DNA of 64,000 nt from Helianthus annuus (taxonomy: Eukaryota; Streptophyta; Magnoliopsida; Asterales; Asteraceae), in the NCBI RefSeq assembly GCF_002127325.2, contig NC_035433.2, forward strand, positions 13,426,111 through 13,490,110. The letters run 5' to 3'. Positions 1-64,000 of the stretch are shown here, in pieces (positions within the stretch are counted from its first letter, which is position 1; each line of letters starts with the position of its first letter). The notes beneath the pieces were generated by a model that saw nothing but the letters and a program-made list of their open reading frames with translations, did no database searches and was not told where the DNA came from. The position numbers and the translations under genes are program-made.

Positions 1-980
1 TGCATAGTCCGCACAGTTTATCTTGTAATGTTTAGGGAAAGAAAATCAAACCTGTGATGAGGGTGACTAGACTACCATAGGGTCCTTTTAATTAGATCGA
101 CATATGATCTTTTTAATTAGGTCACCAAGGAGTCCTTTCAGCTATATCATCACATGATGTCCCTAACCAGATTTTTAGATCAATCTGTTTAACTAGACCA
201 CTCAAGGGGTCTAATTATTGAGTAGTACTTAATAATCCAAGGGACTTAACTACAACGTAGAAGTCTATTAAGGATTTTATGTAGTACCTTTGGGTATCCT
301 ACTATGAATCCCTTATACGAATGATGTGGAAGATTCTACGAATATTTGGATAACAAAGACGTGGATTACACCAAAAACATAAAAAGGAACACATAATCAC
401 ATAGTTGTTTAACTTGATTATTAATTTGTTATTAACTTGCTATCGATTGAAAATGGATATTCAAGGTACACCAGGAAACCAGTCGCTGGACTTCAATGTC
501 CTCTGGGATCTATCTGAAAAGATAGGATGATCTCCCAAAAATTCGATTTTGTTTTCAAAGAAACGTAACATTCGAATTAAGGAACACAACAATTTTAGGA
601 TTTGCGGAAATACCCTAGGTACCCTATTAAGGATTTATAGTGGTACTTTGGGTATTCGTCCAGTGTTGTAACTTGCGTCTTGTACTTCGTTTCCTCGGAA
701 GAAACAGGTACTTTAGGAATTTCGTGGATAACGCAAGATATCATAAAATAGAAAAATCTTGGGGGGTAGTTTGCTTTTCAAGGAATACGATTCCTTGATT
801 GTCGGTATTGTAGGGGATATGTTCTTTATACATACAACCACATAAATACATTGCAATGTAAATAAAAGATTTATTTATAAACAATGATACCAACTGTTTC
901 ATGGACCTTGACAACAAAAGAAAATAATACATAAGACATGATTATTTCTAAACGATGTTGTCTTCTGGTCGGTCAGATGC
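1..980 (-). other. Non-coding 3' internal region of element A
   Basis: No coding region is visible. The stretch is homologous, in reverse, to 49811-50760 of element B, which places it between the gag stop and the polypurine tract. Short runs around 60-300 and 480-720 are clearly shared. A protease and RT would normally be encoded here, and neither is present. Confidence 0.75.
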
Positions 981-1700
981 TCATCCCTGTACTGGATTTG
1001 CATTAGCAAGCTTTGGGCAATTTCTTCGGAAATAACCCATCTCGCCACATCTGAAACAAGAACGTGGTAGAAAACGACCTTGAGCGGGATTGTTGCCAGC
1101 TTGGTTTGGTGCAGCTGCGGCTGGGCAAACTCTTGCTGTATGGCCTATAAGTCCACAAGTTTGGCATTTGCGGCACTTTACATTGGCATGATGATGGAGG
1201 CTACATTTGTTGCACAAGGGTGCAGTTCCATTGTATGGTTTCCTAGCAGGGGGTTGAGCTGGTTGGTTGGGGACGGCTTGACCATTGTGAGTAACCATGG
1301 CGAAGTTCTGAGAAGTATTTCGCTTGACTTCTTAGGGGATCCAGTCTGTTCATCCATGATCTTTGATTCCTCGATTGGGTTCGATTCCTCCACCGGTTTC
1401 TTGTCACCTTTTCGGAAAAGTTTACCTTTCCTGATCTTTGATTCAGTCAAGGTTGCAGATAGCTCAATGGCCTGTCTAACTGTAGTAGGGTTGCTACCAG
1501 TCACAGTGTCTTGTATTGAGTCAGGGAGGCCATCAATGTACTTTTCGATTGCCTTATCCAAATGCGTAACCATATTCGGGCATAACAAACTTAACTCCTC
1601 ATAACAATCCGTGTAGGCTCGATGCTCACCGCTAACTTGCTTAAGATCATCGAACTCCGTTTCCAAGGCCCTGATCTCGTGACGAGGACAGAATTCCTTC
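981..1700 (-). pseudogene. gag: Element A gag, C-terminal half (zinc knuckles)
   Basis: This is the downstream half of A's gag, whose start lies at 40273-39886 beyond the inserted element C. Reading leftward from 1700, the sequence encodes the end of the capsid-like domain (PRHE...LETEFDDL) and a basic linker. Two CCHC-type zinc knuckles follow, one containing CRKCQTCGLIGHTARVC and one containing CFRCGEMGYFRRNC. Compared with B, a 5-base loss near 1330 shifts the frame between linker and knuckles, so the gene is broken even without C. Gag binds and packages element RNA in virus-like particles. A stop follows shortly after the last knuckle and no protease follows it. Confidence 0.8.
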
Positions 1701-3353
1701 TGTCACACCCTGGCTTTGCGGAAGCGTGGTTAATTTGGTGTGACTTCTTAATACCATAGCTTAATCATAACAAAGCTATATGAAAATAAAACCATGCAAG
1801 ATCATCCATTGATTTGAGTTTCAAAATAAAAGTACCACAACATTGTTTTTAAAGTACCGACACATGCAACTGAAATTTACATCCTAATAACATAAAGCAT
1901 TGTTCAGAACTCATAACCACAAACATAAAGCAGACGTAGTTTTAGAGCGGTGGCTCGTCCAGGCAAGAACCACGACCCCTAAACTTGGATGACCTTATTT
2001 CTTTTACGCAGCGTGAAAACGTATCATACCATGCCAGATCCTTAATTACCTGAAATACATGTAAGTTGGAAAAATAAACAAAAATTGTTGAGCAAGTTCA
2101 TGTGTAACTGAGTAAGTAAAACCTTTGTATAAAATCCTGGTATGTAGCAAATAAGGAAACAGAGATCACCAATGGTTTGCAAGGCCATTGATATGTGTGA
2201 AGTGCAAGTAGGAAGGCTCAAACCTAGCAGATTTATGCGTTGGGTACAAAGTCACCCCGAGGTCCGTTATGTTGGGCCTGGGGTTGGGCTCGCTACACCC
2301 AGATAGATCTACCGCTCCTGCCCTCAGTCCTATCCTGAGGATTAATGACCTCAAGTTTCCGCCTACCCATTCACATGATCTAAATAATAACCCTCCTTAC
2401 GCTAACCATACCATGTAAGAAATATTTGTAATCATAGTAACATGTATTTCACCCCCGCAGTTAGAAAACTAAAAACAGTTAAGAGAAAAAAGGGGATATG
2501 AACTCACAGTGGTGCGTCTCTACCAAGTATATCTCCTGATCAAGCAGCGGTGCGACGACCTACACGTACTAATTCTATTAGACGGACGGCCGTGCCTTAG
2601 CTTTATGGTTTAAGTTTTTGGGAAATAGTTAGACAACTATTTCGTGTTTATATTCAGTATATACTTGGTGATTATTTTTCCTTCCCAAGGATGGGGGATT
2701 TAATACATGTGTGTTCGTATAGCTTCGGAATATATTATTAAGTCTCACTTAATATATATTTTACTTCTTATTCAAAAATATAAATATTCTTCCCAAAAAT
2801 ATTATATTTTAATACATATGATTTTCCCAAAATAATACCTTGACAAAAATACGCGTTCATAAATATTTCCTTAAATGCGTAAGTTACGTTTTTAAAGTTC
2901 GAGTGGTAATAATAATTACCGGTGTAACTTAAATAACTATTGCGAAGGCGTTTTTATTATTTTGGAGTCGTTAACAAGGTAATATTATTTTTACCCTAAA
3001 AATAATATTTGTATATTTCACAAAATAATCATAAACACATAACAAGTGACGTTATGAAAAATATATACTAAATATATATTTACCAAATTTTATTTTGTGA
3101 AATCCCACCTCCGATATTTTGTAAATAAAGTCGTGGCGAAATCTATAATTCGAAAACAAGTCTAAAATGTATTTCTAACACTTGTAGTGAAAATATTTTC
3201 TAAGTGTTAGGTTTTTGGAAAAATTTCGCCAGAGTTTCCTCTGTAACTGGAGGTGGCCACGCTTTCAAGCGTATCATTTTCTTTTATAAATCAAACCAAC
3301 AATTTTCTTATTCAATCAAAACAATATCCAAAGCATCAAACTAGTCAATAAAG

Positions 3354-4712
3354 GGTTTTTCTGGCAGGAGCATTAACATTGATGGCAATCCTTTAGCTCC
3401 GAGACGTGGGGTTATCAGGAACAATGATCAGGAGCCGAGACCGATTAATGTTATTGATGTGCTTGAGAAGATTACTGTTCCAATCCAGCTTCAGAGTAGT
3501 ATTGATCAGATTCTTGATGATAAGCCGGAGAATAGCAACAAATCAGGGTCGTATGCTGATATGGTGAAGCAAAAGACATCTCCGAAGCGGGAAGTTAACT
3601 TCAGGAAGCTAGAAGGGTCGGAGAAGGTTCAAGATGCGGATGTAGTTATTCCTCGCGAGGTAATTAGAAAAGCTCAGGAAAAACTTGACAATGTTTTGTT
3701 TGGTTATTTCTTGGGGAATAGGCTTCCTTTTCCGGTAGTGGATTATTATGCAAAGAATGCCTGGTCAAAATTTGGTTTTGTTAAAGCGATGATGAACTCT
3801 ACTGACTTCTTTTTCTTTAAATTCGAATCAAAGGAGGGTATGGCTAAGGTTCTTGAAGGGGGGCTGTGGCTGATTAGGAAGGTGCCTTTGTTTCTAAATG
3901 TCTGGTCTCCATCTATAAGCCTTAAAAAAGAGGGTATTAAATCGGTTCCGGTGTGGGTTAAGTTACATAATGTACCGATAGCTGTTTACACGGATGATGG
4001 GCTCAGCTTACTAGCGTCCAAGATAGGAGTTCCAAAGAGATTAGATAGTTATACTGCGGACATGTGTGCTGAGAACTGGGGGAGGAGCAGTTTTGCCAGG
4101 GCTCTAATTGAACTCAATGCGGAGTATGAGATAAAGGATCATATCACTATTGCTATTCCGAAACTTGATGAGGAGGGTTATTTAATGGAAAGAGTGGATG
4201 TGGAATATGAATGGAAACCATTACGGTGCTCTTTGTGTTGTGTATTCGGACATAATGACCAAAACTGTAGTAAGAATGTTCAGAGCAAAAAGAACCAGGT
4301 GGTTGTTGATGATGAGGGTTTTATTTCGGACAAGAGGAAGACGATTAGATTGAAGCCAGTGCAGAAAAACCAAAAGCCGAAAATTATCTACAAGCCTAAG
4401 ATAAACAAAACAGGGCCGAGTACTTCAGGTACAAAAGATGATTTGCTGAATAATGACAAAGCTAGTAACGTTAGTACAAAGAATTCATTTGAGGCGCTTT
4501 CAAAGAATGATGGAGATGCGGATGTGTTAGATCCTGATGACGGGTTAGAAACAAGACCGGTTATGAATAATGCTAGCGGGAGCCAAGTGCACATTGATGA
4601 TGAGGTTGTGGATTCGATTCCTACTGAAATGTCTAAGTTTATGAGGAATGATAACAGGAAAGATAAATCTGAGGGGGCAAGCACTCCCGGTCTAGATAGT
4701 TTGAATGGATAG
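3354..4712 (+). pseudogene. L1 ORF1 protein, N-terminally truncated (DUF4283, CCHC)
   Basis: The frame is open from the 5' truncation point, so the Met at 3459 is internal. The encoded protein contains the DUF4283 RNA-binding region characteristic of plant L1 ORF1 (around FGYFLGNRLPFPVVDYYAKN and VPVWVKLHNVPIAVYTDDGL). A zinc knuckle, C-x2-C-x4-H-x4-C in CSLCCVFGHNDQNC, and a polar, acidic C-terminus follow. About 80 N-terminal residues are missing compared with L5 ORF1. The stop codon overlaps the ORF2 start as ATGGATAG. The protein would coat LINE RNA. No internal stop is visible in the retained part, but without its own start it is probably not expressed. Confidence 0.85.
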
Positions 4713-7582
4713 CATCGCTGTGTGGAACATTAGGGGTTTGAACCAACCCCTGAAACAAAATGAGGTTCGGATTCTTTTGTCGGAAAATAAGTTGGCCGTT
4801 TGTGCCATTCTTGAATCTCATGTCGATATCATGAAGCTTGATAAAGTTTGTAAAGGGGTCTTCAGGAATTGGAGTTGGACGTCTAATGGTAACTTGTGTG
4901 ATCGTGGCACTAGAATAATTTTGGGATGGAATTCGGATGATGTTGATGTCATGGTTTTGTCTCAAACGAACCAGGTTATTTATGTCCAAATTCAGTACAA
5001 GGTTTGTATGAAAGTTCTTTTTTGTTCGTTTGTGTACGCGAAGAATAATTATCAGGATAGACGAGGGCTTTGGGATAATCTGTGCAAGCATAAGGGCTTA
5101 TGTCATGATAAGCCATAGGTAGTCATGGGAGATTTTAATTCAGCTTTGTATCATGAAGACTCTATATGCGGTTCTTCCACTCAAACTATTAGTATGCGAG
5201 AGTTTTATGATTGTGTTCAGGTAACGGAGCTGATTGATATTATGGGCCATGGGTTGCATTTTACGTGGAACCAGAAGCCTAAGGAGGGAATTGGGTTGAT
5301 GAAGAAGATTGACCGGGTGATGGGTAATATGAAGTTCTTAGAGACATGTCCGGAAGCTTTTGCTCTTTATCATCCTTTCCGCGTTTCGGACCACACTCCG
5401 TGTATTCTAAAGATGGGAAAGTCGACTAAGGCTAAGCCGAAACCTTTTAAGTTTGCAAACTTTATCACTTCTAAACAAGAATTCAGGTCCTCGGTCGAGC
5501 AGGAATGGAGGAAAACGATTAGTGGGGTGGCTATATACTCGGTTACTAAGAAACTTAAGAATTTGAAGGTAATCTGCACGATAAAGTATCTGAGTTGAGA
5601 AGTAAATTGGATGAAGTTCAAAAAATGATTGATGTGAATCCTCTTAATAGAGAGCTGAGAAATATGGAAGCTGAATACTTAAAAGAATTCAAATCAGCGG
5701 CGTATGATGAGGAATGTTTTCTAAAGCAAAAGGCCAAAGTGGAATGGTTATGTGCGGGGGATTCTAATACTGCTTTCTTCCATAACAGTGTGAAATGTAG
5801 AAATGCTAGATCAAAAATTCAATCTATTAAGGATGTTGCTGGCAACCGATTTGAGGGTGAAGATGTGCCGATTGCTCTAGTCAACCATTATGCGAATTTT
5901 CTGGGCAAGGAGGATCAAGTTATTCATCTTAATCAGGAGGATTTTTTTGTTAATGTTCTTAGTCTTGCTGCTGCTGATAATATGGTTCGACAGGTTACTC
6001 GTGATGAAATCAAGAATGCTATGTTTAGTATTGGCGAGAATAAAGCTCCGGGTCCTGATGGATATACGTCGGCTCTTTTTAAACATACTTGGGATATTGT
6101 GGGCGATGAAATCTCTCTGGCTATCTTAGATTTTTTTGATAATGGTAAGATTCTGAAACAACTTAATCATACTATTCTGGCTCTTATTCCAAAAGTGGAG
6201 ACTCCGGACTCGGTTCTTGATTATCGTCCTATTTCTTGCTGTAATGTCTTATACAAGTGTATCAGCAAGATAATCACAGATAGATTGAAGGGGAGTTTGG
6301 GGGATTTGGTTAGTATTAACCAGTCTGCCTTTGTTCCGGGTAGGAAAATATCTGATAACATTTTGCTTACTCAAGAGTTGATGCACAATTATCACTTGAA
6401 TAGGGGTCCGGCTAGATGTGCGTTCAAAATAGATATCCAAAAGGCTTATGATACCGTTAGTTGGGCGTTTTTGGAGGATGTTTTGCGTGGCTTTGGGTTT
6501 CACCAAAAGATGGTTGCGTGGATTATGGCTTGTGTAACCACGACAACTTATTCTCTCAGTATTAATGGTAATTTGCATGGCTTTTTCGGGGGTAAGAGGG
6601 GCTTGAGGCAAGGTGACCCTATGTCGCCATACTTATTCACACTGATTATGGAGGTTCTTTCTTTGCTTCTACAACAAGCGGCCCATCCTAGCAACATGTT
6701 CAAATTTCATGCTAACTGTGTTAAGCAGAAGATTATTAACGTTTCCTTTGCTGATGATTTATTCATTTTTGTGCACGGGGATGTTATTTCGGTGAAAAGG
6801 GTTCGAGATGCTATTGAGAAATTTACTAATCTTTCTGGATTAGTTCCGAGTTCAGCAAAAAGCACGGCTTACTTCTGTAATGTGCCGCATAATGTTAAAC
6901 AAGATATTCTTCGGATCATGCCTTTTCAGGAAGGTTCGTTGCCGGTCAGGTATCTGGGGGTCCCGTTAATTTCGACCAAGTTAGCCTGTAAAGATTGCAA
7001 ACCTCTTCTAGATCGGATGGAGAAGAGAATTAATAGCTGGTTGAATAAGTCTCTTTCTTTTGCTGGTAGACTACAACTTATCAACTCCGTTTTATCAGCC
7101 ATGCATATCTATTGGGCATCCGTTTTTATTATTCCTTCTAGGGTCATCAGTGACCTTGAGAAGCTTATGCGACGGTTCTTATGGAATGGTAACAACCTGA
7201 GTAGAGTTAAGGCGAAAGTCTCTTGGGCTGATGTTTGCTTGCCGAAGAGTGAGGGTGGTTTAGGCATAAAGTGTATTTCGGATGTGAATAAGGCACTTAT
7301 GACTAATCATATCTGGAGCATTCTGGTTAATAGGAAGTCTCTTTGGGTTCAATGGATACATACACACAAATTGAAGGGTAGGAGTTTTTGGGATATCAAT
7401 AGCAAAGGTAATATGAGCTGGGGATGGAGGAAAATCTTATCTCTTCGTAGTGTTGTTAGGCCTTTTATATGGAAGGTTGTTCGAAGTGGGGCTCAAACAA
7501 ATGTCTGGTGGGATAATTGGTGTCAAATTAGTCCGTTAAGCTCTTTCATATCTCCACGGAGAATAACTAATGTTGGCTTTAA
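4705..7582 (+). pseudogene. L1 ORF2 (endonuclease-RT), first part, broken
   Basis: ORF2 begins with MDSIAVWNIRGL, overlapping the ORF1 stop by 8 bases in the +1 frame. An AP-type endonuclease comes first, with GDFNS near 5127 and SDHTP near 5387. RT follows, with NKAPGPDGYTS, YRPISCCNVLYK and GRKISDNILL, the FKIDIQKAYDTVSW block, GLRQGDPMSPYLFT, and the catalytic FADD near 6750. Damage includes a Trp-to-TAG stop at 5116-5118 and a short deletion with frameshift near 5569. The nested L2 interrupts the frame after SPRRITN. It is not functional as it stands, but its domain order matches L5. Confidence 0.9.
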
Positions 7583-8264
7583 GCCGTAATTATCGGAGTT
7601 TCAAACCCTAGTTTTCTCTCTCTCTAATGGAGAAAATCGACCCTCTTGCTTCCTTGACCTAAAATTCATTTTTCTTGATGATTATAGGGATTGTTTTGTG
7701 TGATTAGAGTCTCATCAATTCTGATTTACACTTACGATTCAATATAGTCATTCTTTGATTCGTTTTTGTTCAAGATTAGGGTTCGTTTTTCATTTTTTCT
7801 ACACTTGGCTGCCGTGGTTGTTTGATTTCGTTGTTAATCTGGATTGGGTATACAAAGAGAGATTGTGTTTGCTGCATTTACAATCTGATTCATCTTTTCT
7901 TGATCGATTTTGTACGTGACGGCTGCTAGGGTTTTTCAGGCTTCTTTTGTTTGAAATAGGGTTGGCGGCTAGGGTTTTTCAGGCTTTTCACATAATTGTT
8001 GGCCGACATCTCTAAGGGATTAGTTTCATACGTTCGTGATCAGATTAGGGGCTGAAGTAAGGAGTGGACTCTGGAAGTGCGGCAGCCTTGGTTTAGGGTT
8101 TCATTGCAGCTTTAAACTAGGGTTTATTCGTATTCAATACACTTCTGATTGCAACACACTTCGCTTTTTCAGCTTGACGGCGGTTAGGGTTCTGATTCGG
8201 TGTTTGTCACAGCTGCCTTTTGCTGAATTTCTGTTGACGGCGATTAGGGTTTGTCAATATTGTA
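7583..8264 (+). promoter_or_regulatory. L2 5' UTR/internal promoter region with telo-boxes
   Basis: The leader carries about eight TAGGGTT/AAACCCTA telo-box-like motifs (near 7604, 7769, 7928, 7957, 7970, 8091, 8118, 8188 and 8243). Several lie in a recurring context resembling GACGGCGRTTAGGGTTT. Telo-boxes are known promoter elements of plant ribosomal-protein and other growth-related genes. LINEs need an internal promoter in this region, so I infer a promoter role. The 5' leaders of L3, L4 and L5 are also rich in this motif. Confidence 0.5.
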
Positions 8265-9749
8265 ATGGATGATCTTAATTGTTCTGGTGGAAACCAACAA
8301 GATATTCGTGGGAAGCCGCGATTATCGTTTGAAGAAATTGCTGCACGGTTTCTTGATGTTGATGGGAACACTTTGCAGCCAAAGCGTGGTGTAACGATTG
8401 GAACACAAAGTGACACTAAGTCTTCAAATATCATTGATGATCTCACCAAGGCCACAGTTCCAGTTCGTTTGGAAAAACGGGATGTTGATAAGTCTGACAA
8501 TTTTTGGGATTACCCTAGCAAGTTTTCGCCAAAATCAGATCTTCTTGGTGCATCTTTTTCGGCTGACAACAGGGCTGCTCACGGTAAAGCACGTACTTCG
8601 GGAACTGCAAGTCCTGTCTCATTCGCTCACATTGTAAAGAATACAAAGGAGAAGGTTAAAGTGAATTTTCGGGCGATGGAATCTGCTGAGAAAGTTGATG
8701 GGGCTGATGTTGTTATTCCATTGTCGTCGGTTCAACAAGTTACTGATAGGTATGCTAACACTTTGTTTGGATATTTTCTGGGTAAACGGTTGGCATTTCC
8801 TGTGGTCGATTACTTTGCAAAAAACAACTGGGCGAAATATGGTCTTTCCCGTCTCATGATGAATGCAAACGGGTTCTTTTTCTTTAAGTTTACTTCTAAG
8901 GAAGGGATGATTCAAATGCTAGAGGATGGGCCTTGGTTAATCAGAAGTGTTCCCATAATTTTGAAGGAGTGGTCGTCCTCTATAAAGATGGAAAAAGAGG
9001 ATATTAATGTGGTTCCAGTTTGGGTCAAGATGCATGATGTGCCGTTAGCGGCATTTACTGAGGATGGGCTTAGCTTGGTTGCCTCTATGATTGGGACACC
9101 TAAGATGTTGGATACGTATACTGCCTCGATGTGTGCTGAATCTTGGGGAAGGAGCAGCTATGCTAGAGCGCTTATTGAAGTGCAAGCGGGGGCTGAATTA
9201 AAAAAGAGTGTTACTGTTGCTATCCCATCTATGGATGGTAGTGGGTATTCAAAGGTGGAGGTCAAGATTGAATATGATTGGGAGCCTCTTAGGTGCTCCT
9301 CTTGTTGTGTATTTGGCCATGATGACAGCTCGTGCCCGAAGAACCCTCAGGTAACTCCAAGTGGGGATGCTGAAAATGATGATTTTCAGGTTGTAGAGGG
9401 CAAGAAGAAGAAAGTGAACAACCAAGGCATCCATATGAAAAATCAAAAGCCTAAGTTAGTGTACAGGCCAGTTGCCAACCCTAAACCAAAATCGTCCTCA
9501 AAGATTCCGATGCAGAATCAGGTTTCAACGTCTAACCCGTTTGACATTCTAAAGGATGATACTGGTAATCAGGGAGGTATCACGGTGGGTCGAGTTGAGA
9601 AGAAACCGTCGAATGACAGGCAGGAATCGGATGAGGAAGAGGTTGAAGAAGTCTACAATGAAACTAGTGCATTTATGACATCGGGTACTCATCCTTTTTC
9701 TTCGAAAGCAGGGGCAAGCACCTCTTCTACCAAGTTCTCTAATGGATAG
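8265..9749 (+). CDS. L2 ORF1 protein, intact (DUF4283, CCHC knuckle)
   Basis: The 494-residue frame is uninterrupted. The N-terminus (MDDLNCSGGNQQDIRG) is shared with L3 and L4. DUF4283 spans roughly residues 150-320 (FGYFLGKRLAFPVVDYFAKN, VPVWVKMHDVPLAAFTEDGL). A C-x2-C-x4-H-x4-C knuckle follows near residue 345 in CSSCCVFGHDDSSC. A basic stretch (KKKKV) and an acidic tail with SDEEEVEEVYNETSAFM complete it. It resembles L1 and L5 ORF1 but forms a separate subgroup with L3 and L4. The predicted role is RNA binding and formation of the LINE ribonucleoprotein. The stop overlaps a downstream ATG as ATGGATAG. Confidence 0.9.
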   Translation: MDDLNCSGGNQQDIRGKPRLSFEEIAARFLDVDGNTLQPKRGVTIGTQSDTKSSNIIDDLTKATVPVRLEKRDVDKSDNFWDYPSKFSPKSDLLGASFSADNRAAHGKARTSGTASPVSFAHIVKNTKEKVKVNFRAMESAEKVDGADVVIPLSSVQQVTDRYANTLFGYFLGKRLAFPVVDYFAKNNWAKYGLSRLMMNANGFFFFKFTSKEGMIQMLEDGPWLIRSVPIILKEWSSSIKMEKEDINVVPVWVKMHDVPLAAFTEDGLSLVASMIGTPKMLDTYTASMCAESWGRSSYARALIEVQAGAELKKSVTVAIPSMDGSGYSKVEVKIEYDWEPLRCSSCCVFGHDDSSCPKNPQVTPSGDAENDDFQVVEGKKKKVNNQGIHMKNQKPKLVYRPVANPKPKSSSKIPMQNQVSTSNPFDILKDDTGNQGGITVGRVEKKPSNDRQESDEEEVEEVYNETSAFMTSGTHPFSSKAGASTSSTKFSNG

Positions 9750-9816
9750 GCTGTCTGCTTTTCGTCTGAAGGGGCTGCTGTTTTGTGGCCATTTTATTTT
9801 TGATGATGGTGGTTGA
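9742..9816 (+). CDS. 25-codon ORF2-start stub in L2
   Basis: This small frame starts at the ATG that overlaps the ORF1 stop, exactly where L1 starts ORF2. Its first residues, MDRLSAFRLKGL, align with the ORF2 start MDSIAVWNIRGL of L1 (identity or similar residues at most positions). The frame then runs into unrelated sequence and stops (FDDGG then TGA). L3 and L4 have the same frame with the same length. It is either a relic of ORF2 deletion or a short retained peptide; translation is not shown. Confidence 0.55.
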   Translation: MDRLSAFRLKGLLFCGHFIFDDGG

Positions 9817-10031
9817 GATGATGTTTTGTGTTTTTGCATTGTTTTGTCTACTAGATGTCGTGACTTGATGTATAGTAGACTAGGTTATGGGGTGTTATAG
9901 GTCGTTGGTTTTTGTTATGTTTTACATATATGGGGCATGTCCTGTATATGAACTAGTGTGGAACACATCCTCACTACTTGTACTTAATTGCGGTTGCATT
10001 TTAATAGAATCACCGGGGTAACCCTTTACCC
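9817..10031 (+). other. L2 3' UTR with terminal stem-loop
   Basis: About 200 bp of non-coding sequence is shared with L3 and L4 but not with L1 or L5. It ends in a stem-loop at 10016-10031: GGGTAA pairs with TTACCC around the loop CCCT, directly before poly(A). The same terminal hairpin closes all five LINEs here. The LINE RT is expected to recognise this end. Confidence 0.7.
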
Positions 10032-10057
10032 AAAAAAAAAACTAATGCTGGCTTCAA

Positions 10058-10823
10058 CATCTCTTCTTCTATTTTGGATCTAGTTGATGAAAACGGAAAC
10101 TGGAGATGGCCGCAAGCTTGGTATGATTTATACCCGGTTTTGATTGGGTTAAATGCTCCTCAATTGACGCAAAATATGGTGGACCGTACGGTTTGGAGAG
10201 ACTTGGATGGGAACTCATGTTCGTTTTGTTCATCAGAAGTGTGGCATGCTATTCGGTGTAGGCAGAATCAGGTCTCCTGGGTTGATGGGGTATGGTTTTC
10301 TCAATGCATCCCTCGACATTCATTTCACTTATGGTTAGTCATAAAGAATAAACTTAAAACCCAAGACCGGCTTGCTGCGTGGGAGGCAGGAAGTGTAACG
10401 AATTTAAACCTCATGTGTTGTCCGCTGTGTAGAACTAATCGGGACTCTAGAGATCATTTGTTCTTTCAGTGCTCGTTTGCTTCTAAAGTGTGGAACGAAG
10501 TTAAGAATATGGTTCAAATGGGTAATGTTGATAGCACTTGGCAATCAATTATGACGTGGATGGAACGAAATGCAAGCTCGAATAAGACGGGGCATATTAT
10601 ATGCAAGCTGGTTATTGCGGCTTCGACTTACTTCATATGGCAAGAGAGAAACAATTGTCTATTTTCCAATGCTTTTGCTGATCAGAATGTGGTGATTCAG
10701 AGGATTAAGGAAGCTGTTCGTTTACGTTTAATGGGGTTCAAGTTCCGAAGACAATCGAGTATTGAGAGTCTTCTAAGGACATGGAAGATCGGCTCCAATG
10801 ATGAGGCAAATGATCCGGGCTAG
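10058..10823 (+). pseudogene. L1 ORF2, C-terminal part (zf-RVT domain)
   Basis: This is the continuation of L1 ORF2 beyond nested L2. It contains the zinc-binding RT-associated domain typical of plant LINE C-termini: WFSQCIPRHSFHLWLVIKNKL, then CCPLCRTNRDSRDHLFFQCSF. It ends FKFRRQSS...NDPG, paralleling the L5 C-terminus. It is intact in itself but separated from the start of ORF2 and from damaged upstream parts. Confidence 0.88.
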
Positions 10824-11032
10824 CTGATTTTAGTTAGTTTAGTCGTTCTTGTGTAGTGATGGCCATTTTGTGTTAGTTGTTCTTTGTTGGTTGTGTTTGT
10901 GGGTTGTGGTTTTCTTGTGTCCTAGGCGTTGGTATGTCAAGCCTAGTTGGTGTGTCCTCTTCGGGCATGCCCTTGTTCTTATTTTGGCATTTATAAAAAT
11001 TTACCTGGGGTAATCCCTTTACCCAAAAAAAA
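10824..11032 (+). other. L1 3' UTR, stem-loop and poly(A)
   Basis: Non-coding tail ending in a hairpin at 11008-11024 (GGGTAA/TTACCC with a 5-base loop TCCCT) and a short poly(A). The UTR body differs from that of L2-L4; only the terminal hairpin is shared. Confidence 0.75.
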
Positions 11033-12831
11033 CTAGTCAATAAATATGTAAATCGCATAAATTACATGAACTTGTGGTTTAACCAAAAATATGATGTATA
11101 TCCCATTACTTTTAGCGGATCTTTATATAAATCAATCCGGTTTCGTAAAAACCTTGTCTTTAAAGAAATTCCGTCTTTACAACTTCTCGTCATCTTTTAC
11201 AAAAATAGTTATTTTGTCGAAACTTTGTGCTACACAAGTGGTAAACACTTGTGTGTTCTAAAAATCATTCTTGTTAGTGTAAGATCCGTCTTTAGAAAAC
11301 ATGATTTCTTTGATACTTGGTTCTTTGAAAATACCGCTTGTAGATCCGTAGATCTACTAGTTTTAAACACTATTTCACAAGCAAAAACACTATTTCATCC
11401 TTTAACCCTTGTTACATCTAAAACAACCTTATGTCATGATCCATGATCATGACCAACCCGGGTTAAACGATGATCCGAGCTACCATAACATAGATCGGGT
11501 CCAAATAACTACACAAAACAAATACTACAAGATTTACACAACAAACAAGCTTTTAACCATCACTTTTAGTATTTTTAGTAGACTTTCATGCTTCATCTTG
11601 TAAGATTACGAGTTTTAACCGTTACAAATCATTTTAACCACTTCCAAATAGTTCGAGAGGGTGATTATAGTAACTTACAACTAGCTCGAGGCTAGGGAAG
11701 AATCTAGGCGCAAAAAGAGTGGATAAAAGCAACGAGAAGAGGTCCTTCGCCTTCCGAATGCACCAAGCCTCCTTATACGTGATCCTTAACACTTGAATGG
11801 TCTTGGAATGTGAAGATCAAAGCTCGAAAAATTGATGGGTGCAAGAGGGTGTTCGGCCGTGAGTTTCTTGAGAGAGAGAGAGAGTTGTTTTGTTGAGTTG
11901 GGTGGTGAAAGATTATGATGTGCAAGACTTGTTACTTATAGGCAATTAGAGTGACAATTATCCAAAGGTTTTCATGCTCTCTAGATATGAGACAAGAGGA
12001 ATTAAAATATTCAAATGATGTACCATGGGGGTCACAATGTGACCGAGTTCGGTCAGGGGGGGGGGTTAGTTTGGTTCAAATCCAACCAATTAGTTGGTTA
12101 CTAGTTAGGTTAGTTTAGTTTAGTTAAGTGATTAACCCGGTTAGTAGTGTGTTGTGCTTTATGGCGGGTGTTAGGGTATTCAGGGACCCTAACTGGCTCA
12201 GAAAAAGACAAATAATGTAATTGACAATATTTTCATGTCCCGGGTAAAGTCCGGTTGTTCGGTTGGATAGTAATCCGTCAAAGCGTTTAACAAAGCTTTA
12301 AAGTGTCGTTATTATTATTTCTAGTGACACAACTTATTCCCGACACTTTGGAAAGTGTCTCGTAATATTTTCCTCATGTTTTGGCACTTTATTAGTTAAC
12401 CAAATGCTGAATTTTCAGTTAAGGTGCTGAATTATGTACTTAGAGTACGTTTTAGGCACATCCGGTCACTGTAACTTATTCCTAGAGACGCAGTTCTACA
12501 ACCCTTATATCCCTACACTCTCTACTAGTGTAGTACACTATCTCGGGCTCATACAGGCCTTAGAGGCAGTACCTGCCTGGTGCTAGTTATGACAGCACGT
12601 TCAATAGGTTATCCGTTCATTGTGCTACTGTGCTTTTGGTGCATCAAGGTTGTCACTAAGGTGCTGTAAGCAAAACATGGAGTGACAGCAAGTAAAAGTA
12701 TGATGTAAGTAAGTACATGTATCAGCATTCAAGTAGCAGTCTATTCATAATTTCAAGTGAGCACAGTAATTAAGCAGTAATCAATTATTAATTTAGTCGT
12801 ACAGAAACCTGGTTTACTGAGGGTTGTCACA

Positions 12832-12845
12832 TTCTCCCCCCGTTA
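12832..12845 (-). promoter_or_regulatory. Polypurine tract of element C
   Basis: On the minus strand an A/G-rich tract ending GGGGGGAGAA lies directly against the 3' LTR start TGTGACAACCC. This is the expected primer for plus-strand DNA synthesis. Just internal to it is the AAATTTCGAGGACGAAATTT motif also seen next to G1's tract. Confidence 0.75.
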
Positions 12846-14690
12846 AAGAAATTTCGTCCTCGAAATTTGTACTACCTTAACTCCTTTTGGTCACGTCACA
12901 CAAGTATAACATCGAGGTAGATAGTCGTCAAACCGCATCAAAGCTTACTCACACTTGGTGGTTCCAAGAATATTTAACAATCCGCACCCTAGGGTTAAGA
13001 AGGTGGGTGCTCTTAGCAGTTGATGTTAGAAGTACAAAATGTGCTTTACGTATAGCCTAATGTATTCCAGCTAGCAGGGGGGTCCACAAGAGAGGAGTTT
13101 CAACTAATAAGATCCTCAAATGTCCGATCGCAGTATCCCAGCGAGTTTTCACGAAACATAGCACCCTCTATATAAATTCAGAAATTTTCAACTCAAATGA
13201 AATGGTAAAGTGATCTGTCAACTCCCAAGTAGACGAGTGGCAAGGTTCAGTGCGTTTGAACCTTTTGAACTGTGAGGATACACCGAATGAATACAGACGA
13301 ACCTGGTGTATCCTTGCTTTGATTTGTAGTTGCATTAGGAATATGTAAATGACAAGTCAACAAAAGTTTATGTATTTTGCGTGGAACGGTTGACCATGAT
13401 TAGCACAAGCTACAAGTTTGTAATGACACCACAAGGTATCGTAATGACAAGATGCGAAATAGCGGTGACGGAACAAAATCACCGAGTTTGGAACCAGATG
13501 AAGGTGTACCGAAACAAGCCGGAAGATGAAACTAAGTATAGCAAGGCGTTTGATTGATAACGAGGGAATCGTTAGGGGGTACACCATGATATAAAATGAA
13601 TTTATGTACCTTTTGACTCAGCACGCAAGTGTGTGTTGAGTGTGGTTTAATTTTGATGACGAAAACGGATTTAGGGCAAGTTGTCAAATAATCAATTAAA
13701 TCCGTGTACGAAGTGAGTAGTCAGATAAGCGCAAGCTTCAATTCTGTGAAAGTATCACTGTAAGGTATCGAAATCTATCAACGATTTAGTGAAGTCATGG
13801 ACCAAATAAGTCTTCTACGACTCGAAACAAAAGAATCTGTGCCGAAGTATTAGAATATGATGCTCTCAATGCATCATATGGCGTCTCAAATTAAACATGT
13901 GAACTGGATAAGTTCAAGCAGTTGAACCTAGTTTCAACGTAACCAAACAATAAACGTACATATCAACAAGGAAATCTTGACATGATAGCAAACATGTAAC
14001 TTGCAAGCAGGTGGTTTCAGTAAGTGTGTTGACTTGATAACAAAAGAGTCAACAATGACAAAAATGTAGGTCATTCGAATCGCGAACTGGAAATTTGATT
14101 TGACAATGTAATATATGAACATTCATGAAGTGCTCATTCGAAATGAAGCCGCATGCGTAGCAAATGGCGCATGGGTTATATATAAGTTTTCAAGTAATGA
14201 AGCGATGCGTTCTTACTAAAATGAAGAAGTGACCAAAAATACGAAGCAAACGTGCGTTCGCTCTCAGCGAAGGAAAATAACGTGATGCAACCACTTGAGG
14301 GGAGTAGAAATGCAAATTTCTACTTGTCAGAAATGAAAGTGAAGACTTCAACGGAAGAAAATTTAAGCACTTTCGGTTTCGTTAACTGCAATGACAAGTT
14401 GGTCAGGTTAATGATGTTTGATCGAGTTGACCGACATGGTTCCTAGATGTAAGGCTTCTAGTTTCTCTGGATTCCGCATCTCGTGTGGATCCGGTCTATA
14501 CATTGTGTAGGAAGCAGCATTTTGTTTTTGTCGAAGCACAATCATTGTCCCACAATTTCATCCTGGTATATTCCCTGAATTTCTCCGCTGACGGTGTTCG
14601 ATCGTCGATCAGTCGTGTAGTAGTAGTTGGATCATCATAGTCGGTTATGTAAGAGGTCTGCTAAATTTTTAGCAAGAGTCACTGACTCTG
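12846..14690 (-). other. Element C 3' internal region, no recognisable gene
   Basis: About 1.8 kb lies between the decayed RT start and the polypurine tract. I see no integrase, RNase H or late RT motif on either strand, only short chance frames. Either pol was deleted here or it has decayed beyond recognition. Confidence 0.6.
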
Positions 14691-15178
14691 GTGGGTTAGC
14701 TCATTCGGTTACTTGTAAATCATCATCCTTCTTTTTGTTGAGCAGATATGGGGTTTTCCCAACAGGGGATTCTTGGTCTGTTATCTTCCTTCTCCATCAA
14801 CTTCTGAAGCTTCATTGTCAATCCTTGCGTTCCCGAAGATGTAAGTCGTTGAGGGGTACTGACCGCAGGTGCGACGTCGGGAATTTATCTGATGCGAACG
14901 AGATTAGCCGTAGGAGAGAACATTCTGGCAAATTCTCGGGGAAGACCTTAGGGCATTTCCTTGTAATAAGAAGATCTTCGTGCTTTAGTTCTTCGGCTCC
15001 TCCTGTTCCCGACATGGGCCAAGAAACAACATATTCTTTATGCAACATCCTTCATGCCTTCAAGAAATTTGTAGTTTGTAAAGGCGTATCCTTCCCCATG
15101 AGTCATGATTGCTTCGTCGTTCGTCTCCGGGTTGCGGATAACGATTCTCCGCTTGGTTGCTCGATCGCGGGTTCATCC
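14691..15178 (-). pseudogene. Element C RT start, decayed
   Basis: Minus-strand fragments recall the conserved linker and the first RT motifs of Ty3/gypsy pol. One segment reads KCPKVFPENLP, matching the usual FP-VFP--LP motif before RT. Another reads ELMEKEDNRPRIPCWENP, matching the ELL-KGFIRPS-SPWGAP motif. Frameshifts and stops separate them, and no catalytic DD motif is found. The element therefore once had pol, unlike A and B. Confidence 0.55.
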
Positions 15179-16260
15179 TAGTTACTACGTCGAGGTCGTT
15201 TATTAACCAGCCTCATTACGAGTGGGTCGTCTAACTCACTCTCCACTAAACTAAGTAGATTCCTAATTTCAAGAGATGCGAAGCTATGGTCGGCACTGTT
15301 ATCAAATAACGTGGACGCAAAATTTTGGGTTGGTAAAGAACGTACCAGTGACCATATCTGGATCCTGGCATGCTTCACTAGCTCCGGTGTTGAATGCTCC
15401 TTCATGATCTTGGTTAATTTCCCTTGGGCAATCCTTCCCAAGGTGCCCCATACCACCGCAGTTACGACCTTCCTTTCCTCTTTTCATCTCCTGCCAACAC
15501 GTTTCCCTGTCGTGTCCCCTTTTACCACAGTTATCACACTTCCTATTACCGCACTTCCCATTATGATGGCGCTGGCATACTTCACACTTAGGTGGATTAC
15601 CCAGGTACATCTTTCCCTTTTGGCCTTATTCTTTTCGTTTGCCTGATCCCCTACCTGAAATTTACCGAGCTTCCTTTTGTTCTTCCCAGATGTCTCCACT
15701 GGTGTTTCCTTCTTCTCGTCCGGGATCGAAAGTTTTACCAGCCTAAGTGCTTCCTTAGTGAGCTCCAGTCCTATCATATGGGCAATCACGGGTGATGGTG
15801 GCGCTGATACCATCATTAAGCTCAAGGCTTGAGGTGTCAGTTCCCAAATGGATTGCTCCATTCTCTTCAACTCGGGTTCCACTAGGTACGGAATGACTCG
15901 CGACAAATCGTAAAGCCTTTTCACGTGCTTCACCACATCTGGACCTTCCTTCTGTAGCTCCCAGAACTCTAGTTCCAGCCCTTGGATATCCTTCTGAGAA
16001 CAGTACTCCTTACGCATTATTTCTTTCAGCTCGCTCCATGACATCGCATATGCTACAGCCTCGCCCAATTCTTGAACCTTACGGTCCCACCATAATAGAG
16101 CTCCATCTTGTAGCAATCCGGAAACGTATGGGACTTGCTGCTCTGGCGTGCAACCACTCATTCGCACAACGGCATCCACATTCTCAACCCATTTTACAAA
16201 GGCTATGGCACCTCCCGTGCCACCGAAATTCAGAGGGTTGCATTCAGAGTTATACATCAA
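15178..16260 (-). pseudogene. gag: Element C gag, zinc knuckles and damaged protease
   Basis: The gag capsid region is readable from 16260 (NPLNFGGTGGAIAFVKWVEN, LLQDGALLWWDRKVQ, WSELKEIMRKEYCSQKDIQG). A frameshift near 15550 leads to a pair of zinc knuckles (CDNCGKRGHDRETC and the defective RNCGGMGHLGKDC, which has lost its first Cys). A further shift leads into an aspartic protease remnant, where the expected FDTGADHSF motif reads FDNSADHSF, so the catalytic triad is destroyed. Gag would form particles and bind RNA; the protease would cleave it. Several frame breaks make it non-functional. The N-terminal part is separated by the L5 insertion. Confidence 0.8.
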
Positions 16261-16863
16261 CCTGTATCCAAGAATTTACCATCACAAAAAGGTATTAGCA
16301 AGGCACTTTAGGGACTTTCCAAACGTGTCGTAATGTGTCTTAGGTGACTTAAACATTACCGTTAGGTAGGTTTCTCCCTGAGGCACCTTCGCCATGTTTG
16401 TAGCGAAGAACCTCGTGCCGAGCTTTGACTCGAGAGGCGTGCGCTAACCATTCTGCCTCAGTTAGTCGGGTGATTTCTTGATGCGACATCTTCTAGGAAG
16501 GAGTTCGTGTTAGTTGGGTATCTTCATTTCAGGGAACGTAAATAGTCGTTTGGAACACATGTATCACACATTTTTAAGTCATCATATTACACATCACGCA
16601 ATTTATCAAGCAAGTAATTGGAATCATGTTTACCGAAAGTATATCAAACAAACACGTGTTTCTCAGTCATAGCACATTCCCGCTATATTGGTATCATGTC
16701 TTATGATTAGGTTTTCATTAAACGGGCAAGCACATTGCATCAAAATCATAATATTCGTACGTAATTTGAGGGTTTAATGAAAGTATTGCAAGTAAACATG
16801 TAGTATTAAAATTTTTAATACGCACACAAGCGTTACTGATCGCATTGAGCTTTCGTTGATTAT
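16261..16863 (-). other. Element C region upstream of gag core, with a 46-codon frame
   Basis: A short minus-strand frame at 16349-16489 starts MSHQEITRLTEAEWLAHASR and stops before the gag core. It may be the gag N-terminal segment, cut off by an internal stop. The rest shows nothing recognisable. L5 begins directly to the right. Confidence 0.4.
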
Positions 16864-17074
16864 TGGCCATAATGTTTTTTTTTTTGGGTAAAGGGTTACC
16901 CCGGTGAATTTTATAAATCAATAAGCACAATTGTGCAACTGAACTGTTACACACAAAACCTCGGCATACCAAGGCAAGGAAAAAACGGCCAAAACAGACA
17001 CAACCCTAACAAAACGACCAACTAAACAACCCAGCTCACAAAGAGCAACAAAAATAAAAGCAAGACACTACTAT

Positions 17075-20000
17075 TCAGCCTGGATCAATCTCTAAGTTTC
17101 CTCTAGGAATCTGCCATTTCTCTAGGAGTCGACGAAGGCCAGGTCTCCACTTGAACTGGAATGATAACATACGTAATCGAACCGTCCGAACAACCTCACG
17201 AGCAATCACCATCGGCGTACGGTGATTGTTTGAGAACAACCTATTATTTCTTTCCTGCCAGACAAAATACGAAGCAGCTGATAGAACCAATCGACTGATA
17301 ATATTTTCCGGCACTTGCATGTTCGAGTGCTGAGTCATCCAAGCCATAATATCATCCCATGAACCATTTACACTCTCCATAGCCGTCCATGCCTTAACGT
17401 TATTCCAAACCTCCAAAGCAAAAGAGCATTCAAAGAATAGATGATTCCTCGAATCTCTATCATAGCAACATAAAGGGCAACACATGAGGTTTAGATTTGA
17501 AGCACTTCCCGCCTCCCAAACCGACAATCTATCTTGTGTCTTTAATTTGTTTCTAATTACAAGCCACATATGGAACGAATGTCTCGGGATGCAATGTTTA
17601 AACCAAACCATATTAACCCATGGGACTATGTTTTCACGATGCCGAATATTATTCCAAACCTCCCAAGAAGAGAAGTGACAGGAGTTACCATCAAGATCTT
17701 TCCATACCATTCGGTCTTGCCTATCAGAAAACATCGGAACCTGGACATTAATTAAAACTGGAAACAAGTCGTACCATGCAATCGGCCAGCTCCACTCCCC
17801 ATTCTGCGAGACCAAATCGGCAACCGTAGACTGGAGATGGAAACCCGCATTAGCAATCCTTCTCGGGCTAATAAACCTGCTCAAGGGCCCATGATCACAC
17901 CACATATCACTCCATACGTTTGTTCGAGCACCGTTGCCAATAGAAGACCATAAGAACGGCCGGAGTAAGCTGCGAATAGCAAGAAGCTTCCTCCAACCCC
18001 AGGTCATACGACCTCTACTCGGGACCTCCCAAAAACTCTTGCCTTTAAGCTTATACATATGAATCCACTGCACCCAGAGCGATTTCCTATTGGTAAGGAC
18101 ACTCCAAACATGAGAAGATAGGAGAGCCTTGTTGACATCAGAAATACATCTAATGCCCAAACCCCCCTCATACTTGGGCAAACAGACAACCTTCCAAGCA
18201 ACTTTTGGCCTTTACAGACTGTTGGGTGGAACCGGCCCAAAGAAAACGACGCATACATCTTTCCAGATCATGAACAATTTTAGCTGGAAGCATAAACACA
18301 GTGGCCCAATAGATATGCATTGCAGAGAGGACAGAACTAACCAACTGAAGCCTACCAGCAAAAGATAAAGATCTGGTCATCCAATTGTCAATCTTTTTCA
18401 CCATCTTATCAACTAAGACTTTACAATCTTTGTAATAAAGCTTTGTTGAGATCAACGGAACTCCCAAGTAACGAACCGGAAGCGATCCCTCTTGGAACGA
18501 CATAATATTGAGAATTTCCTGTTTAATATTACGAGGAACGTTACCAAAATAAACAGTACTTTTCGGCAAGCTTGGAACCAGACCCGAAACACTTGAAAAC
18601 ATCTTAAGAGTGTCCCGAAGAATCCTCACCGAAGCCGCATCCCCATTCGCAAACAAAAACAGATCATCAGCAAACGATACATTAATAATCTTCTGCTTTT
18701 TGCAATGAAGGTGAAACCGGAATGCATTATTTGAATTGGCTGCCCTCTTTAGTAACAACGAAAGGACCTCCATGACCAGAGTAAACAGGTAAGGTGAAAT
18801 AGGATCACCCTGTCTAAGCCCTCGTTTCCCTTTGAAATAACCATAAAGGTTGCCATTAATGCTCAGCGAATAAGATACACTCGTGACGCAAACCATGATC
18901 CATTTAACCATCTTCGGGTGAAACCTAAAGGCAAGAAGGACGTCCTCAAGAAAAGACCAGCTCACTGTATCATAGGCCTTTTGAATGTCGATTTTAAACG
19001 CACATCTGGCCGGGCCAGTGTTCAAGTGGTAATTATGCATAAGTTCCTGGGTAAGTAGAATATTATCAGTAATCTTCCTTCCCGGCACAAAGGCAGATTG
19101 ATTGATGTCAACAAGCCGATCCAAACTACCTTTAATCCTTTCCGTGAGAATCTTACTAATGCATTTATAAAGAACGTTACAGCAAGAAATCGGCCTGTAA
19201 TCCGTCACTGAATTAGGCGATTGGGTTTTCGGAACTAGAGCAATGATAGTGTGATTGATCTGCTGAAGCAACTTCCCATTATCAAAGAAATCCAGAATCG
19301 CTTTCGTTATCTCCTCACCCACAATCTCCCAAGAGTTTTTGAAAAACGCGGACGTGTATCCATCCGGCCCTGGGGCTTTGTTTTCTCCTATGGAAAACAT
19401 GGCACTTTTAATCTCTTCACGCGTAACCTGCCGGACCATATTACTAGCACCATTCGAATCAAGGACACTAGAGAATAAATCATCATTTACCAACTTGCTT
19501 ACATGGTCTTGAGTTCCCAGAAAGTTCGAATAATGAGCAACTAGAACACCAAAAACATCGTTCCCATGCGACCAGTTTCCATGAACATCTTGAATGGTAT
19601 GAATTTTGTTGCATGCATTCCTCATTTTCACACAGTTATGGAAGAATTTCGTGTTGGAATCGCCTGCCGCAAGCCATTCTGTCTTAGCTTTTTGCTTAAG
19701 AAAGCATTCTTCATCATACGAGACGGTATTGAATTCCTGAATACAACGAGCTTCCGATTCACGTAAAACCAGGTCAAGCGGGTTGTCATCTATAGCTTTC
19801 TGAATGGCATCCAACTGCAATCTAACCTCCTTCACACGGTTGTGGAGATTACCCTGATAAAAAAGAAGGCGTCTTAAAGGAGACTTAAGAGCCGTCAACT
19901 TCTTAACCACCGAGAACATAGTTTTACCCGGAATCTCCTTTACCCATTCCTTGGCCACGCATGGAATAAATCCCTCCTTCCTCGCTAGAAAATTAGCAAA

Positions 20001-20679
20001 TTTGAAAGGCTTAGGCCTATTATGGTTAACCGGAAACAAATTCAGAATGCATGGCGAGTGGTCCGAAACCCGATAGGGGTGATATAAAACATAAGCATCT
20101 GGAAATAAATCAAGAAGCTGAGTGTTACTCATAACTCTATCGATCTTTTTCAAAACTCCTACTCCATTTTTCGGTTTTTGGTTCCAAGTAAAATGAAGCC
20201 CATGACTTTTAACATCAGAAAGTTGATTGTGTTGAACACAATCATAAAACTCCCTCATCCCAACCGTAATAGTAGATGGCCCAACTAAATAGTCATCCAT
20301 CGAAAGGGCTGAATTAAAATCACCTAGCACCACCCACGGTTTGTCTTGAATGAAACACTTGTGTTTACATAGATCATCCCACAAAGCCCTTCTATCTTGG
20401 TACATATTTTCAGCATAAACAAACGAGCAGAACAGGATTTTATTATCAGATTTTATACGAATTTGCACATGAACCACCTGATCCGACTGGGCTATCACCA
20501 AAAGATCCACTGCATCCTTGTTCCAACCAACAATAATCCTAGTACCTCTAGAACAGCAGCTCCCATTAGAGGTCCAATCCCACGATCTAAATACCCCTTT
20601 ACAAATTCTATCAAGCTTACTAACATGCACATGAGACTCCAAAACAGCACACACCTGAAGCCGATTTTCAGAGATAAGT
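17075..20679 (-). pseudogene. L5 ORF2: endonuclease, RT and zf-RVT
   Basis: From right to left, the endonuclease includes GDFNSALS (near 20310) and SDHSP (near 20060). RT includes NKAPGPDGYTSAFFK, YRPISCCNVLYKCISK, FKIDIQKAYDTVSW, GLRQGDPISPYLFT and the catalytic FADD (near 18670). The C-terminal zinc domain carries CCPLCCYDRDSRNHLFFECSF. Endonuclease nicks target DNA and RT copies the LINE RNA at the nick. A single extra A in an A-run near 18205 shifts the frame between RT and the C-terminal domain. The first codons lie at 29539-29611 beyond G1. Apart from these changes I see no stop. No RNase H domain is apparent. Confidence 0.92.
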
Positions 20680-22090
20680 TGTAACACCCCAACCCGGAAG
20701 GGCTGACGTGTCACAATAACGGTAGCATAACAAAAGTCATAATTCCATTTATTTATTTGATAAGGATACAACCATACGACTATTAAAATTTATACACAAG
20801 CGGAGATATTCATCTTAATTAACTTAATATCTTCAGATTTATTCCTATGCTTTATTCTTCTCTCTTTTCCCCTCCCAAAGTAACTTGTGGACCTGTATGT
20901 ACAAAAAGTTTACGGAATGAGCCGAATGCTCAGTACGGAATTATAGGCTCAAATAACAAATAAATGCTTCATATGAAATCTTATCCGGATGGAACTTTAG
21001 GCGAAAATGATACGATGCAAGAACAAAATTTCATAATCATATCTTACGGATGTACCCATGAGCAAACTTAAAACGTGACAATACACAGGTAGCTACTCCT
21101 GTATATTTATCACATGAGATGGCGAATTGGCATACCCGTTATCCACCTCCTTATACTTATACTTAAACTCTAGGATCGATCCATACGCCTCCTAATAGCT
21201 TTATGTACCACACTTGTACTTAAGAGACGCCGTGAACTAATCTCTCCGTCACGGATGGAGCACATGATGTTGATGCCACAACAACATGCTCGTGGGACAC
21301 TCCACGAGAAGCGATACTCAGGGTATCAGAGTACAAATGGTCTTATTCACATAACTTATAAAACTTATTTTCATAACAAAACGGAACATATATCGGAACA
21401 TGCGATAATGAGTGTAACAACATAATACTATCGCATGACATGAAAACTAAATCAATTGATAGGAATTGAACGGACTGTCAAATGAATCGATAATCAAAGA
21501 TGTGAGGAGTAATTTAGTGGTTTTATAACAATTTGAATATGAAGCAATAAAGAGTGGGGTAAGGATCCGTACCTTAATAACTCCAAAGTGAAGCTACCTT
21601 ATGCTAATATTTTAGATTTATATGGGCAGAGTTTAGATTACTGATTAATCTTTTAACCTAATTTCACAATAATGCACACAAAACAGAGTTAGTGATCAAT
21701 ACAACGATTACGATAATTCCCCGAGATCAATTTGGACAATGAATGTCCAAGTGCAATACTTCGGCTCATTTATCAAAATGACAAACGATAAAGTACAGTA
21801 CTTCGGCTCGTATATCGAATCATCGACAACGATAAAGTACACTGCTTCGGCTCAGTCATCGGATTACCGATGATAGATGAAGCATAACCCAAATATGGGC
21901 AGCACTTAGATATTCTTTGGGATATATTGATTCCGGACAATGAATCGTAATAGCGATCGAGTAATTACCCTGATTGCGGCAGCACCTCGATAATAGTGTG
22001 TGTGTTAATTGAAGTAAAACGACGATAACTCTGTGTATATTGTGAGTTTTTCCGTCGATTTTGTGCCAGAAATCAAGTCCCAGACTCCTC

Positions 22091-22098
22091 TATTTATA
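22091..22098 (-). promoter_or_regulatory. TATA box of G1 (3' LTR copy)
   Basis: TATAAATA on the minus strand, within the LTR U3 and just downstream of the GC-rich motif array. The 5' LTR copy that would drive the element is at 29110-29117. Confidence 0.6.
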
Positions 22099-22114
22099 CC
22101 CGAATTTTGACACC

Positions 22115-22239
22115 GTCGCGTAGCGCGAGGGGTATCACTTGTAGGCGTCGCGCTACGCTATTGGTAATTTATGTTAGGCGAAATTTGTCCCTGTCGCGTA
22201 GCGTGAGGGGTAACCCCTATACGTGTCGCGCTACGCGAG
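22115..22239 (-). repeat. Alternating inverted GC motifs upstream of G1 TATA
   Basis: Four copies of a short motif occur in alternating orientation: GTCGCGTAGCG (22115 and 22193) and GTCGCGCTACGC (22146 and 22225). The core GCGTAGCGCGA is the exact reverse complement of TCGCGCTACGC, so the copies can pair. The array sits immediately upstream of the TATA box relative to transcription. The same array is in the other LTR (29134-29258). Confidence 0.75.
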
Positions 22240-22519
22240 TGGTAACCTATTTTCTATAGGTAGCTTCGTGTCTAAGTAGCTTAGCTGAGTTGATAAAATT
22301 GTAAAATTCAAAACGGCCAGCAAGTTATTTAGATAATCGTAACTAGGGTTTTGTCCCCCCTGAGTTTTAGGGGCCCTGATCCTGAGTCTGATTGTTCTAA
22401 AAATTTTTAGGGTTCATGCCAATTTACTTGGGTGTCTCATTTAGGGTTTCCTTAATAAATAATTACTATTATTCTTTTTATTTCTATAAAAAAATGATTT
22501 TAAATTTATGGGCATTACA

Positions 22520-22537
22520 ACTATTACCCCCTTAAAA
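22520..22537 (-). promoter_or_regulatory. Polypurine tract of G1
   Basis: On the minus strand, CTTTTAAGGGGGTAATAGT-like purine-rich sequence directly precedes the 3' LTR start TGTAATGCC. It would serve as the plus-strand primer. Confidence 0.7.
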
Positions 22538-22929
22538 GAAATTTCGTCCTCGAAATTTTGCAAATAAGAATATAACCTATCGTATAAGTAACAGAAACGA
22601 AACTTTCCTAGCAGAGTTACTAACTTATATAACCCGAATTTTCTAACTTCACATGGGTATTTGAAATTCATAACTAAGGTTATGACTATACTTGTCAATT
22701 ACCTTATATATGTGCCTTAATGGTCCTTCTTACTAAGATATCTTACCATATGAAAAGTTTAATAGAGATTTTCAGATACTTAGAGTGACTATTAGTACTG
22801 AAATTTCCTACATAGATATACTTAGTTATAGCTAAAATATCTTCTCATAAGGTAAAGCATAAATGACCGTAAACAGAAACAAATGAACATATATCAAATA
22901 GCAAGATTTACCGTTACTTGACTAAAATT
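22538..22929 (-). other. G1 3' untranslated region
   Basis: About 390 bp between the gag-pol stop and the polypurine tract. It contains the AAATTTCGAGGACGAAATTT motif near 22540 that is also next to C's tract. No coding region is seen. Confidence 0.7.
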
Positions 22930-25900
22930 CTATTGCGAGAATAGATTAGGGTATAGAGAACGAATTGATTCTTCGGATTCCCATGTTGCTTCGCGTTCAG
23001 AGTGATTTTTCCAAAGGATTTTAACGAACGGGATTACTTTCCTACGTAAAACCCTTTCTTGTCGATCTAAGATGGCTTCTGGTTCCTCTTCGTAGGACAA
23101 ATCTTCGTGAATTGAAAGTAACGGATAACTAATGACATGGAGTGGATGATAATTATATCCTCTTAAAGAGGATATATGAAAAACGTTATGAACGTGAGAG
23201 AGTTGAGGCGGTAAAGCCAGTCGATATGACACTTCTCCAATTCTTTCAAGGATTTCAAATGGACCGATGAAACGGGGACTAAGTTTCCCTTTAATTCCAA
23301 ATCTACGAATGCCACGCCAAGGTGATACCTTTAAGAATACGTGGTCACCAATTTTAAATTCGAGGGGTCGTCTATCTTGATCGGCATAGCTCTTTTGTCT
23401 ACTCTGAGCTTCTTTCAATTTTTCTCGGGCTATAATGACTTTTTCATTTGTAATCTGAACTAATTCTGGCCCTTCAATAATCTTTTCTCCGACTTCATCC
23501 CAGCATATAGGTGCACGACATTTCCGACCGTACAAAAGCTCAAAGGGTGCCATGCCAATACTTGCTTGCCAACTGTTGTTGTAAGCGAACTCAACAAGAC
23601 ATAGATATTCATCCCAGTTTCCAGACCATTCAAGTGCACATGCTCGGAGCATGTCTTCCAAGGTCTGAATCGTACGTTCTGACTGCCCATCTGTTTGTGG
23701 ATGGAAAGCCGTACTAAACTTTAGTCGTGTCCCCCAAGCTGCCTGAAAGCCTTTCCAAAATCGTGAGGTAAAACGTGGGTCTCTATCGGAAACAATGGAA
23801 GATGGTGTGCCATGGAGTCGAATAATTTCTTGAAGAAATATTTCGGATAACTTATTAACCGAAAATCCTTGCTGAATTGGTAGAAAATGTGCTGACTTTG
23901 ATAATCTATCGACAACAACCCATACAGCATCATTCTTCTTGAATGTCTTAGGTAAGCCAGTAACAAAATCCATTGTGATTTCATCCCACTTCCATATGGG
24001 AATATCCAATGGCTGCAACAGACCGCTTGCTCGTTTGTGTTCAATTTTCACTTGTTGGCAAGTGAGGCATTTACTTACGTATCGAGCAACGTCTTCCTTC
24101 ATGCCATTCCACCAGAAGTTCTGTCTTAAATCTCTATACATCTTGGTAGATCCTGGGTGAATTGAAAATGGTGAGCTGTGAGCTTCGGCTAACAATGACT
24201 CACGAAGGGTGGAGTCATCGGGTACACAAAGTCTTTTGCCACACCAAATCACCCCCTGATGGTCTATACTAAATTCAGATTGCTTACCCACCTCGAGATT
24301 TTGCACAATTGCCCAAAGTTCTCCATCTTGCTTTTGTGCATCTTTGATCCGCGATATGAGGTCGGGTTCAATCTGCATTCTAGCTAGATATCCATCAGAT
24401 TTACTAAATTGGAGCCAAATGTTCATCCTTTCAAGATCCCTCCTAATATGAGGTTGAATTTGTAGGCAAGATATAGTCCCGGAATTCTTTCGGCTTAATG
24501 CGTCAGCTACAACATTGGCTTTGCCTGGATGGTATTGAATATTTGCGTCATAATCTTTTAAAAGTTCTAACCACCTTCTTTGCCTCATATTTAGCTCTTT
24601 CTGCGTAAATATATACTTGAGGCTCTTGTGATCGGTAAAGATATCACATCTTTCACCATACAGATAGTGTCGCCAAATCTTAAGTGCAAAGACGACTGCG
24701 GCTAGTTCTAAATCATGTGTAGGATAGTTAACTTCATAAGGCTTCAACTGACGGGAGGCATAAGCGATAACCTTCCCATGTTGCATTAGCACACAACCTA
24801 ATCCTTTCTTTGAGGCATCACTGTAGACTTGGTAACCTCCTGATCCAGAAGGGAGAGCGAGTATCGGAGAGGATACGAGTCGTTTCTTTAATTCTTCAAA
24901 GCTTTTCTCTTGTTCCTCATTCCAGGAGTACTTCACCCCTTTTCTTAGGAGTTTTGTGAGTGGTAAAGCAATTACCGAAAATTTTTCAACAAATCTTCGG
25001 TAATAGCCAGCAAGACCCAAGAAACTTCGTATTTCGGTAACAGAAGTGGGTCTTGGCCATTTTGTAATAGCTTCAACCTTTGTTGGGTCTACCATAATTC
25101 CCTCCGCTGATATGACATGACCTAGAAATGACACTTGGCTAAGCCAAAAGTCACATTTGGAAAACTTCGCGTACAACTTCTCATGCCGCAAGGTTCCAAG
25201 TACTATATGTAGATGTGCTTCATGCTCTTCGCGACTCTTAGAATATACCAGAATGTCATCGATAAAGACAATAACGAATTTGTCTAGGAATTGGTGAAAT
25301 ACGCGATTCATCAAATCCATAAAGACTGCGGGTGCATTAGTTAGCCCAAAGGGCATAACCAAAAATTCGTAATGACCATATCGAGTACGAAAAGCGGTCT
25401 TGGGAACATCATCATTCTTGACCTTTAGTTGATGGTACCCAGACCTCAGGTCGATTTTTGAGAAGAACTGAGCCCCCTGAAGTTGATCAAAGAGATCATC
25501 AATGCGAGGCAGAGGATACTGATTACGAATAGTAATCTTGTTCAGCTCTCGGTAGTCAATACATAAACGCATACTACCGTCTTTCTTCTTCACAAATAAG
25601 ACCGGAGCACCCCAAGGTGAAACACTGGGTCTTATAAATCCTAAATCTAACAATTCTTGCAATTGTTCCTTCAACTCCTTCAGTTCCATCGGGGCCATAC
25701 GGTATGGAGCTTTAGAAATAGGTTCGGCACCAGGGATCAAGTCGATGGTGAATTCTAACTGACGGTCGGGTGGTAATCTCGGAAGTTCATCCGGAAATAC
25801 ATCAGGATATTCACGGACAACGGAGTGGCTATCGATACTCTTAATACTAGCAGAAATATCCTTAATCGATGCTAGGAATCCAGCACAGCCGTTTGATATA

Positions 25901-27558
25901 GATTTTCGAGCCTTAAGCGCAGAGATAATTTTAAGAAATTTATGAGCTTGAGTTCCCTGATATATAATATCAGGATGATGAAGATTACCGAAAATAACAC
26001 GGCGAGAATGACAATCTATAGTTACCTGATGTCTAGACAACCAATCTATTCCTAGAATAACATCAAAGTCACACATATGTATTGGAAATAGGTCTGCCTT
26101 ATACACAATAGATTTAATACGGATCGGACAATCCTTATATACGTAAGTGATTACGGACGAAGTTCCTATGGGAGTGGAAATGGTTAAAGTATGATCTAAG
26201 AGAGTTGGTCTTATCGGAAGATACTTAGTAAACGAGTGGGATACTAAAGAATGAGTCGCTCCTGTATCGAATAACACATAGATACTATGTTCACCAATCT
26301 GAAGGGTTCCAGATACAGTACCTGGAACATTAGCAGCGTCAGTAGCAGAAAGTGCGAAAACTCTTCCTCCAACATTGGGTTGATGATTCTTCTTAGTATC
26401 TTTCTTAGGACATTCCTTGATCATGTGTCCAGTTTGGCCACATCTAAAGCAGGCTCCTGTACTTCGGTGACATACGCCTTGATGTCTCTTACCACAAGTA
26501 TTACATAGAGGGTATGTAATCTGATTCGGGTTTACTTGTTGATTTAGTGGTTGAGCTCTAATAGGTTCTGCATACAACTGAATTTGGTTTTGAGCAGGCC
26601 TCGGGTTTTGAAGTCTAGGTTGCCATGGACGTGCTTGATTTCCAAAGTTTGGATTTCCTTGCACTTTGCGAGCTTGATGTGGTGGTGTAGTGGATGATTG
26701 GCCGATTTCCTGCTTAAATTGGCCTTCCCTATTTCTCTTCTTATTATCCCCAGTTCGAGATAGGAATTCTTTCCTTTCGAATTCAAAAGTTTTGATTGCA
26801 TCAGCAACTTCGGTGATATCCTTAAATTTTATGTACATGATCGACTTCCGAATTCGATCATTAACTGCCCACTTGCATTTTTCAGCCTGGACTTCTGCTG
26901 ATCCTGCAACATCTCCTACAATACTAGCCAATCTTGAAAATCGAGTAATGAACTCAGAGGCTGTTTCATCATTCCCCTGTCGAATCACTGCATACTCCCT
27001 GATATAAGCTTCTTTATCAGCGGTCGAAAAATACTTGTCGTAAAAGATATTACGAAAGTCGACCCATGAAAGATTAGCGTCAAAATCATCCCCTCCTTTG
27101 ACTTGCTTATATCCTTCCCACCAAGTTTGTGCGTCATCTTCAAATTTGTAGGTAGCCAGTCTAACTTTGTATTGCTCCGGAACTCCAAGAACTCCGAAGA
27201 TCTTTTCAATGTGAGCTATCCAGTTTCTTGCTTCGACTGGATTAGTAGCGTGACTAAAGGATTTCGGTTTTTGTTTTTGAAATTTACTAATCCATATGTC
27301 TATAGTATAAGTAATATTGTTCGTGGTATTCTCACGGGTTTGACCACTAGAGATTGGATTAGTGTTAGTGTGTTCTGGATGACGAGTTTGTTGAATAACG
27401 GCCTCAGCTGTTTGGGCAACAAGGTTTGGAAGCAACCCAGCAACAGCCTGGTTGATAGCATTAACTATGTTTGGATCAACTGGAGTCTCATTCGAAGAAG
27501 TGTTGTTACGTTCATGGTTAGTACGAGTATTCCTACGTGGCGGACGACGAGGAGGCAT
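22930..27558 (-). CDS. gag-pol: G1 gag-pol polyprotein, intact, with chromodomain
   Basis: The 1,542-residue frame is unbroken. In order it shows the gag capsid core (about 105-260, [20 protein letters not shown]), a CCHC knuckle near 370 ([14 protein letters not shown]), and aspartic protease with [10 protein letters not shown] near 430. RT (about 620-800) has [12 protein letters not shown] and catalytic [10 protein letters not shown]. RNase H (about 900-1010) has [13 protein letters not shown] and FTDHKSL. Integrase (about 1090-1330) has [11 protein letters not shown], the H-H-C-C zinc region (CLTCQQVK), and catalytic [17 protein letters not shown] and [12 protein letters not shown]. The C-terminal chromodomain has [14 protein letters not shown] and [17 protein letters not shown]. 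All catalytic residues I can check are present. A single frame implies gag and pol are made as one precursor. It starts at the first ATG after the leader ([14 protein letters not shown]). Confidence 0.96.
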
Positions 27559-27682
27559 CTATAAGAATAGACATAGGAGTTAAAATCAAATAAGAGATCA
27601 AGTTGAATCCTATCATAGATATCTACCCATTCCTCACAGGTCTTAATTACTATCTTCAAGTTTTCTACAGGAAAGAGCCTTT

Positions 27683-27694
27683 GCTCTGATACCA
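27683..27694 (-). promoter_or_regulatory. G1 primer-binding site (tRNA-iMet type)
   Basis: TGGTATCAGAGC on the minus strand, four bases inside the 5' LTR end. It matches the usual plant initiator-Met tRNA 3' end complement. Confidence 0.85.
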
Positions 27695-27698
27695 TAGC

Positions 27699-29538
27699 TG
27701 TAACACCCCAACCCGGAAGGGCTGACGTGTCACAATAACGGTAGCATAACAAAAGTCATAATTCCATTTATTTATTTGATAAGGATACAACCATACGACT
27801 ATTAAAATTTATACACAAGCGGAGATATTCATCTTAATTAACTTAATATCTTCAGATTTATTCCTATGCTTTATTCTTCTCTCTTTTCCCCTCCCAAAGT
27901 AACTTGTGGACCTGTATGTACAAAAAGTTTACGGAATGAGCCGAATGCTCAGTACGGAATTATAGGCTCAAATAACAAATAAATGCTTCATATGAAATCT
28001 TATCCGGATGGAACTTTAGGCGAAAATGATACGATGCAAGAACAAAATTTCATAATCATATCTTACGGATGTACCCATGAGCAAACTTAAAACGTGACAA
28101 TACACAGGTAGCTACTCCTGTATATTTATCACATGAGATGGCGAATTGGCATACCCGTTATCCACCTCCTTATACTTATACTTAAACTCTAGGATCGATC
28201 CATACGCCTCCTAATAGCTTTATGTACCACACTTGTACTTAAGAGACGCCGTGAACTAATCTCTCCGTCACGGATGGAGCACATGATGTTGATGCCACAA
28301 CAACATGCTCGTGGGACACTCCACGAGAAGCGATACTCAGGGTATCAGAGTACAAATGGTCTTATTCACATAACTTATAAAACTTATTTTCATAACAAAA
28401 CGGAACATATATCGGAACATGCGATAATGAGTGTAACAACATAATACTATCGCATGACATGAAAACTAAATCAATTGATAGGAATTGAACGGACTGTCAA
28501 ATGAATCGATAATCAAAGATGTGAGGAGTAATTTAGTGGTTTTATAACAATTTGAATATGAAGCAATAAAGAGTGGGGTAAGGATCCGTACCTTAATAAC
28601 TCCAAAGTGAAGCTACCTTATGCTAATATTTTAGATTTATATGGGCAGAGTTTAGATTACTGATTAATCTTTTAACCTAATTTCACAATAATGCACACAA
28701 AACAGAGTTAGTGATCAATACAACGATTACGATAATTCCCCGAGATCAATTTGGACAATGAATGTCCAAGTGCAATACTTCGGCTCATTTATCAAAATGA
28801 CAAACGATAAAGTACAGTACTTCGGCTCGTATATCGAATCATCGACAACGATAAAGTACACTGCTTCGGCTCAGTCATCGGATTACCGATGATAGATGAA
28901 GCATAACCCAAATATGGGCAGCACTTAGATATTCTTTGGGATATATTGATTCCGGACAATGAATCGTAATAGCGATCGAGTAATTACCCTGATTGCGGCA
29001 GCACCTCGATAATAGTGTGTGTGTTAATTGAAGTAAAACGACGATAACTCTGTGTATATTGTGAGTTTTTCCGTCGATTTTGTGCCAGAAATCAAGTCCC
29101 AGACTCCTCTATTTATACCCGAATTTTGACACCGTCGCGTAGCGCGAGGGGTATCACTTGTAGGCGTCGCGCTACGCTATTGGTAATTTATGTTAGGCGA
29201 AATTTGTCCCTGTCGCGTAGCGTGAGGGGTAACCCCTATACGTGTCGCGCTACGCGAGTGGTAACCTATTTTCTATAGGTAGCTTCGTGTCTAAGTAGCT
29301 TAGCTGAGTTGATAAAATTGTAAAATTCAAAACGGCCAGCAAGTTATTTAGATAATCGTAACTAGGGTTTTGTCCCCCCTGAGTTTTAGGGGCCCTGATC
29401 CTGAGTCTGATTGTTCTAAAAATTTTTAGGGTTCATGCCAATTTACTTGGGTGTCTCATTTAGGGTTTCCTTAATAAATAATTACTATTATTCTTTTTAT
29501 TTCTATAAAAAAATGATTTTAAATTTATGGGCATTACA
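27699..29538 (-). repeat. G1 5' LTR
   Basis: This copy is 1,840 bp at an offset of 7,019 from the 3' LTR. Every line compared by eye is identical. Its TATAAATA at 29110-29117 is the likely active promoter. Confidence 0.95.
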
Positions 29539-29611
29539 TAAGTTGACGAACCTCTCTTTGTTTCAGGGGAAGGTTCAATCCCCTTATATTCCATACACCA
29601 ATACTACCCGT
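29539..29611 (-). pseudogene. L5 ORF2 first codons, start codon changed to ACG
   Basis: This 73-bp piece holds the ORF2 start separated by G1. It overlaps the ORF1 stop as in L1, but the expected ATGGATAG reads ACGGGTAG. The first sense codons give GSIGVWNIRGLNLPLKQREV, which joins in frame to the piece ending at 20679. Without ATG, translation would need a non-AUG start or another mechanism. Confidence 0.75.
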
Positions 29612-31262
29612 GGACACCAGGTTGACCGGGAGTGCTTGCCCCCTCAGATTTTTTGTTACTAGTACCAGCACACATAAACTCTGATATTTCCGTTTGAAGA
29701 TCATCAATAACCCCATCATCCTCGTTAGGAACTCGTATCGGCTCATTTTCATAGCTCAGGTCCACATAGGGAGCTCCCTCCAGAGAATTGTCACTAGAAA
29801 GCGCAGCAAACGAATTCTGGGTCTTAATACTACTTTTATTGTGACCATTACCTCCATTACCATGCTTACTCTTACCATTCTTGTTCAAAAATTCATCATC
29901 TTTTTTCGTTCCAGACGAACTGGCACCCGACGAACCATTACCACCCGACAAGCCATTACCACCCGACGAACCATTACCACCCGCCGAATCATTACCACCA
30001 TTAGCAGCCGTACTCGTGGCAGCCCTAGGAATAGAAGATTTTTGCCTATAGACAAATCTGGCCTTTTGCTTCTTTTGTGGAAATCCATGTTTAGCCGTTT
30101 TCCTTTTATCAGTCACAAAACCATCCTGGTCAATAGATACTTTTTTGGACATCTCCGGTTCTACCTTCGGACAAGACGAACCATCATGGCCAAAAAGACA
30201 ACATTCAGCACATCTTTTAGGTCTCCATTCGTATTCAACCTTGATTTCCTCCATAACATAACCCTCTTCAACCAATTTGGGAACAGCTACCACTATATGA
30301 TCTTTCAACTCCTTATCCGCTGAAATCTCAATCATAGCACGAGCGAAACTCGTCCTCCCCCAATTATCAATACACATATCAGCAGTGTAATTATCTAACC
30401 TCTTCGGGGTCCCAATCTTCGAAGCCAAAAGACTCAGGCCATCATCAGTGTAAACAGCAATAGGAACGTTATGAAACTTAACCCAAACAGGGACCGATTT
30501 GATTCCATCCTTCCTAAGTGTAACAGCCGGGGTCCATACGTTGAGAAATAACGGAACTTTCCGAATGAGCCAAGGACCACCTTCAAGGACCTTATTCATT
30601 CCTTCAGTCGAATCAAACTTAAAAAAGAAGAACCCGTTGGAGTTCATCATAGCCTTAGAGAATCCATACTTGTTCCATACATTTTTAGCATAATACTCTA
30701 CCACCGGGAATGGAAGTCTACTTCCCAAAAAATAACCATACAAGACATTTTCAAACCTATCCTGCACTTTCTGAACCGCTTCTTTTGGGATGACAACGTC
30801 AGCATTCTCCATCACCTCGTGGGCCTCAATCAACCTAAAGTTCACCACCCTTTTAACTCCACCCGAAGACTGAAGCTTATCAGCATAGGATACCGGCTTA
30901 GTCACATTCTCACTTGAACAATTAGTGTTAGCAACCGGATTCTGCACTGGCACAGTCACCTTCTCCAATTCATTGATAATGTTAATTACCCTTTGCTCAT
31001 TCCGTACCATACCGCGTCTAGGCAACATCGGGTTTCCATCAATATTCAGAGGTTTCGCAAACAATGGAGTATTATCTTTCAAATCCTGAACAGTCAACGG
31101 CTTCGAGCTAATAAATACGTCCCCATACATTTTTTCAGAAAAAGACTTAAACCCTAAATCTTCCATTGTATTATCTCTGCTAGGGTTTCCCACACCACTA
31201 CTCGTGACAGGTAATGGCGGGTTACCCCTATCATCTTTGGGCAAATTATCACTCGGATTCAT
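29604..31262 (-). CDS. L5 ORF1 protein, intact (DUF4283, CCHC knuckle)
   Basis: The 552-residue frame starts MNPSDNLPKDDRGN and has no internal stop. A variable N-terminal third comes first. DUF4283 follows at roughly 180-345 (YGYFLGSRLPFPVVEYYAKN, VPVWVKFHNVPIAVYTDDGL), then a C-x2-C-x4-H-x4-C knuckle (CAECCLFGHDGSSC). A Gly/Ser/Asn-rich low-complexity stretch (repeats of SGGNG) and an acidic tail ending ASTPGQPGVHG complete it. The role is binding and packaging LINE RNA. The Gly-rich repeat is unique to this copy among the five ORF1 proteins here and could promote condensation; that is inference. Confidence 0.92.
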   Translation of the reverse strand: MNPSDNLPKDDRGNPPLPVTSSGVGNPSRDNTMEDLGFKSFSEKMYGDVFISSKPLTVQDLKDNTPLFAKPLNIDGNPMLPRRGMVRNEQRVINIINELEKVTVPVQNPVANTNCSSENVTKPVSYADKLQSSGGVKRVVNFRLIEAHEVMENADVVIPKEAVQKVQDRFENVLYGYFLGSRLPFPVVEYYAKNVWNKYGFSKAMMNSNGFFFFKFDSTEGMNKVLEGGPWLIRKVPLFLNVWTPAVTLRKDGIKSVPVWVKFHNVPIAVYTDDGLSLLASKIGTPKRLDNYTADMCIDNWGRTSFARAMIEISADKELKDHIVVAVPKLVEEGYVMEEIKVEYEWRPKRCAECCLFGHDGSSCPKVEPEMSKKVSIDQDGFVTDKRKTAKHGFPQKKQKARFVYRQKSSIPRAATSTAANGGNDSAGGNGSSGGNGLSGGNGSSGASSSGTKKDDEFLNKNGKSKHGNGGNGHNKSSIKTQNSFAALSSDNSLEGAPYVDLSYENEPIRVPNEDDGVIDDLQTEISEFMCAGTSNKKSEGASTPGQPGVHG

Positions 31263-31708
31263 AAAGGAACTTTAGCAGCAACTATCTCCACGGTTATCTA
31301 AAGCATGCAACGTAAACGAATAGCAAAACCCTAATAGCCGACAAGAACCAATACCTGAGAAAATCACACACACCCGAACTTGATGAATAACTAGTAGCAA
31401 TACAGCAAACCCTAATCCGCCACCACTCCAAACCATGCAACGAATTCAAAGCAAGAAAACCCGAGCAAGTTGGCAGTAAACCCTAGCAATAAAAACGAAA
31501 CGAAACAAACCCTAAACCTGATTTCAAAAGATTAGAAACCACGGTAGAAGTCTAGAAACCTTACTCAGAAGGATCGACAACACCACAATTGCTAACCCAG
31601 ATCAATCAAGAATAAGATCAGATGAACAAGAAGCTAGGGTTTCTCAGTAGTCGCCAAAATCGCCCAGAGCCAGTCTCCTTCTTCTACTGTAACGAACAAG
31701 TTTATTCG
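31263..31708 (-). promoter_or_regulatory. L5 5' UTR with telo-boxes
   Basis: The complete 5' leader extends up to the TSD. AAACCCTA-type motifs recur (near 31325, 31409, 31482, 31509 and 31634). I infer an internal promoter. Confidence 0.5.
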
Positions 31709-31723
31709 TGGCCATAATGTTTT

Positions 31724-33243
31724 AGCACATGCTTAATGGCAATTGGTTCCCATCGTTTTTCTGGTTTCGATTTCATCGTCTTACAAAAGGTATTGCATCA
31801 TCAGGGTCACCGGGTCTCCCTACCCTTGCCCAACAAGTACATCAGCATATCTAAATTACGTAGTCAGACGTGGTCCTCACCAATCTCCACAATCTTGGGG
31901 TCTCTACCCAGTCGTAACGCAATTTGCGTTATCCAGACACCGACATTTCTGGTGACTAAGGTGGGGGAGGAAAGAAAAGTAAACTATCGACATGCTTGAG
32001 TTCCTCCGCGAGTTTGTATATTCCTCGAAGTAGTCAACTGATTCGCCGCTCAATGGTAAAAGGAACGAGTATCGAAATCCTGGGGTCGGTGAAATATCAG
32101 AGGTCAAGAGCATGAAAGGGATCCTGATGTACGTGGCGGATCAAGGCATGCTGGTGGAGGACGTGGTGTTTTACTAAAAATTTTCAGACAATATGTTGCC
32201 TTGTGATGTAGACACTTAACTTATGTTGCTATGTAATGTTTTGCATTTGAAGTTGCCCTTTGTAGTGTCAGCTCAAGCTTCAACGTTCCACGACTCATAT
32301 CCTCAACTGCAATTGATGTTACAGGAGCAACTTATCCTGTGTGTGTTCTTCATAATGCGAGAAATGGTAAGGGTTTATAGTTAGTATAGTACGTTTATAG
32401 GGACCACCGAATCGGCTTATCAAGCGTTGTAGAGGTGAATGTAGCAAGCGGTGCGGCCTGGAGCATCGGCGCGGGTATGTCCTGACAGAAAGTGTTAGGC
32501 ACGATGGCGCAACGGGCGTCGATCTTCACAAGGGAAAACGAACCTCTCCACAAATGGGGGGGGGTTGCCTGATGCAGGTAGATATAAGGGGTGCGATGTC
32601 AGGCAGTCTAAAAAGAAACAAGATCGTGATCACGTATAGGTGTAGGTTCAGCAGGCGCAACATCAAGCCGTCCCAAATGGTGTAGTAGCTGGCCCAAGTG
32701 CAGGCTCCGGGTCACGTAACGGTGTGGTGAGTATCAGTGGTGAGTGTGGGAACAAAGGTGCATCCATAGGAACTGAAACTGGGGCTGAAACAGGAGTCAC
32801 AGAGGGGGGTGTAACAGGTACCATGAAAAGTGGGTAGCCATTGTCATCGTCTATCCACCCATTTCGGGTGTGCGTGTATCGAGGATCAACTTGGGTCAAA
32901 GAGGCGCATGATCGAACTGTACAGACACAAGGTCAGGAAAAAGGGGCAACAACAGGATCAGTAGGAATATCAGCAATGTGGGGGAGCATCAACATGGGCA
33001 TCAACAGCATGCTCATCCTCCAACAGTGGAGCAACAAAAGGACGTTCATGATTAGGTACATCATCAAACAAAGGATCAACAGCGGGTACATCAGCAGGAA
33101 TAGAGTCATGCTCGAATACGGGGTCTAGAGCAACTACTGGCTCGGGGGCCACTGCCGGCTCCGGATCGTCAGACTTCTTCTCAAAATTTGCGTGGTCAGC
33201 AACATTGGGTCAACAGGGGCTACGGGATCCACCACGGGCTGAT
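31724..33243 (-). other. Element C gag-upstream region, decayed
   Basis: Minus-strand fragments at 32970-33152 (PEPVVALDPVFEHDS) and 32663-32899 (DPRYTHTRNGWIDDDNGYPLF) are Pro/Asp-rich and appear to continue the acidic frame at 33244-33789 through frameshifts. I do not recognise a domain. From 31724 to about 32660 I see nothing coding. Confidence 0.45.
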
Positions 33244-33789
33244 CTAGTTGGATATATTCAATGTTATGATCAAACTCAAAGCTAGGGGCGGGGCTATAGA
33301 GGATGCCCTATCAGGATCTGAACCGTGAGAAAAGTGATGTGCACTCTGAGTGTGTGGTGGTACGGAGACCACAGACTCGAAAGAGTCCGGGACGGGTGAG
33401 TGAGCAGGTGACTCTTCAGCGGGAGCATCTGCGAGCAACAGAAGGTCACCAGCGGCTAGAAGGGCCTTGCCCTGAACATCATCCTCTAGGGGCTCGTCAT
33501 CAAACAGATCGACGTCGTCATCAGCGTCGGCGTTGAGAAGTACATCATAAGCAGGATAAACGGCCAAAGGTATGGGAGCAGGGACCTTTACGAGCGGTAG
33601 GTCCCCGGCCAAAGGGCCATCAGCGAGCTTGGCGGCAACACCGGGTAACGAGAAGAGCTGGAAATCATCCTCATCCGTGCTGGTGGTATCCGAAGTGTGT
33701 ACCTCACTTTCGGTCATAACCTCGTCGTACGACACGATTGCTAAAGGATCCAAGGTGTCCGTCACTTCAGTATCTGAAGAGCAGGCCAT
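33244..33789 (-). pseudogene. Acidic, Asp/Pro-rich N-terminal frame of element C gag region
   Basis: From the ATG at 33789 the frame reads MACSSDTEVTDTLDPLAIVS. It continues for about 180 residues with many Asp, Glu, Pro and Ala and no Cys knuckle or enzymatic motif. Its place after the primer site and leader and before the gag core suggests an N-terminal gag extension of this gypsy group. It is interrupted by frameshifts before reaching the core. The function is unknown. Confidence 0.5.
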
Positions 33790-33895
33790 GCTGTTTTGTA
33801 ACACAAACATACACATGCACAAATAATCAATCACATAGTCAAATAAACACATTAGCCATCAATTAAGCAATCAAATAGTTCTCCTAGTCCCACTA

Positions 33896-34184
33896 GCCTC
33901 CCAGCCTCCCAGACTGATCTTCCTAGTCCCATTAGCCTAATTCTCCAGCCTCTCAGACTGCTCTTCCTAGTCCCACTAGCCAAATTCTCCCAGCCTCTCA
34001 GACTGCTCTTCCTAGTCCCACTAGCCAAATTCTCCCAGCCTCTCAGACTGCTCTTCCTAGTCCCACTAGCCAAATTCTCCCAGCCTCTCAGACTGCTCTT
34101 CCTAGTCCCACTAGCCATCTACCTCGGCCTCCCAGACCGAGCCTCGGCCTCCCAGACCGAGCCTCAGCCTCCCAGACTGAGCCT
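33896..34184 (-). repeat. 45-bp tandem repeat and 20-bp repeat in element C leader
   Basis: Five copies of a 45-bp unit (CTTCCTAGTCCCA recurs at 33918, 33963, 34008, 34053 and 34098) are followed by three copies of a 20-bp unit around GCCTCGGCCTCCCAGACCGA. Because 45 is a multiple of three, the minus strand stays open and reads repeats of ASGTRKSSLRGWENL. It lies between the primer site and the acidic frame, so it is probably leader RNA. Confidence 0.8.
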
Positions 34185-34290
34185 ATACATAATAAATAAA
34201 ACGTGCTCAACATTTGTTTATAAAAACGTTTTGGATCTGGACTTAAGTGGTATGCAGTAAAAATGTTTTCGTGAGAGCCCTAGTGATCAG

Positions 34291-34303
34291 AGCTCTGATA
34301 CCA
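34291..34303 (-). promoter_or_regulatory. Element C primer-binding site (tRNA-iMet type)
   Basis: TGGTATCAGAGCT on the minus strand, three bases from the 5' LTR end at 34307. Confidence 0.85.
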
Positions 34304-34682
34304 AGCTGTCACACCCTGGCTTTGCGGAAGCGTGGTTAATTTGGTGTAACTTCTTAATACCATAGCTTAATCATAAGAAAGCTATATGAAAATAAAACCA
34401 TGCAAGATCATCCATTGATTTGAGTTTCAAAATAAAAGTACCACAACATTGTTTTTAAAGTATTTTTTGGGTAAAGGGTTACCCCGGTGATTCTATTAAA
34501 ATGCAACCGCAATGAAGTACAAGTAGTGAGGATGTGTTCCACACTAGTTCATATACAGGACATGCCCCATATATGTAAAACAAAACAAAACCAAAGAGCT
34601 ATAAAACCCCAAAAACCTAGTCTACTATACATCATGACTCGACATCTAGTAGACAAACAATGCAAAACACAAACACATAATG

Positions 34683-34757
34683 TCAACCACCATCATCAAA
34701 AATAAAGTGGCCACAAACCCGCAGCCCCTTCAGACGAAAAGCAGACAATCTATCCAT
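34683..34757 (-). CDS. 25-codon ORF2-start stub in L3
   Basis: Same length and position as in L2 and L4, overlapping the ORF1 stop as ATGGATAG. It reads MDRLSAFRLKGLRVCG then continues to FDDGG and TGA. Compared with L2, two of the differences are synonymous (AGG/AGA, CTG/TTG), and the CTG-TTT pair differs. Confidence 0.5.
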   Translation of the reverse strand: MDRLSAFRLKGLRVCGHFIFDDGG

Positions 34758-36264
34758 TCGAGAACTTGGAAGAAGAGGTGCTTGCCCCTGCTTTTGAAGA
34801 AAAAGGATGAGTACCCGATGTCATAAATGCACTAGTTTCGTTGTAGACTTCTTCGACCTCCTCCTCATCCGATTCCTGCTCGTCCCTCGAAGGTTTCTTC
34901 TCAACCCGACCCACGGTGGTACCTCCCTGATTACCAGCCACTTGACCCACCATGGTACCATTACCATCGTCATCTTTAAGACTATCAAAGGGGTTCGACG
35001 TTGAAACCTGATTCGAATTTTTCACAGCCGAATTCGGTTTAGGTTTGACAACCGGACGATAGACTACCTTAGGTTTTTGATTTTTTATATGAAGCCCTTG
35101 AGTAGTAGCTTTCTTCTTTTTAGCACCCACAACCTGAAAATCATCACCCTTTTTTCCATAATCCCCATTCGGAACAACCTGAGGGTTCTTAGGGCACGAA
35201 CTATCATCATGACCAAAAACGCAGCAATACGAACACCTTAAAGGCTCCCAATCATATTCAATTTTGACTTCCACCTTAGAATAACCATTACCATCTAAAG
35301 ATGGAATGGCAACAGTGACACTTCTTTTTAATTCAGCCCCCGCCTGCACTTCAATAAGAGCTCTAGCGTAACTACTTCTTCCCCAAGATTCAGCACACAT
35401 CGTAGCAGAATACGTATCCAACATCTTAGGCACCCCTATCTTTGATGCAATCAAACTAAGACCATCCTCGGTATAAGCTGTTAGCGGCACATCGTACATC
35501 TTTACCCACACCGGAATAGCTTTAAGATCCTCTTTTTCAAGTTTGATAGAGGCCGACCACATCTTCAAGATAATCGGAACATTTCTTATCATCCATGGCC
35601 CATCCTCTAACATTTTATCCATCCCTTCCTTAGTTTTAAACTTAAAGAAGAAGAAGCCATTCGCATTCATCATCAATCTATCCAGACCATACTTAACCTA
35701 ATTGTTCTTAGCAAAGTAATCCACCACCGGAAACGCTAGCCGTTTACCCAAGAAATACCCATAGAGAGTGTTTGCATACCTGTCCGTGACTTGCTTAACC
35801 GAAGCCAACGGAATAACAACATCAGCTCCATCGACAACCTCAGAAGACTCCATCTCCCTAAAGTTCACCGGCACCTTCTCCTTCGAGTTCTTTACTGCAT
35901 TTGCAAATGATACCGGTTCCGTCGTCGCTGAAGGTTGCAAATTCCCATGACCTGCCAAAGCAGCCGCATTGAATTCCAATCTTTGCGCATATCTCTTGGT
36001 AGCTTGCTTAATCCCTTCCCAATCCGAAACCCTAGTTGCTGACCGCAGGTTTTCAGCTTCAAATGGAACTGAATTCTTAACCAATTCATCAATTATGTTA
36101 ACATTACGAGATTCAGTTTGAGCCGAGAGATCGTCTATGATTTTAAACCTTGCTGCAATTTCTTCAAACGTTGCCCTCGGTGTCGCATGAAGATCCTGTT
36201 GTTTTCCACCAGAACCACTAACATCATCCATCCCAAAGTTGGCAAAACTAGGATTATCGATCAA
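34750..36264 (-). pseudogene. L3 ORF1, one Trp-to-stop change
   Basis: The frame starts at 36264 (MIDNPSFANFGMDDVSGSGG), slightly upstream of the start used in L2. It carries DUF4283 (YGYFLGKRLAFPVVDYFAKN), a CCHC knuckle (CSYCCVFGHDDSSC) and the SDEEEVEEVYNETSAFM tail. A single TAG at 35698-35700 replaces the Trp that follows FAKNN in L2 and L4 and splits it into two frames. All else is open, so this copy was disabled by one transition. Confidence 0.88.
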
Positions 36265-36596
36265 ACCCTAGCAGCCGTCACCCAAAATTCGATCACAATC
36301 AACTACCGAAACAAGAAATTCGTACAATATCAACCACTAATCAGATGTAAGCAATCTGATTAAACTATAATATGTATGACGGCTGGAAAGACAAATGATG
36401 GTTGACAAAAAAAAACCTTAGCAGCCGTAAGAGACAACCTCGATCAAAGGAACCAAGAATCAGACAAGAAAATTTATGTAGCCGTAAAACACAACCTGTC
36501 TTTGTCAGAAAGAAAACCCTAGCAGCCGTAATATGTAACCTCGAACAAGGAAACAAAGAATCAGACAAAAAGTATTGATCTAGCCTCGTAAAACAC
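36265..36596 (-). promoter_or_regulatory. L3 5' UTR with repeated GCAGCCGTAA and telo-boxes
   Basis: The leader contains repeats of GCAGCCGTAA-like sequence (36421, 36479 and 36522 areas), each followed by CAACCTCGA or a similar segment. AAACCCTAG also occurs (36266, 36513). The repeats have approximately a 50-110 bp period. I infer a promoter or leader role. Confidence 0.45.
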
Positions 36597-39500
36597 ACAT
36601 TGTTTTTAAAGTACCGACACATGCAACTGAAATTTACATCCTAATAACATAAAGCATTGTTCAGAACTCATAACCACAAACATAAAGCAGACGTAGTTTA
36701 AGAGCGGTGGCTCGTCCAGGCAAGAACCACGACCCCTAAACTTGGATGACCTTATTTCTTTTATGCAGCGTGAAAACGTATCATACCATGCCAGATCCTT
36801 AATTACCTGAAATACATGTAAGTTGGAAAAATCAACAAAAATTGTTGAGCAAGTTCATGTGTAACTGAGTAAGTAAAACCTTTGTATAAAATCCTGGTAT
36901 GTAGCAAATAAGGAAAAAGAGATCACCAATGGTTTGCAAGGCCATTGATATGTGTGAAGTGCAAGTAGGAAGTCTCAAACCTAGCAGATTTATGCGTTGG
37001 GTACAAAGTCACCCCGAGGTCCGTTATGCTGGGCCTGGGGCTGGGCTCGCTACACCCAGATAGATCTACCGCTCCTGCCCCTCGGTCCTATCCTGAGGAT
37101 TAATGACCTCAAGTTTCCGCCTACCCATTCACATGATCTAAATAATAACCCTCCTTACGCTAACCATACCATGTAAGAAATATTCGTAATCATAGTAACA
37201 TGTATTTCACCCCCGCAGTTAGAAAACTGAAAACAGTTAAGAGAAAAAAGGGGACATGAACTCACAGTGGTGCGTCTCTACCAAGTATATCTCCTGATCA
37301 AGCAGCGGTGCGACGACCTACACGTACTAATTCTATTCGACGGACGGCCGTGCCTTAGCTTTATGGTTTAAGTTTTTGGGAAATAGTTAGACAATTATTT
37401 CGTGTTTATATTCTGTATATACTTGGTGATTATTTTTCCTTCCCAAGGATGGGGGATTTACTACATGTGTGTTCGTATAGCTTCGGAATATATTATTAAG
37501 TCTCACTTAATATATATTTTACTTCTCATTCCAAAATATAAATATTCTTCCCAAAAATATTATATTTTAATACATATGATTTTCCCAAAATAATACCTTG
37601 ACAAAAATACGCGTTCATAAATATTTCCTTAAATGCGTAAGTTACGTTTTTAAAGTTCGAGTGGTAATAATAATTACCGGTGTAACTTAAATAACTATTG
37701 CGAAGGCGTTTGTATTATTTTGGAGTCGTTAACAAGGTAATATTATTTTTACCCTAAAAATAATATTTGTATATTTCACAAAATAATCATAAACACATAA
37801 CAAGTGACGTTATGAAAAATATATACTAAATATATATTTACCAAATTTTATTTTGTGAAATCCCACCTCCGATATTTTGTAAATAAAGTCGTGGCGAAAT
37901 CTATTATTCGAAAACAAGTCTAAAATGTATTTCTAACACTTGTAGTAAGTGTTAGGTTTTTGGAAAAATTTCGCCAGAGTTTCCTCTGTAACTGGAGGTG
38001 GCCACGCTTTCAAGCGTATCATTTTCTTTTATAAATCAAACCAACAATTTTCTTATTCAACCAAAACAATATCCAAAGCATCAAACTAGTCAATAAATAT
38101 GTAAATCGCATAAATTACATGAACTTGTGGTTTAACCAAAAATATGATGTAAATCCCATTACTTTTAGCGGATCTTTATATAAATCAATCCGGTTTCGTA
38201 AAAACCTTGTCTTTAAAGAAATTCCGTCTTTACAACTTCTCGTCATCTTTTACAAAAATAGTTATTTTGTCGAAACTTTGTGCTACACAAGTGTTTACAC
38301 ACTTGTGTGTTCTAAAAATCATTCTTGTTAGTGTAAGATCCGTCTTTAGAAAACATGATTTCTTTGATACTTGGTTCTTTGAAAATACCGCTTGTAGATC
38401 CGTAGATCTACTAGTTTTAAACACTATTTCACAAGCAAAATCACTTTTACACAAGTTCATGATTCGTGTGTGGTAGAGTTTCATCCTTTAACCCTTGTTA
38501 CATCTAAAACAACCTTATGTCATGATCCATGATCATGACCAACCCGGGTTAAACGATGATCCGAGCTACCGTAACATAGATCGGGTGCAAATAACTACAC
38601 AAAACAAATACTACAAGATTTACACAACAAACAAGCTTTTAACCATCACTTTTAGTATTTTTAGTAGACTTTCATGCTTCATCTTGTAAGATTACGAGTT
38701 TTAACCGTTACAAATCATTTTAACCACTTCCAAATAGTTCGAGAGGGTGATTTTAGTAACTTACAACTAGCTCGAGGCTAGGGAAGAATCTAGGCGCAAA
38801 AAGAGTGGATAAAAGCAACGAGAAGAGGTCCTTCGCCTTCCGAATGCACCAAGCCTCCTTATACGTGATCCTTAACACTTGAATGGTCTTGGAATGTGAA
38901 GATCAAAGCTCGAAAAATTGATGGGTGCAAGAGGGTGTTCGGCCGTGAGTTTCTTGAGAGAGAGAGAGAGAGTTGTTTTGTTGAGTTGGGTGGTGAAAGA
39001 TTATGATGTGCAAGACTTGTTACTTATAGGCAATTAGAGTGACAATTATCCAAAGGTTTTCATGCTCTCTAGATATGAGACAAGAGGAATTAAAATATTC
39101 AAATGATGTACCATGGGGGTCACAATGTGACCGAGTTCGGTCAAGGGGGGGGGGGTAGTTTGGTTCAAATCCAACCAATTAGTTGGTTACTAGTTAGGTT
39201 AGTTTAGTTTAGTTAAGTGATTAACCCGGTTAGTAGTGTGTTGTGCTTTATGGCGGGTGTTAGGGTATTTAGGGACCCTAACTGGCTCAGAAAAAGATAA
39301 ATAATGTAATTGACAATATTTTCATGTCCCGGGTAAAGTCCGGTTGTTCGGTTGGATAGTAATCCGTCAAAGCGTTTAACAAAGCTTTAAAGTGTCGTTA
39401 TTATTATTTCTAGTGACACAACTTATTCCCGACACTTTGGAAAGTGTCTCGTAATATTTTCCTCATGTTTTGGCACTTTATTAGTTAACCAAATGCTGAA

Positions 39501-39885
39501 TTTTCAGTTAAGGTGCTGAATTCTGTACTTAGAGTACGTTTTAGGCACATCCGGTCACTGTAACTTATTCCTAGAGGCGCAGTTCTACAACCCTTATTAG
39601 AGTACGTTTTGGCCTTAGAGGCAGTACCTGCCTGTTGCTAGTTATACAGCACGTTCAATAGGTTATCCGTTCATTGTGCTACTGTGCTTTTGGTGCATCA
39701 AGGTTGTCACTAAGGTGCTGTAAGCAAAACATGGAGTGACAGCAAGTAAAAGTATGATGTAAGTAAGTACATGTATCAGCATTCAAGTAGCAGTCTATTC
39801 ATAATTTCAAGTGAGCACAGTAATTAAGCAGTAATCAATTATTAATTTAGTCGTACGGAAACCTGGTTTAGTGAGGGTTGTCAAA

Positions 39886-40273
39886 CCTTCATCATCAGAG
39901 CTCGAAGCTCTTGCAAAGTTTGAGCCAGTGCCACATCGACACCCCTATCTCTCATTACACCATTCCACCATGTCAAAGCTCGTTTCTCAAAGACGCTAGA
40001 TGCAAATTCTACCTTTCGCTCGTTTGGACATTGAACATGTCTGAAGGTGCTCTCTAAACTCTCGAACCATTGCAGAAGTGCAGTCGCTCCTTGAGACCCT
40101 GAAAACTTTGATGGCTTAGCCGAGTTGAACGTCTTGAAGTTGCAGGGGGCATTATTGTTGTTGTTGGCTTGGTTCCATTGAGCAAAGAGGTTTGGGAGTT
40201 GAGCAGCCATTTGCTGCGCAATGATTTCTGCCAGTTCGGCAGTCGCTATCTGGTTTTCACGTCGAGGAGGCAT
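39886..40273 (-). pseudogene. gag: Element A gag, N-terminal half
   Basis: Starts MPPRRENQIATAELAEII and includes the capsid segment (NSAKPSKFSGSQGATALLQW, FEKRALTWWNGVMRDRG). The frame meets element C at LRALMMK and resumes at 1700 with PRHEIRALE once C and one TSD copy are removed. It aligns throughout with B gag at 48731, but keeps a Gln codon where B has a stop. Confidence 0.88.
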
Positions 40274-41282
40274 TCTAAAAGAGAAACAAGAAAGAAAACA
40301 AATGAAATGACATTCGGTAAGAATAGGACGTTACAATAACCATAATCATGGTTGATGGTCATTTGTTTGAACCACGAAGCGAACAAATGGGACAACTCGG
40401 ACTTTAGACTTGCTTTGATGTAACGTTACGTGCTTATGAGAACTGAATTATATGGTTTTGAATGAATGTTTGTTTATGTGCTTTACGTGTGTATGTATGT
40501 TATGTGTTGCACGAGCCCAAACTACACACTAAAACCCGATTGCATTGATTATAACCGGTCACACAAGCCCTTTGGGCCACACCTTGTTCACGGACCCTTA
40601 GAAGTAACCGGATGGGCTCGGCCCACTTCCCCACTCGCAACACAAAACCGAGTTTAAGGGTTTTGTTTTATTGCTTTTGAAAAACACAAACACACACACC
40701 AAACTCTCTCCCTCTCTCTTGGAATCGCCTCTCTCTCGGAACCGGAGACCACACCCTTGAAGTTCTCGGCTCCATCTTTTGTTTTACATCTCGGTTAGCA
40801 TCAACCTCTTGATTACGTGTTTATATGTTCTGTTAGTAATCGGATTTACATAATTATTGTGATAATCGGATATATGAATGTATGATGGATCGGCTAGTAT
40901 GTATTGTTTAATCGGTTATGTTGATATGATTCCTGAATGCGTGATCTAGCCTAGTCGGATGTGATACTTGTAATCGGTCATGTGCTTACGTTAAATTGAA
41001 ATTGCCTGTTTAAAAACCGAATGAACATATATGATCGGCTGTTTAGTATTGTTAAAAATCGGATTAATTGATTTACCCCGGCTATATGGTTGTATGAATG
41101 GTTATGATTCTGCTCATATGATAAGATGTGTGTTTTTGAATATTACATGAACAGTTTGAATGTGGTTGAATTAGGAATTGTAACTGATTTGATCTATTTC
41201 TGAAACTATTGATTTTGTTTGCTGAAATCACGGATTAGTTGTTATGGTTATTTAAGGAATTCAGGAAATCAGTTACACGCGT

Positions 41283-41600
41283 GATTGCGACTTGGATTGC
41301 GAGTCGAAACCCACAGTCTCGACTCGAGACCACACAGCAACATCAGCCGAAACCATGATTGCGAGTCTTGTTGCGACTCGTAACCAGGGCATGACAAGTC
41401 GAGACCAAAGGTTGCGAGTCCTGTTACGACTCGTAACCGGACCTTGCCAAGTCGCAATCTCACACAAACATTACGGACCGAAACCACGGTTGCGAGTCCC
41501 ATGACAACTCGAGACCGGCCCCGTTGCGACTCGAGAACACCACAGTTACGAGTCCCGTTGCGACTCGGGATCTCCTCGTTGCGACTCGAGACGGGCCATG
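41283..41600 (+). repeat. GCGAGTC/GACTCGC repeat array in S
   Basis: At least four imperfect repeats combine CGAGTC, about seven bases, and GACTCG, which can form short hairpins (near 41371, 41421, 41491 and 41551). Further single copies of GACTCGAGAC occur between them. The content is high in CpG relative to the rest of the LTR. Confidence 0.65.
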
Positions 41601-41942
41601 TTATTGGACTTTTACTATTACAGGCCCAACTGCTTTGGGCCGGATACTTGGCTATTTGTTTAACTGTTTGTTTTGGGTTGCTATTGGAATACGTGTACAT
41701 TGCCATGATCAATATGTGTTAGTAACCTACGTGCTTTATACGAACCTGACTTGTATAATAACCATGATAGGGCGTGGTTGACCATTTACTAGCTTAACTA
41801 TACTCTTTGTGTATCTGCCGAGCAAACCAAGGTGAGTTCACACAGCCAAGGCATGGGATTCCCGGGTTGGGAATTGGGTTGGATATGTTGATATTGAAAG
41901 AGTTACTCGTACTTACGCATTCTCTAGACTATATAGACCATC

Positions 41943-42339
41943 GTCCTCAGGTTAGTCAGGACACGTTACGTAAAGCCTACGTAACCCAGTATTTTCCATC
42001 TGTCTCCCGGGTCGGGAGGACACGTTACGTAAAGCCTACGTAACCCAATACCTTCTACTGTCTTCCGGGTCGGAAGGACACGCTGCGTAAAGCCTGCGTA
42101 GCCCCCACGCGTACCATGTCCTCGGGGAAGGGCACGTCACGTAAAGCCTACGTGACCCTGTACGTTTTCCTGTTCTCGGTAAAGAAGAACACATGGTCGG
42201 AAGTTAGTCTAGTAAGTACCGTTAATGAGAAGCCCTCATTAGCCAGGATAAACATGGGAAGCCCCCACCAGTATTATGAACACAAGGTTTGGGAAGCCCC
42301 CACCTTTAGTACACACTAGTCTGGGAAACCCCCACTAGT
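41943..42339 (+). repeat. Array of hairpins with invariant AAGCC loop in S
   Basis: Four tandem units each contain a first hairpin, the two bases AC, and a second hairpin with loop AAGCC. The second hairpins are at 41965-41985, 42024-42044, 42082-42102 and 42136-42156. Their stem arms are GTTACGTA/TACGTAAC twice, GCTGCGTA/TGCGTAGC and GTCACGTA/TACGTGAC. The first hairpins include CTCCC/GGGAG (42004-42018) and CTTCC/GGAAG (42062-42076), both with loop GGGTC. Further hairpins with loop AAGCC or AAACC follow at 42223-42241, 42255-42267, about 42284-42306 and about 42315-42339. Stem differences are compensatory or G-U wobble on the plus strand. Confidence 0.8.
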
Positions 42340-43175
42340 TAAACATGCACACTACACTATGAACTTACTGTGAACTCGCTCAACTAGTTTGTTGATTATT
42401 TGCTGCATGCCTTGCAGGACCTTAGGTATACTTGGAGCTTGCACCAAAGGAGAAGCGGGTCCTTGTGGACAAGGAAACGTGAATGTTTATTAAACGCTTT
42501 TATATTCACACATTGATACTTGTGTTTTGGGTTTTACATTTAATGCTTCCGCTACACATACAACGTTTGGTTTTGAACATCAGTCGTATCTACTATTATT
42601 ATTAAATGCTATGTTTGATATGATTGATGGCTTGATCCTGGTCAGTCACGCCTCCAAGCGGTGGTACTCCGCGTGTGGGATTTTGGGGGTGTGACAACAA
42701 ACAACACAAAGGCTGAATCAAAGCAAATAGATCCTCATAGTGTGTCGCGAAGACATGCTCGCCTATAAGTGGACACTCACCCCAAGAGTTCCCAGGTAAG
42801 AGTGACTGGTCCGATTATGTGGATTTGTACGAACACTCTCGCCTTAGACAGAAAACCCAGGGTACAGGCATTCACTCTTCCAGTTTGCACGTGTTCACAC
42901 TATTTAGGACCCCAAAACTTTGACGAGAGTTTTGAAAATTCAAAGGGGTTCAAAACCTTATAACAGAGGGTTCAAAACCTAGTAATCAATCATCCTAGAA
43001 CAGATGATTAGTTTTCAAAGCGGTTTTGAAATTTATGTTCTTGTTGTGGTCGTCGTCTAAGGATAGGTGACGGTATTGTTTTATGACTAAACACAAGTAA
43101 ACTCGCGTTAGGGTCCTAGGAAGGTTATAGACTAGGTCAAAGAATTACTAATAACCTAATTCCCTATAACCATTG

Positions 43176-43187
43176 GCTCTGATACCA
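43176..43187 (-). promoter_or_regulatory. Element A primer-binding site
   Basis: TGGTATCAGAGC on the minus strand, seven bases inside the 5' LTR end, as in B. Confidence 0.85.
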
Positions 43188-44059
43188 TCTTTTCTGTCAC
43201 ACCCCGACCACGTAGAACATACAAAACGTGGCGGAATCGTCGAGGAGTGTTGTAACAGAATTAATTGTTTCAAATCCATGGCAATTAAAGTTATATTTTA
43301 TTTATCAAACCAGAGAGTTACATTGTCTTTAAACAAGAACAAAGAGTACATAACATAAAATAACTAGTTCTTGCTTCGTTTTAAGTCACTAAGGCACAGG
43401 TCCGCCTAAGTATGTCTCGATAAGTCCTATGCATCAACAACTGAAAATACATGTGAAAATAAGTACGTCAGCATAAAAATGCCTGTGAGATACATAGGTT
43501 TTGTGAAAATAAGATTCATGACTTGTAAGTTTAAGAAAATGTTTAATAAGGTTTAGTCATGAACCTTGTAAATTGATTTGTTTTGTAAATCGTTTGAAAA
43601 ACAATAAGTTCAGATGATATGTATAAATAAGAGAATAATGTATGGTTAAATGAATAACCATGTAGAATTAGTTTGTATAAGATAAGTTGTTTTGTAAAAC
43701 AATGTCTTGTGAAAAGTATGTTATTTGTATAAAATGTTATATGACTTATATATAGGAAGTACCAGCGGCGTATCCACCATGCTTGTATCATATTACACAC
43801 GCCTTGTTACTTAAATCACTTACTCAAACCAAACCATCAAGATGTCATGTTTAACAATTGTAGAAATGTGTATGTATAGTCCAATGTCTATTGTCAATTG
43901 TAAATCTTATCAACAGATACAAAAGGTTCACACGGTTCAACAGTTAAAATCAGTTCATATAATCAAACGGTTACGACGTTCACATGGTCAAATGGTTACA
44001 ACGGTTCAAAATGTAATATAATATGTTCATATGCTGGATGAGCATATGCAACAGAAATG

Positions 44060-44335
44060 CTATGTAAAACAATGTACTAAGTATGCACACAATGGACATG
44101 CATAGCATGAAATGTAATGTAAAACAATGTACTAAGTATGCACACAATGGACATACATAGCATGAAATGTAATGTAAAACAATGTAATAAGTATGCACAC
44201 AATGGACATACATAGCATGAAATGTAATGTAATGTAAAACAATGTACTAAGTATGCACATAATGGACATACATAGCATGAAATATAATGTAAAACAATGT
44301 ACTAAGTATGCTATCAGTCAACATACGTAGCAAAA
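44060..44335 (-). repeat. 55-bp tandem repeat in A's LTR
   Basis: Five copies built around GTATGCACACAATGGACAT (GTATGC at 44081, 44136, 44191, 44251 and 44306). One period has an extra 5 bp. B's LTRs carry a shorter version (47050-47230, 53515-53690). Confidence 0.8.
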
Positions 44336-45329
44336 CGATGTAATGTAAATCATGTACTATAAATGTACTAATGAACATAGCAAGTATATGATGTGAAAAC
44401 ATGAAAGCATGAAAGTAACAAGTAGGCACATGTGTTTCACCCCAAAACAGTTTGGAAAACAGTAAAAGAGGGGTCTATGTACTCACTTGAGATTGCTTAG
44501 TAGTCCTTGAGTAACAACCAAACAGTGCTAGAGATCACGGATATCAAACGGCACCTAATATAGGTAACTATGTTAATATACCGGACCTAAATCGGAGGAT
44601 TGGATAGAATGAGGGTTTGTAAACCAAACGAGTATGGGAACTCATGTAATATGGTTTAACAAAGCCCACGTACTAAAATGAAACCTAACCTAAGTGCTTA
44701 CGACCCATTACGACCCGTTTAGGTAGCTTATGCTACTTTAACATGTCGTTCGCGTAAAACGCGTTCGGAACGCCTAACTAGTCCTATGGTAAGTAAAATA
44801 TGCCTTAACATGTCTAATACTGTTACCAAATCAGTTTAGATGTCAAAAGTTATGTTACATATGCTTAATATGAATTTTGGCGTAAAAAGGGCATTTTGGT
44901 AATTTACCTAAGGCATATAAACCACCTATCATACAACTACTTAAACGATGTGACCATAAGGTATAACCTCGTAAGGTTCTTCCCTATACAACTATGGTCA
45001 CCTAATGTGTTTGATCGGATCCTAATGATCGACCAAACGGGTAGGGTTCGAAAGTATAAGCGATTGTTTAGACCGCTTATCTTACGACCCTATATAAGCA
45101 CTAAACTAAAAGTGACGAGCTAAGCATGTTAAAACATGCTTAACTAGGTTTAGAAAACAGGTTTGGTATCAAAACAAACGGTTTTGACACCCAATAGTAG
45201 TTTGGTTACAAAATACACGAGAATACGTATTTTGGCCGAAAATACGGCTCGTCACTGAGCCTAGATAATGTGGTAATCAGTAGGTATAGTCACTAGGGAC
45301 TATAACCATCGTGATCACGCTCACGTTAT

Positions 45330-45398
45330 GAAGTTCGAACGAACTTCGCATTGACCATAAACTGGTCAATGCAGAAAGTCAAACATAGTTTGACTTTC
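45330..45398 (-). repeat. Three back-to-back perfect hairpins in A's LTR
   Basis: GAAGTTCG/CGAACTTC with a 2-base loop (45330-45347) is followed directly by GCATTGACC/GGTCAATGC with a 7-base loop (45348-45372). One base later comes GAAAGTCAAAC/GTTTGACTTTC with a 3-base loop (45374-45398). They lie about 150-220 bases downstream of the TATA box in the sense direction, so they would be in the transcript leader. B's 3' LTR has counterparts at 52657-52724. Confidence 0.85.
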
Positions 45399-45548
45399 GG
45401 ACACGAAAAGCGATAAAAGAACGAAGGAACACTTACAACGGGTCCCCGCAAGCTAATCTCGATCCAAATAGCTCAGGTATGAAGCAAGGGAATCAACTTA
45501 GAGCTCTTTAGATCAGATTTTGTGAGGAAGAATGAAATGGATGGTGGG

Positions 45549-45556
45549 TATTTATA
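45549..45556 (-). promoter_or_regulatory. TATA box of element A
   Basis: TATAAATA on the minus strand in the LTR, between the 35-bp array (upstream) and the hairpin cluster (downstream). B has TATAAATA at the matching place, 52495-52502. Confidence 0.6.
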
Positions 45557-45645
45557 GGAAATGGACCACCGTTAGGATCGTTTCTTGAATATCGTGCTTT
45601 GATCTTGTCCATACACTTGTTGAAACCTTATGGTAACATCAAAAT

Positions 45646-45951
45646 GGCCCCTCATGAGCATGAAAGGGCAAGCGTAAATTGGCCCCTCATTATCCTGAAG
45701 AGACATGTGCAAATTGGCCCCTCATTATCCTGAAGAGGCAAGTGCAAATTGGCCCCTCATTATCCTGAAGAGGCAAGTGTAAATTGGCCCCTCATTATCC
45801 TGAAGAGGCAAGTGCAAATTGGCCCCTCATTATCCTGAAGAGGCAAGTGCAAATTGGCCCCTCATTATCCTGAAGAGGCAAGTGCAAATTGGCCCCTCAT
45901 TATCCTGAAGAGGCAAGTGCAAATTGGCCCCTCATTATCCTGAAGAGGCAA
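45646..45951 (-). repeat. 35-bp tandem array upstream of A's TATA box
   Basis: Nine copies of a 35-bp unit beginning GGCCCCTCATTATCCTGAAG (starts 45646, 45681, 45716, 45751, 45786, 45821, 45856, 45891 and 45926). The inner copies are nearly identical. I find no such array in B's 3' LTR, so it expanded in A's lineage. Confidence 0.9.
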
Positions 45952-46847
45952 CAACTGTTTAAACTGATCTGCTGTTCTGTGGACCCCTTACCGACCGTAA
46001 GGGTCATCGCTTACGGTCCGTAAGCCATTAACTTTGGCAGAATTAGAGTCTCAGTCCCTGCACCTTGTTTCGTTGCGTAACGGCACTTCTAACACCCGTC
46101 AAACCCAATTTCAAGCTCCACAATGATGTTAAGACATAGTGAACATGAAATATGCTTGAAAACATCTCAGATGTCGGTTCGTTTGGCCGTACGATCGCGA
46201 TGTTCGGTTAATTACGACGGAATGCGCATAAGCGCGGAAAACGATCCAAATGGCGTGACGAATGGATTTTTCTTATGCCAAACACTAAAATAAAATATTT
46301 TAGTGCTTGAATAAATTTTTGGATGTCCGGATGTATTCAGAACGTAAGTTATGCGCGAAAGGGCAAACTTGTGCACTTTTTGACGCTTTTAGTCCCTGAT
46401 TGACCCAAAAGTTTATTTTAGCACACCGAACCCCTCAAAGCCTATTTCTAAGCTATATAAAGGATATTTAAGGCGTGTTTAACTTATGGTCATGTTCCAG
46501 AATGTTCGTTACAGTTCAAATTGGCATACTTTCGCAGTTTGTCAAGTTTAGTCCCTGTAAGCGAATTAACTCGTTTTTGCCATACCAAAGCCTTCAAAAC
46601 TAATTTCTAAGTTATGTAAAGGTTATTTAAGGTATGTTAAGCCTATTTCACTATTCCGGAGTGTTCGTTGTATTAAACTGGTTATATTTACGCATCAGTG
46701 CGCGTATAACCTTCCAGAAAGTGATTTAAAGCTTGAAATCGAACAAAAATTGATACGTGATACACATATTTACAGATCCCAAGTATGAAATACAATATTT
46801 CATTGGCTTGGTATTTTTTTGATGGTCACAGTGACCCAGGTGTCACA

Positions 46848-48118
46848 TCCGTGATCTCTAGCATTATTTGGTTGTTATACAAGGACTTCAAAGCAATCTC
46901 AAGTGAGTACATAGACCCCTCTTTTACTGTTTTCCAAAATGTTTTGGGGTGAAACACATGTGCCTACTTGTTACTTTCATGCTTTCCTGTTTTCACATCA
47001 TATACTTGCTATGTTCATTAGTACATTTATAGTACATGATTTCATTACATTTTAGGCTACGTATGCCCATTGTGTGCATACTTAGTACATCACTTTACAA
47101 TACATTTCATGCTATGTACGCCCATTGTGTGCATACTTAGTACATTGTTTTACATTACACTTATGCTATGTACGCCCATTGTGTGCATACTTAGTACATT
47201 GTTTTACGTTGCATTTCTGTTGCATATGCTCATCCAGCATATGAACACATTATACTACATTTTGAACCGTTGTAACCGTTTGACTATGTGAACCGTCTTA
47301 ACCCTTCGATTATATGAACCGTTTGTAACTATTGAACCGTGTGAACCAGTTGTATCTGTTGACATGATTTACATTTGTCAATAGACATTTGACTATACAT
47401 AAACATTTCTACAATTGTTAAACATTTCATCTTGATGGTTTGGTTTGAGTAAGTGATCTAAGTAACGAGGCGTGTGTAATATGATACAAGCATGGCGGAT
47501 ACGCCGCTGGTACTTCCTATACATAAGTGTTTGTATGGTTTTACATATCGTAGCGTTATTTGAATCATTTCAATTTGAGACATATAACATTTTATACAAA
47601 TAACATACTTTTCACAAGACATTGATTTACAAACAACTTATCTTATACAAACTCATTTTACATGGTTATTCATTTAACCATACATTATTCTCTTATTTAT
47701 ACATATCATCTGATCTTATCGTTTTTCAAATGACTTACAAGACAAAGCAAATTACAAGGTTCATGACTAAACATTTTCTCAAACATAAGTCATGAATTCT
47801 GTTTTCACAAAACCTATGTATCTCACAGGCATTTTTATGCTGACGTACCTATTTTCACATGTGTTTTCAGGAGATGATGCATAGGACTTATCAAGACATA
47901 CTTAGGCGGATCTGTGCCTTAGTGACTTAAAACGAGACAAGAACTAGTTAATTTATGTTATGTACTCTTTGGTTCTTGTTTAAAACAAATGTAAACTTTC
48001 ATGTTTGATTAATAAAACGAAACTTCAATTGCCATGGATTTGAAACGATAAATTCTGTTTCAACACTCCCCGACGTTTCCGCCACGTTTTGTATGTTCTT
48101 CGTGGTCGGGGTGTGACA
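46848..48118 (+). repeat. B 5' LTR, right-hand part
   Basis: Starts TCCGTGATCTC and ends GGTGTGACA. It corresponds to 53311-54581 of the 3' LTR, and both stretches are exactly 1,271 bp. The abrupt start coincides with A's LTR end, which is the reason for inferring that A inserted here. Confidence 0.9.
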
Positions 48119-48125
48119 GAAAAGA

Positions 48126-48137
48126 TGGTATCAGAGC
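48126..48137 (+). promoter_or_regulatory. Element B primer-binding site
   Basis: TGGTATCAGAGC, seven bases after the 5' LTR end. The leader from here to 48730 is non-coding. Confidence 0.85.
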
Positions 48138-48730
48138 CAATGGTTATAGGGAATTAGGTTATTAGTAATGGTTTGACCTAGTCTATAACCTTCCTAGGAC
48201 CCTAACGCGAGTTTACTTGCGTTTAGTCATAAAACAGTACCGTCACCTATCCTTAGGCGACGACCACAGCAAGAACATAAATTTCAAAACCGCTTTGAAA
48301 ACTATTCATCTGTTCTAGGATGATTGATTACTAGGTTTTGAACCCTCTGTTATAAGGTTTTGAACCCCCTTTGAATTTTCAAAACTCTCGTCAAAGTTTT
48401 GGGGCCCTAAATAGTGTGAACACGTGCAAACTCGAAGAGTGAATGCCTGTATCCTGGGTTTTCTGTCTAAGGCTAGAGTGTTCGTACAAATCCACATAAT
48501 CGGACCAGTCACTCTTACCTGGGAACTCTTGGGATGAGTGTCCACTTATAGGCGAGCATGTCTTCTCGATACACTATGAGGATCTATTTGCTTTGATTCA
48601 GCCTATGTGTTGTTTGCTTGCTTCGTGGTTCAAATAAATGACCATCAACCATGATTATGGTCGGTAATTGTAACATCCTATTCTTATCCAATGTCATTTC
48701 ATTTGTTTTCTTTCTTGTTTCTCTTTTAGA

Positions 48731-49810
48731 ATGCCTCCTCGACGCGAAAACCAGATAGCGACTACCGAACTGGCAGAAATCATTGCACAGCAAATGGCTG
48801 CTCAATTCCCAAACCTCTTTGCTCAATGGAACCAAGCCAACAACAACAATAATGCCCCCTGCAACTTCAAGACGTTCAACTCGGCTAAGCCATCAAAGTT
48901 TTCTAGGTCTCAAGGAGCGACTGCACTTCTGCAATGGTTCAAGAGTTTAGAGAGCACCTTCAGACATGTTCAATGTCCAAACGAGCGAATGGTAGAATTC
49001 GCATCTAGCGTCTTTGAGAAACGAGCTTTGACATGGTGGAATGGTGTGATGAGAGATAGGGGTTCCGATGTGGCACTGGCTTAAACATGGCAAGAGCTTC
49101 GAGCTCTGATGATGAATGAATTATGTCCTCGTCACGAGATCAGGGCCTTGGAAACGGAGTTCGACGATCTTATGCAAGTTAGCGGTGAGCATCGAGCCTA
49201 CACAGATCGTTATGAGGAGTTAAGTTTGTTATGCCCGAATATGGTTACGCCTTTGGATAAGGCAATCGAAAAGTACATTGATGGCCTCCCTGACTCAATA
49301 CAAGACATTGTGACTGGTAGCAACCCTACTACAGTTAGACAGGCCATTGAGCTATCTGCAACCTTGACTGAATCAAAGATCAGGAAAGGTAAACTTTTCC
49401 GAAAAGGTGACAAGAAACCGGTCGAGGAATCGAACCCAATCGAGGAATCAAAGACCATGGATGAACAGACTGGATCCCCTAAGAAGTCAAAGAAGCGAAA
49501 GACTTCTCAGAACTTCGCCATGGTTACTCACAATGGTCAAGCCGTCCCCAACCAACCAGCTCAACCCCCTGCTAGGAAACCATACAATGGAACTGTACCC
49601 TTATGCAACCAATGTAGCCTCCATCATCATGCCAATGTAATGTGCCGCAAATGCCAGACTTGTGGACTTATAGGCCATACAGCAAGAGTCTGCCCAGCTG
49701 CAGCTGCGCCAAACCAAGCTGGCAACAATCCTGCTCAAGGTCGTTTTCTACCAGGTTCTTGTTTCGACTGTGGCGAGATGGGTCATTTCCGAAGAAATGC
49801 ATCTGACTGA
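48731..49810 (+). pseudogene. gag: Element B gag with one premature stop
   Basis: From MPPRRENQIATTELAEII the frame covers the capsid-like domain and then hits TAA at 49082, where A has CAA (a C-to-T change). It continues in the same frame through NELCPRHEIRALETEFDDL and a Lys/Glu-rich linker. Zinc knuckles CRKCQTCGLIGHTARVC and CFDCGEMGHFRR follow. A deletion of roughly 37 bp relative to A removes the last Cys and ends the protein. The total is about 360 codons. Gag binds RNA and forms particles. No pol frame follows, which agrees with A. Confidence 0.9.
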
Positions 49811-51404
49811 CTAGAAGACAACATCGTTTAGAAATAATCACGTCTTATGTATTATTTTCTTTTGTTGTCAAGGTCCAAGAAACAGTTGTTATCATTGTTT
49901 ATAAATAAATCTTTTATTTTACATTGCAATGTATTTATGTGGTTGCATGTATAAACAACATATCCATTACAATACCGACAATCAAGGAACCGTATTCCTT
50001 GAAGAACAAACTACCCCCAAAATTCTCCCATTCTATGATCTCTTGCATTTTCCATGAAATTCCTAAGTACCCGTTTCTTCTAAGGAAACGAAGTACAAGG
50101 CGCAAGTTACAACACGAGACGAATACCCAAAGTACCACTGTAAATCCTTAATAGGGTACCTAGGGGTATTTCCGTAAATCCTAAAATTGATGTGTTCCTT
50201 AATTCGAATATTACGTTTCTTTGAAAACAAAATCGAATTTTTGGGAGATCTTCCTATCTTTTCAGATAGATCCCAGAGGACATTGTAACCCATCGACTGG
50301 TTTCCATATCCGTTCTCTATCGATAACAAATTAATAACCAAGTTAAACAACTATGTGAATATGTGCTTATGTGTTCCTTTTTATGTTTTCGGTGTAATCC
50401 AAGTTTTTGTTATCCAAATCCTCGTAGAATCTTCCATATCTACAAATAAGGGATTATAATAGAATACCCAAAGGTACTACATAAAATCCTCAATGGACTT
50501 CTACGTTGTAGTTAAGTCCCTTGAATTATAAAGTACTACTCCATAATTAGACCCCTTGAGTGGCCTAGTTAAACAGATTGATCCAAAAATCTGGATTAGG
50601 AATATCATGTTATGATATAGCTGGAAAGACTCCTTGGTGGTCTAATTAGAGAGATCATCTGTCGATCTAATTAAAAGGACCCTATGGTAGTCTAGTCACC
50701 CTCATCACATGTTTGATTTTCCTCCCCCAAAGATTACAAAACAAACTGTGCGGACTATGCAAGGAATTACGTAATTATGGATGCATACATAATTATGGAA
50801 TTTAGTGCACAGAAACCACAGCGAGCTTTGTCATGTGCCTAGAAGTTAACTCTATTCATTTCCGTTTCTGAGGAAGCACCCGTTGAAAATGACTCCGTTT
50901 GTTCATTTTCGTTTCTGAAGATTGTCCATTGAGGAAATGAATATCCGTTTGATTATCCTTTTAATTTCCATTTCTGATGAAGCACCCGTTGAAAATAACT
51001 CCGTTTGTTGATTTTCGTTTCTGAAGATTTTCCGTTGAGGAAATGAATATCCGTTTGATTATCCTTTTCATTTCCATTTCTGATGAAGCACCCGTTGAAA
51101 ATAACTCCGTTTGTTCATTTTTCGTTTCTGAAGATTGTCCGTTGAGGAAATGAATATCCGTTTGATTATCCTTTTCATTTCCATTTCTGATGAAGCACCC
51201 GTTGAAAATGACTCCGTAAGTTCATTTTACGTTTCTGAATATTGTCCGTTGAGGAAATGAATCCCCGTTTGTTTATTCCTTCATTTCCGTTTCTGAAGAA
51301 TACTCGTTAAGGAAATGACAGGATTATGCCTTGTATATCTGGTGGTTACTTGACACAAAGTCACAGATGGACTCCTACGAATAAATTTCGGTACGAAATT
51401 TCCT
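49811..51404 (+). other. Non-coding 3' internal region of B
   Basis: No coding region is seen on either strand. The first 950 bp match A (1-980 reversed). The rest holds the 106-bp tandem array and the AAATTTCGGTACGAAATTT motif just before the polypurine tract. Confidence 0.75.
50850..51312 (+). repeat. 106-bp tandem repeat in B
   Basis: About 4.3 copies, with GAAGCACCCGTTGAAAAT recurring at 50873, 50979, 51085 and 51192. Each unit seems built of two half-units sharing TTCATTTCCGTTTCTGA-like sequence. Confidence 0.88.
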
Positions 51405-51418
51405 AAAGTAGGGGAGAC
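51405..51418 (+). promoter_or_regulatory. Polypurine tract of B
   Basis: The purine-rich AAAGTAGGGGAGAC directly before the LTR start TGTGACACC. Confidence 0.7.
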
Positions 51419-54400
51419 TGTGACACCTGGGTCACTGAGACCATCAAACAAATACCAAGCCAATGAAATATTGTATTTCATACTTGGGTTCTGTATAAAA
51501 ATGTGTATCTTTTGCACATATCAACTCTTGTTCGATTTCAAGCTCTAAATCGCTTTCTAGAAGGTTATACACGCGCTGCTGCGTAAATATAACCAGTTTA
51601 ATGCAACAAACACTCCGGAATAGTGAAATAGGCTTAACATACCTTAAATAACCTTTACATAACTTAGAAATAAGTTTTGAAGGCTTCCGTATGGCAAAAT
51701 CAAGTTAAATCGCTTACAGGGACTAAACTTGACAAACTGCGAAAGTATGACAATTTGAACTGTAACGAACATTCCGGAACATGACCATAAGTTAAACACA
51801 CCTTAAATATCCCTTATATAGCTTAGAAATAGGCTTTGAGGGGTTCGGTGTGCTAAAGTAAACTTTTGGATCATTCAGGGACTAAAAGTGTCAAAAAGCG
51901 CATAAGTTTGCACTTTCGCGCATAACTTACGTTCTGAATACATTCGGACATCCAAAAATTTATGTAAGCATCATAATATTATGCCTTAGTGTTTGGCATG
52001 AGAAAAATCCACTCGTCGCATCATTTGGATCGTTTTTCGCGCTTATGCGCATTCCGTCGTAATTAACCGAACATCGCGATCGTACGGCCAAACGAACCAA
52101 CATCCGGCATATTTTTGAGCATGTTTCATGTCCTCAATGTTTAAGCATCATTTTAGGGCCTTAAAGATGGCTTAACAGGCCTTAAACATGTCGGAAACGG
52201 CCCCAAACCACATCAGGGACCTAAACTGTCATTTCTGAAAGTTGGTTGCAGATCAGAACTCCCAGGCCGCCCGCGTAAGCCCAGGGTGAACTCTTACATG
52301 GACCGCGTCAGCCTCTCAGACCAGATTCAATGTTTTTAATCAACTTGCAACACCCTTTCGATCACCCAAAGGGCAACGCCACTTGTCAAATCCCTATGGT
52401 GGGGGCAAAATAAGCCACCACAACATTTCGACAAGTGTACGGGTGAGATCGAGGCACGATATTCAAGAAACGATCCTAACGGTCTTGCATATCCTATAAA
52501 TACCCCCCCCCCCCCCATTTTGGTGTAAAACCCACAAATCTGATCAAAGAGCTCTAAGTTGATGCCATTGCTTCATACCTGAGCTCCTGGATCAAGATTA
52601 GCTTTCGGGGACCCTTCGTAAGTGTTCTTTCGTTCTTTTATTCGCTTTTCGAGTCCGAAAGTCAAGCTTTGTTTGACTTTCTGCATTGACCAGTTTATGG
52701 TCAACACGAAGTTCGTTTGAACTTCATAACGTGAGCGTGATCACGATGGTTATAGTCCATAGTGACTACACCTACTGATTACCACGTTATCTAGGCTCAG
52801 TGACGAGTCGTAGTTTCGGCCAAAATGCGCGTTCTTGCGTATTTTGTAACCAAACTACTCATAGGGTAAACTTAGTTAAGCATGTTCTAACATGCTTAGC
52901 TCGTCACTTTTAGTATAGTGCTTATATAGGGTCGTAAGGTAAGCGATCTAAACAATCGCTTATACTTTCGAACCCGACCCATTTGGTCGATCTTTAGGAT
53001 CCGACCAAACACATTAGGTGACCATAGTTGTATAGGGAATAACCTTCCAAGGTTATACCTTATGGTCACGACGTTAGGCGTTCCAAGCGCGTTTTACGCG
53101 AACGACGCGTTAAGGTAGCATAAGCTACCAAAACGGGTCGTAATGGGTCGTAAGCACTTAGGTTAAGTTTCATTTTTAGTATGTGGGCTTTGTTAAACCA
53201 TATTACACGAGTCTCCATACTCGTTTGGTTTACGAACCCGCATCCTATCCAATCCTCCGATTTAGGTCCGGTATATTAACATAGTTACCTATATTAGGTG
53301 CCGTTTGATATCCGTGATCTCTAACATTATTTGGTTGTTATACAAGGACTTCAAAGCAATCTCAAGTGAGTACATAGACCCCTCTTTTACTGTTTTCCAA
53401 AATGTTTTGGGGTGAAACACAAGTGCCTACTTGTTACTTTCATGCTTTCCTGTTTTCACATCATATACTTGCTATGTTCATTAGTACATTTATAGTACAT
53501 GATTTCATTACATTTTAGGCTATGTATGCCCATTGTGTGCATACTTAGTACATCACTTTACAATACATTTCATGCTATGTACGCTCATTGTGTGCATACT
53601 TAGTACATTGTTTTACATTACACTTATGCTATGTACGCCCATTGTGTGCATACTTAGTACATTGTTTTACATTGCATTTCTGTTGCATATGCTCATCCAG
53701 CATATGAACACATTATACTACATTTTGAACCGTTGTAACCATTTGACTATCTGAACCGTCTAAACCCTTCGATTATATGAACCGTTTGTAACTATTGAAC
53801 CGTGTGAACCAGTTGTATCTGTTGACATGATTTACATTTGTTAATAGACATTTGACTATACATAAACATTTCTACAATTGTTAAACATTTCATCTTGATG
53901 GTTTGGTTTGAGTAAGTGATCTAAGTAACGAGGCGTGTGTAATATGATACAAGCATGGTGGATACGCCGCTGGTACTTCCTATACATAAGTGTTTGTATG
54001 GTATTACATATCGTAGCGTTATTTGAATCATTTCAATTTGAGACATATAACATTTTATACAAATAACATACTTTTCACAAGACATTGATTTACAAACAAC
54101 TTATCTTATACAAACTCATTTTACATGGTTATTCATTTAACCATACGTTATTCTCTTATTTATTCATATCATCTGATCTTATCGTTTTTCAAATGACTTA
54201 CAAGACAAAGCAAATTACAAGGTTCATGACTAAACATTTTCTCAAACATAAGTCATGAATTCTGTTTTCACAAAACCTATGTATCTCACAGGCATTTTTA
54301 TGCTGACGTACCTATTTTCACATGTGTTTTCAGGAGATGATGCATAGGACTTATCAAGACATACTTAGGCGGACCTGTGCCTTAGTGACTTAAAACGAGA

Positions 54401-54581
54401 CAAGAACCAGTTAATTTATGTTATGTACTCTTTGGTTCTTGTTTAAAACAAATGTAAACTTTCATGTTTGATTAATAAAACGAAACTTCAATTGCCATGG
54501 ATTTGAAACAATAAATTATGTTTCAACACTCCCCGACGTTTCCGCCACGTTTTGTATGTTCTTCGTGGTCGGGGTGTGACA
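51419..54581 (+). repeat. 3' LTR of B (3,163 bp)
   Basis: Complete LTR from TGTGACACCTGGG to GGGGTGTGACA. It contains TATAAATA at 52495-52502 followed at once by a run of 14 C, hairpin counterparts of A at 52657-52724, and part of the 55-bp repeat. No coding region. Confidence 0.9.
52495..52502 (+). promoter_or_regulatory. TATA box of B LTR next to C14
   Basis: TATAAATA matching A's box in position. The 14-base C run at 52503-52516 directly follows and is absent from A, where the sequence continues CCCACCATCC. Confidence 0.55.
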
Positions 54582-54713
54582 TGCCATGTATTGTCGTCGT
54601 ATCCCGGTGTGGATTTATACGTACGAGGATACGTATCTTCTTGTAATAGTTAAGTATTCTTATACTTAATTTTGTGTTAAACTTTCCGGAATATTAATTC
54701 TAATAAAGGTCCA

Positions 54714-54754
<41 letters not shown>

Positions 54755-55690
54755 GAGAGTTCAAGTGAGAAGAATCACAAATTAAGAATAAAAAGAATAA
54801 AAGGGTACAAAGGTAATTTAAACCAATCATTTAATTAGTCTACCCTTTATTTTTGCTATTTAAATTAATAAACATTAATCATTTAATGAGTATATCCTAT
54901 AAATTAGTTGTGCACCTTACACAATAAAAACATTCATGCACATGATCCTACATATTCAACGTTTTCTACACCATAATAACAACGTTTCCCGATACTTACG
55001 AAAGTATTCTGGACCAGTTAATCATGTTTCTGCATAATATTAATGTATTTAAATGCTGATTTGCTGAATTTTCTGCAGAATTCTGCACCTTAGGTAAGTT
55101 TTAGGCACTTTCCGGCACTTAAACTATCACCTAGTGAAGCAGTTTTTTGATCCTTACTTCCCTACACACTATACTAGTGTAGTACCTTGTCTCTGGCCCA
55201 TACGGGGTCTCAAACACTGTCCATCTATATACGGAACTTCGTCAGCATTTTTCTGAGTTACCCGTTAACTGTGCTAATCGTGCTTTGTGCATCGTTTATG
55301 TCACTAAGGTTTGTATGTAAAAGTGATAGTGACATTATGCAATATGTGATGCACATGTAAGTATGATGCAGTAATCAGAAAACAATTAATTGTAATTTAG
55401 CACAGTCATTAAGCACTAATCATGGTTAATTAAATTGTACGGATGCATGAAAATTTGGCAGTTGTCACATTCTCCCCCTGTTAAGAAAATTTCGTCCTTG
55501 AAATTTGTACTACCTTACTCCTTAGGGTTCCATTATGCATGTATGTATGTGAATAATATTGAGGTAGATGACCACAAAACCGAATCAAATCTTATTCACA
55601 TAGTATAGGTTTTCAAAACAAAATACATAGTATAGGTTTTCAAAATAACCTTAATGATTTCAAAATATTTTATATAGTTTGAAAATGATT
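54582..55690 (-). mobile_element. Element D: LTR end and polypurine tract of an older gypsy element
   Basis: 54582-55469 resembles the right part of C's LTR (for example the CACTATACTAGTGTAGTACC region) and ends TTGTCACA. It is followed by TTCTCCCCCTGTTAAGAAAA, the reverse of a polypurine tract, and the AAATTTCGTCC motif found in C. It is therefore a minus-strand relative of C whose LTR received B. The remainder is left of the window or lost. An (AT)n run lies at 54716-54751. The following AGTGGAGAGTTCAAGTGAGA resembles ends of plant Helitron-like or other DNA elements, but I cannot confirm that. Confidence 0.6.
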
Positions 55691-56640
55691 TTAACACAGT
55701 ATATTGGCCACTAACCACTCGCTGGTCTCTGCCGTTGCAGGTCCTTCTCCTTCCGCTGAGATGGCCCTCTTTTTTGTTTTGTTTGTTCACCGCGGCACAA
55801 AATCATGAAGAAGCTGGAATAACTCAGAAAGAGAGTGGCGCCTAGCCGTTGAGAGCGTCTGTTGTCTTTGTAGAGGAACAGTACGATCTTGGACTGGCCC
55901 CCTTCGCATGACCTAGAAAGAAAAAGAAGTCCGTGCTACTATAAGGCCTCTAAACTCCTCCCTCAGGACACTGTTGCGTTGCCCATGGGGACGGGCTAGC
56001 CCCGACTTCCATAGGTCCTTGGTTCGACCTCCTAATGAGAATTGAGGTCCTTGCGCGGGCGTCTCATCCCTAAGACTTGTTTGCTCTGTATGGAGTGCCC
56101 CGTGGTTCCTCGAGTGCCAGCCGCAGAGAGGAATGCCATCAACTAGGGCGCTATTGGCCACTAACCACTCGCTCACCGGACGCTCGGGCTCCGCGTTTCA
56201 AGTTCGTTATCCTAACCGTATCCTCTGCTCCACCGGGAGCCTGACCCCTTCTTCTATCTTATCTACTGCCTTGCTCCTCGGCTCCATACTGCTCCAGTCG
56301 CTCGCTGTAATAGCTTGCTTCTCGGGTGGCTCGCACCCTGGGTGGTGCGGCTGAGCCAGAGCGGGCTCAGCAGTCGGCCTATCTTTCCGGGCGCACGCAT
56401 AAAGGCATGATTAGTTCCACAAATCCACGGGCAAGTCAGTCCCAAGAGTGAAAGGGTGTGAACATTTAGGGCAAATACTTTATTGTATTGTACGAGATTA
56501 GTTGAGAGCTGATTCGCTAACATCCTCATCTGGAAGAGTTCGTTCTGTGCCACCTCTTCTGTGAAAAAGGCTTGCGCTCCTATAGGGCACATCCCGAGGG
56601 GCGTTCCATGATTGATTGAAAACGGGCAATTTTGGGAGTA
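55691..56640 (-). other. GC-rich, organelle-like segment (possible NUMT)
   Basis: Composition and style change abruptly from the AT-rich LTR context. Minus-strand frames at 56263-56592 (IGAQAFFTEEVAQNELFQMR) and 55913-56176 are open but not a family I recognise. A 22-bp direct repeat beginning TATTGGCCACTAACC occurs at 55702 and 56152. The base composition and mosaic look resemble plant mitochondrial DNA; that is impression, not identification. Confidence 0.3.
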
Positions 56641-56958
56641 TATCAGAATATACTTTAAAGGTGCGATTTAAGAATTCATTCAGATCTAGTGCATCAAACT
56701 ACACCTTTGAGACTATAAGGATACCACAAAGGAAATCCCTATTTGGATGGAGAAACAAATTGGTTTCAGACATTCCATGACAACAGGAATGGGGTGTCTA
56801 GTCCTATAGCGCTATATCATACTACCAATCGGTCTGGTGAACAAAATAAGTACTATTCCAACAATTACTTTTGTAATCTTTGAGAAATCAGTGTTTAAAC
56901 CATAGATAGTCATTTAGTTTATCAAAAGATAAATACTAACATGTATAATCAATTATAC
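56641..56958. other. Unassigned stretch
   Basis: About 320 bp of AT-rich sequence with no recognisable coding or repeat feature, between the GC-rich segment and LINE L4. Confidence 0.5.
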
Positions 56959-57183
56959 TTTTTTTTTTTGGGTAAAGGGTTACCCCGGTGAATCTATTAA
57001 AATGCAACCGCAAATAAGTACAAGTAGTGAGGATGTGTTCCACACTAGTTCATATACAGGACATGCCCCATATATGTAGAACAAACAAAAACCAAATACC
57101 TATCACACCCCATAACCTAGTCTACTATGCATCATGACAAGACAGCTAGTAGACAAAACAATGCAACACACAAAACATAATCC

Positions 57184-57258
57184 TCAACCACCATCATCAA
57201 AGATAAAGTAGCCACAAAATAGCAGCCCCTTCAGACGAAAAGCAGACAGCCTATCCAT
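57184..57258 (-). CDS. 25-codon ORF2-start stub in L4
   Basis: Same start overlap (ATGGATAG), same length and same end (FDDGG, TGA) as in L2 and L3. Relative to L2 it differs by CTG/CTA and ATT/ATC (both silent) and by CAT/TAC (His/Tyr). Confidence 0.5.
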   Translation of the reverse strand: MDRLSAFRLKGLLFCGYFIFDDGG

Positions 57259-58711
57259 TAGAGACCTTGGTAGAAGAGGTGCTTGCCCCTGCTTTCGAAG
57301 AGAAAGGATGAGTACCCGATGTCATAAATTTACTAGTTTCAGTGTAGACTTCTTCAACCACCTCCTCATCCGATTCCTGCCTGTCACCCGACGGTTTCTT
57401 CTCCACTCGTCCCACAGTGGTACCTCCCTGATTACCATTATCATCCTTCAGAATATCAAACGGGTTAGACGTTGAAACCTGATTCTGCATCGGACTCTTT
57501 GAGGACGATTTTGGTTTAGGGTTGACAACTGGCCTGTAAACTACCTTTGGCTTCTGATTCTTGATATGAAGACCTTGGTTATTAGCTTTTTTCTTCTTGG
57601 CACCCACAACCTGAAAGTCATCATTTTTCACTCCAGAATCCCCATTCGAACCAACCTGAGGGTTTTTTGGGCACGAGTTATCTTCATGACCAAAAACACA
57701 GCAAGAAGAGCATCTTAAAGGCTCCCAATCATATTCAATTTTTACCTCCACCTTAGAATGATCACCACCATCTAAAGATGGGATTGCAACAGTAACACTC
57801 TTCTTTAAATCAGTCCCCGCCTGCACTTCAATGAGAGCTCTTGCATAGCTGCTTCTTCCCCAAGACTCAGCACACATTGTGGCCGTATACGAGTCCAACA
57901 TCTTAGGAACCCCTATCTTAGAGGCGACCAAGCTAAGACCATCCTCAGTAAATGCCGCTAACGGCACATCATGCATCTTGACCCAAACTGGAACAACTTT
58001 GATATCCTCCTTCTCCATCTTAATAGAAGCTGACCACTCTTTCAAAATTATCGGAACATTTCTTATCAACCAAGGGCCATCCTCTAACATCTGATCCATC
58101 CCTTTTTTAGTCTTGAACTTGAAGAAAAAGAACCCATTTGCATTCATCATTAATCTAGATAACCCATATTTAACCCAGTTGTTCTTTGCAAAGAAATCCA
58201 CCACAGGGAACGCCAATCGTTTTCCCAGAAAGTACCCATACAAAGTATTAGCATACCTGTCTGTGACTTGTTTAACCGATGTCAATGGAATCACTACATC
58301 TGCTCCATCAACAACTTCACTAGATTCCATTGCCCTGAAGTTCACCTTAATGTTTTCCTTAGTGTTCTTCACTACATTAGCAAAGGAGATAGGATTCGCA
58401 ATTCCGGCCGATTTATCCAAGCCCTGATCAGCCACCGATTTCGCTTTATCCAAACCTGAAATTGGCGTGTATCCCATACCCGGAGAATCCCAGAAATTTG
58501 TATCCAGATTTCCTAGTCGGACAGGAGCCGAACCCATAAAACTTTCGTCAATGCTGCTTGTACTTTTAGTTTCATTCAACAGGATTCCACGTCTCGGCTT
58601 GAGGGTGTTCCCATCAACATCAATAACCCGATTCGCCAAATCCTGAAACGACAATGAAGGCTTACTGTGGACATCTTGTGGTTTTCCACCAGATTTCACT
58701 CGATCCTCCAT
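57251..58711 (-). CDS. L4 ORF1 protein, intact (DUF4283, CCHC knuckle)
   Basis: The 486-residue frame starts MEDRVKSGGKPQDVHSKPSL. DUF4283 spans about 140-310 (YGYFLGKRLAFPVVDFFAKN, VPVWVKMHDVPLAAFTEDGL). The knuckle is CSSCCVFGHEDNSC. A basic segment (KKKKANNQGLHIKNQKPKVV) and an acidic tail (SDEEVVEEVYTETSKFM) follow. It is close to L2 throughout, with differences spread over the protein, and no stops. An RNA-binding LINE structural protein without an accompanying enzyme. Confidence 0.9.
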   Translation of the reverse strand: MEDRVKSGGKPQDVHSKPSLSFQDLANRVIDVDGNTLKPRRGILLNETKSTSSIDESFMGSAPVRLGNLDTNFWDSPGMGYTPISGLDKAKSVADQGLDKSAGIANPISFANVVKNTKENIKVNFRAMESSEVVDGADVVIPLTSVKQVTDRYANTLYGYFLGKRLAFPVVDFFAKNNWVKYGLSRLMMNANGFFFFKFKTKKGMDQMLEDGPWLIRNVPIILKEWSASIKMEKEDIKVVPVWVKMHDVPLAAFTEDGLSLVASKIGVPKMLDSYTATMCAESWGRSSYARALIEVQAGTDLKKSVTVAIPSLDGGDHSKVEVKIEYDWEPLRCSSCCVFGHEDNSCPKNPQVGSNGDSGVKNDDFQVVGAKKKKANNQGLHIKNQKPKVVYRPVVNPKPKSSSKSPMQNQVSTSNPFDILKDDNGNQGGTTVGRVEKKPSGDRQESDEEVVEEVYTETSKFMTSGTHPFSSKAGASTSSTKVSNG

Positions 58712-59115
58712 TCTGTGAATACCAACTCTCTTTCAACCCTACGAAACAAGCAATAGTACGCAGACACACAAGCAAACTCGGCCAGCCAAACCCAACGAAC
58801 AAAGAACATAAACAAACCCTAAACTAGCTTTAACCCTAACCCATGAATCTTACAAATCAGAAAGAAGTATTGAAAAATCAAAGACGACTAACCAACAATT
58901 CAATCCAATATGCTCGAAAACTGAAGTTGAGTGCGGCGATTATAAAGAATCAGAAACCCTAGCCGACAAATCAAAAATCCGCAAAGACAGATTACGAATT
59001 AGAAGTTAGAACCCCTAATCGCCGATCTGATCTTGACAAGATCTTAACAAATCACGAAGACAGACCTAGGGTTTCGAAGGAATCAGAAGTCGCCATAGCT
59101 AGAGAGAGAATTAAC
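58712..59115 (-). promoter_or_regulatory. L4 5' UTR with telo-boxes
   Basis: AAACCCTAA/TTAACCCTAAC motifs near 58815-58840, and AAACCCTAGCCG and CCTAGGGTTTCG nearer the 5' end, mirror the leaders of L2, L3 and L5. The element's 5' limit is uncertain. Confidence 0.45.
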
Positions 59116-59129
59116 TCTGTTTGATTCTT

Positions 59130-60063
59130 CAGATATTGGTTTAACTCCTTTTACTACCCACTTCTCTCCATTCTCTGCCGATCCACTTCTCTCTGTGGAT
59201 GAAGTAAATGGTGACACTTCGCCTGAGAACACCCCTGAAAACGGTGCTTCCTCTTCACAGGCGAATGTGGATGAACCAACTCAGGAGGATGATCCTCCAG
59301 TAATCTATGTTGACGAACACTTCACCAACCTTCCGCAGTAAATTGAGATTCACACAAATGCAGGATACAAGACAAATCGCAATTATCCTCTAGAGAATGT
59401 CATAGGTGCCGTAGAAGAAGGAGTACGTACACGTGGTCAGTCATCAAGCACCAACAAAGGTCTCTATGCAGCTTTTCTCTCGCAATCCATGTCTCGTGAC
59501 ATTGAAGAAGCTATTCAAGACTCCAGTTGGGTTCAGGCCATGCAGGAAGAACTATCTCAATTTCGCAAACTCAAAGTTTGGGAGTTAGTAGATTTACCTG
59601 AAGGAAAGTTTCCGATTGGCACAAAATGAGTGTTTCGTAACAAGAAGGATGATCGTGGAGTAGTGATCAAGAACAAGGCTAGATTGGTGGTGCAAGGTTT
59701 TCGTCAGGAGGAAGGAATTGATTACGAAGAAGTTTTTGCTCCAGTTGCAAGATTGGAGGCAATCAAAATATTCCTGGCATACGCATCATATAGGAATTTC
59801 AAAGTTTTTCAGATGGACGTAAAGAGTGCTTTTCTATATGGGAAAGTAAAGGAAGAAGTCTACGTGTGTCAGCCTCCGGGTTTCGAAGATCCTCATTTTC
59901 TAGGTCGCTACTACAAGTTGGACAAAGCCCTCTATGGTCTTCACCAAGCTCCACGTGCTTGGTACGAGACTTTGTCAACTTATCTTTTGAAGTGTGGGTA
60001 CACCAGAGGAACGATCGACATGACTCTCTTTACCAAACGAATCGAAGAAGACGTAATGCTGGT
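59130..60063 (+). pseudogene. Ty1/copia integrase-RT fragment
   Basis: A broken copia pol fragment. The Ser/Thr/Pro-rich linker between integrase and RT is followed by SWVQAMQEELSQFRKLKVWE. RT then follows with [38 protein letters not shown], the catalytic-Asp block [12 protein letters not shown], and [19 protein letters not shown]. Stops occur at 59339 and at 59628, where the usual Trp codon reads TGA. The fragment ends abruptly before the YVDD motif. No LTRs belong to it here. It is a dead relic on the opposite strand to its neighbours. Confidence 0.85.
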
Positions 60064-60100
60064 TTCAAAGCTCGCGCACGTTCCGGTTTCACAGTCGTAA

Positions 60101-61630
60101 TCATTCAAAAGTTCTATCCAGCGATGTCCTTACACGTTTTAGCTCTTTCGAAACAAGGGTACACAGGAGGCCCTTGTGATCGGTCTAAGTAATGCATTTG
60201 GTACCGTCCAAGTAATGCCTCCAGCTTAAATCCAAATACGACAGTTTCCACCGCAGGTTGTGACTCATGCAATTCCCTTTGTAAATCCACTACGTGCGTC
60301 ATCGTCTCCCCGTGTTGCATCGGCGTGTAACCGGGTCTCCGATTCGGACCATCATGGTATACCGCTAGATCACCCGTACTCTCGGGTAAAGACGTTGTTT
60401 GGTGCATTGTAGAGTCGGATTTCAAAAGCTAAAAAAACGTTCTCCTGTTTTGTCTCCCACGAATACACAGCACCCTGCTGTGCTAAGGAGATTAAAGCTG
60501 CACAATCCTCGAAAATCCCATGATGAATCTGTGATAGTCTCTAGTGAAACCAAGGAATTGTTGTATCCCTGAAAGAATCTTTGGTGCCAATCGGTTTCTA
60601 ACAGAATGGATTTTAGCGAGATCCCCCATGCGTTCCACTCGTTGATTTCATGGCCAAAAATGTACCTTTCGAATCCAGCAGTCACATTTATCGAGACTTC
60701 ACGCGGTGTGGCTCCTCCCCCCAGGAGCTCTCAAATCAGTTGCAAAGCTGCCCATGATGTTCTTTTCTCCTGGAAATGATCCAAAACGTCATCGACAAAC
60801 ACATTTGATTCTTGTGGTCCATAAAGCTGCTGGTCTGCTGATTAACTCAGCGATCATGGTGTACAAGTCGCAATGGCCACATTGAGTTCTATATGCCGTT
60901 CTAAGAGCATTCTCCCCTAGGACTTCCATCTGTTGATAGTTCATTCGTTAATCAATCCTCGAATAGGAGCTTAACCCTTGCAACTGGTCAACGGGTTGTC
61001 AATACATGGTCGAGGCGAACGGTTCTTGACTGTCACTTTGCTGAATTCTCGATAGTCAGTATGCATACGAAAAATCTTATCTTCACGGATATAACTGGGG
61101 CTCCCCCAAAGCGACAAACTAGGTCCAACAAAACTTCTGTCCATCAGTTCCTTCAGCCGGTTAGACAGTTCTTGCAACCCTCCTGGTGCAAGATGGTAGA
61201 AGTACGAGTAATCAGGGCTGCCTCTGGTGCGAGATCAACTAAGATTCTTCTCTACATTTGTGGAAGTAGACCAGTAAATCCTACGGGCAGCACATTGAGA
61301 GAAACCATGGGCAATCGGTGGATCCTCGATCCTCTTTTCCTTAGTCTTAACATCCGTACCGGTTGCTAACATAGCAGGGTAGTCCCTTCGTAGATACTCA
61401 TGGGTCTTCATTGCTAAAACGATGCTAACCTTTACGCCATGCTGTCACTTTAAAACAGACGACGGTCCCCCACTAAGAAAGAGGATATGAAAATTTTTCT
61501 TCTCACAGGGTATGCCTGCCTGATATCCGAGTAACCAACCCATACTAACTACTGCATAGAAACTACCAGGGACATCAGAAGGAAGGTCGACGTTGAACGC
61601 TTGTCCCATAAGGTCAAGTTTGCATCCCAA
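60101..61630 (-). pseudogene. Element E pol remnants: protease, RT, RNase H
   Basis: Right to left, a protease end (VVSMGWLLGYQAGIPC, compare the usual IIGMDWLS-HQA-I-C) lies at 61445-61630. The RT start (ELMDRSFVGPSLSLWGSPSY, DYREFSKVTVKNRSPRP) is at 60971-61177. RT then continues with ALRTAYRTQCGHCDL and a recognisable catalytic block FVDDVLDHFQEK near 60790. The RT connection (FGHEINEW) and an RNase H remnant (GYTPMQHGETMTHVVDLQ, then VVFGFKLEALLGRYQMHYLD) follow. Frames break many times, so it is long inactive. Confidence 0.75.
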
Positions 61631-63042
61631 CGAACATATAAGGCTTCAATTGACTTGCATCAGCCGACTCCACAACAGGTTCGGTTTCAAGAAGCATCAG
61701 GGTTAAACAGAACAGAGACGAAGCGAATAGCTACCTATCCAAGCTATCGTGTTGCTATTATGCCTGGTATAGCCTGTGCCAATGCTAAATGTCTTTTCAT
61801 GAGCTTCATTTCAAGTGTTGTTTTCGTCACGAGAATTTCCAGTACTGCCGTCGTTCCTTTGGTTGTCGTCACCTTGACTTAACACAGCCAATCCTTGTCG
61901 AGGTCACCTTAGTTTCCATACTGTAAGCTACGATCACGAGTACCTTGATGTTTCCATGACTGTTGCCTCTAATGTCGTTGCTTGAAACGGAGCCCTACAA
62001 TCTTTCACCAACATGATCCATCTTGTCACATTTCCGTGCCACATCCTAAGGCACTACTCATTGTGCTGGTAGTTACACATTCCACACCATGGTCAATTGT
62101 CGTCGATTATGTCCCGATTGATTCGTAAGTGTTGACTCCCATAAGTCGCTTACTAGGGTTAAGGATTCGCTTGAAGCCAATTTGCTGGTGTTCGTTGCAA
62201 GAAATCAGGGTCGTCCTAATACTGAAGTCGGTGAGATACTATGATTACCCTCTTGCCCCTCGATCTTGCAAGTTGGTCGAGTAATACAGAGTTTGTTGCT
62301 AGGGTGTTGCAGAAGTGATCGCATTTCAGGATCTAAGGCGTCTACACATTGAGCTCCAGCGAACGAAGAGGAGTGAGAAAGTATAGTCCAATCATTTGAC
62401 GCTGAGCCATCCAACTCAGGGACGTTCGTACTAGCACCTAACATTCTACACAGTTCGCTAGGCGTTCAGATGTGTGATCAGGTGATACTCGATAGCATTG
62501 AGATTCGTGAGAATTCAGAAATGGGTGAAAAGATCATGTTCGAGTAGGAGAAAATCACTGCTATGACTCCTATAGACTGCTGAGTTTTACATAACATCAA
62601 TTAATAGAGCGGAACACCTCTCACACTCGTTAAGCCTCACTAGGACTCACATGCACCCCACATTATTATTATGTGTGCACCCATAATAATAAGGCAATTT
62701 GCATGCTTATCTCAGTTCCTCTTAACTCGCGCTAAAAGGTTCCCCGAATTCGAGCAATAAGACAGATGACACCACAACATAGATCATGAAAGTTCAAGAA
62801 GAGTCGCAGTCTTAAAACACGTAACATGGGTTGGTAACATAGAAGTTCATACTGCAGTGCTAAGTGTGCATTCACGTGTGATGTTATTCATAATCAAACA
62901 CTAGATATACTATGCAATAGTAAACGAGAAACGAACCTTGCAGTCTGGAGCTGAGTGTCATGGTCGATTTCGGATCTGTTCGGTTATAGTCTGGTTTTAT
63001 ATAAAAAAAACGTTTTAAAAACCAAGTTCACTATAACCAGTG
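61631..63042 (-). other. Element E gag and leader region, decayed
   Basis: By position this should hold gag and the leader. I find no reliable capsid or zinc-knuckle motif, only short frames. Confidence 0.4.
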
Positions 63043-63054
63043 GCTCTGATACCA
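63043..63054 (-). promoter_or_regulatory. Element E primer-binding site
   Basis: TGGTATCAGAGC on the minus strand, three bases inside the 5' LTR boundary at 63058. Confidence 0.8.
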
Positions 63055-63057
63055 AAC

Positions 63058-64000
63058 TGTCACACCCCCAAAATACCACATGCGAAAACCCCCGCGGGGC
63101 GTGTGACGTACCAGGAGCCAAGCCACCAATCACATTGAACTCATAAATATATTTAAATAAAACTTTCATTCATTAACATAAAGGGTTACAAACATTACAT
63201 ATCATTCATTGTGTACAGCGGAAGCAAAACTCATTTGTTAAGTGTTTAGTAAACCATGTGTACATTAATCATTTAGCTTGTGTTGAGATTCCATGTATCA
63301 CGACCCATGACCACTCCAGCATCCCAGACAGCAATTCCCAATGATACAAACCTACAACCTGCAAGCATGCAGACAAGTGTGTCAGACGACGCTGGTGAGT
63401 TCAAAGTTTTGTTACCGAGTTTAGTTACCAGATATATGTATGAAACAGTTTAACGACTTGATTCGATGTTGTTATTAACTCGATTATCGTATGTGGCGAC
63501 TAGATGTGAATGCCCAACCCCCAATGCCTCCATTTAGGCATTGGTCATGAGGTCAAGGTATCAAACAACCTTGAATAGATGTAAGGGGTCTTATATGTAC
63601 ACGATGTGAATGCCCAACCCCAATGCCTCTAACTAGGCATTGGTCATGAGGTCCAGGTAATTAGTTCACGCCCGTCCTTTCGGCCCGGTGTGAGGGTGCC
63701 AAACCTAATAGCGCTATCAACTAAATACCTCGTTGCTTCTTCAGCAACACGGTAGATGTATGGGGTCTTACATGATTTATACTGTGTTCAATAACCAACA
63801 TCCCAAATAAACAGTTTACCCAGTATTCCCTTTAGAAATGTGTACCAGATGTCCCAAACCACCGGGACGCATGCTTAGAAAAGTGCAGTGAACTCACCTT
63901 GGTTTGCTCGGTATGATTAGTTACTTGTTCACACTTAGTTAATCGAAGCCTATGGTGTTCATGTACACGTAATCAGTTTACATTCGCATGACTCGCGTAT
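63058..64000 (-). repeat. 5' LTR of element E, cut by the window edge
   Basis: Starts TGTCACACCCCCAAAATACC on the plus strand. It includes two copies of a 100-bp repeat (GATGTGAATGCCCAACCCC at 63503 and 63603). Each holds an AATGCCT/AGGCATT hairpin with a different 6-base loop (63523-63542, 63622-63641). A further hairpin, GTTGCT/AGCAAC with a 5-base loop, is at 63732-63748. Confidence 0.8.

Follow-up and report, generated by a model that had tools for sequence, protein, structure and literature searches.

Packaging hairpins are known from retroviruses, and RNA viruses use multivalent packaging hairpins with a common loop; how plant long terminal repeat (LTR) retrotransposons select their own RNA for packaging and balance spliced against genomic RNA is, to our knowledge, poorly understood. 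Clustered, hairpin-forming palindromes occur in a cis-region of the LTRs of plant Sireviruses (Ty1/copia) (PMC2829016, PMC10760457). In these reports, the TATA box is preceded by the repeated palindromic motifs (PMC2829016), each element has a single well-kept palindrome, in the 3′ LTR, and the palindromes of maize Sireviruses are linked with small RNAs (PMC10760457, citing Bousios 2016). Several small hairpins in LTR-derived RNA are also represented by the leader and R-region stem-loops of retroviruses (accessible part of PMC3601003), and structured RNA encoded in plant LTRs by the hammerhead ribozymes of retrozymes (accessible part of PMC9695139).

We analysed a 64-kb stretch of sunflower DNA (the window), a nest of plant LTR retrotransposons in which a solo LTR, S, carries an array of short hairpins. 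For one ORF of the window (57254–58732), the best database match, at 86% identity, is from Helianthus annuus, and Helianthus accounts for most of the 120 hits listed out of 350, in keeping with a sunflower genome. Hairpin-rich LTR regions being already known, S is distinguished, as far as its letters tell, by a near-constant loop on stems that vary in an apparently compensated manner and by G–U pairs, and in these respects is unlike the Sirevirus palindromes of the accessible reports. It shares several small hairpins with the retroviral stem-loops, but belongs to a plant element; unlike the retrozymes, it lies in a window with no Rfam family at gathering score over the whole length. The same loop on several stems recalls the multivalent packaging hairpins of RNA viruses, a likeness of working principle with no sequence relation. 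The preliminary description knew of no account of the array, and none was found in titles and summaries of a mostly open-access literature; the word 'hairpin' is absent from the available main text of four sunflower LTR papers (PMC11728184, PMC5563062, PMC9784723, and PMC7730604). The lack of an account concerns the array itself; hairpin-forming palindromic LTR regions have been described for Sireviruses.

Architecture and setting of the array in solo LTR S

S has TG...CA ends and a 5-bp target duplication on both sides and is devoid of an internal region; together with the self-BLAST breakpoints, these features uphold the earlier placing of the array in a solo LTR. S was inserted into C1, an older LTR element, within its internal part. 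The features of the LTR as a whole are as follows.

40388..42696, + strand: solo LTR S, 2309 bp, TGGGACAACT...GGTGTGACA; breakpoints by self-BLAST, ends read directly
40383..40387, no strand: target-site duplication ACAAA, left of S, read directly
42697..42701, no strand: target-site duplication ACAAA, right of S, read directly
41280..41600, no strand: separate upstream palindromic array of half-sites that stay constant and occur in either orientation, GACTCG (6) and CGAGTC (5)

The hairpin array, as had been described, contains four tandem units (spacing 59, 58, and 54), in each of which the bases AC join a first hairpin to a second. The second hairpins of units 1–4, starting at 41965, 42024, 42082, and 42136, each have an 8-bp stem and the loop AAGCC. 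A fifth, stretched unit (42172–42243) is additional to the four tandem ones and is followed by short hairpins.

41858..41874, + strand: extra upstream hairpin ATTCCC[GGGTT]GGGAAT, resembling the first hairpins, found by eye
41943..41962, + strand: unit 1 first hairpin, GTCCT/AGGAC
41965..41985, + strand: unit 1 second hairpin, GTTACGTA[AAGCC]TACGTAAC
42002..42021, + strand: unit 2 first hairpin, CTCCC[GGGTC]GGGAG
42024..42044, + strand: unit 2 second hairpin, the same as in unit 1
42060..42079, + strand: unit 3 first hairpin, CTTCC[GGGTC]GGAAG
42082..42102, + strand: unit 3 second hairpin, GCTGCGTA[AAGCC]TGCGTAGC, in which one pair is compensated and two are G–T
42118..42133, + strand: unit 4 first hairpin, GTCCT/AGGGC
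42136..42156, + strand: unit 4 second hairpin, GTCACGTA[AAGCC]TACGTGAC, in which one pair is compensated
42172..42190, + strand: unit 5 first hairpin, GTTCT/AGAAC, then AC
42221..42243, + strand: unit 5 second hairpin, GTTAATGAG[AAGCC]CTCATTAGC, covarying in a Helianthus anomalus copy
42254..42269, + strand: short hairpin TGGG[AAGCC]CCCA (42255–42267) with flanks
42284..42306, + strand: short hairpin TGGG[AAGCC]CCCA, with outer stem AAGG/CCTT past a TT bulge
42315..42339, + strand: short hairpin TGGG[AAACC]CCCA (42322), with outer stem ACTAG/CTAGT past a TC bulge

The loop, previously called invariant, is AAGCC in all four second hairpins of the tandem units and in 7 of the 8 hairpins with this pentaloop, but AAACC in the last (42322). 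Of the first hairpins, those of units 2 and 3 combine the loop GGGTC with the stems CTCCC/GGGAG and CTTCC/GGAAG, respectively, whereas those of units 1 and 4 differ in both stem and loop. The downstream stems had been regarded as unrelated; the outer half of the unit 5 stem resembles the other stems, and hence this one is not simply unrelated. The outer stems beyond a two-base 5′ bulge in the last two hairpins were found as described (AAGG/CCTT and ACTAG/CTAGT). As judged by eye, the CGG–CCG core of Sireviruses is lacking in the second hairpins, and the first hairpins of units 2 and 3 hold CCGGGTCGG, in the reverse order. The block at 41280–41600 looks like a DNA-type palindrome cluster or DNA-binding repeats, its half-sites being constant in contrast to the varying stem letters of the hairpin array; hairpins are in excess in this block too. 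In the remaining parts of S that were tested (40388–41300 and 42420–42696), hairpins with stems of at least 6 bp do not exceed those in shuffles.

The array is flanked by splice-site-like sequences, which are shared with a related LTR, T, at the end of the window.

41818..41841, + strand: 24-mer CCGAGCAAACCAAGGTGAGTTCAC, identical in LTR T, including the splice-donor consensus AAG/GTGAGT
41832..42417, + strand: putative leader intron, GTGAGT ... TTGCAG, around the array, 586 bp, with the same layout in T
41930..41937, + strand: TATA-like TATATAGA, the sole match of its pattern in S
63058..64000, − strand: related 5′ LTR T, running past the window end, with the same 24-mer

On both strands of the 64 kb, the consensus MAG/GTRAGT occurs only at 41829 (+) and 63900 (−), sites that correspond by homology in S and T and lie on the sense strand of each. 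The acceptor ends are TGCATGCTTGCAG/G or TGCATGCCTTGCAG/G in S and T, delimiting putative introns of 586 and 539 bases around the arrays. Both donor and acceptor consensus are conserved between the two relatives compared, and the array may thus be located within a leader intron of S. Some sunflower retrotransposon RNAs have been reported to be spliced (PMC7730604), with no mention of LTR S in the accessible part of that report. A scan with the core pattern of the 24-mer gave no match in viral or in prokaryote contigs, a stem-loop pattern scan of viral contigs gave five single matches, which were taken as chance, and a scan of plasmids gave no match.

A TATA box placing the array at the RNA 5′ end, as a feature of the family, was considered and rejected: all six homologs that cover the site exclude TATATAG, the residues of P0123, P0124, P0125, P0126, P0128, and P0129 at this site, read by hand, fitting CTATAGACC. 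TATA-like words are common (115 on both strands of the window), and T has one (63781) just upstream of its own array. As a separate observation made by eye, donor-like words GTAAGT are located soon after the presumed starts of LTRs A (about 38764, −) and C (45436, −), and perhaps represent leader introns in other families.

Stem changes within S and in other genomic copies

In the second hairpins of units 1–4 all cells pair, two pairs having changed on both sides and two having turned into G–U. The alignment reproduces the replacement of T–A by C–G at position 2 in copy 3 and at position 3 in copy 4, as well as the two G–T pairs in copy 3, as given in the preliminary description. The outer 5-bp stem of the first hairpins pairs in 19 of the 20 cells of units 1–4, unit 2 holding the one mismatch; between units 2 and 3, the first hairpins are compensated. 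If the second hairpin of unit 5 is included, its extra pair being accommodated by a manually placed gap, the five homologous hairpins are paired in 41 of 41 cells, with more than one pair type at 6 of 9 pairs, compared with 6–12 of 22–32 cells in slid controls. The four units alone are weak evidence of covariation, because the observed value was reached in 30 of 500 shuffles of the 3′ letters. If transitions fell at random, a compensated change that leaves every pair intact would have a chance of 0.094 in unit 3, 0.038 in unit 4, 0.048 in the first hairpins (unit 2 compared with unit 3), and 0.063 in unit 5 of H. anomalus; the product of these four chances is about 1e-5 for cases picked post hoc.

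Other genomic copies were read from protein matches, in which the two open reading frames (ORFs) overlapping the array served as probes and the DNA of each copy was deduced by minimum-change codon reading. Units 4–8 are covered by P0121 (H. annuus) and P0122 (H. anomalus), and the upstream part with units 1–3 by P0123–P0129. In unit 5 of P0122, a G–C pair is replaced by A–T on both sides and the adjacent T–G by C–G, according to the codon reading; the same copy gains a G beside the following hairpin, able to pair with the facing C. P0121 shows one change, from C–G to T–G. In unit 3, P0125 and P0126 have T–A where S has T–G, and P0128 has a change of C to T with the partner outside the sequence seen; in unit 1 of P0128 there is a definite broken pair (C–G to A–G). 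Two stem changes in P0125 each face a silent codon position. Covariation in the other copies, as deduced from protein, thus amounts to one clear case, one definite break, and three changes with an invisible partner. The unit 3 wobble of P0128 and that of P0121 are changes of C to T at CpG, which methylation decay explains equally well.

Over 14 segments drawn from P0123, P0125, P0126, P0128, and P0129, changed positions make up 6 of 293 covered positions in stems, 1 of 134 in loops, and 7 of 170 elsewhere, these being rough counts from related copies. P0124 and P0127, which do not cover the hairpins, were excluded, P0121 and P0122 were scored apart, and P0125 was cut around a one-base insertion. 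P0127, from a 573-base contig, contains the conserved block around the 24-mer and then runs into a different repeat; this copy perhaps belongs to another subfamily with another array.

Hairpin excess, folding energy, and the arrays of other LTRs

The array contains nine hairpins with stems of at least 6 bp, compared with a mean of 1.75 in shuffled sequences (nine were reached in 0 of 200 shuffles), and seven hairpins with stems of at least 4 bp have one common five-base loop (maximum of two in 500 shuffles); both shuffle counts overstate the evidence, the tandem copies not being independent. All seven AAGCC words of the array are in hairpin loops. The overall folding energy of the array is only modestly low (z of −2.6 on the plus and −2.4 on the minus strand), and in a sliding fold scan of the window the array was not outstanding. 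The unit 3 hairpin reaches −9.7 kcal/mol on the plus strand and collapses on the minus strand (−1.7 kcal/mol). In the preliminary description, the plus strand was taken as the sense strand because of the wobble pairs; these pairs and the collapse of unit 3 agree with this assignment, but the cases are few, and the energy of the whole array is lower on the minus strand (−145.7 versus −128.0 on the plus strand).

Hairpins are in excess over the whole window as well, 218 having stems of at least 7 bp compared with 122–152 in six shuffles. In stretches of other LTRs that were chosen after their hairpins had been seen, those with stems of at least 6 bp numbered four in T (reached in 0 of 200 shuffles), four in B (3 of 200), eight in C1 (0 of 200), and seven in C2 (0 of 200).

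T is 79% identical to S in the last 80 bp and 100% in the 24-mer, with little else in common in the compared part. Its hairpin array (63748–63521, −) differs in sequence from that of S and occupies the corresponding place, with the stems GTTGCT/AGCAAC, TCAAGGT/ACCTTGA, and, twice, CCAATGCCT/AGGCATTGG. The duplicated hairpin has identical stems and different loops, the reverse of the situation in S. A primer site adjoins T at 63055–63042, which we take to be of the initiator-tRNA type; such a site is common to lineages besides the Ty3 chromoviruses (Tekay-like). A Pfam comparison of six ORF pieces from T found nothing at E 0.1.

In LTR B (28740–28950, −), the TATA box is followed by 44-bp tandem units bearing short hairpins and preceded by GCGTAGCGCGAC-type palindromes. 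In both B and C, TATAAATA sites precede the hairpins. The two copies of C (44950–45400, −; 52655–53070, +) contain dense, near-perfect hairpins that are among the strongest folds in the window; LTR C also has, ahead of its TATA box on the minus strand, a 35-bp tandem repeat of about nine copies (45640–45951).

The two C copies are 87–94% identical in the hairpin part. With the whole fold of one copy as reference, there are 114 unchanged pairs, 14 one-sided changes, 1 two-sided change, 16 broken pairs, and 11 gapped ones; with that of the other, the respective numbers are 141, 12, 1, 24, and 3. The local hairpins show 77 unchanged standard pairs, 2 unchanged G–U, 2 unchanged C–A, 6 other mismatches, 1 double change, and 11 gapped pairs, and no strand bias was found in them (11 one-sided G–U versus 9 C–A). 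Substitutions are rarer at paired than at unpaired positions (32/292 versus 66/392, and 44/359 versus 54/325). The hairpins persist in C but show no strand bias, and C therefore gives no support for selection at the RNA level. Most differences between the C copies may have arisen after insertion.

Readings of the array and its genomic setting

With moderate confidence, we favour the reading that the array forms a sense-strand RNA structure in the transcribed leader of the LTR, most likely in the putative leader intron, with selection on stems and loop; the compensating stems and near-fixed loop suggest that a folded RNA once served the element. The array would be transcribed on the sense strand as part of the leader, and the intron holding it would have to be retained in genomic RNA. 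The repeated short hairpins would then present one pentaloop several times, selection having presumably kept stems and loop while the stem letters drifted. Their most likely job would be multivalent binding of one partner, for which the element's own Gag is our first guess, because the other LTR families of the window bear different arrays, as expected of family-specific partners; a host splicing or translation factor is possible. Packaging, dimerisation, translation, and splicing may be regarded as candidate functions only.

The plus-strand fold of unit 3, far better than that on the minus strand, and the fact that T, B, and the two C copies have hairpin arrays with sequences of their own count for the sense-RNA reading, whereas the kept stem with varying loop in T and the hairpin excess over the whole window count against it. 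The selected RNA structure of the preliminary description finds support short of proof: pairing in 41 of 41 cells, the kept loop, and the compensated pair of H. anomalus agree with it, but the break in P0128, the lack of strand bias in C, and the 30 of 500 shuffles do not.

Alternatively, the palindromes may act as DNA: as inverted repeats in the regulatory part of the LTR, they would be bound by dimeric host transcription factors or would shape chromatin, a role that has been proposed for the repeated motifs of Sireviruses. Repeated palindromic motifs are known in LTRs (accessible parts of PMC2829016 and PMC10760457), S itself has the upstream array of constant half-sites (41280–41600), the stems hold ACGT cores, and the TATA-like site near the array is not kept in homologs, all in keeping with such a role. 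However, pairing and loop persist in the array while the stem letters vary, the G–T pairs of unit 3 break DNA symmetry, and one loop is kept on unlike stems; we consider the DNA-level role unlikely. The hairpins might instead have a functionless, mutational origin: template switching within inverted repeats, in the course of reverse transcription or repair, would have made and corrected them, together with tandem duplication. Tandem duplication is evident, the excess of hairpins extends to several LTRs and across the whole window, and paired changes can be produced in one templated step; such an origin, which we regard as unlikely, leaves unexplained both the wobble pairs and the loop kept in hairpins with unlike stems.

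That the array is a template for hairpin-derived small RNAs, which would help the host to silence the element, is very unlikely in our judgement, since the array stems, at only 8–9 bp, are well below those of the usual small-RNA precursors, which are far longer; the excess of small RNAs at palindrome clusters of maize Sireviruses (accessible part of PMC10760457) is the point in its favour. It is also most improbable that the overlapping ORFs are genes and the repeats coding sequence. The ORFs are annotated as hypothetical proteins in sunflowers, but the units lie in different frames, the two ORFs are split at 42043, and a given unit is read in different frames by homologs; P0122 differs at 6 of 67 residues, silent changes being invisible at the protein level.

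Whatever its role, the array offers a concrete, testable sequence in an element-rich genome: one loop repeated on covarying stems, at a fixed place next to a donor-like site that is conserved. A broader proposal, which we hold only tentatively and think rather doubtful, is that several sunflower LTR families each evolved their own leader hairpin array (in S and T within an LTR-encoded intron) as fast-evolving, family-specific codes that mark genomic RNA for the family's own Gag or keep it unspliced; the constant loop with changing stems in S and the constant stem with changing loop in T would be two such codes. Should several families bear different arrays in this position, the region may serve as a recognition code that evolves rapidly.

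The neighbouring elements B and C look Ty3-type, and a weak chromodomain match was obtained for B in a Pfam scan that took in 7 of the 14 ORFs of at least 200 residues. A DUF4283 domain is present in five ORFs situated among the LTR elements (3345–4712, 8238–9749, 29604–31271, 34750–35697, and 57251–58732), which we take to be non-LTR insertions.
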